Below are positions 1-64,000 of a stretch of 64,000 nucleotides of DNA, one piece after another. Positions within the stretch are counted from its first letter, which is position 1, and each line of letters opens with the position of its first letter. The notes beneath the pieces were generated by a model. It was given only the letters and a program-made list of their open reading frames with translations. It was not told the origin of the DNA and did not search any database. Source of the stretch: Bacteroidota bacterium (GTDB lineage: Bacteria > Bacteroidota > Bacteroidia > Bacteroidales > VadinHA17); contig JAKPDL010000151.1 in NCBI GenBank assembly GCA_029552825.1, positions 1 through 64,000 of the forward strand, in the 5' to 3' direction. A program made the position numbers and the translations under genes.

Positions 1-631
1 TGCTTGGCTGAAGGGTATTTGCCATAACTTTCAGCAGTGTTCTTTTCAATCCTGTTGCCGAAACATATGTTTCCGTACAACCTTTTTTCCCACACCCGCA
101 TTCTCTGTCGGAATAGCCAGGCTTGATAGTAGTATGACCCAATTCACCTGCAAATCCATCATTGCCATAAACCAGTCTGCCATTTACAACAAAACCGCTT
201 CCAAGACCGGTGCCGAGAGTAAGTACTACAAAATCCTTCATTCCTTTTGCGGCTCCGTAAATCATCTCCCCTACAGCCGCAGCATTTGCATCGTTGGTAA
301 CTATAATTGGAAGTGAAGTATATTTTCTGAAGAAATCTGCAAGAGGCGTTATTCCCTTCCATGGTAGTCCGGCAGGATATTCAATAGTACCCCGGTTGAT
401 ATTACCCATTGGAGCACCTATTCCGAATCCGGCAAGCTCCGCTTTACCTCCGAGACTATCCAATGCCTTTATAACTTCATTATACACAACTTTCGTAAAT
501 TCTTCAGCATCAGGATAATGTGCGGTTTTAACAGAGCCTCCGGCAAGAATGTTTCCTTCCCTGTCTACAAGACCAAAAACACTATTAGTACCTCCTATAT
601 CGATTCCTGCGGCTACTTTTTTTCCAGCCAT
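1..631 (-). CDS. ROK family sugar kinase, C-terminus cut by window edge
   Basis: Probable ATP-dependent hexose kinase (glucokinase-like) of the ROK family. It reads leftward off the window, so only the first 210 codons are present. Visible are the phosphate-binding GIDIGGTN (residues 9-16), the catalytic Asp in TNDANAAA (D114), GTGLGSG (141-147) and the ROK zinc site formed by H167 and CGCGKKGC (179-186). There is no N-terminal helix-turn-helix, so a kinase is more likely than a ROK repressor. The ATG at 631 gives the expected family N-terminus. It is a close paralog of the ROK gene at 1517-2470 and lies downstream of it on the same strand. The sugar substrate cannot be told from sequence. 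Confidence 0.9.
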   Translation of the reverse strand, partial: MAGKKVAAGIDIGGTNSVFGLVDREGNILAGGSVKTAHYPDAEEFTKVVYNEVIKALDSLGGKAELAGFGIGAPMGNINRGTIEYPAGLPWKGITPLADFFRKYTSLPIIVTNDANAAAVGEMIYGAAKGMKDFVVLTLGTGLGSGFVVNGRLVYGNDGFAGELGHTTIKPGYSDRECGCGKKGCTETYVSATGLKRTLLKVMANTLQPS

Positions 632-867
632 CAAGCAGAAAAATTGGTTTAAGTTCAGGATACAAATATCAATAAAATAATGCAATTAAAATATTACACC
701 TTATTTTTTTATCATAAGAATCTAAACCTAACCTTATGAATATTATCGAATATGTTTATATTACGGTTTATTTATTTACCGATTTCTGCTGGCATGTTAA
801 CAGACAATTTAAGGACTATTATATCACTCTTTACATTCGTCATTCAACCTGTTACCAGCACTACTGA

Positions 868-1530
868 TTAAATGAATCTCAGGATTCCAAAATACTCAGG
901 TCGGTGAAAATCAGGCATAAGTGTACCTACAGGATTCCACGAAAGATAATGCGGTACTTTTAATTTATCGCCGCATTTATAAAAATTTGCTCTTATCTCC
1001 TTGCCCTCAAAAGATTCAATTGTATGATAGCAGAAAACTCCAAAAGGAATTATTATAGTAAGCTCCCAGGATATTCTGCCTTCCACTTCTCTCACAGGTT
1101 TATTTCCTGATGAAGGAAATACTCTCAATTTTGAAATTACTGATTCAGGCAGAGGCTGCCTCTCCTCCCTGTTTCTTCCTGCACCTATATAGCAGGTTCC
1201 GATTGCATTGAATTCCAGATTATAATATATCCCGTCGGCAGCAGGCTCAATGAAAAACTCTACACATGAATCTTCCCATACCCTGTCATTATGAGATGTC
1301 TTTTCAGCTTTAAAATAATTTTCAGCTACCCTGTATTTAAGAAAAATTGCCCTTTCACTATACCTTATATCAAATTCTACTTCAGGTTTATATGGAAACT
1401 CTTTCCAGTTCACCTCATCAATAAAATGTCCGGAACCCTCGAAGTTCATCCTTGATGAAACTTCTAAGGGATCCGGACACTTTTCCGGAAAGAATTCTTT
1501 TCTTACTTCAAGTATTTTAGAGAATCTCAT
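868..1530 (-). CDS. Carbohydrate-binding family 9-like protein
   Basis: A 220-residue protein resembling the CBM9-like (DOMON-type) beta-sandwich proteins of Bacteroidota. Suggestive segments are DRVWEDSCVEFFIEP, YNLEFNAIGTCY, RANFYKCGD and the C-terminal LSWNPVGT...PDFHRPEYFG. No signal peptide is visible with the start chosen at 1530; an upstream in-frame ATG at 1566 lies deeper inside the preceding gene and adds 12 non-conserved residues. The start at 1530 overlaps the end of the upstream ROK kinase by 14 bp, suggesting translational coupling. Pairing with sugar kinases fits carbohydrate handling, but ligand and function are unknown. The family assignment is from recognised motifs, not an alignment. 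Confidence 0.75.
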   Translation of the reverse strand: MRFSKILEVRKEFFPEKCPDPLEVSSRMNFEGSGHFIDEVNWKEFPYKPEVEFDIRYSERAIFLKYRVAENYFKAEKTSHNDRVWEDSCVEFFIEPAADGIYYNLEFNAIGTCYIGAGRNREERQPLPESVISKLRVFPSSGNKPVREVEGRISWELTIIIPFGVFCYHTIESFEGKEIRANFYKCGDKLKVPHYLSWNPVGTLMPDFHRPEYFGILRFI

Positions 1531-2470
1531 TCCATGCGAGTGCGGCGGCACCCAGAACAGCAGCATTGTGTTCTTTTATACCTGAAGGCAGAACCTCAAA
1601 CCTGCCTCTGTACCAGGGCATAACATACTTGTTTATATGTTCCCTGAGAGGTTTGAACAGAAGTTCTCCTGCATTCACCAGTCCGCCAAAAAGGAAAACT
1701 GCCTGTGGACTTGAAAAGATAACTGAGTTGGCAATACCGAGTGCCAGTTTGTCTGCTGTATAGTCGAAAGCTTTCAGTGCAACGGGATCTCCCTTGGCAG
1801 CTGCCTCTGCCACCATCTTCGATGTGAGTTCTGCTGGTGATACTTTTCTCAGTGGCGTTTCTTCCCTCATTTCGCTAAGCAGAAGCAGTACTGTTCTTAC
1901 CAGACCTGTTGCTGATGCATAGGTTTCAAGGCAACCATGACTTCCACAGCCGCATGCTCTTCCACCTGGCACAATAACCATATGACCCAGCTCACCTGCA
2001 AAACCGGTGTGGCCATAAACCATCTGACCGTTTACAACAATACCACTGCCGAGACCTGTTCCAAGTGTCAGAACAATGAAATCTTTCATGCCCTTTGCAG
2101 CGCCGAAAATCATCTCACCCATTGCAGCAGCATTCGCATCATTGGTCAGAACAACCTTTACTGATGTCTTCTTTTCTATCATATCTGCAATGGGAATAAT
2201 GCCCCGCCAGACAAGATTTGTTGCCTGCTCAATGGTACCCTTGTAATAATTACCATTCGGTGCACCGATACCTATGCCCCTGATATTCACATCCCCGGCC
2301 TTCTTTCGCATGTCGCTAACAGCCCCGGCAATGGCGTCGACAAACCCCTGTACCTCCGGATATGAGGTAGTAAGAAGACTGGCTTCAGCCAGAATATTTC
2401 CATCTCTGTCAACCAGACCCATCACTGTGTTGGTTCCACCTATGTCAATACCTGTTACAACTTCTTTCAT
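1517..2470 (-). CDS. ROK family sugar kinase (glucokinase-like)
   Basis: A full-length ROK kinase of 317 residues, the usual family length. It should phosphorylate glucose or a related hexose with ATP in the cytoplasm. Key sites are GIDIGGTN (7-14), the catalytic Asp in TNDANAAA (D111), GTGLGSG (137-143) and the zinc site H163, C173, C175 and C180 in CGCGSHGC. No DNA-binding domain is present. It heads a minus-strand series with the CBM9-like gene (14 bp overlap) and a second ROK paralog at 1-631. A good TATATTTG promoter box lies about 50 bp upstream. Substrate is not determinable from sequence. Confidence 0.92.
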   Translation of the reverse strand: MKEVVTGIDIGGTNTVMGLVDRDGNILAEASLLTTSYPEVQGFVDAIAGAVSDMRKKAGDVNIRGIGIGAPNGNYYKGTIEQATNLVWRGIIPIADMIEKKTSVKVVLTNDANAAAMGEMIFGAAKGMKDFIVLTLGTGLGSGIVVNGQMVYGHTGFAGELGHMVIVPGGRACGCGSHGCLETYASATGLVRTVLLLLSEMREETPLRKVSPAELTSKMVAEAAAKGDPVALKAFDYTADKLALGIANSVIFSSPQAVFLFGGLVNAGELLFKPLREHINKYVMPWYRGRFEVLPSGIKEHNAAVLGAAALAWNEIL

Positions 2471-2518
2471 AATTTAAGATTTAAAAGAATTAAACATTAA
2501 CTTGTTTTATCTGTGTCT

Positions 2519-2526
2519 CAAATATA
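2519..2526 (-). promoter_or_regulatory. Bacteroidota -7 promoter box for the ROK operon
   Basis: The minus strand reads TATATTTG, a perfect match to the Bacteroidota -7 consensus TAnnTTTG, 48 bases upstream of the ROK start at 2470. No clear TTTG -33 element is seen at the usual spacing, so this rests on one box. Confidence 0.45.
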
Positions 2527-2571
2527 ATAAGTCCTGATTTAAAAAAATACCAATTAAGTTTTTTTAGCATG

Positions 2572-4359
2572 TTACCTTGTCTGCTGCTGCTTTATGTCTC
2601 TCAACTTCCAGGATTTTTCATTTCTCCTCCCAACATCCCACTCCTGTTCAATACGCCAGTCGGTCTTAACATCAATTTCGTCAGGATAAAACGAAACTGG
2701 TTCGGGCTGCAGTTTTAAATCATAATCGCCTGTATTCCATCTGCCGTCACCATTAAAATCGTATATTACCCTCAAACGGTAGGTCCCTTTTTCAAGAAAA
2801 GGGAAAAGAACCCTTTCGTTTGCTTCAGCCTTCTGTTCAGCAATAACTTTTTCACTCTTATCAAGCAGTTGAACTATCATCTTACCTTCACCGTTATTCA
2901 GTATCACTGTAAGATGCCCGAAAGAGCTCTCAGGCCTCACAGTAAAAGTAAAAGCTGCCGAATCAGAAACTATTCCATAAATACTCCTGAACGCTCCCCG
3001 GGTGGTAATAAGCTGGTATCTCATTTCTTCGGCAAGTTTTGCCTTCAGAATATATCTCTTACGATCTGTAGTATCGGCAAAAAGCTGATAAGGTATCACA
3101 GTCCTTTTGTCTTTTTCAGCAAGATAAAGTTTTATTCCAGATGTATCCGGCTCAAGCAAAGGAATTGCTGAAGCCAACATTATATTTTGCCCCGGCTTAA
3201 GAAAACCTCCTGAAATATTAGTGGTGATACTCAATATCTCCCTTTTTTCTTTTCCCCTCACTGGCTTAACCGCAAAATACCTCATGGGTATTGTGTCCGT
3301 ACGGTAAACTAAATTATCAGTAGAATCTGTAAAAGGATACTTTATTAAAGTTCTTATTTCCTGTTGCGACCACAGCAGGCTTTCAAGAATCCATACAGTC
3401 ATAGTATCTCCTGTCGCATTCTTTTCAATCAGAAATTTATCTTTTTCATCTGCAATAAAATCAAATGCCAGAGAATCCGGAGGCCTTGAGAGAGTATAAA
3501 CCAATTTGTACTGCATACTGCGGGTAGAAGAGGTAAGGTAATATTTTTTTACAGGAGCTGTGAAAAGATAAAGCTGGTAATCGCCTTCAACAGGTATGGG
3601 GCGCTTCAGCGAATCAACCCTGCTCCCGTTCATTAAACTGTCCTCCCCCGGTGAGAGATAATTGCTTTCAGGACTTACGTCAATAACATGGTCGTAAAAT
3701 GCAAAAGCTTCATCCTGAAGATCATAAAGTTTGTTGTTATTATTGTCTGAAAGTGCATATAACCTGTATTTTCCGGGTTTTACATTATTAATCCTGAAGA
3801 ACCCTGTTTCACTGGCAATAGTAACATAATCGGGTATCCTTTTCCGCGGAGCAGAATCGGCAAGTTCACTGTGAAGCATCACCAGCACATTTTTAGAAGG
3901 ATTAAGAGAATACGACATAAACACATTGCCTGTTACCGAAAGGGAATCGATATAACCTCCGGTTGAAAAAACAAACTGAAAATTAACCAGCGGATTACCC
4001 TCATTAAGGTCCCTGATCGCATCCTGAAAATAAAGCGTATATGTAACACTGTCTTTCAGCTCTTCGGAAAACTCAATTTTTAATGTTTTACCCCTGAGTG
4101 AAATTTCAGGTTTTCTGTCCATCGGAGGGGAAATCATAAATTTTTCATTCAGCTTGTCAAGGGTAATATATTCATTAAAGGTTATCTGGATACTTTTGCC
4201 TTTGAAAAAAATGCTGTTCTGTGGAGGCAGACTTTTTACAACTACAGGAGGATCAACGTCTTTCGGCCCGCCCGAAGGAGCTACCATCTTCGCACATGAT
4301 GCAAGGTAAACTACAATTGCGAAAACTCCTGCTGACGTAAACAACAAAGCCTTTTTCAT
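2572..4359 (-). CDS. Ig-like domain outer-membrane lipoprotein
   Basis: A 595-residue predicted lipoprotein. The start at 4359 (MKKALLF) places a hydrophobic signal peptide ending in the lipobox LASC with Cys22; the longer frame from 4392 adds residues before the signal. Residues about 35-135 look like a bacterial Ig-like (Big_5) domain with an ITFNEYI...LNEKFMISPP segment, followed by a carboxypeptidase-regulatory-like stretch (FRINNVKPGKYRLYALSDNN) and another beta-rich C-terminal domain with an Asp-rich YDFNGDGRWNTGDYD loop that could bind calcium. This domain order is common in Bacteroidota surface lipoproteins of unknown function. It is divergently transcribed from lgt, which would lipidate it. 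Confidence 0.8.
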   Translation of the reverse strand: MKKALLFTSAGVFAIVVYLASCAKMVAPSGGPKDVDPPVVVKSLPPQNSIFFKGKSIQITFNEYITLDKLNEKFMISPPMDRKPEISLRGKTLKIEFSEELKDSVTYTLYFQDAIRDLNEGNPLVNFQFVFSTGGYIDSLSVTGNVFMSYSLNPSKNVLVMLHSELADSAPRKRIPDYVTIASETGFFRINNVKPGKYRLYALSDNNNNKLYDLQDEAFAFYDHVIDVSPESNYLSPGEDSLMNGSRVDSLKRPIPVEGDYQLYLFTAPVKKYYLTSSTRSMQYKLVYTLSRPPDSLAFDFIADEKDKFLIEKNATGDTMTVWILESLLWSQQEIRTLIKYPFTDSTDNLVYRTDTIPMRYFAVKPVRGKEKREILSITTNISGGFLKPGQNIMLASAIPLLEPDTSGIKLYLAEKDKRTVIPYQLFADTTDRKRYILKAKLAEEMRYQLITTRGAFRSIYGIVSDSAAFTFTVRPESSFGHLTVILNNGEGKMIVQLLDKSEKVIAEQKAEANERVLFPFLEKGTYRLRVIYDFNGDGRWNTGDYDLKLQPEPVSFYPDEIDVKTDWRIEQEWDVGRRNEKSWKLRDIKQQQTR

Positions 4360-4378
4360 GAATCTGAATAACAGGATA

Positions 4379-4386
4379 CAAACATA
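4379..4386 (-). promoter_or_regulatory. -7 promoter box for the Ig-like lipoprotein gene
   Basis: The minus strand reads TATGTTTG, matching TAnnTTTG, 20 bases upstream of the chosen start at 4359. It overlaps the longer in-frame ATG at 4392, which supports the shorter start. Confidence 0.45.
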
Positions 4387-4483
4387 CACCAAATTTTTAT
4401 TCTTTTAAGCCAGTGCTGACTCTGGAGCATAATTATAAAATTTAATACACACCTGATTCCGGATAGCGGAATTAAATATTTTC

Positions 4484-4491
4484 TACCTTTG
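4484..4491 (+). promoter_or_regulatory. -7 promoter box for lgt
   Basis: TACCTTTG matches TAnnTTTG exactly and lies 22 bases upstream of the lgt ATG at 4514. The expected -33 TTTG is not obvious. Confidence 0.45.
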
Positions 4492-4513
4492 AAACCGTTT
4501 AAAACCTGTCGGT

Positions 4514-5329
4514 ATGCAATTGCTTATTATTCCCTGGGACCCTGATCCTGAAATATTTCGTATCGGTTCATTTGCTATTAGATGGTACGGATTACTCTTT
4601 GCTTCTTCTTTTCTGTTTGGTTATATAATAATGAAAAAGTTCTTTGCGAATGAGAAGGTTAATGAGGATATACTCGACCGGCTTACAGTATATATTGCAC
4701 TGGGCACAATAATAGGAGCCCGTCTGGGCCATTGCCTCTTCTACGAGCCTTCATACTATCTCCGCAATCCCGTTGAAATTCTTAAAATTTGGCACGGTGG
4801 ACTTGCCAGTCATGGCGGTGCAATAGGTATACTTATTGCATTATGGCTTTTCGAAAGGAAAGAAAAGAAAGGCTATTTCTGGGCACTCGACAGAATTGCA
4901 ATTGTTACTGCGCTTGCAGGCTTCTTTATCCGCATGGGAAACCTGATGAACTCAGAAATATATGGCGTAGAAACTACTTTGCCATGGGGTTTTGTTTTCC
5001 TGAGAAACAATGAAGTTGTTCCTAAACATCCCACTCAGATTTATGAGGGTCTATCTTACCTTATTATTTTCTTTATTCTCTACAGATGGTACTGGAAGAA
5101 GAAAGGTAATATTTACCAGGGACTGCTGATAAGCGTCTTCCTCATCCTCGTGTTCTCAGCAAGATTCATGATAGAATTTGTTAAAGAACCACAGGTGGAA
5201 TTCGAAAAATCAATGATTCTTAACATGGGACAGATCCTCAGTATACCGTTTATCCTTGCAGGAATCTGCGGAATTTTCCTGAGTCTGAAATATAAAGTAC
5301 CCGGCGTAAAGCCTGTTCAGAAAAAGTAA
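4514..5329 (+). CDS. lgt: Prolipoprotein diacylglyceryl transferase
   Basis: Transfers a diacylglyceryl group from phosphatidylglycerol to the lipobox Cys of prolipoproteins at the inner membrane, the first lipoprotein maturation step. It has 271 residues with about seven membrane segments, a typical length. Recognisable Lgt motifs are FAIRWYGLLFA near the N-terminus, ARLGHCLFYEP, the HGGLASHGG loop with the catalytic-type His, the signature RMGNLMNSEIYG, and the C-terminal SARFMIEFVKEPQ. It is monocistronic: convergent with the tetR gene, whose stop codon abuts its own. Its partner lspA lies at 49562. The many predicted lipoproteins in the window are its expected substrates. Confidence 0.97.
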   Translation: MQLLIIPWDPDPEIFRIGSFAIRWYGLLFASSFLFGYIIMKKFFANEKVNEDILDRLTVYIALGTIIGARLGHCLFYEPSYYLRNPVEILKIWHGGLASHGGAIGILIALWLFERKEKKGYFWALDRIAIVTALAGFFIRMGNLMNSEIYGVETTLPWGFVFLRNNEVVPKHPTQIYEGLSYLIIFFILYRWYWKKKGNIYQGLLISVFLILVFSARFMIEFVKEPQVEFEKSMILNMGQILSIPFILAGICGIFLSLKYKVPGVKPVQKK

Positions 5330-5914
5330 TCACTCTTTCCTTAATATCCCATAGAAAAGCATATCAAGAACAGCATTAACGCGGTCTTCAACATCAATTT
5401 CCTTCTTTTTCCAGAAAAGGGGTACTTCAAAACCTTTCATCGCAGTCTGGATTGCCATTGCCATATATTCACTATTCTTGACCCTGAAGACATTTTTTCT
5501 GTTGCCATCATAAAGTATGAGCCTTAAAATGGCCAGTTCTTCAAGGTCATACTTTGCCCTTATTTTCTCGATAAAATCAAAGTGATCCAGATTCTTGTCA
5601 AATATTGCGTTATAATAATTGGATAGTTTTTCGAATGCTTTCATTCTTACTCTTACATAATTCTTCATCTTATCAACAGGAGAATCCACCGCTTTTATTG
5701 CCCTTGTAAGCTCGCTTCTTAACAAATTTGCTTCATATCTGACAACAGCCTCGAAAATCTCTTCCTTGCTTTTAAAATAATAATAAATGGAACTTTTACC
5801 CATTTTCAATTCACGGGCAATCTCTTCCATTGTCGTCTTACGGAATCCATACCTGCCAAAAATATCCCTTGCAGTTGAAATGATTCTTTTTCTTATTTCT
5901 TCTTTATTAACCAT
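5330..5914 (-). CDS. TetR/AcrR family transcriptional regulator
   Basis: A 194-residue one-component repressor. The N-terminal helix-turn-helix is clear: IFGRYGFRKTTMEEIARELK followed by MGKSSIYYYFKSKEEIFE, roughly residues 18-53. The C-terminal ligand domain is divergent, so the inducer is unknown. No transporter or enzyme gene is divergently adjacent; the only upstream feature is the 533-bp gap, and an imperfect inverted repeat overlaps its own promoter, which suggests autorepression. Its stop codon abuts the lgt stop. Confidence 0.93.
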   Translation of the reverse strand: MVNKEEIRKRIISTARDIFGRYGFRKTTMEEIARELKMGKSSIYYYFKSKEEIFEAVVRYEANLLRSELTRAIKAVDSPVDKMKNYVRVRMKAFEKLSNYYNAIFDKNLDHFDFIEKIRAKYDLEELAILRLILYDGNRKNVFRVKNSEYMAMAIQTAMKGFEVPLFWKKKEIDVEDRVNAVLDMLFYGILRKE

Positions 5915-5945
5915 TTATTATTTTATCAAGCCTATATACAATTCT

Positions 5946-5970
5946 ATACAAATATAGTAAACTATTGTAT
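5946..5970. promoter_or_regulatory. Candidate TetR autoregulatory operator and promoter box
   Basis: ATACAA (5946-5951) and TTGTAT (5965-5970) form outer arms, with TAGT and ACTA (5955-5958, 5961-5964) as inner arms around a central AA. The minus strand box TATATTTG (5956-5949) for the tetR gene lies inside it, 35 bases upstream of the start at 5914. Repressor binding here would block the promoter. The symmetry is imperfect and binding is inferred. Confidence 0.4.
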
Positions 5971-6111
5971 GATAAAATTTTTTAGAATATTCTGGTCGAT
6001 TATTCTAATATTATCAGCTTTATTTCCTTAAAAGTTCAATTCCAAAAGAATAAATTCTTTATCAACTTTTTTCAGGACGCTAAAGAAACGGGAAAGGGGT
6101 TGGATGATAAG

Positions 6112-6138
6112 CCCCCTCTTTACGAAGTAGAGAGGGGG
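6112..6138. repeat. Strong GC-rich hairpin followed by a G-rich tail
   Basis: An inverted repeat with 11-base arms (CCCCCTCTTTA and TAGAGAGGGGG, one mismatch) around a 5-base loop, followed by TTGGGGGTGAG. The arm-plus-tail layout resembles small dispersed intergenic palindromes seen in many bacterial genomes. No T-run follows, so it is not a standard terminator. Confidence 0.6.
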
Positions 6139-6403
6139 TTGGGGGTGAGTACATTTTTTAAGCTTCCCCCCTGGCGTCTGTCTGACTGGCGTCAGCCGGG
6201 CAGGGAAACAAGAAAGGGGATCAATTAATCATTGAAACGGGAAAGGAGGTTATTACTCCATAAAGAAACAGGAAAATGTATAATTATTTTTTAAACTTCT
6301 TTCAGGACGACACACCTCTGTTGGTTAATAAAGTTTTCTGCCATTTTACATTTTACATTAAAAATTAACCAGTATAATTTAAATGCGATACTTAACTATT
6401 TTA

Positions 6404-6411
6404 TAATTTTG
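6404..6411 (+). promoter_or_regulatory. -7 promoter box for the mtnA operon
   Basis: TAATTTTG matches TAnnTTTG, 37 bases upstream of the mtnA ATG at 6448. The -33 element is not clear. Confidence 0.4.
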
Positions 6412-6447
6412 TAAATTAATTCTTCAGGTAACCGGATATTCATATAA

Positions 6448-7554
6448 ATGAGAATAGAAGGCAAGAGTTACCGCAGTGTCTGGATTGAAGAAAACAAACC
6501 TGAAGTTGTAAAAATTATCGATCAGGGGAAACTGCCGTTTTCTTTTGAGATCAAGGAACTTACATCGGTTGAAGATGTGTACAATGCTATTTCAGAAATG
6601 GCAGTAAGAGGGGCTCCTGCAATAGGTGTAGCAGGGGCTTACGGCATGTACCTTGCAACACTTGAAATTACGGTTCACACAAGGATACATGAACATCTTC
6701 GAAATGCTGCTTCATACCTGAGTTCTGCACGGCCAACAGCAATAAATCTTTCATGGGCCGTTAGTAGGGTGTTGAAAAATATTGAGGAATGTGAATCACG
6801 CACTGAAATTATAAGTAAGGCTTTGAAATCTGCACAGGAAATCTGTGAAGAAGAAATAAAAAAATGCATTGAAATAGGGAATTACGGATTTGAAATAATA
6901 AAGAATATCAGTCTGAAAAAAAATGGGGACTCTGTAAACATACTTACACATTGCAATGCGGGTTGGCTTGCCTGTGTCGATTATGGCACTGCCACAGCAC
7001 CTGTCTATACTGCAAGAGATAAAGGTATACCGGTTCATGTGTGGGTTGATGAAACACGCCCAAGATACCAGGGGGCACGAATAACCTGCTTTGAACTCGA
7101 AAATGAAGATATCCCTCATACACTCATTACCGACAGTACAGGTGGCTACCTGATGCAAAAAGGGATGGTTGATATTGTTATCACAGGTAGTGACAGAGTG
7201 ACACGCTGCGGAGATTGTGCCAATAAAACCGGAACATACCACATCGCTCTTGCTGCAAAAGACAATAATGTACCTTTTTACATCGCAGTGCCATCCTCAT
7301 CATTCGACCTGAATATTTCAGACGGATTGAAAGAAATCCCCATTGAAGAAAGATCTCCGGAAGAAATAACAGAAACAGAAGGAATTAACGGTAATTCCAT
7401 TAATAAAGTTAGAATATGCAATTACTCTACCCGGGCAGTTAATTATTCATTTGACATAACTCCTGCCCGCCTGATTACAGGATTAATTACAGATAAAGGA
7501 GTCATAAAGGCAGAAGAAAACAATATTGTGAAACTATTTAAGAAAAACAGTTAA
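6448..7554 (+). CDS. mtnA: S-methyl-5-thioribose-1-phosphate isomerase
   Basis: Isomerises 5-methylthioribose-1-phosphate to 5-methylthioribulose-1-phosphate in methylthioadenosine salvage. It has 368 residues, close to the family length. The catalytic Cys is C169 in LTHCNAGWLA and the catalytic Asp is D249 in ITGSDRV, with the conserved MAVRGAPAIGVAGAYG (51-66) and ETRPRYQGARIT (202-213) segments, so this is MtnA and not an eIF2B-like relative. Its stop codon directly touches the ATG of the class II aldolase, and mtnP follows, giving a three-gene operon. No mtnK, mtnC or mtnD is in the window. Confidence 0.93.
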   Translation: MRIEGKSYRSVWIEENKPEVVKIIDQGKLPFSFEIKELTSVEDVYNAISEMAVRGAPAIGVAGAYGMYLATLEITVHTRIHEHLRNAASYLSSARPTAINLSWAVSRVLKNIEECESRTEIISKALKSAQEICEEEIKKCIEIGNYGFEIIKNISLKKNGDSVNILTHCNAGWLACVDYGTATAPVYTARDKGIPVHVWVDETRPRYQGARITCFELENEDIPHTLITDSTGGYLMQKGMVDIVITGSDRVTRCGDCANKTGTYHIALAAKDNNVPFYIAVPSSSFDLNISDGLKEIPIEERSPEEITETEGINGNSINKVRICNYSTRAVNYSFDITPARLITGLITDKGVIKAEENNIVKLFKKNS

Positions 7555-8151
7555 ATGAACGGATTGGTCAAGTTTAATTGCCACTGGACACAGACAGGTC
7601 CGGTGATATCGGACGAACAGTTCGAAATTATCAATTACTGGCGTGAAGTTCTTTATAATATGGACCTTATCGGTGCTTATGAAAATGGCGTTGGATTTGG
7701 AAACATAAGCATGAGAACGGGTCCAGGTAACCAGTTTATCATTACGGGCTCCTCCACGGGTGAGATACCAGAACTGGAACCAGAACATTATGTTAAAGTG
7801 GTTTCATTCAATATTGATGAAAATGCAGTTCAATGCATTGGTCCTCTTAAAGCCTCTTCCGAATCGCTTACCCACGCTGCCATCTACATGTCAGATCCCG
7901 ATATTAATGCTGTAGTACATGTTCACGACATCGACCTCTGGAATGAACTGATCCACAAGGCTCCAACCACTAACCCTGGAATGGATTACGGAACAATGGG
8001 ACTTGCAAAAGATATACTGAGGCTTTTCAAGGAACCAGAGGTATATGAAAAAAGAATAATAATTATGGCTGGCGACCGTGCAGGAATTCTCACTTTCGGT
8101 CACGACATGGACGAAGCAATAAATGTTCTTATGCAACATCTCAAGAAATAG
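7555..8151 (+). CDS. Class II aldolase/adducin family protein, candidate methylthioribulose-1-phosphate aldolase
   Basis: A 198-residue zinc-dependent class II aldolase-fold protein. Family features are GNIS (49-52), TGSSTGE (64-70), the acid E103 with H107 in SSESLTH, and the metal pair H122 and H124 in VVHVHD. The segment that normally carries the third His ligand reads MAGDRAG, with D174 in that place and H183 nearby. Between mtnA and mtnP, it could be the aldolase of the DHAP shunt, cleaving 5-methylthioribulose-1-phosphate to DHAP and methylthioacetaldehyde, or the MtnB dehydratase. The lack of mtnC and mtnD nearby favours the aldolase. Fold is sure, reaction inferred. Confidence 0.8.
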   Translation: MNGLVKFNCHWTQTGPVISDEQFEIINYWREVLYNMDLIGAYENGVGFGNISMRTGPGNQFIITGSSTGEIPELEPEHYVKVVSFNIDENAVQCIGPLKASSESLTHAAIYMSDPDINAVVHVHDIDLWNELIHKAPTTNPGMDYGTMGLAKDILRLFKEPEVYEKRIIIMAGDRAGILTFGHDMDEAINVLMQHLKK

Positions 8152-8153
8152 TA

Positions 8154-8900
8154 ATGGCAAAAGTTGGAATTATAGGCGGTTCAGGTCTGGAAAATCCTGA
8201 AATTCTGAAATCTCAACAGGAAATTAATATAGTTAATCTTTACGGAGCTCCCAGTTCGCCTCTCATATGCGGAACTATCGAAGATACAGAAGTGGTGATA
8301 ATATCCCGTCACGGCAAACAGCATACCATTCCACCTTCAAAGGTCAATAACAGGGCAAATATTCTTGCCCTTAAAGAAGCTGGCTGTACCCACATTATTG
8401 CAACTACAGCATGCGGAAGCCTCAGGGAGGAAATCAAAAGAGGTGACCTTGTAATTCCCGACCAGTTTATTGATTTTACACGCCACCGAATCATTACTTT
8501 TTTTGATGAATTTGAACCTGGCAAACTGGGCCATACACCCATGGCAGACCCTTTCGACTCCCGCCTGCGTGAATTGCTTATAAATACTGCAAAAGGTCTG
8601 AAGCTCCCCATTCATGAAAAAGGCACAGTAATAACAATTGAAGGCCCCCGGTTCTCTACCCGGGCAGAATCCAGAATGTTCCGCCTGTGGGGTGCAGATA
8701 TAATCAATATGTCAACTGCACCCGAGGCAATACTGGCAAATGAAGCAGGAATCCCATATGCCGTGATCGCAATGAGTACAGACTACGACTCATGGAAAAA
8801 CGATGAAAAACCTGTTACATGGGAAGATGTACTGGAAGTTTTCAGACAAAACGTTCAGAATGTTCTTAAATTGCTGATTAGAGTAATACCTGAAATTTAA
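8154..8900 (+). CDS. mtnP: S-methyl-5'-thioadenosine phosphorylase
   Basis: Cleaves methylthioadenosine with phosphate to adenine and methylthioribose-1-phosphate, the MtnA substrate. It has 248 residues. It shows the N-terminal GIIGGSGLE (5-13), the phosphate-binding SRHGKQHTIPPSKVNNRAN segment, ATTACGSL, the IEGPRFSTRAESRMFR loop and INMSTAPEA. The specificity loop STDYDSW has the two Asp residues of adenosine-type MTA phosphorylases in place of the Asn of purine phosphorylases. It starts two bases after the aldolase stop and ends the operon. Freed adenine could feed purine salvage or the adenine deaminase at 38117. Confidence 0.94.
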   Translation: MAKVGIIGGSGLENPEILKSQQEINIVNLYGAPSSPLICGTIEDTEVVIISRHGKQHTIPPSKVNNRANILALKEAGCTHIIATTACGSLREEIKRGDLVIPDQFIDFTRHRIITFFDEFEPGKLGHTPMADPFDSRLRELLINTAKGLKLPIHEKGTVITIEGPRFSTRAESRMFRLWGADIINMSTAPEAILANEAGIPYAVIAMSTDYDSWKNDEKPVTWEDVLEVFRQNVQNVLKLLIRVIPEI

Positions 8901-8924
8901 AAAACCAATATGTTTTCTTTACAA

Positions 8925-8956
8925 TTTGTTTTATTTGCAACAAATTTATAATATTG
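8925..8956 (+). promoter_or_regulatory. Promoter of the tRNA gene
   Basis: TTTG (8925-8928), a 20-base spacer, then TAATATTG (8949-8956), one mismatch from the Bacteroidota -7 consensus TAnnTTTG. It ends 13 bases before the mature tRNA 5' end, about where a start site would be expected. Confidence 0.55.
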
Positions 8957-8969
8957 CAGTCCGTTTTGA

Positions 8970-9043
8970 GGGCCCATAGCTCAGCAGGTCAGAGCATCTG
9001 ACTCATAATCAGGGGGTCGCTGGTTCGAATCCAGCTGGGCCCA
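8970..9043 (+). tRNA. tRNA with CAT anticodon (Ile2 or elongator Met)
   Basis: A 74-base cloverleaf. The acceptor stem GGGCCCA pairs with TGGGCCC; the D arm is GCTC/GAGC; the anticodon arm is TCTGA-CTCATAA-TCAGG with anticodon CAT; the T arm is GCTGG-TTCGAAT-CCAGC; the discriminator is A. CCA is not encoded in full (ACCTCC follows). The D-loop, variable loop GGGTC and GCTGG T-stem resemble the lysidine-modified tRNA-Ile2 of E. coli more than its elongator tRNA-Met, so Ile2 (reading AUA after TilS modification) is my first choice. Anticodon sequence alone cannot settle it. Confidence 0.95.
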
Positions 9044-9055
9044 CCTCCGCCCTCC

Positions 9056-9079
9056 GAAGCCTTGGCGCAGAAGGGCTTC
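9056..9079. terminator. Hairpin just downstream of the tRNA
   Basis: GAAGCC (9056-9061) pairs with GGCTTC (9074-9079) around a 12-base loop. A moderately T-rich stretch (TCATTTTATA) follows. It may end the tRNA transcript or aid processing; a weak call. Confidence 0.35.
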
Positions 9080-9267
9080 ATCATTTTATATGGCTTTACA
9101 CACGCCAAACCTTTCTCAGGCTTCAGCGGACGAGGCACACTTAAAAATAGCTAAAGCGAGCATTTCACTTTTTTCTAACCTGCTTTTTGTCTTAAAAAGT
9201 TACAGAATTATAACCATTTCTCTCTCTATACAAATCTGAGAAAACCTTTATTTTACTTTTCTTAATC

Positions 9268-9289
9268 CATAATCAGGGGTCGCTGGTTC
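9268..9289 (+). repeat. Partial copy of the CAT tRNA (possible att remnant)
   Basis: Twenty-two bases repeat tRNA positions 9004-9026 (anticodon CAT through the 5' half of the T-loop) with a single one-base deletion in the G run. The flanks do not match the tRNA. Integrases often target tRNA genes and duplicate the 3' part at the far end of the inserted element, so this looks like the trace of an excised or decayed element. Confidence 0.6.
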
Positions 9290-9485
9290 CCCACCCGACT
9301 GATGCAATACAGACACGCCTTTAGGGTGGAAATACAAAAAAGGCCTTTACGTTAATTGGTATTTTATTAAACTGTCATCCTTGTTTCAGGACAAGACATC
9401 TGTATAGATTACTATCAGAGTTGCCTGAGATTTTTTCCTGACCAAATTAAAATAAAAATCTGGTATAACTTAAAACCATATAATA

Positions 9486-10451
9486 TTACTGGCACTTGAG
9501 ATTTTTTCTTTCAGCATTGGCTGCCTGAACAAAAACTCCGTATGCTGCATTCTTAAATGAAGCACAGGCTTCAGATACTTGACCTTTGCCCGACTGTGCA
9601 AGTCCTAACTGGAAATAATATTTTGCCTTGGCTTCTGCATCACCGGTTTCGAGTTCCAGACCCTTTCTGGCAAATTCAGCTGCTTTGTCAAAATTTTTCT
9701 TTTTATTATAAACATCAGCATAAAAATAGAAAAGGTCTTTGTCATCACCATATCTGGCAGCCTTATCGAGTAATGAAAGTGCCTCATCGAGATTTCCTGC
9801 CTGATTTTCTTGTGATCCAGCAGCACGGAAATAACCCAGAGCTAGCTCCGATGCCTGCTTAATCTTCTCCTCATCATTCTGTGCCTTTACCTTCTGCAGA
9901 AATAAATCTATTGTCTTTTCAAAATCATCTGAACTGTTCTGAGCAGCGTAAATCAAAGCCTTGTTATATATCGCGGTAACATAATCCGGATTAATTGTAA
10001 GAATACTGTCGAATACCAGCAGGGCATCGGCATAATTTTTTTGTGCAAAGAGTTCCGTTCCCATCTGATAATATCCTCTGAGCAAAATATTCCGAGCATT
10101 TTCCTTCTGGGTCGCATTGTTGTACTTTTCTGCAGCAGCCATTGCTTTCTTTGCTGCAGCTATTACCTCAGAAGCCGGTTTCTTTTCATTATATGCGGCA
10201 GCAGCAACCTTCGTATACAAACCTGGTAACACCTGCATCGCTTTTTGCTTCAGGTCATTAACCGACTCTCCAACTTTTTCTGATAACACAATAACATTCT
10301 CAAAAGCTTGAATTGCAGCATTTATATCTGTCTGTATGGCCTTGGCACCTTCATTATAAACCTTTATCACATCATTGCGTTCCTGGGCAACTGCCACTCC
10401 TGTTAAACATAAGAATAATAAAACTACTTCTGCTTTAATAATATTCTTCAT
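9486..10451 (-). CDS. Exported tetratricopeptide-repeat protein
   Basis: A 321-residue protein with an N-terminal signal peptide (MKNIIKAEVVLLFLCLTG, cleavage near AVAQ). The rest is helical, Ala- and Lys-rich, with TPR-like units such as ALLVFDSILTINPDYVTAIYNKALIY (about 143-168) and KAAEFARKGLELETGDAEAKYYFQLG-like repeats toward the C-terminus. It has no enzymatic motif and probably acts as a periplasmic scaffold. Monocistronic on the minus strand, separated from the divergent sialidase-like gene by a 345-bp AT-rich gap. The specific role is unknown. Confidence 0.8.
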   Translation of the reverse strand: MKNIIKAEVVLLFLCLTGVAVAQERNDVIKVYNEGAKAIQTDINAAIQAFENVIVLSEKVGESVNDLKQKAMQVLPGLYTKVAAAAYNEKKPASEVIAAAKKAMAAAEKYNNATQKENARNILLRGYYQMGTELFAQKNYADALLVFDSILTINPDYVTAIYNKALIYAAQNSSDDFEKTIDLFLQKVKAQNDEEKIKQASELALGYFRAAGSQENQAGNLDEALSLLDKAARYGDDKDLFYFYADVYNKKKNFDKAAEFARKGLELETGDAEAKAKYYFQLGLAQSGKGQVSEACASFKNAAYGVFVQAANAERKNLKCQ

Positions 10452-10796
10452 AAAAATTAAAATTTTAGTTAATTAATTTTCAATATTTTTACTGTGGTAA
10501 ATTTATAAATAAAATTAAATTGGCAAAACTTGTTATACAATCAATATTGCCGGCTTTTTAACTGCCAGATATTAATCTTTGCATTTTAAAATCATTTTTT
10601 CTGTTGACAAATATATTTAAATTCTTAATAATTTATTAATCTGCATTTTATCAACAATTGAAAAACTTCGAAAAGAAGACTCTCTCCATATGAAAAATTT
10701 TAAGTGTAGCTCGATTTTATATGAAATTATACGGTTTATTTATTGGTCTTTATTCTTAATTTTACTGAACTAACTATTAATAATACTTTAATTATC
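10452..10796. other. 345-bp AT-rich divergent intergenic region
   Basis: Separates the minus-strand TPR gene from the plus-strand sialidase-like gene and should hold promoters for both. I find no clear TAnnTTTG box, hairpin or small gene. The plus-strand frame stays open upstream of the chosen start at 10797 (an ATG at 10743 exists), but the extra residues do not fit before a signal peptide. Confidence 0.5.
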
Positions 10797-12161
10797 ATGA
10801 AAATATCCTCTTTATTCCTGCTTTTTGTACTGTTTCTTTTTAGTTCATGTTCTGAAAAAAGATTAACCTATCCTGAGGCAGTAATTAACGGAGATTCTAT
10901 TCTTATTGAAAATATTTTCCCGTACCAGACTCAGCATTGTCATGCCTCAACAATTGTTGAACTTCCAGATCATGACCTCCTTGTTGCATGGTTCCAGGGA
11001 AGTGGTGAACGAACTGCAGAAGATGTTGTAATAATGGGTGCGCGTTACAACCGTAAAACAGGAAAATGGTCGGAACCTTTCTTGATGGCCGATACAGATG
11101 GCTTTCCTGATATTAACCCAGTACTTTTCATTGATAACCAATCACGCCTGTGGCTGATATGGTACACAGTGATGGCATATCAGTGGGAATCATCTCTTTT
11201 GAAATATCGCATCAGCACAGAATATATGCAGAAAGAAGGACCACCTGTGTGGTCGTGGCAGGATATACTCATTGTTAAAGCCGATGGCTCTGCACCCGAA
11301 GGTATAAACAGCAACGACCAGTTTGTAAAGACACTCGAAAGAAAATACAGAGAATACCACGATTATCTGGTATCAGCAGGTTATCTTTCACCGGACGGAA
11401 AAGGTTTCATTACCGAAGAACTCTGGAATGTTTCCCTGCAAAGATATATGGATATTGCAAAAGGTGTTGACTTTATTGCCGACGGTATGGAAATTAACGA
11501 AAAGGGAGAAAAGATACGAACCCGACTGGGGTATCCTCTCAGGCGCCGTATAGGATGGCAGACCAGAAACAAACCTCTCATCACAGGAGGCCGGATTCTT
11601 CTGCCCCTCTATTCTGACGGATTTGATTTTTCTTTAATCGCTATTTCTGATAACAACGGCAATTCATGGCAATTCAGCGAACCCATTGTTGGAGCCGGTT
11701 CAATTCAGCCTGCTCTTGCCCTGTGCAATGATAGTTCTATTACAGCATTTATGCGCGACAACGGACCTCAGCCCAAAAGATTGATGATAAGCAGGTCGTT
11801 CGACAGAGGTGCAACATGGAGCACTGTGCAGGATACAGAAATACCCAACCCCGGCTCTGCTGCTGACATAGTTGTACTTAAAAGCGGAAAATGGGTTCTG
11901 GTATCTAACGACCTTGAATCGGGCCGGCATCGACTTACCGTAAAACTATCTGAAGATGAAGGCAAAACATGGCCATATTCAAAAAGTATCGTAAACGGCG
12001 AACCCGGAAGCCAGACAAGAGCACACTATCCCGCAATTATCCAGGGACATGATGAGCTTATTCACATCACATTTACCAACCAGATACCAGCCGATGGCGG
12101 TAAAACAAACGTAAAAAATATAGCCCACGCTGTCTTTTCAGAAAAGTGGCTCATGAATTAA
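10797..12161 (+). CDS. Sialidase-like (BNR repeat) lipoprotein
   Basis: A 454-residue predicted lipoprotein with signal MKISSLFLLFVLFLFSSC and the lipobox Cys at residue 18. The start at 10797 gives a clean signal peptide. The body is a six-bladed beta-propeller of the exo-alpha-sialidase / BNR_2 type, with Asp-boxes SDNNGNSW, SFDRGATW and SEDEGKTW and an N-terminal HCHASTIVELPDHDLLVAWF blade. Members of this branch include sialidases and related glycosidases. I do not see a classical FRIP arginine motif, so activity on sialic acid is uncertain. It stands alone, with no transporter or SusCD pair nearby. Confidence 0.78.
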   Translation: MKISSLFLLFVLFLFSSCSEKRLTYPEAVINGDSILIENIFPYQTQHCHASTIVELPDHDLLVAWFQGSGERTAEDVVIMGARYNRKTGKWSEPFLMADTDGFPDINPVLFIDNQSRLWLIWYTVMAYQWESSLLKYRISTEYMQKEGPPVWSWQDILIVKADGSAPEGINSNDQFVKTLERKYREYHDYLVSAGYLSPDGKGFITEELWNVSLQRYMDIAKGVDFIADGMEINEKGEKIRTRLGYPLRRRIGWQTRNKPLITGGRILLPLYSDGFDFSLIAISDNNGNSWQFSEPIVGAGSIQPALALCNDSSITAFMRDNGPQPKRLMISRSFDRGATWSTVQDTEIPNPGSAADIVVLKSGKWVLVSNDLESGRHRLTVKLSEDEGKTWPYSKSIVNGEPGSQTRAHYPAIIQGHDELIHITFTNQIPADGGKTNVKNIAHAVFSEKWLMN

Positions 12162-12174
12162 GATCTATCATGAA

Positions 12175-14145
12175 CTACCCCGACTGAATTTTTTTAAGCA
12201 GCTCGAGAGCTTCCCTGTCGGCCGGATTCAGGCGCAGAACCTGTCTGAGGTCAGCTGCCGCCCCCTGAATATCTCCTGTTACTAGACGGGCTGTGGCTCT
12301 GTTGAAATAATGATTTGGATTCGTCGGTTCCAGCGAAATAAGATAATCAAGGTCTGGGATAACTTCTCTAAAACGGCCTGTTTCAAGCAAAAGATTCGAA
12401 CGATTATTTATTATCTCTCTTTTCTTTTCAGGACTGTATCGAAGAGCCGTTGTGTAATCTTTTATTGCTTCCTCAGGCATATTCAGTGAAGTATATACCA
12501 GTGCCCTGTTGTAATAAGCACTACCATTCTGCTGATCTGCTATAATGGCAAGATTAAAATATTCAAGTGCCTTTTTGTAATCACCCCTTGAAGCCAGAAT
12601 ATAACCAATACCTTCATAAACATCGGTGTTTTTGGTTCTAACCTTGACAGCAACCATAAAATCGGCTAATGCCTTTTCTTCAAAATATGTTTTTTCTGAT
12701 ACACTTTTAGCACTCAGCGATTTCCTTGTGTAAAACTTGCCACGTGAAGCCCTGGGAGTTTCAGCCTCAGGATACTTCTTTATAACGTCAGTCCACAAAG
12801 TTTCAGTATTCTGCCAAACATCGGCCTGCCTTGAAGTCAGAAACCAGAGAAAAACTACAAAAAAGCAGGAAATAATTACGATCGTTTTCCTGGTTCTCTC
12901 CCTTAATTTTTCTTCAATAAACATCGCCGGAATGAAAGCCAGTCCGATATACGGAATATAAGTATACCTGTCGGCTTTAATAGCTATACCAACCGAAATG
13001 AACTGCAGAACAAGCATTATAGTAATGAAAAAGAAAGCTGTCCCAAAAGGCAAAATTTTTGTTTTCTTCATAAAAGCAACGGACGTGACCGCAATGGCAA
13101 TGGTAATCAGTGTGGATACAGCCATGCCAGCAATAAATCCTGCACTTTTCATTACTTCTTCAGGCGGATAAGGATATATTGCTGAAAGTTTAAAAGGCAA
13201 AAAGAACTTAATTAAATACGAAACAAGACCTGCACATCCTATACCAATTCGCTGAAATACTGTAAGTTTTCGTACTGTATTTACAACATCGGGCAAATCC
13301 TTATCAATCCGCATCAGTCCAAGAAAGTTTTCTCCATTCTGCAGATGATAAGCAAGCAGGCCAGTAAATAGTGAAACTACCAGAAAAGGTAAAATCAGTA
13401 GGATTCTTCGCAAATCAGTCCATTTTTTTATTACCTGCAGGATATTCGCTCTATCAAAATGAGGTTCTGTCCAGTAATCAATAAGTACAAGCACAAGGGG
13501 AAATACCACAGCTACAGCCTTTGATAGACATGAAAAGACGAAAAGTATGAAAGTCAGTATATAAAACAGAGCTTTGTATATTGAACTTGTCGCATCTTTA
13601 AAAGCAAGATATGATAGAAGTCCAGAAAGAAAGAAAAACGAATAAAGAACGTCCTTCCTTTCCGAAATCCAGGCTACCGATTCCACGTGAAGAGGATGAA
13701 CTCCGAAAACTACCGCTACAAAAAAAGATGCAAAAACTTTCTTTCCGCTAAGCCTGTAAACCAGAAGAAAAACCAGAACAGTGTTTGCCAGATGTAGTAT
13801 AATATTCCACATTATGAACGGAGCAGGTGAAATTCCGTTCTGGCAAGTCTGACAGCTGTTGTTGTTAAGTCTTAGAGATAATATTGTAAGCGGATGATAA
13901 TTCGAAGATACAGGAATAGAAAAGATATCATCAAGAACTGTATCGGCCTGGCTCCTGACAAGATTATTGTTCACAACGTATGTAAAGTCATCCCAGTCAA
14001 CAAACTCATTGTCAAATGCCCTGCGGTAAGCCGTTAATGTAAGCACGACAGTAATAAAAAGTACTGCAATCAGAGTTGTATTTTTATACCCTTTCCCCTG
14101 ACTTTCTGCTGAAAACCTTCTGGCTTTTCCTTTTCCTTTCTTCAC
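12175..14145 (-). CDS. Multi-pass membrane protein with C-terminal TPR domain
   Basis: A 656-residue protein. A basic N-terminus is followed by about ten membrane helices (roughly residues 20-430), then TPR units (about 500-650) such as YKKALEYFNLAIIADQQNGSAYYNRALVY and EEAIKDYTTALRYSPEKKREIINNRS. The early loop FDNEFVDWDDFTYVVNNNL carries acidic residues like the catalytic first loop of GT-C glycosyltransferases, and the HPLHVESVAWISERKDVLY segment is typical of the TMTC / DUF1736-like family. It may transfer a lipid-linked sugar to exported proteins. The adjacent GT2 gene, 10 bp upstream, is a natural partner making the lipid-phosphate sugar. Activity is inferred. Confidence 0.75.
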   Translation of the reverse strand: MKKGKGKARRFSAESQGKGYKNTTLIAVLFITVVLTLTAYRRAFDNEFVDWDDFTYVVNNNLVRSQADTVLDDIFSIPVSSNYHPLTILSLRLNNNSCQTCQNGISPAPFIMWNIILHLANTVLVFLLVYRLSGKKVFASFFVAVVFGVHPLHVESVAWISERKDVLYSFFFLSGLLSYLAFKDATSSIYKALFYILTFILFVFSCLSKAVAVVFPLVLVLIDYWTEPHFDRANILQVIKKWTDLRRILLILPFLVVSLFTGLLAYHLQNGENFLGLMRIDKDLPDVVNTVRKLTVFQRIGIGCAGLVSYLIKFFLPFKLSAIYPYPPEEVMKSAGFIAGMAVSTLITIAIAVTSVAFMKKTKILPFGTAFFFITIMLVLQFISVGIAIKADRYTYIPYIGLAFIPAMFIEEKLRERTRKTIVIISCFFVVFLWFLTSRQADVWQNTETLWTDVIKKYPEAETPRASRGKFYTRKSLSAKSVSEKTYFEEKALADFMVAVKVRTKNTDVYEGIGYILASRGDYKKALEYFNLAIIADQQNGSAYYNRALVYTSLNMPEEAIKDYTTALRYSPEKKREIINNRSNLLLETGRFREVIPDLDYLISLEPTNPNHYFNRATARLVTGDIQGAAADLRQVLRLNPADREALELLKKIQSG

Positions 14146-14155
14146 TGCCTGTGCA

Positions 14156-14917
14156 TTAACTTTCTACACTTTCCTGAAAACTGAATAACTTAAAACTGAA
14201 TAAACCTGTTTTCTGCAAAACAAACTTCAACGAAACGCAAATCACACCGAGGCCATAAATAATACTTCTGAAAAAATCAATTGATGAACTTTCGGGTAAA
14301 TAGCGAACCGGACATGATATCTCACCAATCCTGGCTTTCAGATAAATTATTTGTGCCAGTAATTCATTGTCAAAGATATATCCATCAGAATTGTTATGAT
14401 ATTTTATTTTCCTTAATAATTCTGCCGAAAATGCTCTGTAACCGGTGTGATATTCAGATAGTTTCTGGTTAAGAAGAATATTTTGAAAAAACGTCAAAAT
14501 TCTGTTGGCAATATACTTATAAAGAGGCATACCTCCTTTAACAGCTCCTTTGCTCAGAATTCTGGAACCCAGAACAGCATCATATAAGCCTGATGCAATT
14601 AGATGGCACATGGCCGGTATAAGTTTTGGGGTATACTGATAATCGGGATGCAGCATAACAACTATATCAGAGCCCAGTTCAAGAGCCCTGTCATAACAGG
14701 TTTTCTGATTTGCACCATACCCCCTGTTTACCTCATGCCTGATAATATGATCTATTGAAAGCTTCCTTGCCAGCTCCAGAGTCCTGTCACTGCTGCCGTC
14801 ATCTGTAAGAATTATAAAATCAACAATATCCCCGGGTATTTCCTCATATGTCTGCTTTAAAGTCTTTTCTGCATTGTACGCCGGAAGAACAACAGCTATT
14901 TTCTTCCCGTTAATCAT
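14156..14917 (-). CDS. Family 2 glycosyltransferase (polyprenyl-phosphate sugar synthase type)
   Basis: A 253-residue GT2 enzyme. The N-terminal GT-A fold shows VVLPAYNAEKTLKQ, the nucleotide-binding ILTDDGSSDRT (about 37-47), a GYGANQ segment and HPDYQY in place of the DxD-like DPD motif. It resembles dolichyl/undecaprenyl-phosphate mannose or glucose synthases that charge a lipid carrier with a nucleotide sugar at the inner membrane. Only a short hydrophobic helix near residues 215-235 is present, with no added transmembrane domain. Transcribed just upstream of the TMTC-like membrane protein, so the pair may glycosylate an envelope substrate. Sugar identity unknown. Confidence 0.88.
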   Translation of the reverse strand: MINGKKIAVVLPAYNAEKTLKQTYEEIPGDIVDFIILTDDGSSDRTLELARKLSIDHIIRHEVNRGYGANQKTCYDRALELGSDIVVMLHPDYQYTPKLIPAMCHLIASGLYDAVLGSRILSKGAVKGGMPLYKYIANRILTFFQNILLNQKLSEYHTGYRAFSAELLRKIKYHNNSDGYIFDNELLAQIIYLKARIGEISCPVRYLPESSSIDFFRSIIYGLGVICVSLKFVLQKTGLFSFKLFSFQESVES

Positions 14918-14968
14918 TTTTCACCCGGGGATTATTATATACAAACTCAGTTCTGTTATTTTCGTAGC

Positions 14969-15853
14969 TTATTTTGCCATAGGATTTTCCGCTCTTTTGA
15001 AAAACTCTTCCTGCAATCTTTCAATAGAATTATCACTCTTCAGAAATTTAATAAGCTCTGCAAGCTGAACAGCATCCTGCTCAACAAGAAGTTCTCCCAG
15101 TCGTTTGTTTGCCTGAACCACGTCACCTGCATAATGGTTCGGAAAACTTGCATACCACCATATTCCTGTGTATCCATATTTCAGCTGTTTCAAGCGTCCC
15201 TGATCGAGTCCACTCTCTTTAGTCATCGACTCAGTATCAACAAGATCTGGACGTATAAAATACATCATCGATGTCTCTTCTTCACCTGCATGGCCATCGA
15301 GTTTTGCCTTCTTCAGTGATTTTATTTCACCTGCAAGTGACTGTACTTCACCAGGCCGGAAAAGAACAACAATATATCCATTATTTTTCATCAGCTGTGA
15401 CTGGCAGAAAAACTGCAGGAAATTTGTATTACCTCCATGGCCATTAAGAAGTATTATCTTTTTAAGCCCGTTTCTTGCCAGTTCATTACAGGTCTCTTCA
15501 AGCATTTTCCATATCAGCTCGCTGCTATACGCAATAGTTCCGGGTTGATGTTTTGCCTCAAAAATTTGACTTCCATAATAAGGAGGAAAAACCACAGCAT
15601 ACTCCTTTTTCGCTGCAGTGAATGCAACTTCCCTTGCTTCAAAAAGGTCTGTTCCCAGCGGCAAATGAGGTCCGTGCTTTTCAAAAACTCCTATGGGAAT
15701 CACACACACACCCCCTGCCTTTTCTACAGCCTTTACAAATTGAGGAGATGTCAATTCCTCATACTTAAATGGAATATCCCCTTTTGTTGCTTGCTGCCCT
15801 CTTGCAGTTACTGCCAGAGAAATTAATGCCAGTAAAAAAAGTGTCTTTTTCAT
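14969..15853 (-). CDS. Exported creatininase-family amidohydrolase
   Basis: A 294-residue metal-dependent amidohydrolase of the creatininase / FAPy-deformylase family, with an N-terminal signal peptide (MKKTLFLLALISLAVTARG). Metal-site residues are preserved: IGVFEKHGPHLPLGTD (Glu, His, Asp), LNGHGGN (His) and DGHAGEEETS (His, Glu). Most characterised members are cytoplasmic; an exported copy suggests hydrolysis of an external small amide or lactam. Neighbours give no substrate clue. Start and signal peptide agree. Confidence 0.88.
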   Translation of the reverse strand: MKKTLFLLALISLAVTARGQQATKGDIPFKYEELTSPQFVKAVEKAGGVCVIPIGVFEKHGPHLPLGTDLFEAREVAFTAAKKEYAVVFPPYYGSQIFEAKHQPGTIAYSSELIWKMLEETCNELARNGLKKIILLNGHGGNTNFLQFFCQSQLMKNNGYIVVLFRPGEVQSLAGEIKSLKKAKLDGHAGEEETSMMYFIRPDLVDTESMTKESGLDQGRLKQLKYGYTGIWWYASFPNHYAGDVVQANKRLGELLVEQDAVQLAELIKFLKSDNSIERLQEEFFKRAENPMAK

Positions 15854-15888
15854 GTCATTAAATATTTAATGTTCAACATAATATGTTT

Positions 15889-16179
15889 CTAATCTATTCT
15901 GGCAAGCCGGAAAGGGTAAATTTCTACCTTCTGCCAGACCCCCTCATAGAGATAAGGTTCATCTTTAAGCCTCTCTTCAAGAGACTGTCTGTCAGGTAAC
16001 TCATATACAATCATCGAACCTTTCATCCTGCCTTCATCATCCAGTATTGCACCCCCGAAAAGAAATTCGCCTTTTCTTTTAAGTTCTGCTATTTTTTCAA
16101 GATGTACCGGCCGTACCTTGGCCCTTAAATTTTCAGCTCCGGGCTCTTTTCCGTCAAAAGCAATAAGTAAAAACTGCAT
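15889..16179 (-). CDS. YciI family protein
   Basis: A 96-residue small alpha/beta barrel (dimeric ferredoxin-like) protein. Recognisable are MQFLLIAFDG, RPVHLEKIAELKRKGEFLFGGAIL and the C-terminal YLYEGVWQKVEIYPF. The start at 16179 is preferred to 16242 because the extra 21 residues are not family-like. YciI proteins are often called YCII-related; their activity is generally unknown, although the conserved His-Asp pair has been proposed to be catalytic. Gene stands alone. Confidence 0.82.
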   Translation of the reverse strand: MQFLLIAFDGKEPGAENLRAKVRPVHLEKIAELKRKGEFLFGGAILDDEGRMKGSMIVYELPDRQSLEERLKDEPYLYEGVWQKVEIYPFRLARID

Positions 16180-16376
16180 CACAATACTTTTAAAAGTTAT
16201 TCTTCTGCCAAAATATAAATTAATTGCAAATAATTGTAACAAAATTATTTTTGCTTTCAGAACATATCGTTTAAAATTTTTATTTGTGTGTGAGAATCAT
16301 TTAAAATAATGATATTTGTAATATAATTTATTCTTTTTGAATGACTGAAAATCAATAAAGAATTATTCTTAAAATC

Positions 16377-17171
16377 ATGGCAGAAAATAAATTTTTATAT
16401 AAAACCGGACTTGTTCTAAGCGGCGGTGGCGCAAGGGGCTTTGCGCATGTAGGTGTTCTTAAAGCACTTAATGAAGCTGGTATTTTCCCCGACGCAGTTG
16501 CAGGAACAAGTGCCGGGGCTATTGCAGGCGTTCTTTATTGCGACGGATATACGCCCGACGAAATAATGAATATAATGCGTTCACGCAGCTGGCTCGAATA
16601 CATGCGCCCTTCAGTCAGCAAAACAGGCCTGCTGTCTATCTCAGGAGTGCAAAAAATTCTTAAAGAACATCTCCGGGCGAAAACTTTCGACGAACTTAAA
16701 ATAAAACTTTACGTCACTGCAACAGACTTTAATAATGGAAAGGCCGTCTATTTCGAGAAAGGAGATCTCATTAAAACTGTAATCGCATCTGCAAGTATAC
16801 CTGTAATATTCAAACCTGTAATTATTGAAGGAATAACATATTTCGACGGGGGTGTTCTCGACAATCTGCCAATCCAACCACTCGAAGGAAAATGCAGGGT
16901 GATAATTGGTTCATATGTAAACCCGACCGGCCCTGAGAAAAACTTTAACAGTCTTATCAAAATAGCCGAGAGAACATTTCTTCTTAACCTGTCGCGTGAG
17001 GTAAACTCAAAAGCAACAAGGTTTGACCTTTTAATTGCTCCGACAGAACTCAAAAATTATCCGGTTCTTGACCCGGAAAAATCGGAAGAAATTTTTAGAA
17101 TAGGATACGAAACCACCAGGGAGCTCCTGAAATCAAAAGAGATTTACAACAAATTATTATTCAAAAAATAG
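16377..17171 (+). CDS. Patatin-like phospholipase
   Basis: A 264-residue patatin-fold lipid acyl hydrolase. The oxyanion hole GGGARG (16-21), nucleophile elbow GTSAG with Ser45 (43-47) and the catalytic Asp157 in DGG make the intact Ser-Asp dyad. This is the short single-domain RssA/YchK-type bacterial form, without a signal peptide or outer-membrane barrel, so likely cytoplasmic or membrane-associated and acting on phospholipids or lysolipids. It is convergent with nfo, with 5 bp between stops. Confidence 0.92.
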   Translation: MAENKFLYKTGLVLSGGGARGFAHVGVLKALNEAGIFPDAVAGTSAGAIAGVLYCDGYTPDEIMNIMRSRSWLEYMRPSVSKTGLLSISGVQKILKEHLRAKTFDELKIKLYVTATDFNNGKAVYFEKGDLIKTVIASASIPVIFKPVIIEGITYFDGGVLDNLPIQPLEGKCRVIIGSYVNPTGPEKNFNSLIKIAERTFLLNLSREVNSKATRFDLLIAPTELKNYPVLDPEKSEEIFRIGYETTRELLKSKEIYNKLLFKK

Positions 17172-17176
17172 TCTTA

Positions 17177-18019
17177 TTACTTAACATAAGAATAGAGTTT
17201 TCTGATCTCTTCTTCCCAGAGTGATTCATCAGGTGTTTCGAGTATAATTGGTATGTTATCAAAGCGTGAATCATTCATAATTAACTTGAAAACTTCTTCG
17301 CCAAGAAATCCTTTTCCGAGATTTTCATGACGGTCAACACGAGATGCATATTCCTTCTTTGAATCATTAATATGTAACCCTCTTAAAAAATTAATTCCTA
17401 TTATTTCATCAAAAAGTTTAAATGTTTCCATAAATCCTTTTGCATCCTTAATGTTGTAGCCGGCCGCATAAGCATGACAGGTGTCAAAACAGACTCCTAC
17501 CCTGGTCTTATCTTCAATAAGTTCAATTATATATCTGATCTGTTCAAATTTATAACCAACGTTTGTCCCCTGCCCTGCAGTGTTTTCAATCACAGCAGTA
17601 ACTCCCCTGGTTTTTTCCAGTGTAATATTTATTGACTCTGCAATAATCTTAAGACAATCTTCTTCTCCTGTAAGGTTCAGATGGCTTCCGGGATGAAAAT
17701 TAAGACGATCAAGACCGAGTAGTTCGCATCGTTTAAATTCCTCTAAAAACGACTTCCTCGATTTTTCAAGAGCCTCCTTTTCTGAATGACCCAGATTTAT
17801 TAGATAACTGTCATGAGCAAGAATCTGAAATGATTTATAACCTAAAGTCTCACAGTTTTGTCTGAACAACTTTATGACTTCCTCTGACAGTGGTGGCGCA
17901 AACCATTGTCTCTGATTTTTGGTAAATAAAGCAAATGCTTTTGCACCTATTCTGTGTGCATTCAAGGGTGCATTATGTACACCTCCTTCTGCACTAACAT
18001 GTGCACCTACATATTTCAT
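17177..18019 (-). CDS. nfo: Endonuclease IV (AP endonuclease)
   Basis: Cleaves DNA 5' to abasic sites and removes 3' blocking groups in base excision repair. It has 280 residues. All the zinc-ligand segments of the family are visible: [65 protein letters not shown] and the final ILETPDES. It is followed upstream by the PurF-like gene, 25 bp away on the same strand, so cotranscription is possible. Confidence 0.97.
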
Positions 18020-18044
18020 AATGAATTACATTTAAAAGTAAATA

Positions 18045-19448
18045 TTAAAAATAACTGCTTCCATCCCAGCAGTGGGTACATAGTTTTTCCTTTGGCAGTC
18101 CTATAGCTTTCACCAGATCATCCAGCCTCTGGTACATCAATGAATCAAGGCATAGATTCTCGGTAATGCAGGATACCATCTTCTTATATTTCGGAGAATC
18201 CGGGTCGGTATATTCTGTAATATCCTTACTGTCTTCTCCGAGCTGCCTTATCGCTTTTCTCCCTGCAAGTTCATATATAGAACGAGATTGGGAAAAATTA
18301 AGAAAGGTACAGGGAAACATCAGTGGAGGACATGCTATTCTCATATGTACTTCTTTTGCTCCGCATAAGCGGAGCTCCTTTGCACTTTCTTTCAATTGTG
18401 TGCCTCTTACAATACTATCATCCAGAAAAATTATTCTTTTTCCCTTTATTATTTCGTCATTCGGTATCAGTTTCATTCGGGCTACAAGATCCCTCTGGCT
18501 CTGGTCCTGTGGCATGAAACTTCTTGGCCATGTAGGGGTATACTTTGAATATGCTCTTTTATACGGTAAACCTTTCTGATTGCTGTAACCAACTGCATGA
18601 CCAATTCCCGAATCCGGAATACCGCAAACAAAATCCGCTTCAATTACGTCTCTCTTAGCAAGAGCTGCACCACACCTGTACCTGCACTCTTCAACATTTA
18701 TCCCTTCATAATACGAAGGTGGATAACCATAATAAACCCATAGAAAAGCACATATCTGCATCTCATCAGATGGCTTCTTCAACTGTGTATAACCATCTTC
18801 CTTCACCAGAACAATCTCAGAAGGTCCTGGAAAATATACAATTTTATATCCTGTATTGGCAAATGAACTTGATTCTGTTGCTACTGCATAAGCACTCTCT
18901 TTTTTACCTATCACAATCGGTGTTCTCCCAAGACGGTCACGTGCAGCAATTATCCCCTCAGAAGTGAGAATCAACAGAGAACACGACCCTTTGACCTTTT
19001 CAAAAACATTATCAATGCCGGAAACAAAATCATCCTTTTCGCAAATCAGATTTGCAACAATTTCAGTAGGATTAATATTCCCTTCAAAATGTTCTGTAAA
19101 ATGTATTTTTTTTTCGAGAAAATACTTCTCAAGCTCACTTATATTTACAATTCTGCTTACCGTTGCAATTGCAAAAGGGCCAAGATGGGAATTAAATAGA
19201 AGAGGTTGGGGATCGGTATCACTTATAATGCCCATCCCTGCATTACCTTCAAACATTGAGAGTGCATTTTCAAATTTGTTGCGGAAATATGCATTTTCAA
19301 TGCTGTGAATTTCACGCCTGAAACCTTTTCCGGGTTCATAAAAAACCATCCCCGCTCGCCTGGTTCCAAGATGTGAATGATAATCGGTTCCGTAATAAAC
19401 ATCTTCAACACAAGATGATTTTGATACTGCACCAAAAAATCCACTCAT
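18045..19448 (-). CDS. Amidophosphoribosyltransferase-like protein lacking the N-terminal Cys
   Basis: A 467-residue homolog of PurF, which makes phosphoribosylamine from PRPP and glutamine. The PRPP loop is intact (FLDDSIVRGT, 341-350) and the Ntn-type glutaminase fold is recognisable (YGTDYHSHLGTRRAG). However, the protein begins MSGFFGAVSK: Ser occupies position 2, where glutaminase-active PurF exposes its catalytic Cys after Met removal. Cysteines including IACPP (373), a CTHC pair at the C-terminus and C256/C259 could bind an Fe-S cluster. I recall similar Cys-less paralogs in other Bacteroidota beside a canonical PurF. It may use ammonia, or Ser as nucleophile, or be regulatory. Confidence 0.82.
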   Translation of the reverse strand: MSGFFGAVSKSSCVEDVYYGTDYHSHLGTRRAGMVFYEPGKGFRREIHSIENAYFRNKFENALSMFEGNAGMGIISDTDPQPLLFNSHLGPFAIATVSRIVNISELEKYFLEKKIHFTEHFEGNINPTEIVANLICEKDDFVSGIDNVFEKVKGSCSLLILTSEGIIAARDRLGRTPIVIGKKESAYAVATESSSFANTGYKIVYFPGPSEIVLVKEDGYTQLKKPSDEMQICAFLWVYYGYPPSYYEGINVEECRYRCGAALAKRDVIEADFVCGIPDSGIGHAVGYSNQKGLPYKRAYSKYTPTWPRSFMPQDQSQRDLVARMKLIPNDEIIKGKRIIFLDDSIVRGTQLKESAKELRLCGAKEVHMRIACPPLMFPCTFLNFSQSRSIYELAGRKAIRQLGEDSKDITEYTDPDSPKYKKMVSCITENLCLDSLMYQRLDDLVKAIGLPKEKLCTHCWDGSSYF

Positions 19449-19562
19449 ACAAGGATCATTAACTAAGTTAATATCAAAATGAAAAATTTAACGCTAATTA
19501 ATTTTTAAAACACCATAAATATAAACTGATATTATTATTTTTATCCCCTAAATTAATTAAAC

Positions 19563-20462
19563 ATGTCTGATTCAAATAAAACAAACAATAGTTTTCCACA
19601 GAATAAACCTCCGGTTTTTCTTATTTTTATTACAGTTATCCTCTCCATTGCTTTTATTTTTCTGGTAATAAGCTATTTCTCACAGAAAAATAAAATGATT
19701 GAAATGGAGACTGTACTCACACATGAAAAAGATTCCCTGGCCAATGAAATACGGAAAATAATGTACGGGTATGATACCCTCAGGTCAAATAATGATTCAC
19801 TTAATGCACAGCTTGCCCGGGAAAGAGAACGTATACGCCGCCTCCTGTCAATAAATGCGTCAAATGTAGAACTCATTAAAAAGTACCGTGCCGAAATAAA
19901 TACCCTCAGAGAAATAATGAAAAGCTATATAGTCCAGATAGATTCACTTAATACCCGTAATAAATTACTTGCAGCTGAAAATCAAGATATCAGGCAAAAA
20001 TTCAGTCAGGTTCAGAAAACCAATATTGAACTTGAAAAAGTTAAAGAAGAATTATCAACAAAAGTCGAAATAGCTTCAGTTATACAGGCTAAAAACATAG
20101 TGGCAGTTGCTCTGAATAAAAACCGCAAAGAGACCACAAGAATTGATCGTCTCGACAAACTCCGGGTATGCTTTACCCTCAGGGAAAATCCCATCGCAAC
20201 TGCTGGTAAAAAGACCGTATATATGAGAATCATAAGACCCGATCAGCTGTTAATTACTACAAGTCCAGACAACCTATTCGATTACGGAAATACAAAAATG
20301 ATTTATACAGAAAGCCGGAGTGTAGACTACATCAATCAGGATGTCGATATGTGTATATATGTAGACAATACGGGAGATTTTATTCCGGGTAACTATAACG
20401 GCGAACTCTACCTTGAAGGAAATCTGATCGGTACATTTACATTTATGCTGACAAAAAGATAA
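19563..20462 (+). CDS. Membrane-anchored coiled-coil protein of unknown function
   Basis: A 299-residue protein I cannot name. Residues 1-17 are polar, 18-42 form one transmembrane helix (PVFLIFITVILSIAFIFLVI), and about 45-175 are a long coiled coil with heptads such as LARERERIRRLLSINASN and NIELEKVKEELSTKV. The C-terminal domain (about 180-299) is beta-rich, ending IPGNYNGELYLEGNLIGTFTFMLTKR, like an Ig-type fold. Topology predicts a cytoplasmic N-tail and a periplasmic coil and sensor-like head. The plan recurs in Bacteroidota hypothetical proteins. Flanked by the divergent PurF-like gene and convergent hemW. Confidence 0.75.
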   Translation: MSDSNKTNNSFPQNKPPVFLIFITVILSIAFIFLVISYFSQKNKMIEMETVLTHEKDSLANEIRKIMYGYDTLRSNNDSLNAQLARERERIRRLLSINASNVELIKKYRAEINTLREIMKSYIVQIDSLNTRNKLLAAENQDIRQKFSQVQKTNIELEKVKEELSTKVEIASVIQAKNIVAVALNKNRKETTRIDRLDKLRVCFTLRENPIATAGKKTVYMRIIRPDQLLITTSPDNLFDYGNTKMIYTESRSVDYINQDVDMCIYVDNTGDFIPGNYNGELYLEGNLIGTFTFMLTKR

Positions 20463-20481
20463 AGATAATCAGCATTAGTTA

Positions 20482-21609
20482 CTATACCATCATAAATTCA
20501 GAAATGATATTGTCTGATATCATTTTTCCTGTATTGGTAAGAACGAGATGATTGTTTTCAAGTCTCATTAACCCGTAATCGATAAATTTCCTGGATAAGT
20601 TCATCACGTAATCGTAGCCTTCCTTACTGAAATTTATTTCTATATAGTCAAGATCTATCCCCCACATAGTTCTGAGGGAAGTCAAAATGTATTCGTTGAA
20701 TATTTTTTTGTTGTCCAGTTCTTCTCTTGTATAGAATTTTTTATTGCTCTCAACCGCAGATATATATTTTTCAAGATTGCTAATATTCCACTGTCTTGAT
20801 ATCCTGTTGAAAGAGTGTGCCGAAGGACCCAGCCCGATATATATTACCTGCCTCCAATAGTTACTGTTATGCTTGGAAAACCATCCTTCCTTTGCAAAAT
20901 TTGAAATTTCATATTGAATAAAACCGGCATTTTCAGCTTTTTCAATAAGAAGGTTAAATTGATTGTTGCTTTCCTCTTCATCCAGTTCATTTAGTTTACC
21001 GGCTTTTTTAAGCTTCCCGAAGAATGTTTCCGGTTTTATTGTCATATGGTAAGCTGATAGATGTTTAATGTTATATCCAAAGGTCTGTTCAAGATCTTTT
21101 CCCCAGCTGGCAGAATCATACCCGGGTATACCATATATCAGGTCAACCGAAATGTTTTCAAACCCGGCTTTTTCAGAAAAAATAAGAGCCTCTGCAGCCT
21201 GTTTACTGTTGTGTCGACGATTAAGCATCCTTAAAATATCATCATTCCACGATTGTATTCCATAACTCAACCTGTTAAATCCTATTTTCCTGATTTCATT
21301 CAACCATTCAATTCCAACATCATCCGGATTTACTTCAATTGTTATCTCACAATCATTTTCAACATTGAAAATTCCATATAATCCATCAATTAAATCAGAT
21401 AACTCTTTAACACTCAGTACCGAAGGCGTTCCACCCCCTAAATAGATCGTTGATACAGATTCCCCTGAGAGATAATCTTTTCTTAATTTCGCTTCCAGAA
21501 GAACAGCATTAATAAACCTGCTGTGATTATCTTCATCCAGTACTTTGTAAAAATCACAGTAATGGCAAATACTTTTACAAAACGGTATGTGTATGTATAT
21601 TCCGGCCAT
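20482..21609 (-). CDS. hemW: Radical SAM heme chaperone HemW
   Basis: A 375-residue radical SAM protein. The cluster Cys motif is FCKSICHYCDF (C11, C15, C18), and the HemW hallmark HNSNYW (within about residues 246-251) is present, which distinguishes it from coproporphyrinogen dehydrogenase HemN. HemW binds heme and is thought to deliver it to respiratory enzymes. Other family segments are YLGGGTPS, EVNPDD, RLSYGIQSW and LIYGIPG. It is single on the minus strand, diverging from VanZ. Confidence 0.95.
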   Translation of the reverse strand: MAGIYIHIPFCKSICHYCDFYKVLDEDNHSRFINAVLLEAKLRKDYLSGESVSTIYLGGGTPSVLSVKELSDLIDGLYGIFNVENDCEITIEVNPDDVGIEWLNEIRKIGFNRLSYGIQSWNDDILRMLNRRHNSKQAAEALIFSEKAGFENISVDLIYGIPGYDSASWGKDLEQTFGYNIKHLSAYHMTIKPETFFGKLKKAGKLNELDEEESNNQFNLLIEKAENAGFIQYEISNFAKEGWFSKHNSNYWRQVIYIGLGPSAHSFNRISRQWNISNLEKYISAVESNKKFYTREELDNKKIFNEYILTSLRTMWGIDLDYIEINFSKEGYDYVMNLSRKFIDYGLMRLENNHLVLTNTGKMISDNIISEFMMV

Positions 21610-21673
21610 ATTACAATGTCCTGCATAAAATTATGAAATTATATGTTACAAAATTTACTTTATATTTACCTTC

Positions 21674-22051
21674 ATGAAATTCTTCCGAAATAACATACTT
21701 TCTATTTTGTTTTCAGCTCTGATTGCTGTTTCCAGCTTTACCAGTTCCAAAAGCATCAGCAAAATCAATTTTCTACATCTGCAAAATATCGACAAAGTTG
21801 TACATCTTCTGATGTACGCCTGTCTGACGTTTTTAATCCTGTTTGAAAACAGAAACAGGATTAAAAATAAAATACATTATGTCTTAATTATTTCTATAAC
21901 TTTTGCCTATGGCCTGATCATTGAAATTCTCCAGCCAATAATTACAAACAGCAGAAGTAGAGAACCTGCAGATATGATGTTTAACCTCTCCGGTATTATA
22001 GCTGTGGTGATAATATGGTATGTTATAAACAACTATAAAAAGAAATTATAA
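21674..22051 (+). CDS. VanZ family membrane protein
   Basis: A 125-residue protein with about four membrane helices. The VanZ signature is visible: NIDKVVHLLMYACLTFLIL in helix 2, and ITFAYGLIIEILQPII followed by NSRSREPADMMFNLSGIIAV. The family is named for low-level teicoplanin resistance, but the many chromosomal members have no defined role. Its stop codon overlaps that of the convergent rrf2 gene within the palindromic TTATAA at 22046-22051. Confidence 0.88.
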   Translation: MKFFRNNILSILFSALIAVSSFTSSKSISKINFLHLQNIDKVVHLLMYACLTFLILFENRNRIKNKIHYVLIISITFAYGLIIEILQPIITNSRSREPADMMFNLSGIIAVVIIWYVINNYKKKL

Positions 22052-22486
22052 CATTATTTCATTGGATTGTTTTGCCGATTCTACAAGATGACTTATAGTA
22101 GTTTCCCTGAAAAGCTTAACTATTTCATTTCTGATATTTGAAAATTTTGCGTGAATAGGACATAAAAGTTTTTCTGCATCAGCTGATTTGCATGTACGGT
22201 TATGTATTACACAATTTTCAAATAATTCATTTCCATCTATAATTGATATAATTTCATAAATACTGATTTTACATGGATCCTTTGCAAAAGAAAATCCTCC
22301 ATGAGGCCCCTTTGACGAATATAAAATTTTGTTTCTTACAAGCTGTTGAAGTATTTTAGCCAGAAAAGGATTCGGTAGATTAAGGTCCCTGGAAATCGTT
22401 TTAATATTAATACTACCTGATCCATCCGTTTTACTTGCCAGATAAACCAGAGCTCTGATTCCATATTTGCATGTATTTGAAATCAT
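22046..22486 (-). CDS. Rrf2 family Fe-S-type transcriptional regulator
   Basis: A 146-residue Rrf2/IscR-family repressor. The start at 22486 gives MISNTCKYGIRALVYLA, the family N-terminus; an ATG at 22495 would overlap rpiB. The winged helix spans about 1-80 with PNPFLAKILQQLV as the recognition region. Cys92, Cys99 and Cys109 plus His112 sit where IscR holds its [2Fe-2S] cluster, though spacing is wider, so cluster sensing of iron or redox state is likely. It follows rpiB by one base and is probably cotranscribed with it. Targets unknown. Confidence 0.9.
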   Translation of the reverse strand: MISNTCKYGIRALVYLASKTDGSGSINIKTISRDLNLPNPFLAKILQQLVRNKILYSSKGPHGGFSFAKDPCKISIYEIISIIDGNELFENCVIHNRTCKSADAEKLLCPIHAKFSNIRNEIVKLFRETTISHLVESAKQSNEIML

Positions 22487-22487
22487 G

Positions 22488-22934
22488 TTAAACAATCTTT
22501 AATGGAATTTTTGCTATTCTGTTAGTATGTCTTCCACCCTCAAATTCAGTGGTAAGGAAAGTCCTGACAATCAAAATTGCTTCCGGCTCCGAGATAAACC
22601 TGCCAGGCAAAGCGCATATATTGGCATCATTATGTGCCCTGGCTAAACGACTAATTTCTTCATTCCAGCAAAGCGCACTCCTTATCTTTTGATGTTTGTT
22701 TACTGTCATATTTATTCCATTACCTGTAGCACAAATAGTTATTCCCAGGTCATATTCACCTTTCGAAATTGATAAAGCAAGAGGATGAGCATAATCTGGA
22801 TAATCTGTACTTTCATCCGAAAAACTTCCAAAATCCTTGAATTCATATCCATTTTTTTTCAGAAATTCAATTATTTTGCCTTTCAGAAAATAACCAGCAT
22901 GATCACTGGCAATACCTATTTTTTTCATTTTCAT
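22488..22934 (-). CDS. rpiB: Ribose-5-phosphate isomerase B (RpiB/LacAB family)
   Basis: Interconverts ribose-5-phosphate and ribulose-5-phosphate in the pentose phosphate pathway. It has 148 residues. Motifs are IGIASDHAGYFLK at the N-terminus, DYPDYAHPLA, and the active-site ICATGNGINMTVNKHQKIRSAL with the catalytic Cys of the RpiB type, then the HNDANICALPGRF loop. An alternate ATG two codons in (MKKIGIASDHAG) is equally good. It is the first minus-strand gene left of the AT-rich 22935-23397 gap. Confidence 0.94.
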   Translation of the reverse strand: MKMKKIGIASDHAGYFLKGKIIEFLKKNGYEFKDFGSFSDESTDYPDYAHPLALSISKGEYDLGITICATGNGINMTVNKHQKIRSALCWNEEISRLARAHNDANICALPGRFISEPEAILIVRTFLTTEFEGGRHTNRIAKIPLKIV

Positions 22935-23397
22935 TAATTTATTTAATCCGAATTACAATATTCAGACAATGCGTAAAGGTAATCACCAGATACAAATAAA
23001 TCAAAGAGATGATCAAATCAATATTTTATTAACAACAATTTTATTTATCTGTTTATAAATCATTAGAATTTATTAAGATACTATTTTTTGAAAATTTAAT
23101 AAAAGACCTTAAACCTCTTATAAACAATTTAACATTTAATTTTGTTTATGTTTTTATGAAGATATTTATAAATTAACAGATGTTAATATAATGTTTAAAA
23201 TGCTGAATATCAAAAATGGTATACTTTTTGACATGTTTAAAACATGTTTTTATGTATGTGATTGTAATATTTAAAAGCAAATTTTATTTTTTATTTCAAC
23301 AATATTAACAGAATATATTCTAATTCTTTTAAGAAAAATTTTTAAACCTGTAATAAAGAACACTGTTAAAAAACCGATATATTTAACATCCTGGGAA
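22935..23397. other. AT-rich divergent gap; candidate replication origin
   Basis: No gene. G and C together are scarce, with long A/T tracts. By hand count, C exceeds G on the plus strand to the left (3 G and 17 C in 21301-21360; 4 and 12 in 21661-21720, inside a plus-strand gene), while G exceeds C to the right (18 and 10 in 24481-24540). Genes mostly point outward on both sides. DnaA-box-like 9-mers TTATWAACA occur at 23026-23034 (+), 23050-23058 (-) and 23118-23126 (+), with near matches at 23181-23189 and 23302-23310. No perfect TTATCCACA is present. With parS-like sites 15 kb away, an origin is plausible, not proven. Confidence 0.42.
23227..23258 (+). promoter_or_regulatory. Putative nadA promoter with a palindromic operator in the spacer
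   Basis: TTTG (23227-23230), 20 bases, then TATGTATG (23251-23258), one mismatch from TAnnTTTG. The spacer is almost filled by a perfect 17-base palindrome, ACATGTTT-A-AAACATGT (23231-23247). A repressor bound there would cover the promoter. The start site would fall near 23265, giving a leader of about 130 bases before nadA. Confidence 0.45.
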
Positions 23398-24339
23398 ATG
23401 ACAGAAATAGATTACATAAAAGAAATTGAAAGGCTCAAAAAAGAAAAGAACGCAATCATACTTGCGCACTTTTATCAGACTCCAGATATACAGGATATCG
23501 CCGATTACGTTGGAGACAGTCTTGCATTAGCACAGAAAGCTTCGTCAGCTGATGCTTCGATTATAGTAATTGCAGGAGTTAAATTCATGGCTGAGACTGC
23601 GAAAATATTGGTTCCTGAAAAAAAGGTATTGATCCCCGATATTAACGCAGGATGTTCACTAGCAGATTCATGTACACCTGAAGAATTTAAAAAATTTATT
23701 GAAGAAAACCCAGGAAGAACGGTTGTTTCATATGTTAATACTTCAGTTGAAATAAAGGCAATGTCTGATATCATATGTACGTCATCAAATGCGCTACAGA
23801 TAATTGAATCTCTACCTGAAAATGAAAAGATAATTTTTGCACCCGACAGAAACCTTGGTAACTACATAAAAAGTAAAACCACAAGAGATATAATTGTTTG
23901 GGATGGAGCCTGTCATGTTCATGAAAAATTTTCACTTGAAGGAATCCTTGAATTAAAGAAAAAGTATAAAAATGCCAGAATAATTGTCCATCCAGAATGC
24001 GAATTACCAGTAAGAATGATTGCTGATTTTATTGGTTCAACTTCAGCATTACTTAAATTTACAAAAGAAGATAATGGCGAAATTTATATAGTTGCTACTG
24101 AACCAGGCATTCTACATCAGATGATTAAGTCAAATCCGAATAAGAAATATATACCTGCACCACCATCCGATTTATCTTGTGCCTGCAGTGAATGTAACTA
24201 TATGAAAATGATTACACTTGAAAAAATATATTATACAATTCTCAATGAAGAACCTGAAATAATTCTGGATGAAGAAATAATAAAAAGGGCCTCAAAGTCT
24301 GTTTTAAGAATGTTTGAAGTATCTTCAAGGATTGGTTAA
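23398..24339 (+). CDS. nadA: Quinolinate synthase
   Basis: Condenses iminoaspartate with DHAP to quinolinate, using a [4Fe-4S] cluster, in de novo NAD synthesis. It has 313 residues, the short NadA form. The three cluster cysteines are in INAGCSLADSC, WDGACHVHEKF and LSCACSECNYMKM. The N-terminal AHFYQTPDIQDIADYVGDSL and substrate-binding SYVNTS and HPEC segments are also clear. nadB and nadC are absent from the window, so NadA is separated from its pathway partners. It is the first plus-strand gene right of the AT-rich gap. Confidence 0.97.
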   Translation: MTEIDYIKEIERLKKEKNAIILAHFYQTPDIQDIADYVGDSLALAQKASSADASIIVIAGVKFMAETAKILVPEKKVLIPDINAGCSLADSCTPEEFKKFIEENPGRTVVSYVNTSVEIKAMSDIICTSSNALQIIESLPENEKIIFAPDRNLGNYIKSKTTRDIIVWDGACHVHEKFSLEGILELKKKYKNARIIVHPECELPVRMIADFIGSTSALLKFTKEDNGEIYIVATEPGILHQMIKSNPNKKYIPAPPSDLSCACSECNYMKMITLEKIYYTILNEEPEIILDEEIIKRASKSVLRMFEVSSRIG

Positions 24340-24347
24340 TAAGGGAA

Positions 24348-25895
24348 ATGAAAAAAATACTTTTAGTAGTAACTATTTTATTTTCAATAAGGTTATGCGC
24401 TCAGGTAATGGAAAATTTACCTGATGGTTATCATGTTTTCAGATATCCAAACGGAAGTATTTCAAGTGAAGGTTATATAAGGAATGGTAAACCCGACGGA
24501 TACTGGAAGAGCTATTACGTAACCGGGATATTGAAATCGGAAGGCAAAAGAACAAACTTTATGCTCGACAGTATATGGGTTTTTTATGACCAAGTGGGTG
24601 ACACACTGGAAAAAATAAATTATTTGTATGGTAAAAAGAATGGATACTACTATAAATACAAAAAAGACCCTGTATATGGTTTATATGTATATTCAAAAGA
24701 ACTTTTCGCAGGAGATAAAAAGGAAGGTACGGCTTTCATTTATTATCCCGATGGGAGAATCAAACAGACAATAAACTACAGAAATGGTAAAAAGGAGGGA
24801 ATATCAAAAGAATTTGACCAGAACGGAGAAATTATAACATTACTTGAATATAATAATGACTTTTTGATCAGTCGTGAAAGAATAAACAGGAGAGACGAAC
24901 AGGGTCTGAGACAGGGTACATGGAAAGAATTCTATCCATCAGGAGCAATAAAATCAGAAAGAACATACAAGAATGATCAACTGCATGGATATTACAAAGA
25001 ATATGATGAAAAAGGCAATCTTATTCTTACAATGCTATATGAGAACGGAGCTATTGTAAATTCAAGGGTTGAGGATAATTCAGAAATTGAAGTAGTAAAC
25101 CGTTATGATCAGACGGGTATGCTGATATATAGCGGAGCATACAGAAACAATCTGCCAGTTGGTATTCATAGAGAATATAAGGATGGTAAAATTGTAAATT
25201 CAAAAATTTATAATGATAATGGTATTCTTGTTTCAGAAGGTATAGTAGATGAAGCAGGGAACAGGAATGGAAACTGGAAAGATTATTATCCCGACGGAAC
25301 TATTATGGCTGAAGGACAATATACAGCGAACAGAAAAACAGGATTATGGAAATTTTACAATACGGAATGCAAACTCGAGCAGACAGGGTATTTTACTAAC
25401 GATAATCCGAACGGCCTGTGGAAATGGTATTACGAAAACGGTTCACTTTTAAGGGAGGAAGAATATTTTCAGGGCCAGCGGGATGGAAACTATATAGAAT
25501 ATTCAAGAAGTGGTGAAATAATTGCAAGAGGCCAATACAGTGATGGAGAAAGAAACGGAGAATGGTTTATAAAGACAGGAAATACCATTGAAGAAGGAAA
25601 ATATATAATGGGTTTAAGAGATGGATTATGGAAGTCGTATTATGAAGACGGTAAATTAAGGTTTAAAGGAAACTTTGTTCAGGGAAATGCTGATGGCCTT
25701 CATATTTATTATTATGAAAACGGGAGAATAAAAGAAGAAAGATATTATAAGATGGGGATTAGAGAAAAAACCTGGAAAAAATATAATGAAGACGGTACTG
25801 TATTTCTGACAGTAACATATAAGAACGACACAGAAACAAGTATAAATGGGATTAAAATAAAACTTCCTGAAAGTGATGTAAAGCTTATTAAATGA
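24348..25895 (+). CDS. Exported YwqK/MORN-type repeat protein
   Basis: A 515-residue protein with signal peptide MKKILLVVTILFSIRLCAQ, then about a dozen and a half copies of a 22-24-residue unit of the form Y-x-NG-x-I-x-x-E-G-x-Y-x-x-G-x-x-x-G-x-W-K, for example GLWKFYN, GLWKWYYENGSLL and GLWKSYYEDGKLRFKGNF. These are MORN-like (YwqK antitoxin-type) beta-hairpin repeats that form an elongated solenoid. In Bacteroidota such proteins are usually exported and of unknown function; despite the name there is no toxin nearby. It lies 8 bp after nadA and 16 bp before ruvB. Confidence 0.85.
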   Translation: MKKILLVVTILFSIRLCAQVMENLPDGYHVFRYPNGSISSEGYIRNGKPDGYWKSYYVTGILKSEGKRTNFMLDSIWVFYDQVGDTLEKINYLYGKKNGYYYKYKKDPVYGLYVYSKELFAGDKKEGTAFIYYPDGRIKQTINYRNGKKEGISKEFDQNGEIITLLEYNNDFLISRERINRRDEQGLRQGTWKEFYPSGAIKSERTYKNDQLHGYYKEYDEKGNLILTMLYENGAIVNSRVEDNSEIEVVNRYDQTGMLIYSGAYRNNLPVGIHREYKDGKIVNSKIYNDNGILVSEGIVDEAGNRNGNWKDYYPDGTIMAEGQYTANRKTGLWKFYNTECKLEQTGYFTNDNPNGLWKWYYENGSLLREEEYFQGQRDGNYIEYSRSGEIIARGQYSDGERNGEWFIKTGNTIEEGKYIMGLRDGLWKSYYEDGKLRFKGNFVQGNADGLHIYYYENGRIKEERYYKMGIREKTWKKYNEDGTVFLTVTYKNDTETSINGIKIKLPESDVKLIK

Positions 25896-25911
25896 AATGA
25901 ACTGTTAAATT

Positions 25912-26934
25912 ATGAATAAATTTAATATCAGGAAGGAATCACTTTTGGTTACCGACAGGGAATTTGAAAAAAAGTTACGCCCTCTTACTTTTTCTGATTT
26001 TAAAGGACAGAAACAAATAATAGAAAATCTTACCATTTTTGTTACTGCTGCCAGACAGCGTAAAGAAGCACTTGATCATGTTCTGCTTCACGGACCACCT
26101 GGACTGGGAAAGACTACTCTTGCATCAATAATTGCCAATGAAATGGGTGTTGGAATGAAGTCTACATCCGGACCTGTTCTTGATAAACCAGGTGATCTGG
26201 CAGGTTTACTTACTGGTCTTCAAGAAGGGGATGTTCTCTTTATTGACGAAATACATCGTCTAAGTCCTGTAGTTGAAGAATATCTGTATGCAGCTATGGA
26301 GGACTTCAAAATTGATATAATGATTGACAAAGGACCAAGTGCCAGATCTGTACAGCTTACATTAAATAAATTCACACTAATTGGTGCAACAACACGCTCA
26401 GGTCTTTTAACAAGTCCTTTAAGAGCAAGGTTTGGAATAAAATTTCATTTCGATTATTATGAAGCTGAAGTTCTGAAAAGTATTGTTAAAAGATCTGCTT
26501 CAATACTCAACATAAGAATAGAAGATGATGCTGCAGAAGAAATAGCATCAAGGAGCAGGGGTACGCCAAGAATTGCAAATGCTTTACTTAGAAGAATAAG
26601 AGATTTTGCGCAGGTTAAAGGAACCGGAATAATTGACCTGGAGATAACAAAAACAGCATTGCTGGCATTAAATATTGATAATAACGGACTTGACGAAATG
26701 GATAATAAAATCCTGTCAGTTATTATCGATAAATTCAAAGGTGGACCAGTTGGCTTAAATACAATTGCCACGGCAGTGGGAGAGGAGAGTGATACAATAG
26801 AAGAAGTATATGAACCCTTTCTGATAAAGGAAGGATATATAAAACGCACACCAAGAGGGAGGGAAGCTACGGAAAAAGCCTACAACCATTTGGGGAGAAT
26901 AAAAGGAACAGAACAGATTGGAAAATTGTTCTGA
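25912..26934 (+). CDS. ruvB: Holliday junction branch-migration ATPase RuvB
   Basis: The AAA+ motor that drives branch migration with RuvA. It has 340 residues, the standard length. Walker A GPPGLGKT, Walker [10 protein letters not shown], the sensor 1 GATTRSG and the arginine-finger-type SPLRARFGI are all intact. The C-terminal winged helix is visible in [23 protein letters not shown]. ruvA and ruvC are not adjacent. It ends a plus-strand run with nadA and the YwqK protein and is convergent with the crp gene. Confidence 0.98.
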
Positions 26935-26942
26935 TTAGCTAA

Positions 26943-27650
26943 CTACAGGTTTTGACTTATTTTTTCCAGGTTCTTGCGGTTAACTATCTTAATTCTTCTG
27001 CCGCTGAGTTCGATTAATTTTTCTGATTTGAACTCCGATAAAAGCCGTATAACTGATTCAGTTGCAGTTCCTACAATATTTGCGAGCTCTTCACGCGTAA
27101 GTGAAATTTTAAGAAAATTGTGTTCATCAAGACCAAAATCAGACGAAAGTTTAAGAAGAACCTCTGCAAGTCGTTCGCGAACAGTTTTTTGTGCTATGTC
27201 AGTAATATATGAATTTGCTTCTCCAAGTTCCTGGCAGATAAGCTTTACGAGCTCAAGAGCAAAATTCGGGTTGCTTTTAACCAGCTGGGGAAGAATGTCA
27301 GACGGTATAAAACATGCGGAACTATCCTCAAGTACTTTGGCAGTGGTACAGGCAGGTTCATTGCTGAGTACACTTCTGTATGCAATTATGTCGCCGGGTT
27401 TGGCAAAACGAATAATTTGCTCTTTTCCATCTGGACCTGTTTTGTAAATTTTTATAATACCCTTGTTTACACAGTAAAAGCCACTTATACGGTTGCCTTC
27501 TTTGTAAAGAATTGTACCTTTTTTGAAGACCCTGAAATCTTTAATGAAATTTATTTTATCTGCTTCGTCTTTATTAAGAAACTTGAAAATTGAGTTAATA
27601 GCAAATGCACAATTTTCACAAAACGGAACAGACTGAGAAGAATGGTCCAT
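26943..27650 (-). CDS. Crp/Fnr family transcriptional regulator
   Basis: A 235-residue regulator. The N-terminal cyclic-nucleotide-binding-type beta barrel (about 35-140) has GTILYKEGNRISGFYCVNKG and RFAKPGDIIAYRSVL; the C-terminal winged helix has SLTREELANIVGTATESVIRLLSEF (about 185-210). An N-terminal CENC pair (C11, C14) plus other cysteines suggests redox or metal sensing of the FNR type, but spacing does not match E. coli FNR, so the ligand is unknown. The cAMP-binding Arg-Ser pair is not evident. It is 46 bp downstream of pheS on the same strand. Confidence 0.9.
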   Translation of the reverse strand: MDHSSQSVPFCENCAFAINSIFKFLNKDEADKINFIKDFRVFKKGTILYKEGNRISGFYCVNKGIIKIYKTGPDGKEQIIRFAKPGDIIAYRSVLSNEPACTTAKVLEDSSACFIPSDILPQLVKSNPNFALELVKLICQELGEANSYITDIAQKTVRERLAEVLLKLSSDFGLDEHNFLKISLTREELANIVGTATESVIRLLSEFKSEKLIELSGRRIKIVNRKNLEKISQNL

Positions 27651-27696
27651 AAGAAATAATTTACATTAAATTCATAATCTGCAAAGAATTATAAAA

Positions 27697-28737
27697 TTAA
27701 ATATAACTGCGAAACTGATCAAGAAATCTTTTATCATTTTCAAAGAATAACCTTAGGTCATTAATCTGGTATTTAAGCATAGCCAGGCGTTCAATGCCCA
27801 TTCCGAAAGCGAATCCGGTAAATTCGGTACTGCTGATATTGCATGATTCAAGTACATTAGGATGAACCATACCGCAACCCAGAATTTCAAGCCAACCTGT
27901 GTATTTGCAGACATTGCACCCCTTACCTTTGCAAATTCTGCAGCTGACATCCATTTCTCCTGATGGTTCTGTAAAGGGGAAATACGACGGCCTTATACGA
28001 ATTTTTGTGTCACGGCCAAACATTTCATGGGCAAAATATAAAAGTGTCTGCTTGAGATCAGCAAATGAGACATTCTTATCAATATAAAGACCTTCAACCT
28101 GGTGAAATATACAATGGGCACGCGCTGAAATTGCCTCATTTCTGAAAACCCTGCCTGGTGATATCGTTCTGATGGGAGGTGGGGTGGATTGCATAACTCT
28201 TACCTGAACTGAAGAGGTGTGAGTTCTCAGAAGGATATCATCAGGGCTGGAATCTTCCTGTGATAACCTTGATATATAGAATGTATCCTGCATATCCCTG
28301 GCAGGATGTTCAGGCGCAAAATTAAGACTGGTAAAAACATGATCGTCATCTTCAATTTCAGGTCCTTCTGATATTGTAAAACCAAGACGGGAAAATATTT
28401 CAATAATCTCGTTCCTTACAATTGAAATAGGATGACGAGTTCCAAGGGATATTGGAAAAGAAGTGCGGGTAAGATCATTTTCCTTGGTGACAGATAAAGT
28501 CTTTTCAGATATGCTCTTAAGAAGCTGATATTTTGATTGAGCCTCCTCTTTAAGAAGATTAAGTAGCTTGCCAATCTCTTTTTTTTCCTCAGGAGGGATA
28601 TTTCTGAATTCATCAAAAAGCAAAGAAACAAGACCTTTCCTGCTTAGATATTTTATCCTGAATTTTTCTGCGTCTTCACCTGATTCAGGAGTAATACTGG
28701 AGATTTCTTCTCTCAAAAGCTTAATTCTTTCTATCAT
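27697..28737 (-). CDS. pheS: Phenylalanyl-tRNA synthetase alpha subunit
   Basis: Catalytic alpha chain of the (alpha-beta)2 PheRS, attaching Phe to tRNA-Phe. It has 346 residues. The N-terminal coiled coil (1-90), motif 1 region TRHPISIVRNEI, motif 2 GRVFRNEAISARAHCIFHQ and motif 3 GFAFGMGIERLAMLKY are complete. A Cys-rich CRICKGKGCNVCKYTG insert before motif 3 looks like a metal-binding loop that is common in bacterial PheS variants. pheT is not in the window, so the two subunit genes are unlinked, as in other Bacteroidota. It starts 12 bp after the cyclophilin gene. Confidence 0.97.
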   Translation of the reverse strand: MIERIKLLREEISSITPESGEDAEKFRIKYLSRKGLVSLLFDEFRNIPPEEKKEIGKLLNLLKEEAQSKYQLLKSISEKTLSVTKENDLTRTSFPISLGTRHPISIVRNEIIEIFSRLGFTISEGPEIEDDDHVFTSLNFAPEHPARDMQDTFYISRLSQEDSSPDDILLRTHTSSVQVRVMQSTPPPIRTISPGRVFRNEAISARAHCIFHQVEGLYIDKNVSFADLKQTLLYFAHEMFGRDTKIRIRPSYFPFTEPSGEMDVSCRICKGKGCNVCKYTGWLEILGCGMVHPNVLESCNISSTEFTGFAFGMGIERLAMLKYQINDLRLFFENDKRFLDQFRSYI

Positions 28738-28749
28738 AAAAGTTGAAAC

Positions 28750-29571
28750 CTATTTTTTAACAACTCTTGCATGCAATATTTTTACTTCATCAACAGGCCT
28801 GTCCCTTGAATCGGTTTTAACCGATGCAATTTTATCAACAATATCAATACCTTCTACAACTTCACCAAAAACTGTATAAGTCTGGTCGAGGCGGGGAACA
28901 CCACCTGTTGTCATGTAAATATCACGCTGATAATCAGGTATTTTATAAGGGCTAGATTCTGAAAGTAATTCATACATACGAATTGTAGCTCTTTCCTGGA
29001 TTTGAGATGTTGTGAGATTTAATCCGAAAATTCTGTTACTGTCTTCAATTTGTTTGAAAAGACGCTGAAATAATAACTGGTTAAGATTTCTATTGATGAT
29101 TTGTTCTGCTGCATCGAGTTCTTTATCGGTTAGAACAGTTCCCTGAACAATATAAAACTGTGTACCAGAGGAGCGCATTTCTGGATTAACATCATTTCCA
29201 AGACGTGCAGCTGCTACGGCACCTTTTTTATGGAAAAGCTCAGGATTTATTTCAGCAGGTAAGGTGTAAGAAGAAATTGTGTCGGCTCCATATGAATATG
29301 AATGAGTTCTGGTTGATGCATCACCTGCCTGAATCATAAAGTTATTAATTACACGGTGAAAAAGAATTCCATCATAAAAGCCAGAATTTACGAGCTTTTT
29401 AAAGTTATCTCTGTGAACCGGTGTCTGATCGTAAAGTTTAATTTTTATATCTCCCATATTCGTGGATAAGAGAACAAAATTTGAAATGCTTGAAGAGTCT
29501 CCAGCACAACCTGTAACCAGAATAAAAACAGATATAATTAAAAAAAGTTTATTTCTGAAATACGTGCTCAT
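28750..29571 (-). CDS. Cyclophilin-type peptidyl-prolyl isomerase lipoprotein
   Basis: A 273-residue lipoprotein with signal and lipobox LVTGC (Cys21), followed by a cyclophilin domain: STNMGDIKIKLYD, NFKKLVNSGFYDGILFHRVINNFMIQAGD, then SSGTQFYIVQG and the C-terminal YTVFGEVVEGIDIVDKI. The domain carries an insertion of about 60 residues after ELDAAEQI. The catalytic Arg in FHRVI is present. Likely assists folding of periplasmic or outer-membrane proteins. It precedes pheS by 12 bp. A shared divergent promoter region lies at 29614-29631. Confidence 0.9.
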   Translation of the reverse strand: MSTYFRNKLFLIISVFILVTGCAGDSSSISNFVLLSTNMGDIKIKLYDQTPVHRDNFKKLVNSGFYDGILFHRVINNFMIQAGDASTRTHSYSYGADTISSYTLPAEINPELFHKKGAVAAARLGNDVNPEMRSSGTQFYIVQGTVLTDKELDAAEQIINRNLNQLLFQRLFKQIEDSNRIFGLNLTTSQIQERATIRMYELLSESSPYKIPDYQRDIYMTTGGVPRLDQTYTVFGEVVEGIDIVDKIASVKTDSRDRPVDEVKILHARVVKK

Positions 29572-29613
29572 AAGGAAATAATAATGTTAATAATTATGAT
29601 AAAAATATGAATG

Positions 29614-29631
29614 CAAAGATATTTAACTTTG
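29614..29631. promoter_or_regulatory. Back-to-back -7 boxes for the divergent cyclophilin and flippase genes
   Basis: Minus strand TATCTTTG (29621-29614) faces the cyclophilin gene at 29571; plus strand TAACTTTG (29624-29631) faces the flippase gene at 29723. Both match TAnnTTTG exactly and are separated by two bases. Polymerases could not occupy both at once. -33 elements are not clear for either. Confidence 0.5.
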
Positions 29632-29722
29632 GACGATAATATAAGTAATCTTAAAAAATTATAAATGACCGTTTAAATATATACGCAAAGTCATTGATGA
29701 ATTGGTTGAATAATAAACTGAA

Positions 29723-31198
29723 GTGAAAGAGGTAAAACAGCTTGCAGGACAAACAATAATTTACGGTCTGGGGACCATTGTTCCAAGGTTCTTGAATTAT
29801 GCTATAATGACTTTTTTTTACACCCGGATATTCAGAAAAGAAGAATATGGTGTAATTACGGAACTATATGCGTGGATGGTCCTTTTCCTGATTATTCTAA
29901 CGTACGGTATGGAGACCGGCTTTTTCAGGTTTTCACAAAAAAGAGATTATGAAAAAATTTACAGTACATCTTTAATCAGTCTATTTATAACATCAAGTTT
30001 ATTTTTGCTATTAACAAACATTTTCGTTGAACCTTTTTCTGAACTTTTAAAATATAAAAACAATCAGGATTACATAAGAATGTTTTGCGCAATACTGGCT
30101 ATTGACGCATTTTCAGCAATTCCGTTTGCCAGACTTAGAAGAGAAAATAAAGCCTTGATATTCAGTATAATAAAAATATCAAATGTAATAATTACAATAG
30201 GTGTAGTTGTATTTTTATTAAAAATTGCCCCAGGTTTATATAAATCCGGAACAGGTGTAATTACAGAAATATTAAGAAAATTCTATAATCCTGAGTATGG
30301 CGTTGGATATGTTTTCGTCGCTAATCTGATAGGTAGTGGTGCTACACTAATTATGTTATTGCCATATATAGTAAAAATAAAAAATGGTTTTGATATTGAG
30401 ATATGGAAAAATATGATAAAATATTCTTTTCCTCTCCTTGTTGCGGGAATAGGTGGTTCTCTGAATGATGCAGTAGATAAAGTTCTTTTGCGTCGGCTTA
30501 TTGATCAAGATAAAGCACTTTATACTGTTGGTGAATACGGAGCAGGATATAAGATTGGAGTTTTAATGGCTCTATTTATTCAAATGTTCAGATTTGCTGC
30601 TGAACCTTTTTTCTTCGAAAGGGCTGACAAAAAGAATGCTAAGGAAATATATGCATATGTGATGAAATATTTTGTAATATTTATGCTATTGTTGTTTTTG
30701 ATAATTAATTTATACAGGCCCATAATTCAGTATATTCTGGGACAGCCGTACAGAAATTCACTTGTAGTCGTTCCAATGATCAGTTTTGCATATCTTCTGT
30801 ATGGAATATATGTTAATCATAGTATATGGTATAAAATTAATGATTTAACACGTTTCGGAGTATATATAACTCTATCTGGAGCAGTGGTAACAGTAATAAT
30901 TAATGTTTTATTTATCCCGATATACGGGTATATGGCATCAGCCTGGGCACATGTAGCATCTTATATGACGATGATAATCTTATCGTTTGTTCTGGCTTCA
31001 AAATATTATCCAGTCGATTATAAAATGAAAAAACTTATTCCATATTTCATTGTTGCTGTAGGAGTAGTAATATTTGATAATATTTTTAAATATAAAAGTA
31101 TTACAGAAGAACTTATTGTTAATACCATTTTTATTGCGGCATTTATAATTTATGCGCAGATTAAAGATAAAGCTTTGAGTGCGATATTAAAAAAATAA
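29723..31198 (+). CDS. Oligosaccharide flippase / polysaccharide biosynthesis membrane protein
   Basis: A 491-residue polytopic protein of the MATE-like (MOP) superfamily, with about 12-14 membrane helices. The start is GTG at 29723, giving VKEVKQLAGQTIIYGLGTIVPRFLNYAIMTFFYTRIF, which has the family N-terminus (AGQT-x-IYGLG). It probably flips a lipid-linked glycan precursor, with the particular substrate unknown. It leads the conserved set flippase, dut, TPR lipoprotein, DUF4292 lipoprotein and EnvC-like protein, with gaps of 4-14 bp, so an operon is likely. The base composition here is markedly more AT-rich than in the first 20 kb. Confidence 0.9.
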   Translation: MKEVKQLAGQTIIYGLGTIVPRFLNYAIMTFFYTRIFRKEEYGVITELYAWMVLFLIILTYGMETGFFRFSQKRDYEKIYSTSLISLFITSSLFLLLTNIFVEPFSELLKYKNNQDYIRMFCAILAIDAFSAIPFARLRRENKALIFSIIKISNVIITIGVVVFLLKIAPGLYKSGTGVITEILRKFYNPEYGVGYVFVANLIGSGATLIMLLPYIVKIKNGFDIEIWKNMIKYSFPLLVAGIGGSLNDAVDKVLLRRLIDQDKALYTVGEYGAGYKIGVLMALFIQMFRFAAEPFFFERADKKNAKEIYAYVMKYFVIFMLLLFLIINLYRPIIQYILGQPYRNSLVVVPMISFAYLLYGIYVNHSIWYKINDLTRFGVYITLSGAVVTVIINVLFIPIYGYMASAWAHVASYMTMIILSFVLASKYYPVDYKMKKLIPYFIVAVGVVIFDNIFKYKSITEELIVNTIFIAAFIIYAQIKDKALSAILKK

Positions 31199-31202
31199 TA
31201 TT

Positions 31203-31637
31203 ATGAAGGTTAAAATAGTTAATAAGTCTGCAAATAAGTTACCGGAATATGCAACTAGTTTTTCTGCTGGTATGGATTTAAGAGCTTTTCTTGAAAAGGA
31301 TATTGTTTTAAAACCGATGGAGAGATTTGTAGTTCCGACAGGAATATATATTGAATTGCCTGAAGGTTACGAAGCACAAATAAGGCCTAGAAGCGGAATG
31401 GCAGCAGAGAGAGGAATAACAGTTCTTAATACACCGGGAACTGTAGATGCAGATTACAGAGGTGAAGTTAAAGTAATATTGATTAATTTATCAGATAAGG
31501 ATGTAATAATTAAGAATGGAGAAAGAATTGCGCAAATGGTTATATCCAGGTTCGAAAAGGTCGAATGGGAATTGACCGATAAATTAAATGAATCAACCAG
31601 GAATAAGGGTGGATTTGGGCATACTGGAAATGAATAG
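31203..31637 (+). CDS. dut: Deoxyuridine 5'-triphosphate nucleotidohydrolase
   Basis: Hydrolyses dUTP to dUMP and pyrophosphate, preventing uracil in DNA and feeding dTMP synthesis. It has 144 residues, the trimeric dUTPase size. The five motifs are seen: SAGMDLRA, RPRSGMA, GTVDADYRGEV, GERIAQMV and the C-terminal RNKGGFGHTG. Starts 4 bases after the flippase stop. Confidence 0.97.
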   Translation: MKVKIVNKSANKLPEYATSFSAGMDLRAFLEKDIVLKPMERFVVPTGIYIELPEGYEAQIRPRSGMAAERGITVLNTPGTVDADYRGEVKVILINLSDKDVIIKNGERIAQMVISRFEKVEWELTDKLNESTRNKGGFGHTGNE

Positions 31638-31648
31638 TGACTTAAAAA

Positions 31649-33370
31649 ATGTATATGAGGAAGGTATATATTGCGATATTACTTATTTGTTTATCATGCT
31701 CAAAAAGAATAAGTGAAAATCTTTTCATTAAAAACTTGAATGAGAAAAATCATGATGAATTTAATTACCTGTTTGTAGAAGGATTGAGATATAAGTATCA
31801 GAGAAACAATAGTGAAGCTCTGAAATGTTTTGAAGAATGTTTAAAAAGGGATGAAAGCAATGATGCGGTTTATTTTAATATGGCTGAAGTAATGTTGAAA
31901 ACAGGTAATCCTGAAGAGGCAAAAAAATATCTGATAAAGGCCTGGAAAATTTCACAGGATAACATATGGTATTGTTATACACTTTCAGAAGTATTTCAGG
32001 AAATTGGTAAACCCGACAGTGCTTTATTTTTCCTGGAAAAGGCAAATAAAATAGATTCTGAAAATCCAGAAATAAAGTTGCAACTTGCTCAATTATATTC
32101 AAGTTTGGGAAAATCGAAGGAAGCAAGCATAGTTTATAAAGAAATTGAGGAAAAATATGGATTAAATGAAAATAATAGTCTGATAATTGTAAAGAGTTAC
32201 ATTGATAGCCAGAATTATAAAGAAGCTCAGAGAATATTGACAGGATTAATTAAGGAACACCCGGATGAAAACTTATATGTTACTCTTTTAGCAGAAGTTT
32301 ATAGGAAGACGGGTGATGTAAAAAAAGCTTATGAAATATATGATAGTGTTTATAAAAAGGAATCAAACAATCCTCAGATTTTATTATGGATGGCAAATTT
32401 TCTGATTGAGGAAAATAATGATGATGTATTGCAAGATATTCTTATTGAAGTTATTAATCATGAAGCTATATCGCCAGAAGAAAAAATATTAACTGTTAAA
32501 AACTTAATAGAGAAAACAGCTTTATATAAATCCGAAAAACTTAAAATAGAAGAGATAATTTCAGAGGTTGAAAAGAAAATAAAAGGAAATTACATTAGTG
32601 AAATTTTGAGAGCTGAGTATTATGAAAAGGCAGGAAGAATAAATGATGCAAAGGAATACTTAAAGGATATTATTAAAAGAAACCGGCAAAACTATTATGC
32701 GTGGGAGAAATTATTGATAATTCTGTCTGATAATAAGGAATACAATGAATTATATAATTATTCAAAAGATTGTGCTACTGAATTTAATATGTCGTTTCTG
32801 GCAAAAATAATGTATGCTAATGCTGCAATAGAAATTGGAAAATTAGATGTTGCATTGGAAGAACTTAAGAAAGCAAAAATTTTAGCAGGAAACAATCTGG
32901 AAGCCAATATTCAAACAAGAGTACTTGAAGCAGATATTTATTATCGAATGAAAGAATATGAAAAATCATATGAGGTATTTGAAGAAGCACTTAAAATTGA
33001 CCCTCAAAATAGTGTTATTTTAAATAATTATAGCTATTACCTTGCGGAAAATGAAAAAGACCTTAAAAGGGCGGAAAAGATGATAATTGAAGTAATTTCC
33101 AGGGAACCAGAAAATACTGTTTATCTGGATACATATGCCTGGGTATTATACAAACAGGGAAAAATAAAAAAGGCATCAGGTATAATGAAAAAGATAATTG
33201 AGGAATTTAAAGGTGAAGATCCTGAATATTTTGAACATTACGGTTTTATTAAAAAGAAGGAAGGAAAATGTAATGAGGCTGTTAAATATTGGGAGTTAGC
33301 AATTGATAGAGATAGAAATAAAGAATATCTAAGAAAAGAAATTGAATCTTGTACAGGACGAAGAAAATAA
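31649..33370 (+). CDS. Tetratricopeptide-repeat lipoprotein
   Basis: A 573-residue lipoprotein. The signal ends in LLICLSC with Cys16. The rest is a long array of TPR units, at least ten, such as SEALKCFEECLKRDESNDAVYFNMAEV-type repeats, EAKKYLIKAW, DSALFFLEKA and KSYEVFEEALKIDPQNSVILNNYSYYL. It resembles large TPR lipoproteins encoded upstream of DUF4292 genes across Bacteroidota. It likely sits at the periplasmic face of the outer membrane as a scaffold. Its last 22 bases overlap the next gene. Confidence 0.88.
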   Translation: MYMRKVYIAILLICLSCSKRISENLFIKNLNEKNHDEFNYLFVEGLRYKYQRNNSEALKCFEECLKRDESNDAVYFNMAEVMLKTGNPEEAKKYLIKAWKISQDNIWYCYTLSEVFQEIGKPDSALFFLEKANKIDSENPEIKLQLAQLYSSLGKSKEASIVYKEIEEKYGLNENNSLIIVKSYIDSQNYKEAQRILTGLIKEHPDENLYVTLLAEVYRKTGDVKKAYEIYDSVYKKESNNPQILLWMANFLIEENNDDVLQDILIEVINHEAISPEEKILTVKNLIEKTALYKSEKLKIEEIISEVEKKIKGNYISEILRAEYYEKAGRINDAKEYLKDIIKRNRQNYYAWEKLLIILSDNKEYNELYNYSKDCATEFNMSFLAKIMYANAAIEIGKLDVALEELKKAKILAGNNLEANIQTRVLEADIYYRMKEYEKSYEVFEEALKIDPQNSVILNNYSYYLAENEKDLKRAEKMIIEVISREPENTVYLDTYAWVLYKQGKIKKASGIMKKIIEEFKGEDPEYFEHYGFIKKKEGKCNEAVKYWELAIDRDRNKEYLRKEIESCTGRRK

Positions 33371-34110
33371 TAGCTTTTACACTGATAATTTTAATCTTAG
33401 TAACTGGTTGCACTGTTTCACGACAGATAACCAGTGATAAGGATAACAATTTTGATATTAATAAAATACTTTTAAATACATATAGTAAAAATTTAACTGA
33501 TATAGGATTTTATATTCAGAAAGGGAGACTAACTGTGAAAGAAGGAAAGAGAAAAATTAACTTATATTATTCAATAAAATATAAACGGGAGAATATTTAT
33601 CTGATATCCATAAGAGCATTAAATGGTTACGAAGCAGTAAGAATATTTCTAAATAATGATACGATTCTGGTTAATGACAGAATAAATAATGAGCTATTAT
33701 ATGGAAAAAATACAGATTTTGAAAGGCTTACGGGAATACCCGCAGAGTTTTTAAAGGTATGCGTAGGAGATATTTTGAATTATAGTAAAGGAATAATAAG
33801 TGATGTTAATATTAATGGTGGAGAGGTTGTGATAAAAGGTTATATTAATGGGCTCGAAATTACTACGGAAATTAATTCCGACAGGAATAAGGTAAGCAGT
33901 TTGAAGATGGCAAATATATCAAACGAAGAAGAAATAAGTGTAGAATACAAAAATTTCAAAGGCGAAAATCATGTAATACCAAAGGATATCAGAATATATG
34001 ATTCGCAGCGTAAGGTAGAATTGAAAATGAGGAACCTGAAATATATTATACCATGGTATGGTGATATTGATTTTATACCAGGTTTAAATTTCAAAAAAAG
34101 ACATATATGA
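33349..34110 (+). CDS. DUF4292 lipoprotein
   Basis: A 253-residue lipoprotein with signal and lipobox LVTGC (Cys21). The only start in frame after a nearby upstream TGA is TTG at 33349, which overlaps the TPR gene by 22 bp; no ATG or GTG precedes the signal peptide. The body is beta-rich and matches the LolA/LolB-like DUF4292 family (for example GNDTILVNDRINNELLYGK-type and EITTEINSDRNKVSSLKMAN strands), a lineage-specific group thought to act in lipoprotein or lipid handling. The function is unproven. It sits between the TPR lipoprotein and the EnvC-like protein, a conserved order in this phylum. Confidence 0.85.
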   Translation: MYRTKKIIAFTLIILILVTGCTVSRQITSDKDNNFDINKILLNTYSKNLTDIGFYIQKGRLTVKEGKRKINLYYSIKYKRENIYLISIRALNGYEAVRIFLNNDTILVNDRINNELLYGKNTDFERLTGIPAEFLKVCVGDILNYSKGIISDVNINGGEVVIKGYINGLEITTEINSDRNKVSSLKMANISNEEEISVEYKNFKGENHVIPKDIRIYDSQRKVELKMRNLKYIIPWYGDIDFIPGLNFKKRHI

Positions 34111-34119
34111 ATTAATAAA

Positions 34120-35301
34120 ATGAAAGAAAAGGTTATAATCTGCGTTATATGCTTTTATTTAACCAGTAGTTTATTAGGACAAACAAGAAAAGAACTGGAG
34201 GAGCAAAAGAAAAAGACACTTGAAGAAGTCGCTTATGTTGACAATATGATAAAGGAGACAGCCAAAAGGAAAAGCAGTAGTTTAAATGATTTAAGAATAC
34301 TTAATAACAAAATAATTCTTCAACAAAATATAATTAACGATATACAAAAAGAAAGTGAAATTGTAAACGAAAGAATCAAATTAAATGAACTTGCCATAAA
34401 ATTGATGGAAGAGGATTTAAAGAAAGTAAAGAAAGAGTATGAAAGGACTGTAATTAACACATACAAAGCAACTAAAGGATATCCATGGATAATATATGTT
34501 TTGTCTGCAAAGGATTTTAATCAAGGATACAAAAGGCTGAAATACTTGCAGCAATTAAGCAAATACAGAAGAAATGAAGCTGAAATAATAATGCAATTAA
34601 AAATAGAAATTGAAAGAATTAAGGAAGGACTAGAAAATGATTATAATGAACTGAAAAAGTTAAAAGATAGCGAAGAGGGTCAGAAGGAGCTATTACTAAA
34701 AGAAGTAAATAGAAAGAAATATTTAGTACAGGATTTAACGAAAAGAGAAAAAGAATTAAAACAGGAACTAGAAAAGAAGAAAAAAATCGCACAAAGAATT
34801 GAAAATGAAATTCTAAAAATTATAGAGGAAGAAAGGAAAAGGATAAATAAGACAGAAATTACACCAGAGGTAAAACTGGTAAGTGAAAATTTCGAAGGTA
34901 ATAAAGGAAGATTACCATGGCCGGTTGAAAACGGAATAATTACCGGTAATTTTGGGCTTCAAAAGCATAAAGAACTGGCTTTTGTTACGGAAAATAATCC
35001 TGGAATTGAAATAACAAGTTATGGACATACAATAGCAAGGAGTATTTTTGATGGAGAGGTTTCGAGAATTTTGACGATACCAGGAGCAAATATGGCAGTT
35101 ATTATTAAGCATGGAATATATTATACAGTTTATCAAAATCTTGTAAATGTTAAAGTAAAGGTTGGTGACAAAGTTAGAACCAGGCAAGAAATTGGAGAAG
35201 TATACTGTGATGAAGAAAAGGGTAAAAAAGCAATATTAAAATTTATGATTTTCAAGGATAAATTAAAACTCGATCCTGAACAATGGATTGTAAAGAAATA
35301 A
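34120..35301 (+). CDS. EnvC-like protein with degenerate LytM (M23) domain
   Basis: A 393-residue exported protein. After a signal peptide ending LLGQT, a long coiled coil (about 25-250) is followed by a LytM/M23 fold at about 270-393. The catalytic zinc ligands are lost: the usual HxGxD segment reads NNPGIEI, and the final HLH position reads LKFMI. This matches EnvC-type murein-hydrolase activators, which use an inactive LytM domain to switch on amidases during cell separation. It ends the flippase-dut-TPR-DUF4292 set, 9 bp after DUF4292. Confidence 0.87.
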   Translation: MKEKVIICVICFYLTSSLLGQTRKELEEQKKKTLEEVAYVDNMIKETAKRKSSSLNDLRILNNKIILQQNIINDIQKESEIVNERIKLNELAIKLMEEDLKKVKKEYERTVINTYKATKGYPWIIYVLSAKDFNQGYKRLKYLQQLSKYRRNEAEIIMQLKIEIERIKEGLENDYNELKKLKDSEEGQKELLLKEVNRKKYLVQDLTKREKELKQELEKKKKIAQRIENEILKIIEEERKRINKTEITPEVKLVSENFEGNKGRLPWPVENGIITGNFGLQKHKELAFVTENNPGIEITSYGHTIARSIFDGEVSRILTIPGANMAVIIKHGIYYTVYQNLVNVKVKVGDKVRTRQEIGEVYCDEEKGKKAILKFMIFKDKLKLDPEQWIVKK

Positions 35302-35380
35302 ATAGAATAAGGTTCTTTGAATGAAAGTGAAACAAAAGTTTAATTTTAAAGTATAAAGTACTATGTATTAATATTTAAAA

Positions 35381-35782
35381 ATGCACAAAAAAATAAAAAT
35401 AAGATCAGAGATAAAAAATTTGAGAATAGTTGAAAAAATAGTTGATGATATATCTGCTGAGATGGGTATAGATAGCAACTATTACGGTAAAATAATGGTT
35501 TCTACAATGGAAGCTGTAAATAATGCCATAGTACATGGGAATAAGTCGGATATAAATAAAGAGGTTGAAATTGAATTTGAATATAAAGGGATGGATTTGA
35601 AGGTTTCGGTTGAGGATGAAGGTAATGGATTTAATTATAATGAAATACCTGACCCAACACTGCCTGAAAATATTGAAAAGTTAACAGGAAGAGGAGTTTT
35701 TCTTATGAGAAAGCTCGCAGATGAAGTTAGATTCAATGAGAAAGGAAACAAGGTTACATTGATATTTAATAAAGTTAAATAG
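35381..35782 (+). CDS. Anti-sigma-type histidine-kinase-like ATPase
   Basis: A 133-residue GHKL ATPase domain of the RsbW/SpoIIAB type. Motifs are the N-box EAVNNAIVHGNK (about 46-57), G1 DEGNGF and G2 GRGVFLMRKLAD. These proteins usually bind a sigma factor or an anti-anti-sigma (STAS) protein, but no partner is encoded nearby. The stop TAG overlaps the GTG start of ybeY by one base, so the two are translationally coupled. Confidence 0.9.
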   Translation: MHKKIKIRSEIKNLRIVEKIVDDISAEMGIDSNYYGKIMVSTMEAVNNAIVHGNKSDINKEVEIEFEYKGMDLKVSVEDEGNGFNYNEIPDPTLPENIEKLTGRGVFLMRKLADEVRFNEKGNKVTLIFNKVK

Positions 35783-36195
35783 TGAGATTTTTCTATTATC
35801 AAGTAAAGTACAGAATTAAAAATAGCAGGAAGTTATTAAAGAGTTTGGAAGAGGTCATCAGAAATTATAATTATATACCTGGTGACCTCAATTATATTAT
35901 TACAAACAACAGAGAGATAAAAGAACTTAATAAGAAATTTCTAAAACATAATTATGCAACAGATGTAATAAGCTTTAAATATGATGAGGGAAATGTTATA
36001 AATGGTGAAGTTTATATAAGCATTGAAAAAGTAAAAGCAAATGCCAGGAAATATCGAGTATCTGTTAAGAATGAGTTAGAAAGAGTGTTAATTCACGGAA
36101 CTCTTCATTTATGTGGATTCCTTGATTATAATGAAAAGGAAAGGGAAAAGATGAGAAGTGAGGAAAATCTGTGGATAGAAAAATTTGGAGATTAA
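35782..36195 (+). CDS. ybeY: Endoribonuclease YbeY (rRNA maturation)
   Basis: Metal-dependent RNase involved in 16S rRNA 3' maturation and ribosome quality control. It has 137 residues, starting at a GTG that overlaps the previous stop by one base. The family motif normally supplies three His ligands (HGxLHLxGYDH). Here it reads [13 protein letters not shown], keeping two His (HGTLH) with Asp at the third position. A D/K-type third position is, as I recall, common in Bacteroidota YbeY, so it may still be active. The rest fits: [13 protein letters not shown] and GEVYISIEK. Its end is nearly adjacent to mnmG. Confidence 0.9.
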
Positions 36196-36197
36196 TT

Positions 36198-38072
36198 ATG
36201 GAATTCAATTATGATATTGTAGTAGTAGGTGGTGGGCATGCTGGATGTGAAGCAGCTCATATTGCAGCAAAAATGGGTGCTAGAACTGTGCTGATAACGA
36301 TGGACATGACGAAATTTGCTCAAATGTCATGCAATCCTGCAATGGGTGGAATAGCCAAAGGCCAGATTATAAGAGAAATTGATGCATTAGGAGGAATGAG
36401 CGGGATTATAACAGATAAAAGTATGATACAATTCAGGATGTTGAATAGATCGAAGGGACCTGCAATGTGGAGTCCGAGGGCGCAATGCGATAGACAAATG
36501 TTCTCAAGAGAATGGAGAAAGGTACTTGAAAATACTGAAAATCTTTATATATGGCAAGAACCTGTAGTTAAAGTCATTATACAGGAGAATAAAGTAAATG
36601 GAATAGAAACAATATCAGGAACAAAATTTAATTCAAAAGCTGTTATTATAACTGCGGGAACATTTTTAAATGGTTTAATACATGTAGGATTAAAAAATTA
36701 TCAGGGAGGAAGAACCGGAGAATTGGCGTCAACTGGTTTAAGTGATCAATTAAGAGATGAAGGATTCATTGTAGGAAGGTTAAAAACAGGGACAAGTGCA
36801 AGAATTGATGGTAGGAGCTTGAATTTTTCGAAAATGATTGAGCAAAAGGGTGACGGAGATGGAAGATGTTTTTCTTTTATGCATAATAAGTTATTTATTA
36901 AAAATGAAAAAAGTTGTTATATAACTTATACTAATGAAGAAGTACATGAAGAGTTAAGAAAGGGATTGAAATTTAGTCCTTTGTATACAGGAATAATAAA
37001 AGGAAGAGGTCCAAGATATTGTCCAAGCATAGAAGATAAAATCGTAACGTTTAAAGAAAAGAAATCACATCAAATGTTTATAGAGCCTGAAGGATGGGAA
37101 ACAAATGAATATTATATAAATGGATTTGCTAGTAGCTTGCCGCTTGATGTTCAATTGAAAGCGTTAAGAAAAATACCAGGTCTTGAAAATGTTGAAATTT
37201 TCAGGCCTGGATACGCAATAGAATATGATTATTTTCCACCAACGCAATTAAAACATAACCTTGAAACGAAATTGGTTGATGGATTATTTTTTGCAGGACA
37301 GGTAAATGGTACCACAGGCTATGAAGAAGCCGCAGCGCAAGGATTAATAGCAGGGATAAATGCTGTTTTAAAAATTAAAGGAAAGAAACCATTTGTGATG
37401 ACAAGAGATGAATCATATATAGGAGTTTTAATTGATGATCTGGTCATAAAAGGGATTGATGAACCTTATAGGATGTTTACTTCAAGAGCTGAATACAGAA
37501 TACTTCTTAGACAGGATAACGCTGACGAAAGATTAACACGAAAAGGATATGAACTGGGAACAATTGGAGAAGATAGAATAAGAAGATTAGAGGAGAAAGA
37601 AGAAATGGTAAATGAAATTATCGAGTTTGTAAAAAAAGAAAGCATTGAACCAGAAAAGATAAATGAATTTTTAACGCAAAAGGAAACCTCATGCTTAATA
37701 CAAAAAACAAAATTGATAAATATAGCACTAAGACCTCAAATCGGTTTAAAGGAATTACTGGAAAGGGTAAGGAAAGCAAAAGATCTAAAGGCTTTAAAAT
37801 CGGAAAGAGTTGATGAAATATTTGAATGTGCCGAAATTAAGATAAAATATGAAGGATATATTAAAAGAGAGAGACAAATTGCTGATAAAATAAAGAGGCT
37901 GGAAACATTAAGAATTCCAGAAGACATAAATTATAATGAATTATTATCAATATCAACAGAAGGAAGACAAAAGTTGAACCGGATAAGACCAGAGACCATT
38001 GGTCAGGCAAGCAGAATTAGTGGTGTTTCACCTTCAGATATCAATGTTTTGCTTATGTATCTGGGGAGATAA
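36198..38072 (+). CDS. mnmG: tRNA uridine-5-carboxymethylaminomethyl modification enzyme MnmG
   Basis: FAD protein that, with MnmE, installs carboxymethylaminomethyl at U34 of tRNAs reading A/G-ending codons. It has 624 residues. The start at 36198 gives [21 protein letters not shown]; an ATG at 36171 lies inside ybeY and adds a non-family stretch. Conserved segments are the FAD motif [30 protein letters not shown], the glycine-rich FAD site and [21 protein letters not shown]. mnmE is not in the window. mnmG often lies near chromosome origins; the stop is followed directly by a parS-type site. Confidence 0.97.
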
Positions 38073-38073
38073 A

Positions 38074-38089
38074 TGTTCCACGTGGAACA
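38074..38089. other. parS-type ParB binding site
   Basis: The 16-mer TGTTCCACGTGGAACA is a perfect palindrome and matches the bacterial parS consensus TGTTNCACGTGNAACA at every fixed position. The palindrome extends one base each side (38073-38090). It begins two bases after the mnmG stop codon, in a 44-base intergenic gap. The match is exact; ParB binding is inferred. Confidence 0.8.
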
Positions 38090-38116
38090 TTTTTTTAAAT
38101 TTTAAAATTTATTTTC

Positions 38117-39733
38117 ATGATATCTGGCAATTTGATAGATATTTTCGAAAGAACAATATACCCTGCTGAGATTGAGATAGAGAACGGCAGGATAAGAAAG
38201 ATAAAGAGAAAAGAAAGAAATGAGGAATTTTACATAATACCCGGACTAATTGATTCCCATATCCATATAGAGAGTTCAATGTGTACACCGGGGTCATTTT
38301 CTGAAGAAGCTGTTTCACGTGGAACAACAGCAGTAGTTTCTGACCCTCATGAAATAGCAAATGTTCTGGGTATTGCTGGAGTTAATTTTATGATTGAAGA
38401 TGGACTGAAGGTTCCCTTGAAGTTCTTCTTCGGAGCACCTTCGTGTGTACCAGCCACACCTTTTGAAACTTCAGGAGCTGAAATCGGAATAAACGATATT
38501 GATATGCTCCTGAGCAAACCAGAGATAAAATATCTGGCCGAAATGATGAATTTCCCAGGTGTTATTTATGAAGATAAAGATGTATTAAGCAAAATAAAAA
38601 TTGCCCATAAATATAAAAAGCCAGTTGACGGACATGCACCCGGATTATCAGGAGATAACCTGAGAAAATATATTGAGGCTGGTATTTCTACCGATCATGA
38701 ATGTGTGACCCTTGAGGAAGCTAAAGAAAAAATAGGCCTTGGAATGAAGGTCATGATTCGTGAAGGAAGCGCTGCAAGAAATCTGGATTCTTTAAAGGAA
38801 CTAATAAGAACAAATCCGGATATGGTCATGTTATGTAGTGACGACCTGCATCCGGAGATGCTTGCAAGAAGGCACATTGGACTACTTGTTGCACAACTTG
38901 TAAATGAAGGTTTTGACCTCTTTGATGTTATACGACTGTGCACCTTAAACCCTACCCGGCACTACAAACTTGAAACCGGACTTCTCAGAGAAGGCGACCC
39001 GGCAGATTTTATTATTGTTGATACTCCTTACAGAATGAATGTTCTGGAGACCTGGATAAACGGGGAGAAAGTCTTCGATCGTGGTAAACTACTTTATGAA
39101 TATAAAGGAGGAACTCCTGCAAACAAATTCAATTGTTCTGAAATAACAACCCAACAAATTTCAGTAAAGATCAGCGGAAACCAGATCCGTGTAATAGAAG
39201 CATTTGATGGACAAATTTTTACAAAAGAAGTAATTGTGCCGGTAAGAAATGATTCATTTATAACTCAAAATCCTTCTGAAGATCTCCTGAAAATTGTTGT
39301 TAAGGACAGATATAATGACTCTTCCCTTGCGGTAGGTTTTATAAAAGGCTTCGGGCTCAAAAAGGGTGCGTTTGCAAGCTCTGTAGCACACGACAGCCAT
39401 AACATCATTTGTGTTGGTACAAATGATAATGATATAGTAAATGCAATAAACGCAATTATTAAACTACGGGGAGGACTATCTGTTGCAGCGGGTAGTAATA
39501 TAGAAACGCTTTCGCTACCCATTGCTGGAATAATGTCTGACAGACCGGTAAAAGAGATAGCTGGAAAATACGAAATATTGTCGGGAATCGTAAAAGAACT
39601 CGGCTGCCAGCTTGAAGCACCCTTTATGACACTATCTTTCATGGCACTGCTTGTAATACCTGAACTTAAGTTAAGTGATCGTGGCCTGTTTGATTCAAAA
39701 CAGTTCAAATTTGTTCCCCTCACAGTTAGCTGA
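38117..39733 (+). CDS. ade: Adenine deaminase
   Basis: Converts adenine to hypoxanthine and ammonia with a dinuclear metal centre. It has 538 residues. Markers are the metal-binding SHIHIESSM (HxHxE, about 54-62), SRGTTAVVSDPHEIANVLG, GHAPGL and the C-terminal VAHDSHN...GLSVAAG segment typical of Ade. The start ATG at 38117 is 27 bases after a parS-type site, and a second parS-type site lies inside the gene (38311-38326) at the SRGT codons. GC content rises sharply at this gene relative to mnmG. Adenine may come from mtnP. Confidence 0.95.
   Translation: MISGNLIDIFERTIYPAEIEIENGRIRKIKRKERNEEFYIIPGLIDSHIHIESSMCTPGSFSEEAVSRGTTAVVSDPHEIANVLGIAGVNFMIEDGLKVPLKFFFGAPSCVPATPFETSGAEIGINDIDMLLSKPEIKYLAEMMNFPGVIYEDKDVLSKIKIAHKYKKPVDGHAPGLSGDNLRKYIEAGISTDHECVTLEEAKEKIGLGMKVMIREGSAARNLDSLKELIRTNPDMVMLCSDDLHPEMLARRHIGLLVAQLVNEGFDLFDVIRLCTLNPTRHYKLETGLLREGDPADFIIVDTPYRMNVLETWINGEKVFDRGKLLYEYKGGTPANKFNCSEITTQQISVKISGNQIRVIEAFDGQIFTKEVIVPVRNDSFITQNPSEDLLKIVVKDRYNDSSLAVGFIKGFGLKKGAFASSVAHDSHNIICVGTNDNDIVNAINAIIKLRGGLSVAAGSNIETLSLPIAGIMSDRPVKEIAGKYEILSGIVKELGCQLEAPFMTLSFMALLVIPELKLSDRGLFDSKQFKFVPLTVS
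38311..38326. other. Second parS-type site, inside ade
   Basis: TGTTTCACGTGGAACA matches the parS consensus at all fixed positions; the two halves differ only at the degenerate base. It encodes part of A-V-S-R-G-T, a conserved stretch, so protein constraint contributes, but intragenic parS sites are well known. It is 237 bases from the first site. Confidence 0.65.
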
Positions 39734-39819
39734 TATTTTCTGATATTTTAAAGATTAATGCATTGTAATTCAACATAATAACAATTAGATGCTGAATTAC
39801 AGGAAAGTAATTATTTTAG

Positions 39820-39827
39820 TATTTTTG
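39820..39827 (+). promoter_or_regulatory. -7 promoter box for uvrC
   Basis: TATTTTTG matches TAnnTTTG, 17 bases upstream of the uvrC ATG at 39845, in a 111-base gap after ade. -33 element not clear. Confidence 0.45.
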
Positions 39828-39844
39828 CATGCAACTGGTTAATA

Positions 39845-41650
39845 ATGACAATAGATCCGAAATCAATACTGCCAGTGCTTCCTTCAAAGCCAGGAGTATA
39901 TCAGTTTCTGGATTCCTCGGGCAGGATATTATATGTAGGAAAAGCACGTAATCTCAAAAAGAGAATAAGCTCATATTTTTCAAAAAGACAGCCGGGAAAA
40001 ACAGCTGTAATGCTGAGCCACGCAGCTTCGCTTCACCATATTGTTACAGAAACTGAATCAGATGCCCTGCTGCTCGAAAATAATCTGATTAAGAAACATC
40101 AACCCAGATATAACATTCTTCTTAAAGATGATAAAACATATCCATGGATTTGTGTTAAGAAAGAACCGTTTCCAAGAATTTTCAGTACCCGCAAAGTTAT
40201 ACGCGACGGGTCGGAATATTTCGGTCCTTATACTTCAGTTCAAATGGTCAAAACAATACTGGACCTTGTAAGACAACTTTATCCTTTGAGGACCTGTAAT
40301 CTGAGTCTTACTGAAAATAATATAAAAAAAGGAAAATTCAAAGCATGTCTCGAATATCATATTGGAAGATGTAAAGCCCCATGTATTGGATTGCAGACGG
40401 CAGAAGATTATAGTTTCAGCATTTCACAGATCCGGGACATTATTAAAGGCAATATTTCCGAGGTGATAAATCATCTCGAAGCTCTTATGAAATCTTATGC
40501 CTCTGAGCTTAGATTTGAAGATGCTCAGAGGGTAAAAGAAAAAATAGAACTGCTTTCAAGATACAGAAGTAAATCAGTGATTGTAAGTACGTTTATCAGA
40601 AATGTTGATGTTTTCGGATATGCTGAAGATAATAACAGGGCTTATATTAATTATTTGAGAGTACATAATGGCGCTGTAATACAGGCTTTTACACTAGAAA
40701 TTCAAAGTCGTCTGGAGGAGGAAAAGGAGACTCTTCTCGGGCTTGGTATTACTGAAATAAAACAGAAGATATCAAGTAATGCCAGAGAAGCAATAGTGCC
40801 TTTTTTACCTGATTTTCCTGAGCCAGGTATAAAATATACAGTGCCTGCGGCCGGTGAAAAACGTAAACTGCTTGAACTTGCTGTCAGAAATGCTATGTAT
40901 TACAGGCAGGAGCAACAAAAGCGAAGGGAGGAAAGGGAGAGGGAAAAAGAAAAAAAATCAAAACTTGAAAAGGTTAAAGCAGACTTACACCTGCCTTTAA
41001 TTCCCAAACATATTGAATGTTTTGATAATTCCAATCTCATGGGAGAAAACCCGGTCGCAGCATGCGTTGTTTTCAGAAACGGAATCCCTTCAAAATCAGA
41101 ATACCGGCATTATAATATAAAAACAGTGAAAGGTCCCGATGATTACTCTTCAATGGAAGAGATCGTTTATCGGCGGTATAGCAGAATGCTTGATGAGAAT
41201 CAGTCTTTGCCCGACCTGGTAATAATTGACGGTGGAAAAGGACAGTTGAATGCCGCATTGAAAAGCCTTGAAAAACTTAATCTCGAGACCAAAATACCAG
41301 TTATAGGCATTGCTAAAAAGCTGGAAGAGATATATTTTCCAGGTGATTCACTTCCTTTTTACCTTGATAAAACTTCATATACCCTGCGCCTTATTCAGCA
41401 AATAAGAAATGAAGCCCACCGGTTCGGATTAAGTTTTCACCGGAAAAAAAGATCCATGCAAATGATATTTTCAGAACTGGACAATATAAAAGGAATAGGC
41501 CCTAAAACAAAAGAGATTCTAATGAAACATTTTAATTCAATTGATGATATTAAAAGTGCCCCTGGACAGGAAATTGAAAAACTTATAGGCAAATCAAAAG
41601 CCAGAATATTACGAAACCACTTTTCAGCTAATACCCGGAATGAAACATAA
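39845..41650 (+). CDS. uvrC: Excinuclease ABC subunit C
   Basis: Makes both incisions in nucleotide excision repair with UvrA and UvrB. It has 601 residues, the family length. The N-terminal GIY-YIG nuclease is KPGVYQFLDSSGRILYVGKARNL (about 14-36), the UVR coiled-coil region follows near 200-240 (FEDAQRVKEKIELL), the RNase H-like nuclease has IECFDNSNLMG with its catalytic Asp (about 397), and two helix-hairpin-helix motifs close the protein (LDNIKGIGPKTKEILMKHF). All features look intact. Monocistronic, with a good promoter box upstream. Confidence 0.97.
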   Translation: MTIDPKSILPVLPSKPGVYQFLDSSGRILYVGKARNLKKRISSYFSKRQPGKTAVMLSHAASLHHIVTETESDALLLENNLIKKHQPRYNILLKDDKTYPWICVKKEPFPRIFSTRKVIRDGSEYFGPYTSVQMVKTILDLVRQLYPLRTCNLSLTENNIKKGKFKACLEYHIGRCKAPCIGLQTAEDYSFSISQIRDIIKGNISEVINHLEALMKSYASELRFEDAQRVKEKIELLSRYRSKSVIVSTFIRNVDVFGYAEDNNRAYINYLRVHNGAVIQAFTLEIQSRLEEEKETLLGLGITEIKQKISSNAREAIVPFLPDFPEPGIKYTVPAAGEKRKLLELAVRNAMYYRQEQQKRREEREREKEKKSKLEKVKADLHLPLIPKHIECFDNSNLMGENPVAACVVFRNGIPSKSEYRHYNIKTVKGPDDYSSMEEIVYRRYSRMLDENQSLPDLVIIDGGKGQLNAALKSLEKLNLETKIPVIGIAKKLEEIYFPGDSLPFYLDKTSYTLRLIQQIRNEAHRFGLSFHRKKRSMQMIFSELDNIKGIGPKTKEILMKHFNSIDDIKSAPGQEIEKLIGKSKARILRNHFSANTRNET

Positions 41651-41747
41651 TTCGACTTTCGACCAGATAGATACCAATATACCGATTAAGTATATGGAAA
41701 TATTATAAGATTAAATGAATGGTCAATTATCAGTTTTGCACTATAAA

Positions 41748-42365
41748 TCAACTAATCTTCAATTTTATGCCAAGAGCTTCCTCAAGCTTTTCTTTAAGAA
41801 CTTCTGGACTGTCAAGATGAATTGCTTTAATGCCAAGTTTTTCAGCTGCCCCTGCATTAATATCTGAATCATCAATAAACAGAGACTCTTCCGGTTTGAG
41901 CATATATTTATCAAGAAATATTCTGAAAATTCTTTTGTCGGGCTTTGAAGCGTTAAGCCTTGCCGAAATTTCTCCACCGTCAAAAAACATGAAAAAGTTG
42001 TATTTGTTTTTCACCTCATCGAAAATATCATCAGGGAAGTTTGACAGATAATAGAGTCTGTAGCCTCTTTTTTTAAGCTCCGGAAGGAGTTTGGCATTAT
42101 TATGGATGGGAGATATTATTTTCAGCCTTAAATCAAATATGGCCCTTATTTCGCTTTCAGAAAGGGTAGATTTTTTTGCTATTATTTTTATTGCCTGTGG
42201 AGTGGTTATATCTCCATTATCCAGCTTAAGCCACTCCTCACTGTGAAAAACATCCTTAAGTATGAGGCTAATTTCTGTATCTTTATAACCTGCATTTTTC
42301 AAATAATCAGCTGGTTTCCAGTTTATCAGAACATTACCTAGATCAAATATTATTGCTTTTATCAT
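41748..42365 (-). CDS. HAD-superfamily hydrolase
   Basis: A 205-residue phosphatase-type HAD protein. Motif I is IIFDLGNVLINW (about 6-16), motif II is in YYLSNFPDD, motif III is KPDKRIF and motif IV is LFIDDSDINAGAA, so all four are intact. The substrate is unknown; related enzymes are sugar-phosphate phosphatases or epoxide/haloacid-type hydrolases. The start at 42365 overlaps the pfkA stop as ATGA, a classic translational coupling; the longer frame from 42416 intrudes into pfkA. Confidence 0.9.
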   Translation of the reverse strand: MIKAIIFDLGNVLINWKPADYLKNAGYKDTEISLILKDVFHSEEWLKLDNGDITTPQAIKIIAKKSTLSESEIRAIFDLRLKIISPIHNNAKLLPELKKRGYRLYYLSNFPDDIFDEVKNKYNFFMFFDGGEISARLNASKPDKRIFRIFLDKYMLKPEESLFIDDSDINAGAAEKLGIKAIHLDSPEVLKEKLEEALGIKLKIS

Positions 42366-43687
42366 GGGTTCTTCATAGTTGAAGGCTGACCTGTTGCTTC
42401 GAGCACATGCCACCACAGTTCACCGTTGACGTCTATTTTCTTCCGCTGTGAAGTGGCAAGCGGAATGGGAATAAGCGTAAACATATCATTCCAGTAGCCG
42501 ACAACAAAGTCTGTTCTACCTGCCATTGCCGCATGTACGGCATTTTGTGCCAGAAGGTTGCAGAATTTGCTGTCATTCGGGATGGCAGGCGCGCTCCTTA
42601 TTATATAACTTGGATCAATATATCTCAGGCTAAAAGGAAAGCCTTTATCGGTAAATTCTTCAGTTATCTTTTCTTTCAGATAAACACCTATATCCCTGTG
42701 TTTAATATTTCCTGAAGCATCTTTGATTTCTTCGGTTTTTTCAAAAAGATCCTGGCCGGCTCCTTCTGCAACAACAATCACTGCATGATGTTTTTCTTCG
42801 AGTCTTTTTCTTAAAATCTTGAGAAAACCTCTGGGACCATAAAGATCAAATGGTACTTCGGGTATAAGCACAAAATTCACTTCCTGAATTGATAAGGCAG
42901 CGTGAGCAGCTATGAAACCCGAATCGCGGCCCATTAGCTTAATGAGTGCGATGCCGTTATATGCTCCTGATGCTTCATTATGAGCATTTCTGATTATGTC
43001 ATTTGCAATTGAAAAGGCTGTTTCAAATCCAAAGGATTTTTCAATAAAACTTATGTCGTTATCAATTGTTTTTGGTATTCCTGCAACTGCAATTTTAAGG
43101 TTTCTTTTTGTGATTTCTTCGTGAATTGCATGAGCTCCTCTCAATGTCCCATCACCGCCAATGCAAAATAGAATATTAACGTTTAAAATTTCGAGGGTAT
43201 CAACCATTTGAGCCGGATCCTGATGCCCTCTTGATGAGCCCAGAAAGCTACCGCCACTGAGATGTATATTGCTTACCAATTCAGGAGTCAGCTCAACAAC
43301 TGGATGATTGTATTTAGCTACCAGACCTTCATAACCATACTTTATGCCGAGAATCCTGGTAACTCCATATCTGTAATAGAGCTCATGTACAAGACTTCTA
43401 ATTACATTATTTAGTCCGGGACATAATCCGCCACAGGTTACTATAGCAACTTTTGTTTTTGCAGGTTCGAAAAATATATTTTCGCGTGGGCCTGCTTTTT
43501 CAAAAGAAAGCGGGTTTTCACCTTTTTCAAGGCAGCGTTTGAAATTAGAAAGAGAAACGTCATAGAGAATTCTTTCGTCCTCTTCCAGAAATTTGAATAG
43601 AGGAGTATAATTTCTTACGGTCTGAAGTAATGGCGACTTTATATTTGTTCGCCCAAGGGTCTTAACAATAAAATCCTCGTGGGTCAT
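42362..43687 (-). CDS. pfkA: 6-phosphofructokinase, long clade (ATP-type signature)
   Basis: Phosphorylates fructose-6-phosphate to fructose-1,6-bisphosphate. At 441 residues it belongs to the long group that includes plant and trypanosome enzymes. The donor-specificity positions are GGDGT (177-181, Gly for ATP) and PKTIDND (205-211), where Lys follows Pro as in PPi-type enzymes. The Gly/Lys pairing is that of trypanosome-type ATP-dependent PFK, so ATP is likely, with PPi not excluded. Also seen are TCGGLCPGLN and SSRGHQD. It overlaps the HAD gene by four bases. Confidence 0.92.
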   Translation of the reverse strand: MTHEDFIVKTLGRTNIKSPLLQTVRNYTPLFKFLEEDERILYDVSLSNFKRCLEKGENPLSFEKAGPRENIFFEPAKTKVAIVTCGGLCPGLNNVIRSLVHELYYRYGVTRILGIKYGYEGLVAKYNHPVVELTPELVSNIHLSGGSFLGSSRGHQDPAQMVDTLEILNVNILFCIGGDGTLRGAHAIHEEITKRNLKIAVAGIPKTIDNDISFIEKSFGFETAFSIANDIIRNAHNEASGAYNGIALIKLMGRDSGFIAAHAALSIQEVNFVLIPEVPFDLYGPRGFLKILRKRLEEKHHAVIVVAEGAGQDLFEKTEEIKDASGNIKHRDIGVYLKEKITEEFTDKGFPFSLRYIDPSYIIRSAPAIPNDSKFCNLLAQNAVHAAMAGRTDFVVGYWNDMFTLIPIPLATSQRKKIDVNGELWWHVLEATGQPSTMKNP

Positions 43688-43745
43688 TATTTTACTTTTT
43701 ATGGATTTACAGCTGATGCTTTTACATTATCTGATAACCTGTATC

Positions 43746-44651
43746 TTAATAAACTCCCTTTACTTTAGTTTTTATAGCGTAAAGACCTGTGCTTGCAGTT
43801 ATGAATAGAGTTTTCCTGTCTTTGCCTCCGAAGCATACATTTGCTGTCCATTTTTCAGGTACAGGTATGTTGAGAATTCTGTTTCCTGACCTGTCAAATA
43901 CTGTTACACCGTTTCCTGTAAGGTAAAGATTCCCTTTGTTATCTATTGTCATGCCATCTGAACCCATTTCACAGAAAAGGGTTTTGCCCGAAACGGTCCC
44001 ATCAGAGTTGATAATATATTTCCATGTCTTTTTGTCGCCTATGTCGGCCACATAAAGAATTTTACCGTCAGGAGTTCCGATAATCCCATTAGGCTGAACC
44101 AGATCATCAATAATTCTTATCGGTTCTTTTCTGCCGGGAGGCAGAAAATATACACATTGTTTGTCCTGAGGGCGCTCCGTATGATCCCACCATGTTCTTC
44201 TGTAAAAAGGGTCTGTGAAATATATTCCTCCGCCGGGTGCAATCCAGAGATCATTTGGTCCATTGAATACTGCATTATTATACTTTTGGACAATAATTTC
44301 AATTTTTTTGTCAGGAGATATTTTCCAGAGTTCGTTTTTCTCATCAGCACATGCCCATAGATTACCGTCTTTATCGAAAAACAGACCATTGGCTCTTCCG
44401 GCAGGTTGCATAAATGTTTCAAGTTTTCCTTCGATAGTCCATACCATTATTCGGTTATTAGGCTGATCGGTAAAGTAAACGTTACCTTTTCTATCTGCTG
44501 CAGGACCTTCAGTAAAAGAAAAATCTCCTGCCAGTTTTATAACTTCAGCGCCTGGAGCAATAATAATATTCTTGTTTTTATTTTGACCTTCAGCCCGATG
44601 CGAAAAGTTAAAAACGCATATTAATAATAACAATAGCCTGTATGTTTTCAT
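43746..44651 (-). CDS. Exported SMP-30/gluconolactonase-like beta-propeller
   Basis: A 301-residue protein with signal peptide MKTYRLLLLLICVFNFSHRAEG and a six-bladed propeller of the SMP-30/LRE family. Blade motifs repeat, such as FTEGPAADRKGNVYFTDQPNNR, ANGLFFDKDGNLWACADEKN, GPNDLWIAPGGGIYFTDPF and GMTIDNKGNLYLTGNG. The metal-binding Glu, Asn and Asp positions of gluconolactonases appear kept. It may hydrolyse sugar lactones outside the cytoplasm. It lies between PFK and a Tat-type aldo/keto reductase on the same strand; a sugar-oxidation link is possible but inferred. Confidence 0.88.
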   Translation of the reverse strand: MKTYRLLLLLICVFNFSHRAEGQNKNKNIIIAPGAEVIKLAGDFSFTEGPAADRKGNVYFTDQPNNRIMVWTIEGKLETFMQPAGRANGLFFDKDGNLWACADEKNELWKISPDKKIEIIVQKYNNAVFNGPNDLWIAPGGGIYFTDPFYRRTWWDHTERPQDKQCVYFLPPGRKEPIRIIDDLVQPNGIIGTPDGKILYVADIGDKKTWKYIINSDGTVSGKTLFCEMGSDGMTIDNKGNLYLTGNGVTVFDRSGNRILNIPVPEKWTANVCFGGKDRKTLFITASTGLYAIKTKVKGVY

Positions 44652-44661
44652 GGCTGTAATT

Positions 44662-45570
44662 TTACAATACCTTATTTTTCATTCTGTTTATATAATCATC
44701 AATCTGTTCAGGTTTTTCAAAGCCTATAATTATCATATCCACTGTACCCAGTCCGAGAACAAATTTAAGTGAAGCATTAATCTTTTCCGGATCATTTCTG
44801 AATTTTCCGTTACCGATAAGTTTCATTCCAATAACTCCCTTTCCTGAATCATGAATCTTTTTTATTACAGGTAAAACTTCATCAGGATCTTTACTGTCCA
44901 TACTTTCACCAAAAGGATTTATTCTAACATGGATAACATCAACCCACGGGCTTTCTGCAGCTGCTTTAAGTGCTTCGAGTGAATGTACCGAAACACCATG
45001 GGCTCTGATTATTTTCTTAGCCTTAAGATTTTCAAGGCCATCCATAAATCTTTTCTGCTCGTCGGTCCATGTTCCGGAAGTCATGCAATGAAGTTGAACG
45101 ATGTCGATATAGTCAGTATTTAGTTCTTTTCTGAATCTGTCTACAACTATTTCTGCATCTGGTCTTTCCGGTTCCGGGATTCCTCCCCTAAGTACCCACA
45201 TTTTTGTTCCAATTACGTAAGATTCACGAGGATACGATTTGAGTGCCTCTCTTGTAAATGGGTGGGTACCATAGCTGTCGGCACAATCAAAGTACCGTAT
45301 ACCCTTTTCATATGCTGCCTTTATTACAGATTCAGCAACTCCGGCTCTTGTAATATTTGAAGAGCGGTTGTAACCACTGTAGCCTGTTCCCATGCCGAGA
45401 AGTGTTGTCCGGATACCTGTTTTTCCAAGTGTTATTATTTTAAACGGGTCAGCACCAGAAAACTGGTTAAGGCCAGCGGCAAAAGATAAGTCTTTATTCA
45501 AAAGAACGGTACCGGTTCCGGCAGCAGCAATTGTGAAAAATTGTCTCCTCGAAAACCTTTTTGGCTTCAT
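44662..45570 (-). CDS. Aldo/keto reductase with twin-arginine signal
   Basis: A 302-residue AKR-fold oxidoreductase. The N-terminus SRRQFFTIAAAGTGTVLLN is a twin-arginine signal, so the protein is probably exported folded with NADP(H) or another cofactor. The catalytic set is visible: Asp and Tyr in YFDCADSYGTH, Lys in VIGTKMW and His in VQLHCM. Substrate unknown. It lies 10 bp upstream of the SMP-30 gene. Confidence 0.9.
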   Translation of the reverse strand: MKPKRFSRRQFFTIAAAGTGTVLLNKDLSFAAGLNQFSGADPFKIITLGKTGIRTTLLGMGTGYSGYNRSSNITRAGVAESVIKAAYEKGIRYFDCADSYGTHPFTREALKSYPRESYVIGTKMWVLRGGIPEPERPDAEIVVDRFRKELNTDYIDIVQLHCMTSGTWTDEQKRFMDGLENLKAKKIIRAHGVSVHSLEALKAAAESPWVDVIHVRINPFGESMDSKDPDEVLPVIKKIHDSGKGVIGMKLIGNGKFRNDPEKINASLKFVLGLGTVDMIIIGFEKPEQIDDYINRMKNKVL

Positions 45571-45756
45571 CAGTGTAAATTATTATGGTTCATTGTAAAT
45601 ATATAGAAAATTTATAATAGAGAAACTATTATAACACAGATTCAGAATATCATTCAGATTGCAGACAGTTCTGTTTATTTTACAAATCCTAATATAGTAA
45701 GAAGTCTATTTGAGAAGTTTATGAAAATATGTAAAAATCATCAATTCAATAATGAG

Positions 45757-47946
45757 TTATTTTTCCTTAAGTACAAGTACTTTAAGATTAGTAGGATATT
45801 TCAAATCATGATATATTCTGTGAGTGGCTTTTTGAAAATCTTCCTCACTGCATTTATAAATATTCACAAATTTCTGAGGATTTCTGTCAACCAGAGGGAA
45901 CCATGAATTCTGTATCTGTATCATTATTCTATGTCCCTTTTTAAATGTGTGAGCCACATCGGGTATTGTATATTTGACTTCGGTCACTTTTCCGGGTATA
46001 AAAGGCTCAGGCTTTTCGAAACTGTTTCGGTATCTACCTCTGAATACTTCACCTCTGACAAGCATCTGATAACCTCCAAGGGGCACGTTAATCTTTTTAT
46101 CCTCAGGATTTTTCATATCGGGCGGGAAAACATCTATAAGTTTAACTACGTAATCTGCATCTGTTCCGGTGGTGGACACAAAAAGATCTGCTGTGAGGGG
46201 TCCTGTAAACGTAATATCTTCAGCCAGAATATCTGTTGCGTAAACCATAACATCAGGCCTGCGGGAGGCAAATCTCTGATCATCAGTCATATATTCTGCG
46301 GTTCTGGACGCGTGGACATCTTCGGTATATGGCACTGGTTTCATCGGGTCCGACACATATTCATCAAAACTGGATTTAACGGTAGGAGCAGTAAATGAAA
46401 GTTTTCCTCCTGGTTGCAGATATAATTTTTTCTCTTCCGTGTTAACAGGGGGCCATATATCAAATTCCCGCCATGTATTGGAGCCTGTTATAAATATGGT
46501 CGCTTCTGCAAATTTTCCGTTACCTTCACCTTTCAGGTAATAATCAAAAAATTCTTTTTCAAGTTGAATAAATTTTTCATTTGCATCTAAACCCCAATAA
46601 ATGTTGCCAAGGTTTTCTGCCTTTCCAAAAGCCCACTGGCTATGTGACCATGGTCCCATAACGATGGTGTTTGGAAGTGTCCTTGGGTTCTGTTCCTCAA
46701 TAGCCTGGTATGTATGCAGGGTTCCGTAAAGGTCTTCGGCATCGAACCATCCACCTACTGTCATTACTGCAGGTTTAATATTTTTAAGATACTGCCTGGG
46801 ATCCCTAGCTTTCCAGAAATCATCATAATCAGGATGTGCAAATGCATCATTCCAGAATTTGACGCTGTCGCCAAAATATTTTGGCGATATATTTCTTATA
46901 GGGCCTAGTGAAAGGAAAAACTCATAATTGTCGGGAACAGGCCATTTGAATGATGGAAATCCTCTGCGGCTTGGAGTGCGGTGCTGGTGGCCATTGCTGT
47001 AAAAGAAACTGAAACAGTCGAGAAGGAAAAATGCTCCGTTGTGGTGAAAATCATCACCAATAAACCATGCAGTAACAGGTGCCTGGGGTGAAACTGCTTT
47101 TACCGCAGGATGGGCATTTATAGCTCCCATGGTGGAATAAAAACCAGGGTACGAAATACCGAATATTCCAACCCTGCCATTGTTACCTGGAACATTTTTA
47201 ACAAGCCAGTCAACCGTATCCCATGTATCAGTAGTTTCATCAATGTCTTTGTCAGAGGTTTTGACAGGTATAACCGGTCTGATATCCTCAAAAACACCTT
47301 CACTCATATATTTACCCCTTACATCCTGAAAAACCATAATGTATTCTGATTCAGCATATCTTGAGTAAACCTGCATAAAGTAATTAAAGGCATCAGGTCC
47401 TCCTGGTTCAATATTGTAAGGTGTCCGGTTTAACAATATCGGATGCAGTACGGTTTTATTCTTAGGTATATAAATTGATGTAAATAATCGTATTCCATCG
47501 CGCATTGTTATATAGACTTCCTGTTTTTCATATTTTTCTTTCAAAGCTGCCTGACTGCCAGGAGCAGCAGCAACAGGACGTCGTGTGAATGTAAGTTCAA
47601 ACTTTTGTCCTCCCTGAAATAGAGTACCTTCAATAGCCGAATAGTCTGGCGTTACTTTCCCGGAGTATCTGAATCCTGCCTGTGAATGAGAGAATGAAAA
47701 ATCAGGGTAAGTGAAAGTTGTAGTAGTTGAGGGAATACCTATTGCACCCTGATCCGGGCTGTCCCAGGTTGAACTATAGCCATTCTCTGAACGAGTTACA
47801 TGAAGGTTAATACGGAGTGAAATACCCTGTACTGAAATTGATCCATACCAGTCACCTGTGATTGACTGGCTTTCTACCGGAATTACGATAACTGCTAAAA
47901 ATAATGCAGCACATAAATGTCTGATAATAAATTTTGAAGGTTTCAT
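45757..47946 (-). CDS. Exported CocE/NonD family serine hydrolase
   Basis: A 729-residue alpha/beta hydrolase of the X-Pro dipeptidyl-peptidase / cocaine esterase type. The start at 47946 gives signal peptide MKPSKFIIRHLCAALFLAVI; the frame continues to 47970 but the extra eight residues precede the signal. A beta-rich N-terminal region (about 25-140) is followed by the S15 domain with DVRGKYMSEG, nucleophile elbow FGISYPGF, then the C-terminal jellyroll (DLFVSTTGTDADYVVKLIDV). Likely cleaves an external amide or ester; substrate unknown. The N-terminal extension resembles a DUF3471-like lipocalin-type fold. Confidence 0.9.
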   Translation of the reverse strand: MKPSKFIIRHLCAALFLAVIVIPVESQSITGDWYGSISVQGISLRINLHVTRSENGYSSTWDSPDQGAIGIPSTTTTFTYPDFSFSHSQAGFRYSGKVTPDYSAIEGTLFQGGQKFELTFTRRPVAAAPGSQAALKEKYEKQEVYITMRDGIRLFTSIYIPKNKTVLHPILLNRTPYNIEPGGPDAFNYFMQVYSRYAESEYIMVFQDVRGKYMSEGVFEDIRPVIPVKTSDKDIDETTDTWDTVDWLVKNVPGNNGRVGIFGISYPGFYSTMGAINAHPAVKAVSPQAPVTAWFIGDDFHHNGAFFLLDCFSFFYSNGHQHRTPSRRGFPSFKWPVPDNYEFFLSLGPIRNISPKYFGDSVKFWNDAFAHPDYDDFWKARDPRQYLKNIKPAVMTVGGWFDAEDLYGTLHTYQAIEEQNPRTLPNTIVMGPWSHSQWAFGKAENLGNIYWGLDANEKFIQLEKEFFDYYLKGEGNGKFAEATIFITGSNTWREFDIWPPVNTEEKKLYLQPGGKLSFTAPTVKSSFDEYVSDPMKPVPYTEDVHASRTAEYMTDDQRFASRRPDVMVYATDILAEDITFTGPLTADLFVSTTGTDADYVVKLIDVFPPDMKNPEDKKINVPLGGYQMLVRGEVFRGRYRNSFEKPEPFIPGKVTEVKYTIPDVAHTFKKGHRIMIQIQNSWFPLVDRNPQKFVNIYKCSEEDFQKATHRIYHDLKYPTNLKVLVLKEK

Positions 47947-47996
47947 TTGGGTATATTTTAATGATTTCAATTTAATCTATGTACATAAATAATTTT

Positions 47997-48428
47997 TCAA
48001 TCTGGTAGCTTGAGCTTTTTTAGTACAAATTCAGGGGAGACGGGTCTTCCGTTTTTTGTTGCAGCACCCATCACAACTGCGTGAACAATGTGTTTGTAAT
48101 CAGGAAGTCTGAAAATATCCTGTTCGAATGCAATTCGAACATTTCCTTCCTTTCTTACATTAAGGCATACCTTGAAAGTATCCTTGCTTCTTAGAGGGAA
48201 CTTGTAATCAATTTCAATGCGGACAATAATAAGATCTGTACCTTCATTGTGAAGATCTGAAAAACTTATTCCTTTCGACAGAAGAAACTCATGACGTGTG
48301 TGTTCAAGATAATGAAGATAGTTTGCATTATTAACAATTCCCTGAAGGTCACATTCATAATCGCGCACTCTGAAATCAAGGCAGAAAATATATTTATTGG
48401 AATGCATGTTGATATTATGGTTGTTCAA
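47997..48428 (-). CDS. Acyl-CoA thioesterase (hotdog fold, YbgC/4HBT type)
   Basis: A 143-residue hotdog-fold thioesterase. The signature is RVRDYECDLQGIVNNANYLHYLEHTRHEFL (about 20-48), with Asp and Asn where 4-hydroxybenzoyl-CoA-type enzymes hold the catalytic acid. It hydrolyses short to medium acyl-CoAs or acyl-ACPs in the cytoplasm. An internal ATG at residue 8 is an equally good start. Lies 30 bp from the prenyl synthase gene on the same strand. Confidence 0.9.
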   Translation of the reverse strand: MNNHNINMHSNKYIFCLDFRVRDYECDLQGIVNNANYLHYLEHTRHEFLLSKGISFSDLHNEGTDLIIVRIEIDYKFPLRSKDTFKVCLNVRKEGNVRIAFEQDIFRLPDYKHIVHAVVMGAATKNGRPVSPEFVLKKLKLPD

Positions 48429-48458
48429 AGTTTGAGTGTTTTAATAATGTTAGATTTT

Positions 48459-49433
48459 TCAGCTGTTACGTGATGTTGTATAATGAATAAATTCTTTCAT
48501 TGAGTTTTTCACCTCGGAATCTGGATAATAGTCAAGTATTGCCAGAGCTTTATCACGGTACTGGTTCATTTTGGTTTCAGCATATTCAATTCCACCGGTA
48601 TCTTCGACGTATTTAATTACCTGGTTTATCTCATCCCTGCTTTTTTTCTTTTTCTTAACGATATTGATCATGTGTTTCTTTTCATTAACCGGTGATTTTT
48701 CCAGAGCATAAATCAGGGGTAGAGTTATTTTGCGTTCCTTGATATCATTTCCGGGTGCTTTTCCTGTTAATCCATTTCTTTCATAATCGAGTATGTCATC
48801 CCGGATCTGGAAAGCTATTCCAATGTTTTCACCGAGTTCTTTCATCATCTGGACAATATCGGGATCCTTTGTAACAGATATAGTGCCGCAGGCAGTGCAG
48901 GCTGCAATGAGTGCAGCTGTTTTTGAACTGATAATTTTGAAATAATCATCCTCTTTTATGTTCAGTTTTCTTGCTTTCTGGAGTTGAAGCAGTTCTCCCT
49001 GGGCCATTGATTTAACAGCTTCGGAAACAATTTCCAGCATGTCATAGCGGTTATTCTCGATACTCACAAGAAGTCCTGTCGCCAGCATATAGTCACCCAC
49101 GAGAACAGCAATTTTTGAATTCCATAATGCATTTACCGACAATGCACCCCTTCTTTCCATTGCATCATCTACAACATCATCATGTACAAGGGATGCCGTG
49201 TGAAGCAGTTCAATCAGTGTTGCAGCAACATATGCAGATTCATTTATCTCCCCGTTAAGCCGTGCAGAGAGGAATACAAGAAGTGGCCTCATCTGCTTGC
49301 CTTTTCTTCTGAAAATGTAATTCAGTATTATTTTCAGCAATGGCACTTCGCTTTTAAAGGACCTGTTGAAAAACCGTTCAAATTCAGCCATCTCTTTTTC
49401 TACAGGTCGTCTAATTTCTGAAAGCGCAGACAT
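48459..49433 (-). CDS. Trans-isoprenyl diphosphate synthase (polyprenyl)
   Basis: Elongates allylic diphosphates with IPP to a long-chain trans-prenyl diphosphate, probably for menaquinone. It has 324 residues. The first Asp-rich motif is LVHDDVVDDAMERRG (about 90-103) and the second is FQIRDDILDYE (about 211-221); KQMRPLLVF and GDYMLATGLL are also family-like. Small residues before the first motif suggest a long product, octaprenyl or similar, but chain length cannot be read reliably. Confidence 0.94.
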   Translation of the reverse strand: MSALSEIRRPVEKEMAEFERFFNRSFKSEVPLLKIILNYIFRRKGKQMRPLLVFLSARLNGEINESAYVAATLIELLHTASLVHDDVVDDAMERRGALSVNALWNSKIAVLVGDYMLATGLLVSIENNRYDMLEIVSEAVKSMAQGELLQLQKARKLNIKEDDYFKIISSKTAALIAACTACGTISVTKDPDIVQMMKELGENIGIAFQIRDDILDYERNGLTGKAPGNDIKERKITLPLIYALEKSPVNEKKHMINIVKKKKKSRDEINQVIKYVEDTGGIEYAETKMNQYRDKALAILDYYPDSEVKNSMKEFIHYTTSRNS

Positions 49434-49468
49434 AGATAAAAAACAATGAATAAATGATTATTAATTTT

Positions 49469-49476
49469 CAAACTTA
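49469..49476 (-). promoter_or_regulatory. -7 promoter box for the prenyl synthase gene
   Basis: Minus strand TAAGTTTG matches TAnnTTTG, 36 bases upstream of the start at 49433. Confidence 0.4.
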
Positions 49477-49561
49477 CGAAAAATAAATGGCAGAATGTCA
49501 TTTACTTTGTAATATTTCTTATCGACGCAAGGAAATTATGAAGGAAAGAAATTTACAGAAA

Positions 49562-50203
49562 TCAGCTAATGTTTTTGAACATTTTTTTCTGGAAAATAAT
49601 AATTGAAAAGACTCCACAGGTTATTGCAGCATCAGAGATATTGAATACAGGCCTGAAAAATATAAATTGCTGACCCGGCTTTATTGGCGACCAGTCGGGC
49701 CATGTAGTATTTATTACAGGAAAATAGAACATATCAACGACCTTACCAAGAAGCAATGATGAATATCCACCTTCTGGAGGGAACAATACTGCAACTTTAT
49801 CATAAGTACTTTCACTAAAGATAATGCCGTAAAAGGCGCTGTCGATGAAATTGCCGGAAGCGCCTGCCACTATTGCACTTACTGCCATAATCAGGCTCCA
49901 GTTTGCATTTTTTTTGATAAGTATTGAAAGGTACCAGCTTATTCCAGCAATAGCTATAATTCTGAAGATGCTAAGTAAAATTTTACCCCCTTTGCCCCCG
50001 AGCTCCATGCCGAATGCCATACCATTATTTTCGATAAAATGCAGCATTCCATATCTGCCAAAAATTGGTATTTCCTGGCCTATTGTCATATGTGTTTTGA
50101 CCCATATTTTTAGCGCCTGATCAACCAACAGGATGAGGAGGATAAACAGAATAGCTTTATGACCCGTCGATAGTTTCATTCTGAAACTGGAAAATAAATT
50201 CAT
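49562..50203 (-). CDS. lspA: Lipoprotein signal peptidase
   Basis: Signal peptidase II, cleaving the signal peptide of lipidated prolipoproteins after Lgt. At 213 residues it is longer than the E. coli enzyme because of an insert between helices 3 and 4, as in other Bacteroidota. The catalytic Asp pair lies in GASGNFIDS (about 114-122) and RPVFNISDAAI near the C-terminus, with HFIENNGMAFGM and ILLVDQALKIWV marking helices 1 and 2. The ATG at residue 9 is another possible start. Its substrates include the lipoproteins predicted in this window. Confidence 0.95.
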   Translation of the reverse strand: MNLFSSFRMKLSTGHKAILFILLILLVDQALKIWVKTHMTIGQEIPIFGRYGMLHFIENNGMAFGMELGGKGGKILLSIFRIIAIAGISWYLSILIKKNANWSLIMAVSAIVAGASGNFIDSAFYGIIFSESTYDKVAVLFPPEGGYSSLLLGKVVDMFYFPVINTTWPDWSPIKPGQQFIFFRPVFNISDAAITCGVFSIIIFQKKMFKNIS

Positions 50204-50279
50204 GGCGCAAAATAAGCAAAAAAAGAATTTATTAAAGAAAATATTATCTTTCTACTTTGAATTAATAATTTGAAGAAGT

Positions 50280-51536
50280 ATGACTTCAAAAGAAATTATT
50301 CTTGCAGCCCTTGACCATAAAGAAACAGGAAGAATACCTGTAGATTTCGGAAGTACCAGCGTAACAGGTATTCATGTCAGGGCAGTGGAAAACCTCAGAA
50401 ATTATTACGGACTTGAAAAGAAACCGGTAAAGGTAATTGAGCCTTTTCAAATGCTGGGGGAGATTGATGAAGATCTTGCAGAGATATTGGGGACGGATGT
50501 TATCGGACTAACATCACGAAAAAACATGTTTGGAATTCCACAGGATGAAGGGTGGAAAGAATTCAGAACATTCTGGGGACAGGTTGTATTATTGCCAGAG
50601 AAGTTTAATACAACATTTGATGAAGATGGTGCTTTGCTGATTTATCCGGAAGGAGATACTTCTGTGCCTCCATGTGCAAAAATGCCAAAAGCAGGGTATT
50701 TTTTTGATGCTATTATCCGTCAGGAACCAATAGATGAGAATAATCTCAATGTTGAGGATAACCTTGAGGAATTTAGCCTGATACAGGAAGAAGATATTGC
50801 ATGGTGGAAAAAACAATTTGACCTTGCCAGAAAAAGCAATAAAGCAGTAGTTGCAAATTTTGGTGGAACTGCAATTGGAGATATTGCACTTGTTCCCGGG
50901 CTGAATCTCAAATGCCCAAAAGGTATAAGAGATGTAGCAGAATGGTATATTTCTACTGTTGCCAGGCAGGATTATCTGCATAAGATTTTTGAAAAACAGA
51001 CGGATATAGCTTTGCAAAATCTTTCGAAGCTGCAAAAGGCGGGAGGCGATGCTGTTGATGTTGTATTTATCTGCGGCACTGATTTTGGAACTCAGACTTC
51101 AACATTTTGCAGCGGTGAGGTTTTCGATAGACTATATGCTCCCTATTACAAAAAGATGAATGACTGGATACACAGCAACACAAGATGGAAGACTTTCAAA
51201 CATTCATGTGGTGCAGTTGAACCCTTTATAAGGAAATTTATTGAATGCGGGTTCGATATACTTAATCCGGTCCAGATTAATGCAGCAGGTATGAATCCAG
51301 TTCAGCTGAAAAAGAAATACGGAAAAGATATTGTATTCTGGGGTGGCGGTGTTGATACCCAGAAGGTTCTTGCTTTCGGAACACCTCAGGAAGTACGCAG
51401 ACAGGTAATAGAAAACTGTAGAATTTTTGGAGAGGGAGGAGGTTTTGTTTTTAATACAGTACACAATATACAGGCCAATGTTCCGGTTGAGAACATTGTT
51501 TCGATGGTGGAAACCCTTAAAGAGCTTAACAGTTAA
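50280..51536 (+). CDS. Uroporphyrinogen decarboxylase-family methyltransferase-like protein
   Basis: A 418-residue protein with the UROD TIM-barrel fold found in corrinoid methyltransferases (MtaA/CmuA type). Segments are EIILAALDHKETGRIPVDFG at the N-terminus, FICGTDFGTQTSTFCS, SCGAVEPFIRKFIECGFDILNPVQ and GGVDTQKVLAFGTPQEV. The HSCG His-Cys pair in FKHSCGAVEPF matches the metal-binding pattern of methyltransferase members, not true HemE. No corrinoid protein or reductase is nearby. Function is unassigned; it is transcribed alone from a good plus-strand start. Confidence 0.85.
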   Translation: MTSKEIILAALDHKETGRIPVDFGSTSVTGIHVRAVENLRNYYGLEKKPVKVIEPFQMLGEIDEDLAEILGTDVIGLTSRKNMFGIPQDEGWKEFRTFWGQVVLLPEKFNTTFDEDGALLIYPEGDTSVPPCAKMPKAGYFFDAIIRQEPIDENNLNVEDNLEEFSLIQEEDIAWWKKQFDLARKSNKAVVANFGGTAIGDIALVPGLNLKCPKGIRDVAEWYISTVARQDYLHKIFEKQTDIALQNLSKLQKAGGDAVDVVFICGTDFGTQTSTFCSGEVFDRLYAPYYKKMNDWIHSNTRWKTFKHSCGAVEPFIRKFIECGFDILNPVQINAAGMNPVQLKKKYGKDIVFWGGGVDTQKVLAFGTPQEVRRQVIENCRIFGEGGGFVFNTVHNIQANVPVENIVSMVETLKELNS

Positions 51537-52370
51537 CTACCTGCTCGGGCACTCAGTATCGTTATAGTTACTATCCCAGCAATGCCAGAGGTCGTCACCG
51601 AAATAGTCGGGAGCTTTTATCCTGCCGTGATGTCCAGTAGTACTCCATTTAATTTGTACATCAATAAATTTCAGCATTGAGGTGGATTCATAGTAATGAA
51701 CATTATAGTAGGCATTTAAATCACCTGTGGTAAGGCCGTACTCAATATAGCTGTCTTTCATTGCGCTCCCGGTTTTTATATAAGTATATTTTACTGAATT
51801 GACCTCAGTGCCTGTTATTTTCCAGTCGATCTGCAGAACAGGAACCTGTTCCTGCCAATTATGGTACAATACCCACTGCCCGCTTTTACCATCAGGTGCA
51901 GAAGTGCCTTCAAACCAAAGGAATTCAGCAAAACCTCCTGCTCCTTCACGTGAAATATACATCTCCCATTTGACTCCTGTTGAAGAAATCTGTCCGGTTA
52001 ATCTTGCGGTATATTTTACGGATAGAACATCAACACTATATTTCCATTGCCACTTTTTGTTATCCAGGTAGCTGGGCTTCGTTTCAAGGGCTTTTTTAAA
52101 TGCCGCTACCGGAACCGCCAGATTGACGAAAAGAAGAGTATTCCAGACTCCTGCTACGGTTGCCGCTATGCTCCAGTTGAGATTGGGAACTGCAACAGTA
52201 CTTTTAGGTAAATCAAACTGCTGGAAAGATTTTGTCTCTGTTGAGAAATTGCTGAAATCAATAGCCATGGTCTCAAAAGGAGGAATTACTGGTGGATTTC
52301 CCTTCTTCTCACAACTCTGGAAAACGGGAACCAGAACCAGAACCAGAAAAGCAACAAATAACTTTTTCAT
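51537..52370 (-). CDS. Hypothetical lipoprotein
   Basis: A predicted lipoprotein of 277 residues from MKKLFVAFLVLVLVPVFQSCEKKG (start chosen at 52370; ATGs at 52382 and 52427 also exist). Cys20 is the lipidation site. The mature protein is rich in Trp, Tyr and beta strands, with a WNTLLFVNLAVPVAAFKKALE segment that may be a helix and repeats of the W-x-Y type (KWQWKYSVDVLSVKYTARL, VKWEMYIS). I do not recognise the family. Convergent with the UROD-like gene, whose stop lies immediately before its own. Confidence 0.7.
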   Translation of the reverse strand: MKKLFVAFLVLVLVPVFQSCEKKGNPPVIPPFETMAIDFSNFSTETKSFQQFDLPKSTVAVPNLNWSIAATVAGVWNTLLFVNLAVPVAAFKKALETKPSYLDNKKWQWKYSVDVLSVKYTARLTGQISSTGVKWEMYISREGAGGFAEFLWFEGTSAPDGKSGQWVLYHNWQEQVPVLQIDWKITGTEVNSVKYTYIKTGSAMKDSYIEYGLTTGDLNAYYNVHYYESTSMLKFIDVQIKWSTTGHHGRIKAPDYFGDDLWHCWDSNYNDTECPSR

Positions 52371-52595
52371 TTTCCAATTCATTTTTATTATAAAACGGTG
52401 ATTCCAAATAAAATATTGCAAAAACACTCAAAAAAGTATTGCCAAATAATTATTTGATATTCAATTTAATAATATAGTCAAAGTATAAAAAGTTGTCTAA
52501 TTTTTTCTGCTTGTTTTGAACAAACTTAAGTATTGTTTTGTTATTATCTGTGAATTATTTAAATTGTAGATGTAAAATTACAATAAATAAAAATA

Positions 52596-53330
52596 ATGAA
52601 CAGAAGAAAATTTTTTAAATCAGCCGGAGCAGGTGCCTCTTTGTTTCTTCTTACAGGGAATGCGCTTTTAACCGGCAAAGAAATAATTAAATCTGAAACT
52701 ATGGAACAGATGAGTACAAGTAAAATTTTATTTCCGGCATTACCTTATGCCTATGATGCACTCGAACCCTGGATTGATGCCCGTACAATGGAAATACATT
52801 ATGATAAACATCACAGGGCTTATTACAACAACTTTGTTGCCGCAATCAAAGGGACAGAATCTGAAAATCTCACGGCGGAAGAGATTCTGAAAAATGTATC
52901 ACGATATCCTGTTGCGGTAAGGAACCAGGGTGGCGGATATTTTAATCATGTTCTTTTCTGGGAGAATATGGCAAAAGGATTATCCACACCATCATCCGAA
53001 ATGGTTAAAGCATTAGAATCAGCTTTTGGATCTTACGACAGGTTCAAAGAACTATTCAGTAATGCTGCAAAAACACACTTTGGAAGTGGATGGGCATGGC
53101 TTTATCTTACAACCGACAAAAAACTGGCTGTGGGGAGCACTCCAAATCAGGATAGTCCTGTAATGGATGTTTCGACAATAAAAGGAACGCCGCTTTTAAC
53201 AATAGATGTCTGGGAACATGCCTATTATCTCAAATACCAGAACAGACGTGCTGAATATGTCGACAATTTCTGGAATGTTGTTAACTGGCAGGAAGTTGAA
53301 AAGCGTTATAGAAAAGCTTTAACGCTTTAA
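52596..53330 (+). CDS. Exported Fe/Mn superoxide dismutase
   Basis: Dismutates superoxide to oxygen and hydrogen peroxide. The 244 residues include an N-terminal extension MNRRKFFKSAGAGASLFLL that looks like a twin-arginine signal, with mature SOD beginning near residue 42. All four metal ligands are present: H68, H118, D204 and H208 (in IDVWEHAYY), with GGGYFNH and HFGSGWAWL between them. Metal choice, Fe or Mn, is not settled by motif. Export outside the cytoplasm is unusual for this fold and is inferred from the signal. A terminator follows. Confidence 0.95.
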   Translation: MNRRKFFKSAGAGASLFLLTGNALLTGKEIIKSETMEQMSTSKILFPALPYAYDALEPWIDARTMEIHYDKHHRAYYNNFVAAIKGTESENLTAEEILKNVSRYPVAVRNQGGGYFNHVLFWENMAKGLSTPSSEMVKALESAFGSYDRFKELFSNAAKTHFGSGWAWLYLTTDKKLAVGSTPNQDSPVMDVSTIKGTPLLTIDVWEHAYYLKYQNRRAEYVDNFWNVVNWQEVEKRYRKALTL

Positions 53331-53373
53331 TGAGAGTTTTTACCTGTTGTGCTGATAAAAATATCAGGTTTTT

Positions 53374-53403
53374 AAGAGGCTTTCTAAAAAGCCTCTTTTT
53401 TGT
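53374..53403 (+). terminator. Rho-independent terminator after the SOD gene
   Basis: AAGAGGC (53374-53380) pairs with GCCTCTT (53391-53397) around a 10-base loop, followed by a T run. It lies 44 bases after the SOD stop and is the clearest terminator in the window. Confidence 0.85.
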
Positions 53404-53456
53404 TTTAACTCCTGAGTCCCCTGAGAAAGGACATATTGATATACAATATTTTATCT

Positions 53457-55103
53457 TTATTTATAAATATATCTTTTTATTTTCTGGGTGGCTGTTTTTT
53501 CGAATGGTAAAGGCTGATATACAACTTTGCTTATTCGGCTGAATTTATTGACTTTTGAATTGACATATTCCTGAATCTCCCTGAGAATTTCTTCCTTTTT
53601 TTCTTCAAACCGCCTTGAAGCTTCATTTTTCATAATGTTGTATTTCTTTTCAATCTCCTCAATGTTAAGGTGGACAAGGGCAACGAGTTTGCCCTTTTGT
53701 TCGATTACAATAGATTCTACAACATGTCTGAAGCTGTTAATCAGTGATTCGATCTCCTCAGGATAGATATTTTCTCCGCTTGCTCCTACAATTACATTTT
53801 TTGCCCTTCCTTTAATGTATAGATTATTCCTTTTATCAAACACATCAAGGTCTCCTGTCTTAAACCACCCATCTGAAGTAATAACTTCTGCTGTTAGTTC
53901 CGGATCTTTAAAGTAGCCAATCATTACATTTGGGCCCTTTGCCCATATTTCACCTTCTCCTGTTACTGGATCAGGATTGTGAATTTTAAGTTCAACTCCT
54001 TCAATAGAAGGACCTGTTGATTCATAAACAGAATTCGCAGGGCCGGCACCAGCTAGAAGAGGCGATGTTTCAGTAAGTCCATATCCAATTGCATATGGAA
54101 AAGATGCTTCTATGAGAAATTTTTCAACGGTGCTGTTAAGCTTGGCTCCACCTATTCCGTAAAACCTGAGCTCTCCTCCGAATGTTTTCATTAATTTCTT
54201 GCCTGCCAAACGGTTGAGAAGTTTTCGAATAGGAGGTATTTTGTAAATAGAGCGGATCATTATGTTTTTACGAAGAGATGGCAATATTTTATTGAAATAT
54301 ATCTTTTCGATAATAAGTGGAACTGTCAACATGGCTGTTGGTCTGACCTTGCCAAGTGCAGGAAGAAGTACTGCCGGGGTTGGTGGCTTTCTAAGGTAAT
54401 AAACACAGGCCCCCCTGAGCATTGGAAGAATGAGGCCGAGGGTGTTTTCGTATGTGTGCGACAGTGGAAGTACCGAAAGGAACCTGTCGTTTTCGTCAAG
54501 ATAATGGATTTTGCTACCCGCAATGGCATTAAATGTTATGTTACCATGCGAAAGCATTACTCCTTTAGACTTTCCGGTTGTTCCGGATGTATAAATTATT
54601 GAGGCAAGGTCCTCACAATTGACGGAATAATTTTCGGATGGCCTTGAATTTTCTGAGTAAGCGACAAATTCTCCTGAAGTTTTGACTGGTAAAAAATTTT
54701 CCATCAACACAACTGTCTTCAGTTGATTACCCTCCAGGTATTCAATCTTTGGCAAAAGTGAAGATGATATTATTAAAAGTTTAGATTCAGAATGATTTAT
54801 CACATTCTGAATTTCTGATTTAGAAAATTCTGGCAATATAGGGACTGCTACGGCGCCCTTAAAGGTGACCGCATAAAATGAAATACCCCAGTTGGGCATA
54901 TTTGTTCCAAGAATAGCAACTCTGTCACCTTTTTTGATATTATTCTTTTCGAGAAAATTAATGAGTGAGTTGATTTTCTGATCTACTTCTTTGTATGTCA
55001 ATGGCTTTTCGTCTATGAAAGATAAAGCGTTTCTGTCGCCATGTTTTTTCAAAGTTTCTGAGAACAAAGAAGGGATTGTGGTGGGAATGATAAAAGAATT
55101 CAT
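53457..55103 (-). CDS. AMP-dependent long-chain fatty acid-CoA ligase
   Basis: Activates fatty acids to acyl-CoA through an acyl-AMP. It has 548 residues of the ANL superfamily. The A3 motif is IIYTSGTTGKSKGVMLSH, A5 is GYGLTETSP, A7 is DGWFKTGDL and the final linker has KNVIVGASGENIYPEEIE. The C-terminal catalytic Lys is expected within EKTATQKIKRY. Chain preference is not evident. Single gene with its own promoter box, convergent with the SOD gene. Confidence 0.92.
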   Translation of the reverse strand: MNSFIIPTTIPSLFSETLKKHGDRNALSFIDEKPLTYKEVDQKINSLINFLEKNNIKKGDRVAILGTNMPNWGISFYAVTFKGAVAVPILPEFSKSEIQNVINHSESKLLIISSSLLPKIEYLEGNQLKTVVLMENFLPVKTSGEFVAYSENSRPSENYSVNCEDLASIIYTSGTTGKSKGVMLSHGNITFNAIAGSKIHYLDENDRFLSVLPLSHTYENTLGLILPMLRGACVYYLRKPPTPAVLLPALGKVRPTAMLTVPLIIEKIYFNKILPSLRKNIMIRSIYKIPPIRKLLNRLAGKKLMKTFGGELRFYGIGGAKLNSTVEKFLIEASFPYAIGYGLTETSPLLAGAGPANSVYESTGPSIEGVELKIHNPDPVTGEGEIWAKGPNVMIGYFKDPELTAEVITSDGWFKTGDLDVFDKRNNLYIKGRAKNVIVGASGENIYPEEIESLINSFRHVVESIVIEQKGKLVALVHLNIEEIEKKYNIMKNEASRRFEEKKEEILREIQEYVNSKVNKFSRISKVVYQPLPFEKTATQKIKRYIYK

Positions 55104-55120
55104 TAAACTATTTAAAATTG

Positions 55121-55128
55121 CAAAGATA
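55121..55128 (-). promoter_or_regulatory. -7 promoter box for the acyl-CoA ligase
   Basis: Minus strand TATCTTTG matches TAnnTTTG, 18 bases upstream of the start at 55103. Confidence 0.45.
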
Positions 55129-55227
55129 AGTTTTTATTTTTAATTACCTTGAAGTATAAGGAAAATATTTATGTGAAGCACATGAAAAAGCGTCAAAATC
55201 ATTTTCTTTCCTTTCAACCAGAATAGT

Positions 55228-55235
55228 TATTTTTG
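55228..55235 (+). promoter_or_regulatory. -7 promoter box for queD-polA
   Basis: TATTTTTG matches TAnnTTTG, 25 bases upstream of the queD ATG at 55261. Confidence 0.45.
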
Positions 55236-55260
55236 TAAGTGTAATTCAATATTAATACCT

Positions 55261-55704
55261 ATGCCTGTAATCAGGATAACACGCGAATTCACTATCGAAA
55301 TGGCTCATGTACTTGAATTTCATTATGGACAATGCAAAAATGTTCATGGACATTCATACAGGCTGTTTGTAACTGTGGCAGGAACTCCTTTGAATGAACC
55401 GGGAAGTCCAGGAGACGGAATGATAATGGATTTTGCTGAATTGAAAAAAATAGTGGAAGAAAAAGTTATAAATATTTTCGACCATTCACTTGTAGTCAGT
55501 AAAAGCTTTGAAAAGAGGTACAACAATATACGGGGGATATTTACCAACCTTGTAGTACTGGATTATCAACCCACATGCGAAAATCTGGTTATTGATTTTG
55601 CAGAAAGGATTAAATCTGGTCTGCCCGACGGAATTTATCTTCATTCATTGAAGCTTTATGAAACGTCAAAATCTTATGCTGAGTGGTACTCTTCTGATAA
55701 TTAA
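55261..55704 (+). CDS. queD: 6-carboxy-5,6,7,8-tetrahydropterin synthase
   Basis: Makes 6-carboxytetrahydropterin from dihydroneopterin triphosphate in queuosine synthesis. It has 147 residues. The zinc site is MAHVLEF (His) with VHGHSYR (two His), and the catalytic Cys lies in QCKNVHGH, as in QueD and not in eukaryotic PTPS. FDHSLVVS supplies the Asp-His pair. It starts 25 bases after a promoter box and precedes polA by 12 bp. queC, queE and queF are not here. Confidence 0.93.
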   Translation: MPVIRITREFTIEMAHVLEFHYGQCKNVHGHSYRLFVTVAGTPLNEPGSPGDGMIMDFAELKKIVEEKVINIFDHSLVVSKSFEKRYNNIRGIFTNLVVLDYQPTCENLVIDFAERIKSGLPDGIYLHSLKLYETSKSYAEWYSSDN

Positions 55705-55716
55705 TATTACCTGTTT

Positions 55717-58515
55717 ATGTCGGAATCCGGTGAAAAGAAACTATTCCTGCTTGATGCTTATGCATTAATATTCAGATCTTATTACGCATTTATCAAGAAT
55801 CCGCGGATAACTTCAAAAGGCCTCAATACGTCTGCAATTTTTGGATTTCTTCTAACCCTCGAGGAAGTTTTACAGAAACAGAAGCCAACGCATATTGCAG
55901 TAGTTTTTGACAGTTCTGAGCCAACATTCCGCCACAAAATGTACAGCGAGTACAAAGCTACGAGGGAAGAGACACCTGAGGATATTAAGAAAGCGGTTCC
56001 ATATATTAAACAGCTTGTTGAAGCATATAGAATTCCCATTCTCGAATGTCCGGGTTTTGAGGCGGATGATATTATAGGCACACTGGCAAACAAAGCGGCC
56101 CAAAAAGGCTTTGTAACTTATATGATGACACCTGATAAAGATTTCGCCCAGCTTGTCTCCGACAGAATTTTTATGTACAAACCTTCGAGGGCAGGAAATG
56201 AATCGGTTATATGGGGTATTAAAGATGTGAAAAGGGAATTCAATGTTAAATCCCCTGAACAGGTCATTGATATTCTGGGACTTATGGGGGATACTTCAGA
56301 TAATATTCCTGGTGCTCCGGGTGTGGGGCCCAAAACTGCAATGAAACTTATTTCAGAATTTGGAAGTATTGAGGAATTGCTAAAAAATACTGATAAGTTG
56401 CAGGGCAGGATAAAGGAAATACTTGAAAAACATAAGGAACAGGTACTGTTGTCGAAAAAGCTGGTAACAATAAATACAAATACCCCTGTTGAATTTGATG
56501 AAGAGAGCCTTAAGCTGGAACCGCCTGATAAAGAAAAACTCAAAATATTGTTCGATGAGCTTGAATTCAGGCAAACGGCTTCAAGAATTCTTTCAGAGTC
56601 AACTGAAAATAAAGATACTTTAGTAGTTGAACAGGAGACGAAAACGTCTCCTGAAACAATCCAGGGAACACTTTTCGGAGAAGCTGCTGTTTCAGAAACC
56701 AAACTTAATATTGAACTTGTACCACATTCTTACAATCTTATTCAGACTCGGGAGGATCTGAAGAAACTGGCAGAAGAACTTAGCAAACTTGAGGAATTCT
56801 GTTTTGATACAGAAACTACAAGTATTAACGCACTTGAATCTGAACTTGTTGCTATTGCATTTTCATGGATTAAGGGCAAAGGTTATCTTGTATATTTCCC
56901 TGAAAATGAGAATGAAATAAAAGAAATGCTTTCTATTCTGAAACCCGTGTTCGAGAATGACAGGATACGTAAAATAGGTCAGAATATTAAATTTGATATC
57001 CAGGTTCTCGCAAATTATGGAATAGAAGTCAGGGGCGCACTTTTCGACACAATGATTGCTCATTATCTCCTTGAGCCTGACATGAGACACAACATGGACT
57101 ATCTGGCTGAAACATATCTTTCTTACAGACCTGTCTCAATTGAAAGCTTAATAGGTGAAAAGGGGCGAAATCAGAAAACCATGCGTTCAGTACCGGTTGA
57201 GAAAATAGTTGAATATTCTGTTGAGGATGCCGATATAACATTGCAGTTAAAAGAGTTGTTTGAGCCAAAAATTATCAAAGAGGGCATGAAGGAACTGGCA
57301 GAAAATATTGAGATGCCCCTGATCAGGGTTCTTGCGTGTATGGAGAGAGCCGGCGTTAAACTTGATGAAGAAAACCTGAAATCAATTGCTGTAGGTTTGA
57401 GGGAAGATATTATCAGACTGGAAGAGGAGATTTATGCACTGGCAGGTGAGGAGTTTAACATTTCTTCTCCCCGGCAACTGGGAAATATTCTTTTTATTAA
57501 GCTAAAAATTGATGATAAAGCAAAACTTACCAAAACAAAGCAGTTTATTACAAATGAAGAAATCCTTCAGAAGCTTGTGAACAGACATCCTATTGTTGGT
57601 AAAGTACTGGAATATAGAGGATTGAAAAAATTACTTACAACTTATGTTGAAACACTGCCATTGCTAATTAACAAGAAGACGGGGCGGATACATACATCGT
57701 TTAATCAGGCGGTTGCAGCTACAGGCAGGCTAAGTTCAAACAATCCGAATCTCCAAAATATTCCAGTCAGGGATGAAAGAGGACGGGAAATAAGAAAAGC
57801 TTTTGTACCTGATGAAGGTTATATTTTCCTGTCTGCAGATTATTCCCAGATTGAATTGCGATTGATGGCACATCTGAGTGGTGATAAAAATATGATTGAG
57901 GATTTTATATCGGGGCACGATATTCATACTGCTACTGCTGCGAAGATTTTTGGTGTCAGTTTTGATGAAGTAACAAGGGAAATGCGAAGCAGGGCAAAGA
58001 CAGCTAATTTCGGAATTATATATGGAATTTCATCGTTTGGACTTTCTGAGAGGCTAAATATAGGGCGCAAAGAGGCAAAGGAACTTATTGACGGATATTT
58101 TGCATCATATCCTGGTGTAAAGCAATATATGGAAGAAAGCATAAAGCAGGCCAGGGAAAAGGGGTATGTAACGACAATGTTCGGAAGGAGAAGATATGTA
58201 AGGGATATTAATTCACGCAACCAGGTGGTAAGGGGAAATGCTGAACGTAATGCTATTAATGCTCCAATTCAGGGTTCAGCGGCAGATATTATCAAAATTG
58301 CCATGATAAGGATTTTTAACCAGATTCGCAATAAAGGCTTAAAGTCGAGGATGATACTTCAGGTACATGATGAACTGATTCTGGAGGTTGCCCATGATGA
58401 GCTTGAGCTGGTAAAAGAAATTGTTATCAGTGAAATGACCGGAGCAGCTTCATTGAAAGTGCCTTTGAAAGTTGACTGGGGTACAGGGTCAAACTGGCTT
58501 GAAGCACACCCCTGA
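55717..58515 (+). CDS. polA: DNA polymerase I
   Basis: Fills gaps and removes RNA primers during replication and repair. At 932 residues it carries all three domains: 5'-3' exonuclease (1-290; ECPGFEADDIIGTLA, GDTSDNIPGAPGVGPKTA), 3'-5' exonuclease with acidic residues FDTETTS, GQNIKFDIQVL and YSVEDADIT intact, so proofreading is likely, and the polymerase with DYSQIELRLMAHLSGD, the O-helix REMRSRAKTANFGIIYGIS and VHDELILEV. A linker at about 310-340 is acidic. Convergent with the S41 protease, 6 bp apart. Confidence 0.98.
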   Translation: MSESGEKKLFLLDAYALIFRSYYAFIKNPRITSKGLNTSAIFGFLLTLEEVLQKQKPTHIAVVFDSSEPTFRHKMYSEYKATREETPEDIKKAVPYIKQLVEAYRIPILECPGFEADDIIGTLANKAAQKGFVTYMMTPDKDFAQLVSDRIFMYKPSRAGNESVIWGIKDVKREFNVKSPEQVIDILGLMGDTSDNIPGAPGVGPKTAMKLISEFGSIEELLKNTDKLQGRIKEILEKHKEQVLLSKKLVTINTNTPVEFDEESLKLEPPDKEKLKILFDELEFRQTASRILSESTENKDTLVVEQETKTSPETIQGTLFGEAAVSETKLNIELVPHSYNLIQTREDLKKLAEELSKLEEFCFDTETTSINALESELVAIAFSWIKGKGYLVYFPENENEIKEMLSILKPVFENDRIRKIGQNIKFDIQVLANYGIEVRGALFDTMIAHYLLEPDMRHNMDYLAETYLSYRPVSIESLIGEKGRNQKTMRSVPVEKIVEYSVEDADITLQLKELFEPKIIKEGMKELAENIEMPLIRVLACMERAGVKLDEENLKSIAVGLREDIIRLEEEIYALAGEEFNISSPRQLGNILFIKLKIDDKAKLTKTKQFITNEEILQKLVNRHPIVGKVLEYRGLKKLLTTYVETLPLLINKKTGRIHTSFNQAVAATGRLSSNNPNLQNIPVRDERGREIRKAFVPDEGYIFLSADYSQIELRLMAHLSGDKNMIEDFISGHDIHTATAAKIFGVSFDEVTREMRSRAKTANFGIIYGISSFGLSERLNIGRKEAKELIDGYFASYPGVKQYMEESIKQAREKGYVTTMFGRRRYVRDINSRNQVVRGNAERNAINAPIQGSAADIIKIAMIRIFNQIRNKGLKSRMILQVHDELILEVAHDELELVKEIVISEMTGAASLKVPLKVDWGTGSNWLEAHP

Positions 58516-58521
58516 GCAAAA

Positions 58522-60189
58522 TTATCTCACTGGCTTTCCTTCGAGAATTGACCTGTATAGTGATTTATTATTGAGAACTTCTATGGCTTTATGTACTTGC
58601 TCATCATATTTTATTGACCATGCTATTGCCCCTTCCTCATAAAAATACCTGCTTATTATTTCATCGCATAGGAGTTCTGAAATCTCTTCCTTGAAACTCT
58701 GGAGATCTCTTCTGAGATTGTGAGTAATTTCTTTCTGGAGGGTATTGAAAAGTTCTTTGTTGGGTTCGAAGTATTTTTCTTTCTTTGCATTTTCAACCAG
58801 TTCAGAGAATGATTTTTCAGTAAATGTCTGATAGTTGAATCCTCTTTCATCAAGGAACTTTATAAAATCCTCATATTCGTTATCGGTTATTTTCACATCT
58901 TCAATGCTTTTTATTTCAGGATGTGACCAGTAATATTTTGTAGCATAATCGAAAATCAGGTTACGGGTATACAATTCAGTTGCGAGCTGACTGAGGTTTT
59001 CGGGTACAACTTCGATGTCGGGAGTAATTCCGCCTCCATCTTTTACCGGCCGGCCATTACGTGTTTTGAAAGTTTTTATGAGTGAATCGGGGATATATCC
59101 TACACTACCATCTTCATTACGGTGTGTAAAATCTATAGCCTGAATACAACGTCCGCTGGGTATATAGTATTTTGCCGTTGTAACTTTTAACTGTGCATTA
59201 AAGCTAAGCGGACGTGTGATCTGCACAAGACCTTTTCCGTAGGATCTTTGACCGACAACGACACCTCGGTCGAGATCCTGAATGGCACCGGCTACGATTT
59301 CCGAAGCTGATGCTGTCATCCTGTTTATAAGCACAACCAGAGGAATTCTGTCATCAACAGGCTGATTTTTTGTTTTGTACGAGGCATCAAATTGTTTTAC
59401 TTTGCCTTTTGTGCTCACAACCTCAGTTCCGGGACCAACAAAAAGGTTGACAATATCGACTGCCTCCAGCATTATCCCGCCGGGATTAGACCTCAGATCT
59501 AGAATAATACCATCAGGGTTGTTCTTTTTAAGTTCAATAAGAGCCTTTTTAACATCTTCGTAACAGTTCTGGGTGAAATTTGTAAATCTGATATACCCGA
59601 TATTTGAATCAACAATTCCATAATAAGGAACAGGAGGAAGTGAAATCCTTTCTCTTTTCAACTGAAATTCAATTTCTTTCCCGTTTCTTTCGACAGTAAC
59701 CGAAACAGTTGTCCCCGGATCACCTTTTAAGTTGTCGCTAACTTTATCAACAGCAAAACCTTTAAGTGATTGTCCGTCAATCTTTTTAATAAGGTCTCCT
59801 GCTTTAATCCCTGCCAGATCTGCAGGAAAACCTTTGTATACTTCTGTTACTATTGCATAATCTCCATTATTTCTTATCAAACAGCCTATCCCACCATATT
59901 TCCCGGTTGTCATAAAATTGAAGTCATCAATTTCAGATTCTGAATAGAATGTAGTATATGGATCAAGAGATCTGAGGATGCTTTCTATTCCTGTCCGGAT
60001 AATTTTATCAGGATCTATTTCATCAACATAAAAAGTATTCAGTTCACGGATGAGTGAAATAAAAATGTCAAGATTTTTCCCAAGCCTGAAATCCCTGGAT
60101 TCCTGGTTTATCAGAAATGCAGTGGTGGTAACGGCAAACAGAACAATTGTAATCAGAATTAATATTTTCTTTCCTTTCTGCTTTTTCAT
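58522..60189 (-). CDS. S41 family C-terminal-processing peptidase
   Basis: A 555-residue periplasmic carboxyl-terminal protease (CtpA/Prc type). The start at 60189 is preferred because the ATG at 60210 lies inside the promoter box and the one at 60201 is almost at the transcript start. After a signal anchor (about 5-28), the PDZ domain holds GKYGGIGCLIRN and GSPADLAGIKAGDLIKKIDGQS-like residues, then the catalytic domain has DLRSNPGG, NRMTASASEIVAGAIQD (catalytic Ser) and YGKGLVQ (catalytic Lys). The C-terminal helical tail (about 430-555) is long. Confidence 0.93.
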   Translation of the reverse strand: MKKQKGKKILILITIVLFAVTTTAFLINQESRDFRLGKNLDIFISLIRELNTFYVDEIDPDKIIRTGIESILRSLDPYTTFYSESEIDDFNFMTTGKYGGIGCLIRNNGDYAIVTEVYKGFPADLAGIKAGDLIKKIDGQSLKGFAVDKVSDNLKGDPGTTVSVTVERNGKEIEFQLKRERISLPPVPYYGIVDSNIGYIRFTNFTQNCYEDVKKALIELKKNNPDGIILDLRSNPGGIMLEAVDIVNLFVGPGTEVVSTKGKVKQFDASYKTKNQPVDDRIPLVVLINRMTASASEIVAGAIQDLDRGVVVGQRSYGKGLVQITRPLSFNAQLKVTTAKYYIPSGRCIQAIDFTHRNEDGSVGYIPDSLIKTFKTRNGRPVKDGGGITPDIEVVPENLSQLATELYTRNLIFDYATKYYWSHPEIKSIEDVKITDNEYEDFIKFLDERGFNYQTFTEKSFSELVENAKKEKYFEPNKELFNTLQKEITHNLRRDLQSFKEEISELLCDEIISRYFYEEGAIAWSIKYDEQVHKAIEVLNNKSLYRSILEGKPVR

Positions 60190-60207
60190 GATCTGCTTCA
60201 TCGTTAA

Positions 60208-60215
60208 CAAATATA
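60208..60215 (-). promoter_or_regulatory. -7 promoter box for the S41 protease gene
   Basis: Minus strand TATATTTG matches TAnnTTTG and overlaps the first in-frame ATG at 60210, which excludes that codon as the start and supports the ATG at 60189. Confidence 0.5.
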
Positions 60216-60307
60216 TTTTGATAAAAGACGAAAATAGAAAGAAATTATTTCAGATGGATTGTATTTATGTTTTATAAGAAAACTTTAACATTGATGTGTT
60301 TGGGTTT

Positions 60308-60709
60308 TTATTCCTTGCTTGTACTTACAGATGATACAAGTTTCCGGAGTACATCATCAACATGCTTTTCTATTTCCCGGAAATCGGGAATTCTCCTGTC
60401 TCTGTAGATTAAAATGAAATTTATACTCTTACCTGTCGATGTCAGAAAATCATAAAGAATATATTTTTTCCTTCTATATGCTTCTCTGATTTTTCTTTTT
60501 ATAGCATTTCTCTTTACAGCAGATCTGAAGAGCTTTTTTGAAACGCTGATTGCAATCTTTGCCGGCGCAGCTGAATCCTGATTGCTAAAAGTCCATATTA
60601 CCTGAAAAGGATAACTTGTTACTGAAATGCCTTTTTCAAATAGTAATTCTATAGCTTTTTTACTGCATAGCCGCTCATGTTTTCTGAATGTTTCAGTATG
60701 TTCAGCCAT
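60308..60709 (-). CDS. rnpA: Ribonuclease P protein component
   Basis: Protein subunit of RNase P, which matures tRNA 5' ends. It has 133 residues. The signature RNR-type helix is intact: SKKLFRSAVKRNAIKRKIREAYR (about 58-80), preceded by ERLCSKKAIELLFEKG. rpmH (ribosomal protein L34) does not precede it; the upstream gene is hemD, an arrangement I associate with Bacteroidota. Located between hemD and the S41 protease on the same strand. Confidence 0.95.
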   Translation of the reverse strand: MAEHTETFRKHERLCSKKAIELLFEKGISVTSYPFQVIWTFSNQDSAAPAKIAISVSKKLFRSAVKRNAIKRKIREAYRRKKYILYDFLTSTGKSINFILIYRDRRIPDFREIEKHVDDVLRKLVSSVSTSKE

Positions 60710-60779
60710 TGCTGAATTAATAAAGCATATGTATTTACAGTTTATGCTATGAAGAGTAAAAATATACGGACAAAAAGAG

Positions 60780-61538
60780 CTATTTGTTATGGTTCTTGTT
60801 GTATTCCTTCAGGTATTCATCAAGAGCCATTGTCATTGACGGGGATTTTGGATTTGGTGCCTGGATGTCGACTCTGAATCCTTCCTGTTCGAGTGCCATT
60901 ACTGTGTTTGGTCCGAAAGCTGCAATTTTAATATTTCCCTGCACAAAATCGGGAAAGTTTTCGCGAAGTGATTTTATGCTTGAAGGGCTGTAAAAAACAA
61001 TTATGTCATAATCAAGCAAGTCATTTATACTTTCAAAATGATTGCTGATTGTTTTGTAAAATATTCCAATTGTATGTTTAATGTTGTTTTTCTTAAGCAG
61101 TTCAGGTATTTCTGAATTGTGGGGTTCAGGAAGAGGTACCAGGTAATTCTCGTCTTTGTGTTTAATTATTACATCAATGAGGTCCTGAAATTTTGATTTT
61201 CCATGGAAAATTTTGCGTTTGCGGTATACGATATATTTCTGCAAGTAAAATGCAACGTTTTCGGTAATGCAGAAATATTTCATTGTATCAGGAACAGCAA
61301 TGCGAAGTTCATTACATATCCTGAAGAAATGATCAATTGCTGTTTTACATGAAAAAATTATGGCAGTATGATCCAGAATGTTTATCTTCTGCTGCCTGAA
61401 ATCCTTTGCAGTAACTCCTTCAATCTGAACGAAAGGCTTAAAATCGACTTTCAGGTTATATTTCTTTGCCAGTTCATGATAAGGAGACTTTGGATTCTGC
61501 GGATCTGGCTGCGACACTAAAATTTTTTTTATTTTCAA
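60780..61538 (-). CDS. hemD: Uroporphyrinogen-III synthase
   Basis: Cyclises and inverts ring D of hydroxymethylbilane to uroporphyrinogen III in heme synthesis. It has 252 residues with the two-lobed HemD fold. Typical low-similarity family features are ILVSQPDPQN at the N-terminus, HTAIIFSCKTAIDHFF, YDIIVFYSPSSIKSL and KIAAFGPNTVMALEQEG. HemD sequences diverge strongly, so the call rests on these and on gene order. The gene lies between DUF4271 and rnpA. Confidence 0.9.
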   Translation of the reverse strand: MKIKKILVSQPDPQNPKSPYHELAKKYNLKVDFKPFVQIEGVTAKDFRQQKINILDHTAIIFSCKTAIDHFFRICNELRIAVPDTMKYFCITENVAFYLQKYIVYRKRKIFHGKSKFQDLIDVIIKHKDENYLVPLPEPHNSEIPELLKKNNIKHTIGIFYKTISNHFESINDLLDYDIIVFYSPSSIKSLRENFPDFVQGNIKIAAFGPNTVMALEQEGFRVDIQAPNPKSPSMTMALDEYLKEYNKNHNK

Positions 61539-61567
61539 CCCCTTACAGATTTAGTTTGACATCTGTA

Positions 61568-62632
61568 TCATTGAATATTCTGCAACAGTTGCTTTAAAAA
61601 TTTAATAAGTATAGCGACTGGCAGAATTTCCAGCGCACAAAGGTATAAAATTAAATACAAAATTGATGCACTTCTCTTTATAAAAATTGTAAAAAGGTTG
61701 ACTATTCGTATAACGTAGATAAATATCACAATGAAAAATCCTGAATAGATTATTGTTTTCGTATTGAAAAAGTTAGTATAAAGAAGAATGATTATTATAA
61801 AAAACAGGATTAATCCGGTGCTTCTGTAAAAGCAGGAAATAGCCCTGCCATATTCCATAAAAATTTCTTTTTGTTCACTTATTTCACCGGTAAGAAAGGT
61901 CACTGATTGTCTGGCAAGTGAGAGAAAAATTGTTGAAATAAAAATTATTATCCATGCAAAGTAACCTTTTATTACACCAGTACCGATATTGAAATATGTG
62001 AAGAGCAGATACCCGTAAAGGCTGATGTTTACATATGATATCAGTTCGAGAAGTGTTGATGAAAATCTTAAAGTTTTTGTTGTACCTGAGTCATGAGCAA
62101 TCCTGAATGTAAAAAATTTCTTAATTAATTTCATGGAATCTGAAAATGCTCTGCCCAATATTATATAAACCAGCAATGAAATGAGCATCACTGGCAGCAT
62201 CCAGTCAGATTTCAGTGTATCTTTCTCGATTTTGATGCCATCTTTAGCTACTTCAGAAATTTTTATTTCCAGATCTTTTTTAAGCTTTTGTGACGATTCA
62301 ATGAAGGAATAAGGGAAGCAAATATTTGGCCCTTCTGATGTAATAGACTCATAATCAGATAAATAATAGTTTATTATATCAGAAGTTTTTTTATTAGTGA
62401 AATCAGTACTTAATTTTTTGTTTTCAATAGAAGTGTCGATTTTCTCCTTGTTTTGTGCTTTTACATCTTGATGAATTTTGGAAATGACTTTTTTTACTGT
62501 AGTGTCGGGTGATATTGTTTTTACTGTATCTGCATTTTTTCTGGAAAGGGTATCCTGTTTCTGTCCGGTGAGGTAGGTTCCATCGGCCTGTTTAAGTTTT
62601 AGTGTATCCTGAGGTACCATTTTTACCGGCAT
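61568..62632 (-). CDS. DUF4271 membrane protein
   Basis: A 354-residue protein. Residues 1-135 are polar and Lys/Asp-rich, and about 140-350 hold roughly six to seven membrane helices, with GRAFSDSMKLIKKFF and FTYFNIGTGVIKGYFAW loops. It matches the DUF4271 family, seen in Bacteroidota next to hemD. Its role is unknown, but the fixed link with heme synthesis hints at a part in heme or porphyrin handling. An alternative start at residue 5 is possible. It ends 29 bp upstream of hemD. Confidence 0.85.
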   Translation of the reverse strand: MPVKMVPQDTLKLKQADGTYLTGQKQDTLSRKNADTVKTISPDTTVKKVISKIHQDVKAQNKEKIDTSIENKKLSTDFTNKKTSDIINYYLSDYESITSEGPNICFPYSFIESSQKLKKDLEIKISEVAKDGIKIEKDTLKSDWMLPVMLISLLVYIILGRAFSDSMKLIKKFFTFRIAHDSGTTKTLRFSSTLLELISYVNISLYGYLLFTYFNIGTGVIKGYFAWIIIFISTIFLSLARQSVTFLTGEISEQKEIFMEYGRAISCFYRSTGLILFFIIIILLYTNFFNTKTIIYSGFFIVIFIYVIRIVNLFTIFIKRSASILYLILYLCALEILPVAILIKFLKQLLQNIQ

Positions 62633-62671
62633 TATTAAATAATTTTCACCGGCTTTTATGAGTTGCCGGCT

Positions 62672-63544
62672 TCAGAAATAATCTACTCTTGAGCCAATTA
62701 TTTCTGAAAGGACATCATTGGCTAGACGGCTTGATCCTATGCGGAAAAGTGAAGGATTCATCCACTCTGCACCGAGATTATGTTTAACAATATTGTAATA
62801 CACGATGGCATCCTTGGATGATGCTATACCTCCTGAAGGCTTAATCCCAACACGTATGCCCGTTTCATTATAAAATACAGAAATGGCGCGGCAGATTACA
62901 AAAACGGATTCTGGTGTAGCAGAGACACTTGTTTTACCGGTTGAAGTCTTGATAAAATCTGCCCCGGCATCCATCGCAATCATCGAAGCGTTAAATATCT
63001 GCTCAATGTTGTGAAGGAGTCCGGATTCGATAATCACTTTGAGGTAAGCCTTCCCTATGTTACTTTTGATTTCTCTGATTTCATCTGCAACTGTCTGATA
63101 GTCATTGCCGAGGAAAGCTCCCACATTGAAAATAAAGTCTATTTCATCAGCTCCGGCATCTACGGCCATCTTACATTCGGCTACTTTGATACTTCTGAAT
63201 GTTTGTGATGCTGGAAATCCTCCGGCAACAGCGGCTATTTTTACATTTCTTGCGGTAAGCTTTTCTTTTACCAGGGGTACGAAATTCGGATAAACACATA
63301 TTGCAGCAACAGAAGGAATATTGGAATATCTTGCATTAAAGCTGTTTATTTTTCCGGTGAGTTGTAATATGCTGCTTTTATTATCAGTAGTGTTGAGGCT
63401 TGTCTGGTCAATTACACTGAGAATCTCCATCAGTGTTTTTCTGTCGGGGGCTCCAGAAATTCCTGAATATACCTTTTTCAACCCCTTTTTGATTTCTCCT
63501 TCAGAAGGACACGATTTAAAAAGTTTTTCATACAGTTTTGTCAT
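62672..63544 (-). CDS. deoC: Deoxyribose-phosphate aldolase
   Basis: Splits 2-deoxyribose-5-phosphate into glyceraldehyde-3-phosphate and acetaldehyde in deoxynucleoside catabolism. It has 290 residues, slightly longer than E. coli DeoC. The Schiff-base Lys lies in DFIKTSTGK, the proton-relay Lys in GIKPSGGI, and Asp in DAGADEIDFIFNVGA. It begins the minus-strand run deoC, DUF4271, hemD, rnpA, S41; gaps of 29-97 bp leave cotranscription uncertain. Confidence 0.96.
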   Translation of the reverse strand: MTKLYEKLFKSCPSEGEIKKGLKKVYSGISGAPDRKTLMEILSVIDQTSLNTTDNKSSILQLTGKINSFNARYSNIPSVAAICVYPNFVPLVKEKLTARNVKIAAVAGGFPASQTFRSIKVAECKMAVDAGADEIDFIFNVGAFLGNDYQTVADEIREIKSNIGKAYLKVIIESGLLHNIEQIFNASMIAMDAGADFIKTSTGKTSVSATPESVFVICRAISVFYNETGIRVGIKPSGGIASSKDAIVYYNIVKHNLGAEWMNPSLFRIGSSRLANDVLSEIIGSRVDYF

Positions 63545-63644
63545 AAGGCATCTGATTTAAAATAAGTTAGATATTATTCAACGATTAAAAAGCCTGATGG
63601 CAATATATAATGTTTTTCTGATTTATTATGTTGTATCTGAAAAT

Positions 63645-64000
63645 TTATGATTTTCTGTTAAGGCTTTTGTTCCTTGCCAGTGAAGCAAAAATACCGATTA
63701 TGGAAAGAACAGAAAAAATCATAAAGCCTGTTCTCATACCTGCCATAAGTCCTTTGTAGGTGGATGGCAAAATTTGTTGTTTTCCTATAAATAATGCTAG
63801 TAGCATCATTGCAATACCCATACTTGTCATCTGGCCTATCATTCTCATTGTGCCGACAGTTGCAGAGGCAACACCCAGATATTTTTTTTCGACTGAACTC
63901 ATAATTGCATTTGAATTGGGTGATGAAAAAAAAGCAAATCCCGTACCTGTTATCCCGAGAAGGATAATTATTAAGAAAAGAGGTGTGTTATCCCGTAAAA
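63645..64000 (-). CDS. MFS transporter, N-terminus cut by window edge
   Basis: C-terminal part of a major facilitator superfamily drug-efflux-type transporter. The reading frame continues off the right end; 117 codons are visible. The segment GTGFAFFSSPNSNAIM followed by SSVEKKYLGVASATVGTMR is characteristic of helix 11 and the loop before it in DHA2/EmrB-like members. Three hydrophobic helices are visible, with a short basic tail (ARNKSLNRKS). The in-frame ATG at 63902 is internal, not the start. Substrate unknown. Confidence 0.88.
   Translation of the reverse strand, partial: LRDNTPLFLIIILLGITGTGFAFFSSPNSNAIMSSVEKKYLGVASATVGTMRMIGQMTSMGIAMMLLALFIGKQQILPSTYKGLMAGMRTGFMIFSVLSIIGIFASLARNKSLNRKS

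Follow-up and report, generated by a model that had tools for sequence, protein, structure and literature searches.

A conserved block between rpiB and nadA as a candidate replication origin in an uncultured Bacteroidales genome

The locus described here raises the question of whether a short gap between rpiB and nadA, on a contig that does not carry dnaA, is where replication of the chromosome starts, dnaA being a gene by which bacterial origins are often recognised. The window, i.e. the whole stretch of DNA analysed, comprises 64,000 nucleotides (G000:C14:1-64000) of a MAG of 3.38 Mb in 237 contigs. The full-length dnaA of this genome is found on another contig (G000:C76:38495-39892) and not on C14. 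According to the available passages of three earlier studies, oriC is commonly far from dnaA in Bacteroidetes (PMC4755523), parS clusters together with GC skew have served to locate the origins of 12 gut bacteria, supported by coverage (PMC10197239), and in Blattabacterium, a Bacteroidetes endosymbiont with no dnaA and no boxes found, the origin was placed by skew in dapB (PMC2768785).

An earlier note on this DNA proposed the gap as a candidate oriC. The present analysis supports this by independent lines that converge on the gap: a switch in skew at silent sites, parS beside gidA, a conserved block that coincides with the skew minimum in ten of 19 genomes of other families, and the fit of a one-contig relative. 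The gap is very probably the chromosomal replication origin. The genes and sites that define the region are:

22488..22934, minus strand, rpiB, left flank of the gap
22935..23397, no strand, intergenic region proposed as oriC, with rpiB (minus) at left and nadA (plus) at right
23398..24339, plus strand, nadA, right flank
25912..26934, plus strand, ruvB, right flank
36171..38072, plus strand, mnmG/gidA (PF01134, E = 1.1e-165)
38074..38089, no strand, exact parS, beginning 2 bp downstream of the gidA stop codon
38311..38326, no strand, exact parS, inside the adenine deaminase gene (38117-39733)

Composition, strand asymmetry and candidate boxes

The gap, correctly described in the earlier note as AT-rich, has a G+C content of 19.2%, and the 300-bp stretch of lowest stability in the 64-kb window begins at 23022, inside it. 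At 100 bp the gap is only second, a stretch at 10415 being slightly less stable. The easily melted AT-rich region expected of an oriC is thus present at the 300-bp scale.

The cumulative GC skew of the 64-kb window has its minimum at 23133, inside the gap, in agreement with the position of about 23 kb that had been named for a supporting genome-wide minimum. The switch from minus to plus expected at an oriC is seen in the window, at silent sites, and genome-wide in the relative G229, of which 18.6% was sampled. All 14 minus-strand genes to the left of the gap have G<C on the plus strand. The same excess of C had been claimed for the plus-strand genes on this side; it holds for mtnP (8154-8900, TIGR01694; plus-strand skew -0.034), for the VanZ gene (-0.117) and for four-fold degenerate sites, but the raw skew is negative in only four of the eight genes, which pooled give +0.007. 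At four-fold degenerate sites the plus-strand skew to the left is -0.214 in plus-strand genes (346 G/C sites) and -0.154 in minus-strand genes, while to the right, where an excess of G had been noted, it is +0.149 and +0.246, respectively. The sign switches whatever the strand of the gene, and the replication-linked bias is therefore separated from the effect of gene orientation. The right-minus-left contrast at these sites is 0.381, a value reached by none of 20000 gene permutations. With ORFs called by script, the lowest point of the silent-site skew is 24524, which is 1.3 kb to the right of the centre of the conserved block described below. Gene orientation turns outward at the gap as had been noted, with 14 of 22 genes leftward on the left and 13 of the first 16 rightward on the right.

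The parS-type sites noted 15 kb away prove to be two exact matches, at 38074 and 38311, and no other exact parS occurs in the 3.38-Mb MAG. The gene that precedes the first of them, gidA, is a classical origin-proximal gene. ParB is encoded on contig C28, so that the parS near the gap and the encoded ParB together give the picture of a ParABS-associated origin region. In the genus, parS is found 13-15 kb from the gap on its nadA side in all ten stretches long enough. Exact parS is present in only 238 of 393 genomes of the order. A survey of 57 order genomes gave a RuvB match in 55, and parS and ruvB on one contig in 14; the distance between them is 7-173 kb in 12 of these and 421 and 503 kb in the other two, same-contig pairs being biased to short distances. 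In the order at large the neighbourhood, though not the exact site, appears to be kept.

The motifs found within the gap are:

23026..23034, plus strand, TTATTAACA, candidate DnaA box
23050..23058, minus strand, TTATAAACA, candidate DnaA box
23080..23330, plus strand, conserved origin block of about 250 bp (match to model R1 at 23108-23317, 97.5 bits in the window)
23118..23126, plus strand, TTATAAACA, candidate DnaA box within the conserved block
23137..23144, plus strand, TAATTTTG, similar to TAnnTTTG, the -7 element of Bacteroidota promoters, which is present here in 23 of the 26 genus rows
23172..23187, no strand, ATTAACA-GA-TGTTAAT, facing pair of candidate boxes, conserved across families
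23210..23231, no strand, TCAAAAATGGTATACTTTTTGA, imperfect palindrome, kept in most genus members and not across families
23298..23311, plus strand, AACAATATTAACAG, direct pair of candidate boxes, conserved across families

The several TTATWAACA 9-mers reported in both orientations number exactly three (23026 and 23118 on the plus strand, 23050 on the minus strand), against a mean of 0.14 in 5000 dinucleotide shuffles of the gap, none of which reached three. Together with the TTAACA-type hexamers they constitute initiator-box-like repeats above chance, all of them candidate boxes. The recurrent site is TTAACA/TGTTAA rather than TTATNCACA, and the hexamers ATTAAC, TGTTAA and CTGTTA showed the highest enrichment in 26 gaps compared with 60 shuffles. 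Boxes of the E. coli consensus TTATNCACA were not found, the only TTATNNACA matches in the gap being the three TTATWAACA, and TTATCCACA boxes are likewise absent from the gap. The search for a known binder of the palindrome at 23210-23231 gave none.

The conserved block within and beyond the genus

A nadA match was obtained in 34 of the 35 other members of the genus, and the loci of 29 were taken. The genus alignment consists of 25 of these gaps and the window (26 rows; L011, L018, L025 and L030 left out), one row, L028, being without part of the block. Mean column identity is 0.76 in the block (23080-23330), compared with 0.49 for the gap sequence left of it and 0.75 at the start of nadA, columns of fewer than 13 letters being dropped. 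The spacing from ATTAACA-NN-TGTTAAT to AACANNATTAACAG is 123 bases in 21 of the 23 measurable rows among the 26. The model R1 used to search for the block is a sequence-only model of 28 rows, one of which (L025) is poorly aligned and contains Ns. For skew, 12 genus stretches were fetched, of which one (G008) ended short of the gap. The minimum falls within 640 bp upstream of nadA in ten of the 11 stretches that cover the gap; the exception is G011, with a local minimum 11.5 kb off. In 276 kb of a 281-kb contig of G014, the minimum is at 156971 and nadA at 157266, and the only two parS are at 172007 and 172607.

Beyond the genus, R1 matches were found in 25 of 119 order genomes, a count that includes the window's genome and one genus mate, and in 23 of 38 further chosen genomes at the looser cut-off of 0.01, some barely. 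An exact two-part pattern taken from the block gave 62 stretches in a genome collection of 257 Gb (size according to its description). By title, 61 of these are from MAGs of Bacteroidota, Bacteroidetes, Bacteroidia, Bacteroidales or Prolixibacteraceae and one is from Flavobacterium. Sixty of the 62 adjoin rpiB, nadA or ruvB (rpiB and nadA 47, contig edge and nadA 8, nothing and nadA 2, rpiB and edge 1, ruvB 2, none 2); L123, which has no such neighbours, lies at a contig end. The pattern matches 20 of the 28 genus rows of alignment A2 and, in a version with a four-base-wider gap, six of the 23 rows of the mixed alignment A3, and is thus specific rather than sensitive. The Flavobacterium muglaense hit (L131:6200-6900) is a tandem repeat of about 138 bases that mimics the two-part pattern, probably by chance; with an R1 score of just 9.8 bits it was rejected as an origin.

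The skew was determined in 19 of the 23 R1-matched genomes of other families, leaving out four with contigs of 3.4-11.8 kb (G068, G074, G093 and G096). The local minimum is within 210 bp of the block in ten of the 19 (G078, G132, G077, G057, G124, G104, G042, G099, G138 and G115). In the remaining ones it is 0.65 kb (G051), 3.4 kb (G105), 5.2 kb (G133), 5.6 kb (G054), 7.0 kb (G135), 9.9 kb (G040), 12.1 kb (G128), 13.2 kb (G117) and 19.5 kb (G058) away. These off-block genomes mostly have weaker R1 matches and several are on one-sided stretches; the minimum is at the block in eight of ten genomes with E<1e-6 and in two of nine above that value. In 24 of 26 other genomes the skew at silent sites is greater on the right side than on the left, narrowly so in G057 and G040; the two that fail are G051 and G058. 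On a 593-kb contig of G099 the stretches left of the block range from -0.075 to +0.015 and those to the right from +0.057 to +0.152.

These distances could also mean that the block is a landmark of the origin region and that melting takes place elsewhere within about 15 kb of it, e.g. nearer to parS and gidA. This would fit with the silent-site minimum of the window, which is displaced to the right of the block centre, with those of relatives passing the sign test, which are up to about 14 kb off, and with the 13-15 kb separating parS and gidA from the gap. The raw minima at the block itself in the ten genomes above, and the coincidence of candidate boxes and lowest 300-bp stability in one and the same gap, make such a displaced origin distinctly improbable.

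A shared regulatory region only, with divergent rpiB and nadA promoters, a nadA leader, TTAACA sites for a regulator and a skew dip caused by the flip in gene orientation, would agree with the divergence of the genes at the gap and with the conserved element in 23 of 26 genus rows. This element, TAATTTTG, resembles TAnnTTTG, the Bacteroidota promoter -7 consensus. As it lies inside the block, some 250 bases before nadA, transcription starting from it would run across the proposed origin. The block nevertheless persists beside one neighbour where the other is missing. In G078 and G057 it is flanked by rpiB and the gene that follows, nadA having no match in the stretch fetched, and still lies at the skew minimum; it is therefore not simply a nadA promoter. 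In G104, G117 and G051 it is kept with nadA while rpiB is not adjacent. The nadA of G057 is on contig C9, which has no R1 match, the one match of that genome being on C115; the 20-kb stretch with nadA has only a shallow skew minimum, 6.9 kb from this gene. The silent-site skew moreover switches in genes of both strands, Rfam at gathering scores has no family in the gap (its sole match in the whole window is a tRNA at 8970), and the proximity of parS is left unexplained. A purely regulatory role is accordingly regarded as distinctly improbable.

Replication initiated in the gap agrees also with G229, a member of another family with a single contig of 4,298,710 bp and an R1 match at 107447. Of 40 stretches sampled for skew (18.6% of the contig), 21 are in the right half, where 19 are positive, and 19 in the left, where 14 are negative. 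A symmetric split fits best at 80-130 kb, a range that includes the block (107 kb), and almost as well at 20-70 kb. The local minimum is at 87341 with raw skew, 20 kb from the block, and at 110664 with silent sites, 3 kb from it. The dnaA gene is at 1.94 Mb, 1.84 Mb from the block, so that neither in G229 nor in the window's genome is dnaA adjacent to the proposed origin; G229 has no exact parS. The position of the block at the switch in the sampled genome-wide skew of G229, and the recurrence of housekeeping neighbours (ruvB, pheS, gidA, uvrC, nadA) round it in other families, make the origin of an integrated plasmid or phage extremely improbable.

In two genomes of other families (G057 and G105, loci L084 and L101) a gene arm with MATE, TPR and M23 genes has changed sides relative to the block and runs in the opposite direction, which is what inversions about an origin would produce. 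In G040 and G133 the MATE-to-M23 arm is on the other side and not reversed.

Proposed initiation and comparison with known origins

The gap is most likely an oriC opened by DnaA through altered boxes and situated away from dnaA. By analogy with known origins, DnaA encoded elsewhere would bind the facing pair (23172-23187), the direct pair (23298-23311) and the 9-mers, and its assembly would melt the adjoining AT-rich DNA. The helicase would then be loaded on both strands and two forks depart in opposite directions, and ParB on the nearby parS may organise the new origins for segregation.

The kind of origin is ordinary, a bacterial oriC away from dnaA as in the available passages of PMC4755523; the likely box and the conserved layout are unusual. 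The predicted oriC of Prevotella intermedia OMA14 is similar in being from Bacteroidetes, at a GC-skew switch, with predicted DnaA boxes and far from dnaA, but it was predicted with E. coli boxes allowing one mismatch, and the passages compared give no conserved arrangement or neighbour genes (PMC4755523). The predicted oriC of Melioribacter roseus, of the wider Bacteroidetes/Chlorobi group, likewise combines a GC-skew switch with DnaA sites; according to the passages available it lies between dnaA and dnaN (PMC3534657), whereas the dnaA of the window's genome is on another contig and that of G229 is 1.84 Mb from the block. Escherichia coli oriC shares the DnaA boxes beside an AT-rich unwinding element, but in the text available its boxes are TTATNCACA, in contrast to TTAACA-centred candidate sites with parS nearby (PMC5742627). 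No earlier description of a Bacteroidota oriC by nadA, or of the DnaA boxes of a Bacteroidales oriC, was found in the literature searched, whose coverage is incomplete, and one may exist. The terms rpiB, nadA and oriC occur together in that literature just in an E. coli mercury-response study, as far as its available text goes. The gidA neighbourhood is common to the E. coli origin and the present candidate.

The block would serve as a sequence-level origin marker for uncultured Bacteroidales, in which dnaA misleads. Such a marker allows correct start coordinates, coverage-based estimates of replication rate, and a direct test of a change in the DnaA box code of the lineage. The E. coli box consensus is TTATnCACA, and DnaA with T435M or R399A is defective in box binding, according to the passages available (PMC5742627). 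The DnaA of the window's genome has DHAT where E. coli has DHTT, i.e. Ala at the position of Thr435 in the recognition helix, perhaps the reason why the boxes contain TTAACA in place of NCACA. Ala is common in the order and was found in all four order DnaAs read first, and Ser or Thr in all 27 readable DnaAs from 30 loci of other classes of the phylum; in the wider DnaA set, seven of 30 were not read by motif. A strict parallel between residue 435 and the block was rejected, as Ala occurs in order genomes with no R1 match (G095, G326 and G050) and in three class genomes of one family (G450, G446 and G482), and G128 has the block with Ser. The wider set thus weakens the case for Ala at 435 as the cause of altered boxes, which is a lead.

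It is tentatively suggested that one origin design is common to a substantial part of the order: between rpiB and nadA/ruvB a facing pair of TTAACA sites would lie at an almost constant distance from a direct pair, dnaA would be encoded elsewhere, and the initiator would recognise a shifted box, TTATTAACA in place of TTATNCACA, a change that Ala at the position of E. coli Thr435 may explain; the opposite is somewhat easier to believe.

Two further features were observed. In many relatives an ATC/ATT trinucleotide track directly follows the direct box pair (columns 620-650 of alignment A1) and is weak in the window; read by eye as a DnaA-trio, the track of the relatives does not match the trio consensus, and this reading was rejected. 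R1 also matches the minus strand weakly at 23049-23252 (9.5 bits, E 0.04), and the block thus has some two-fold symmetry.
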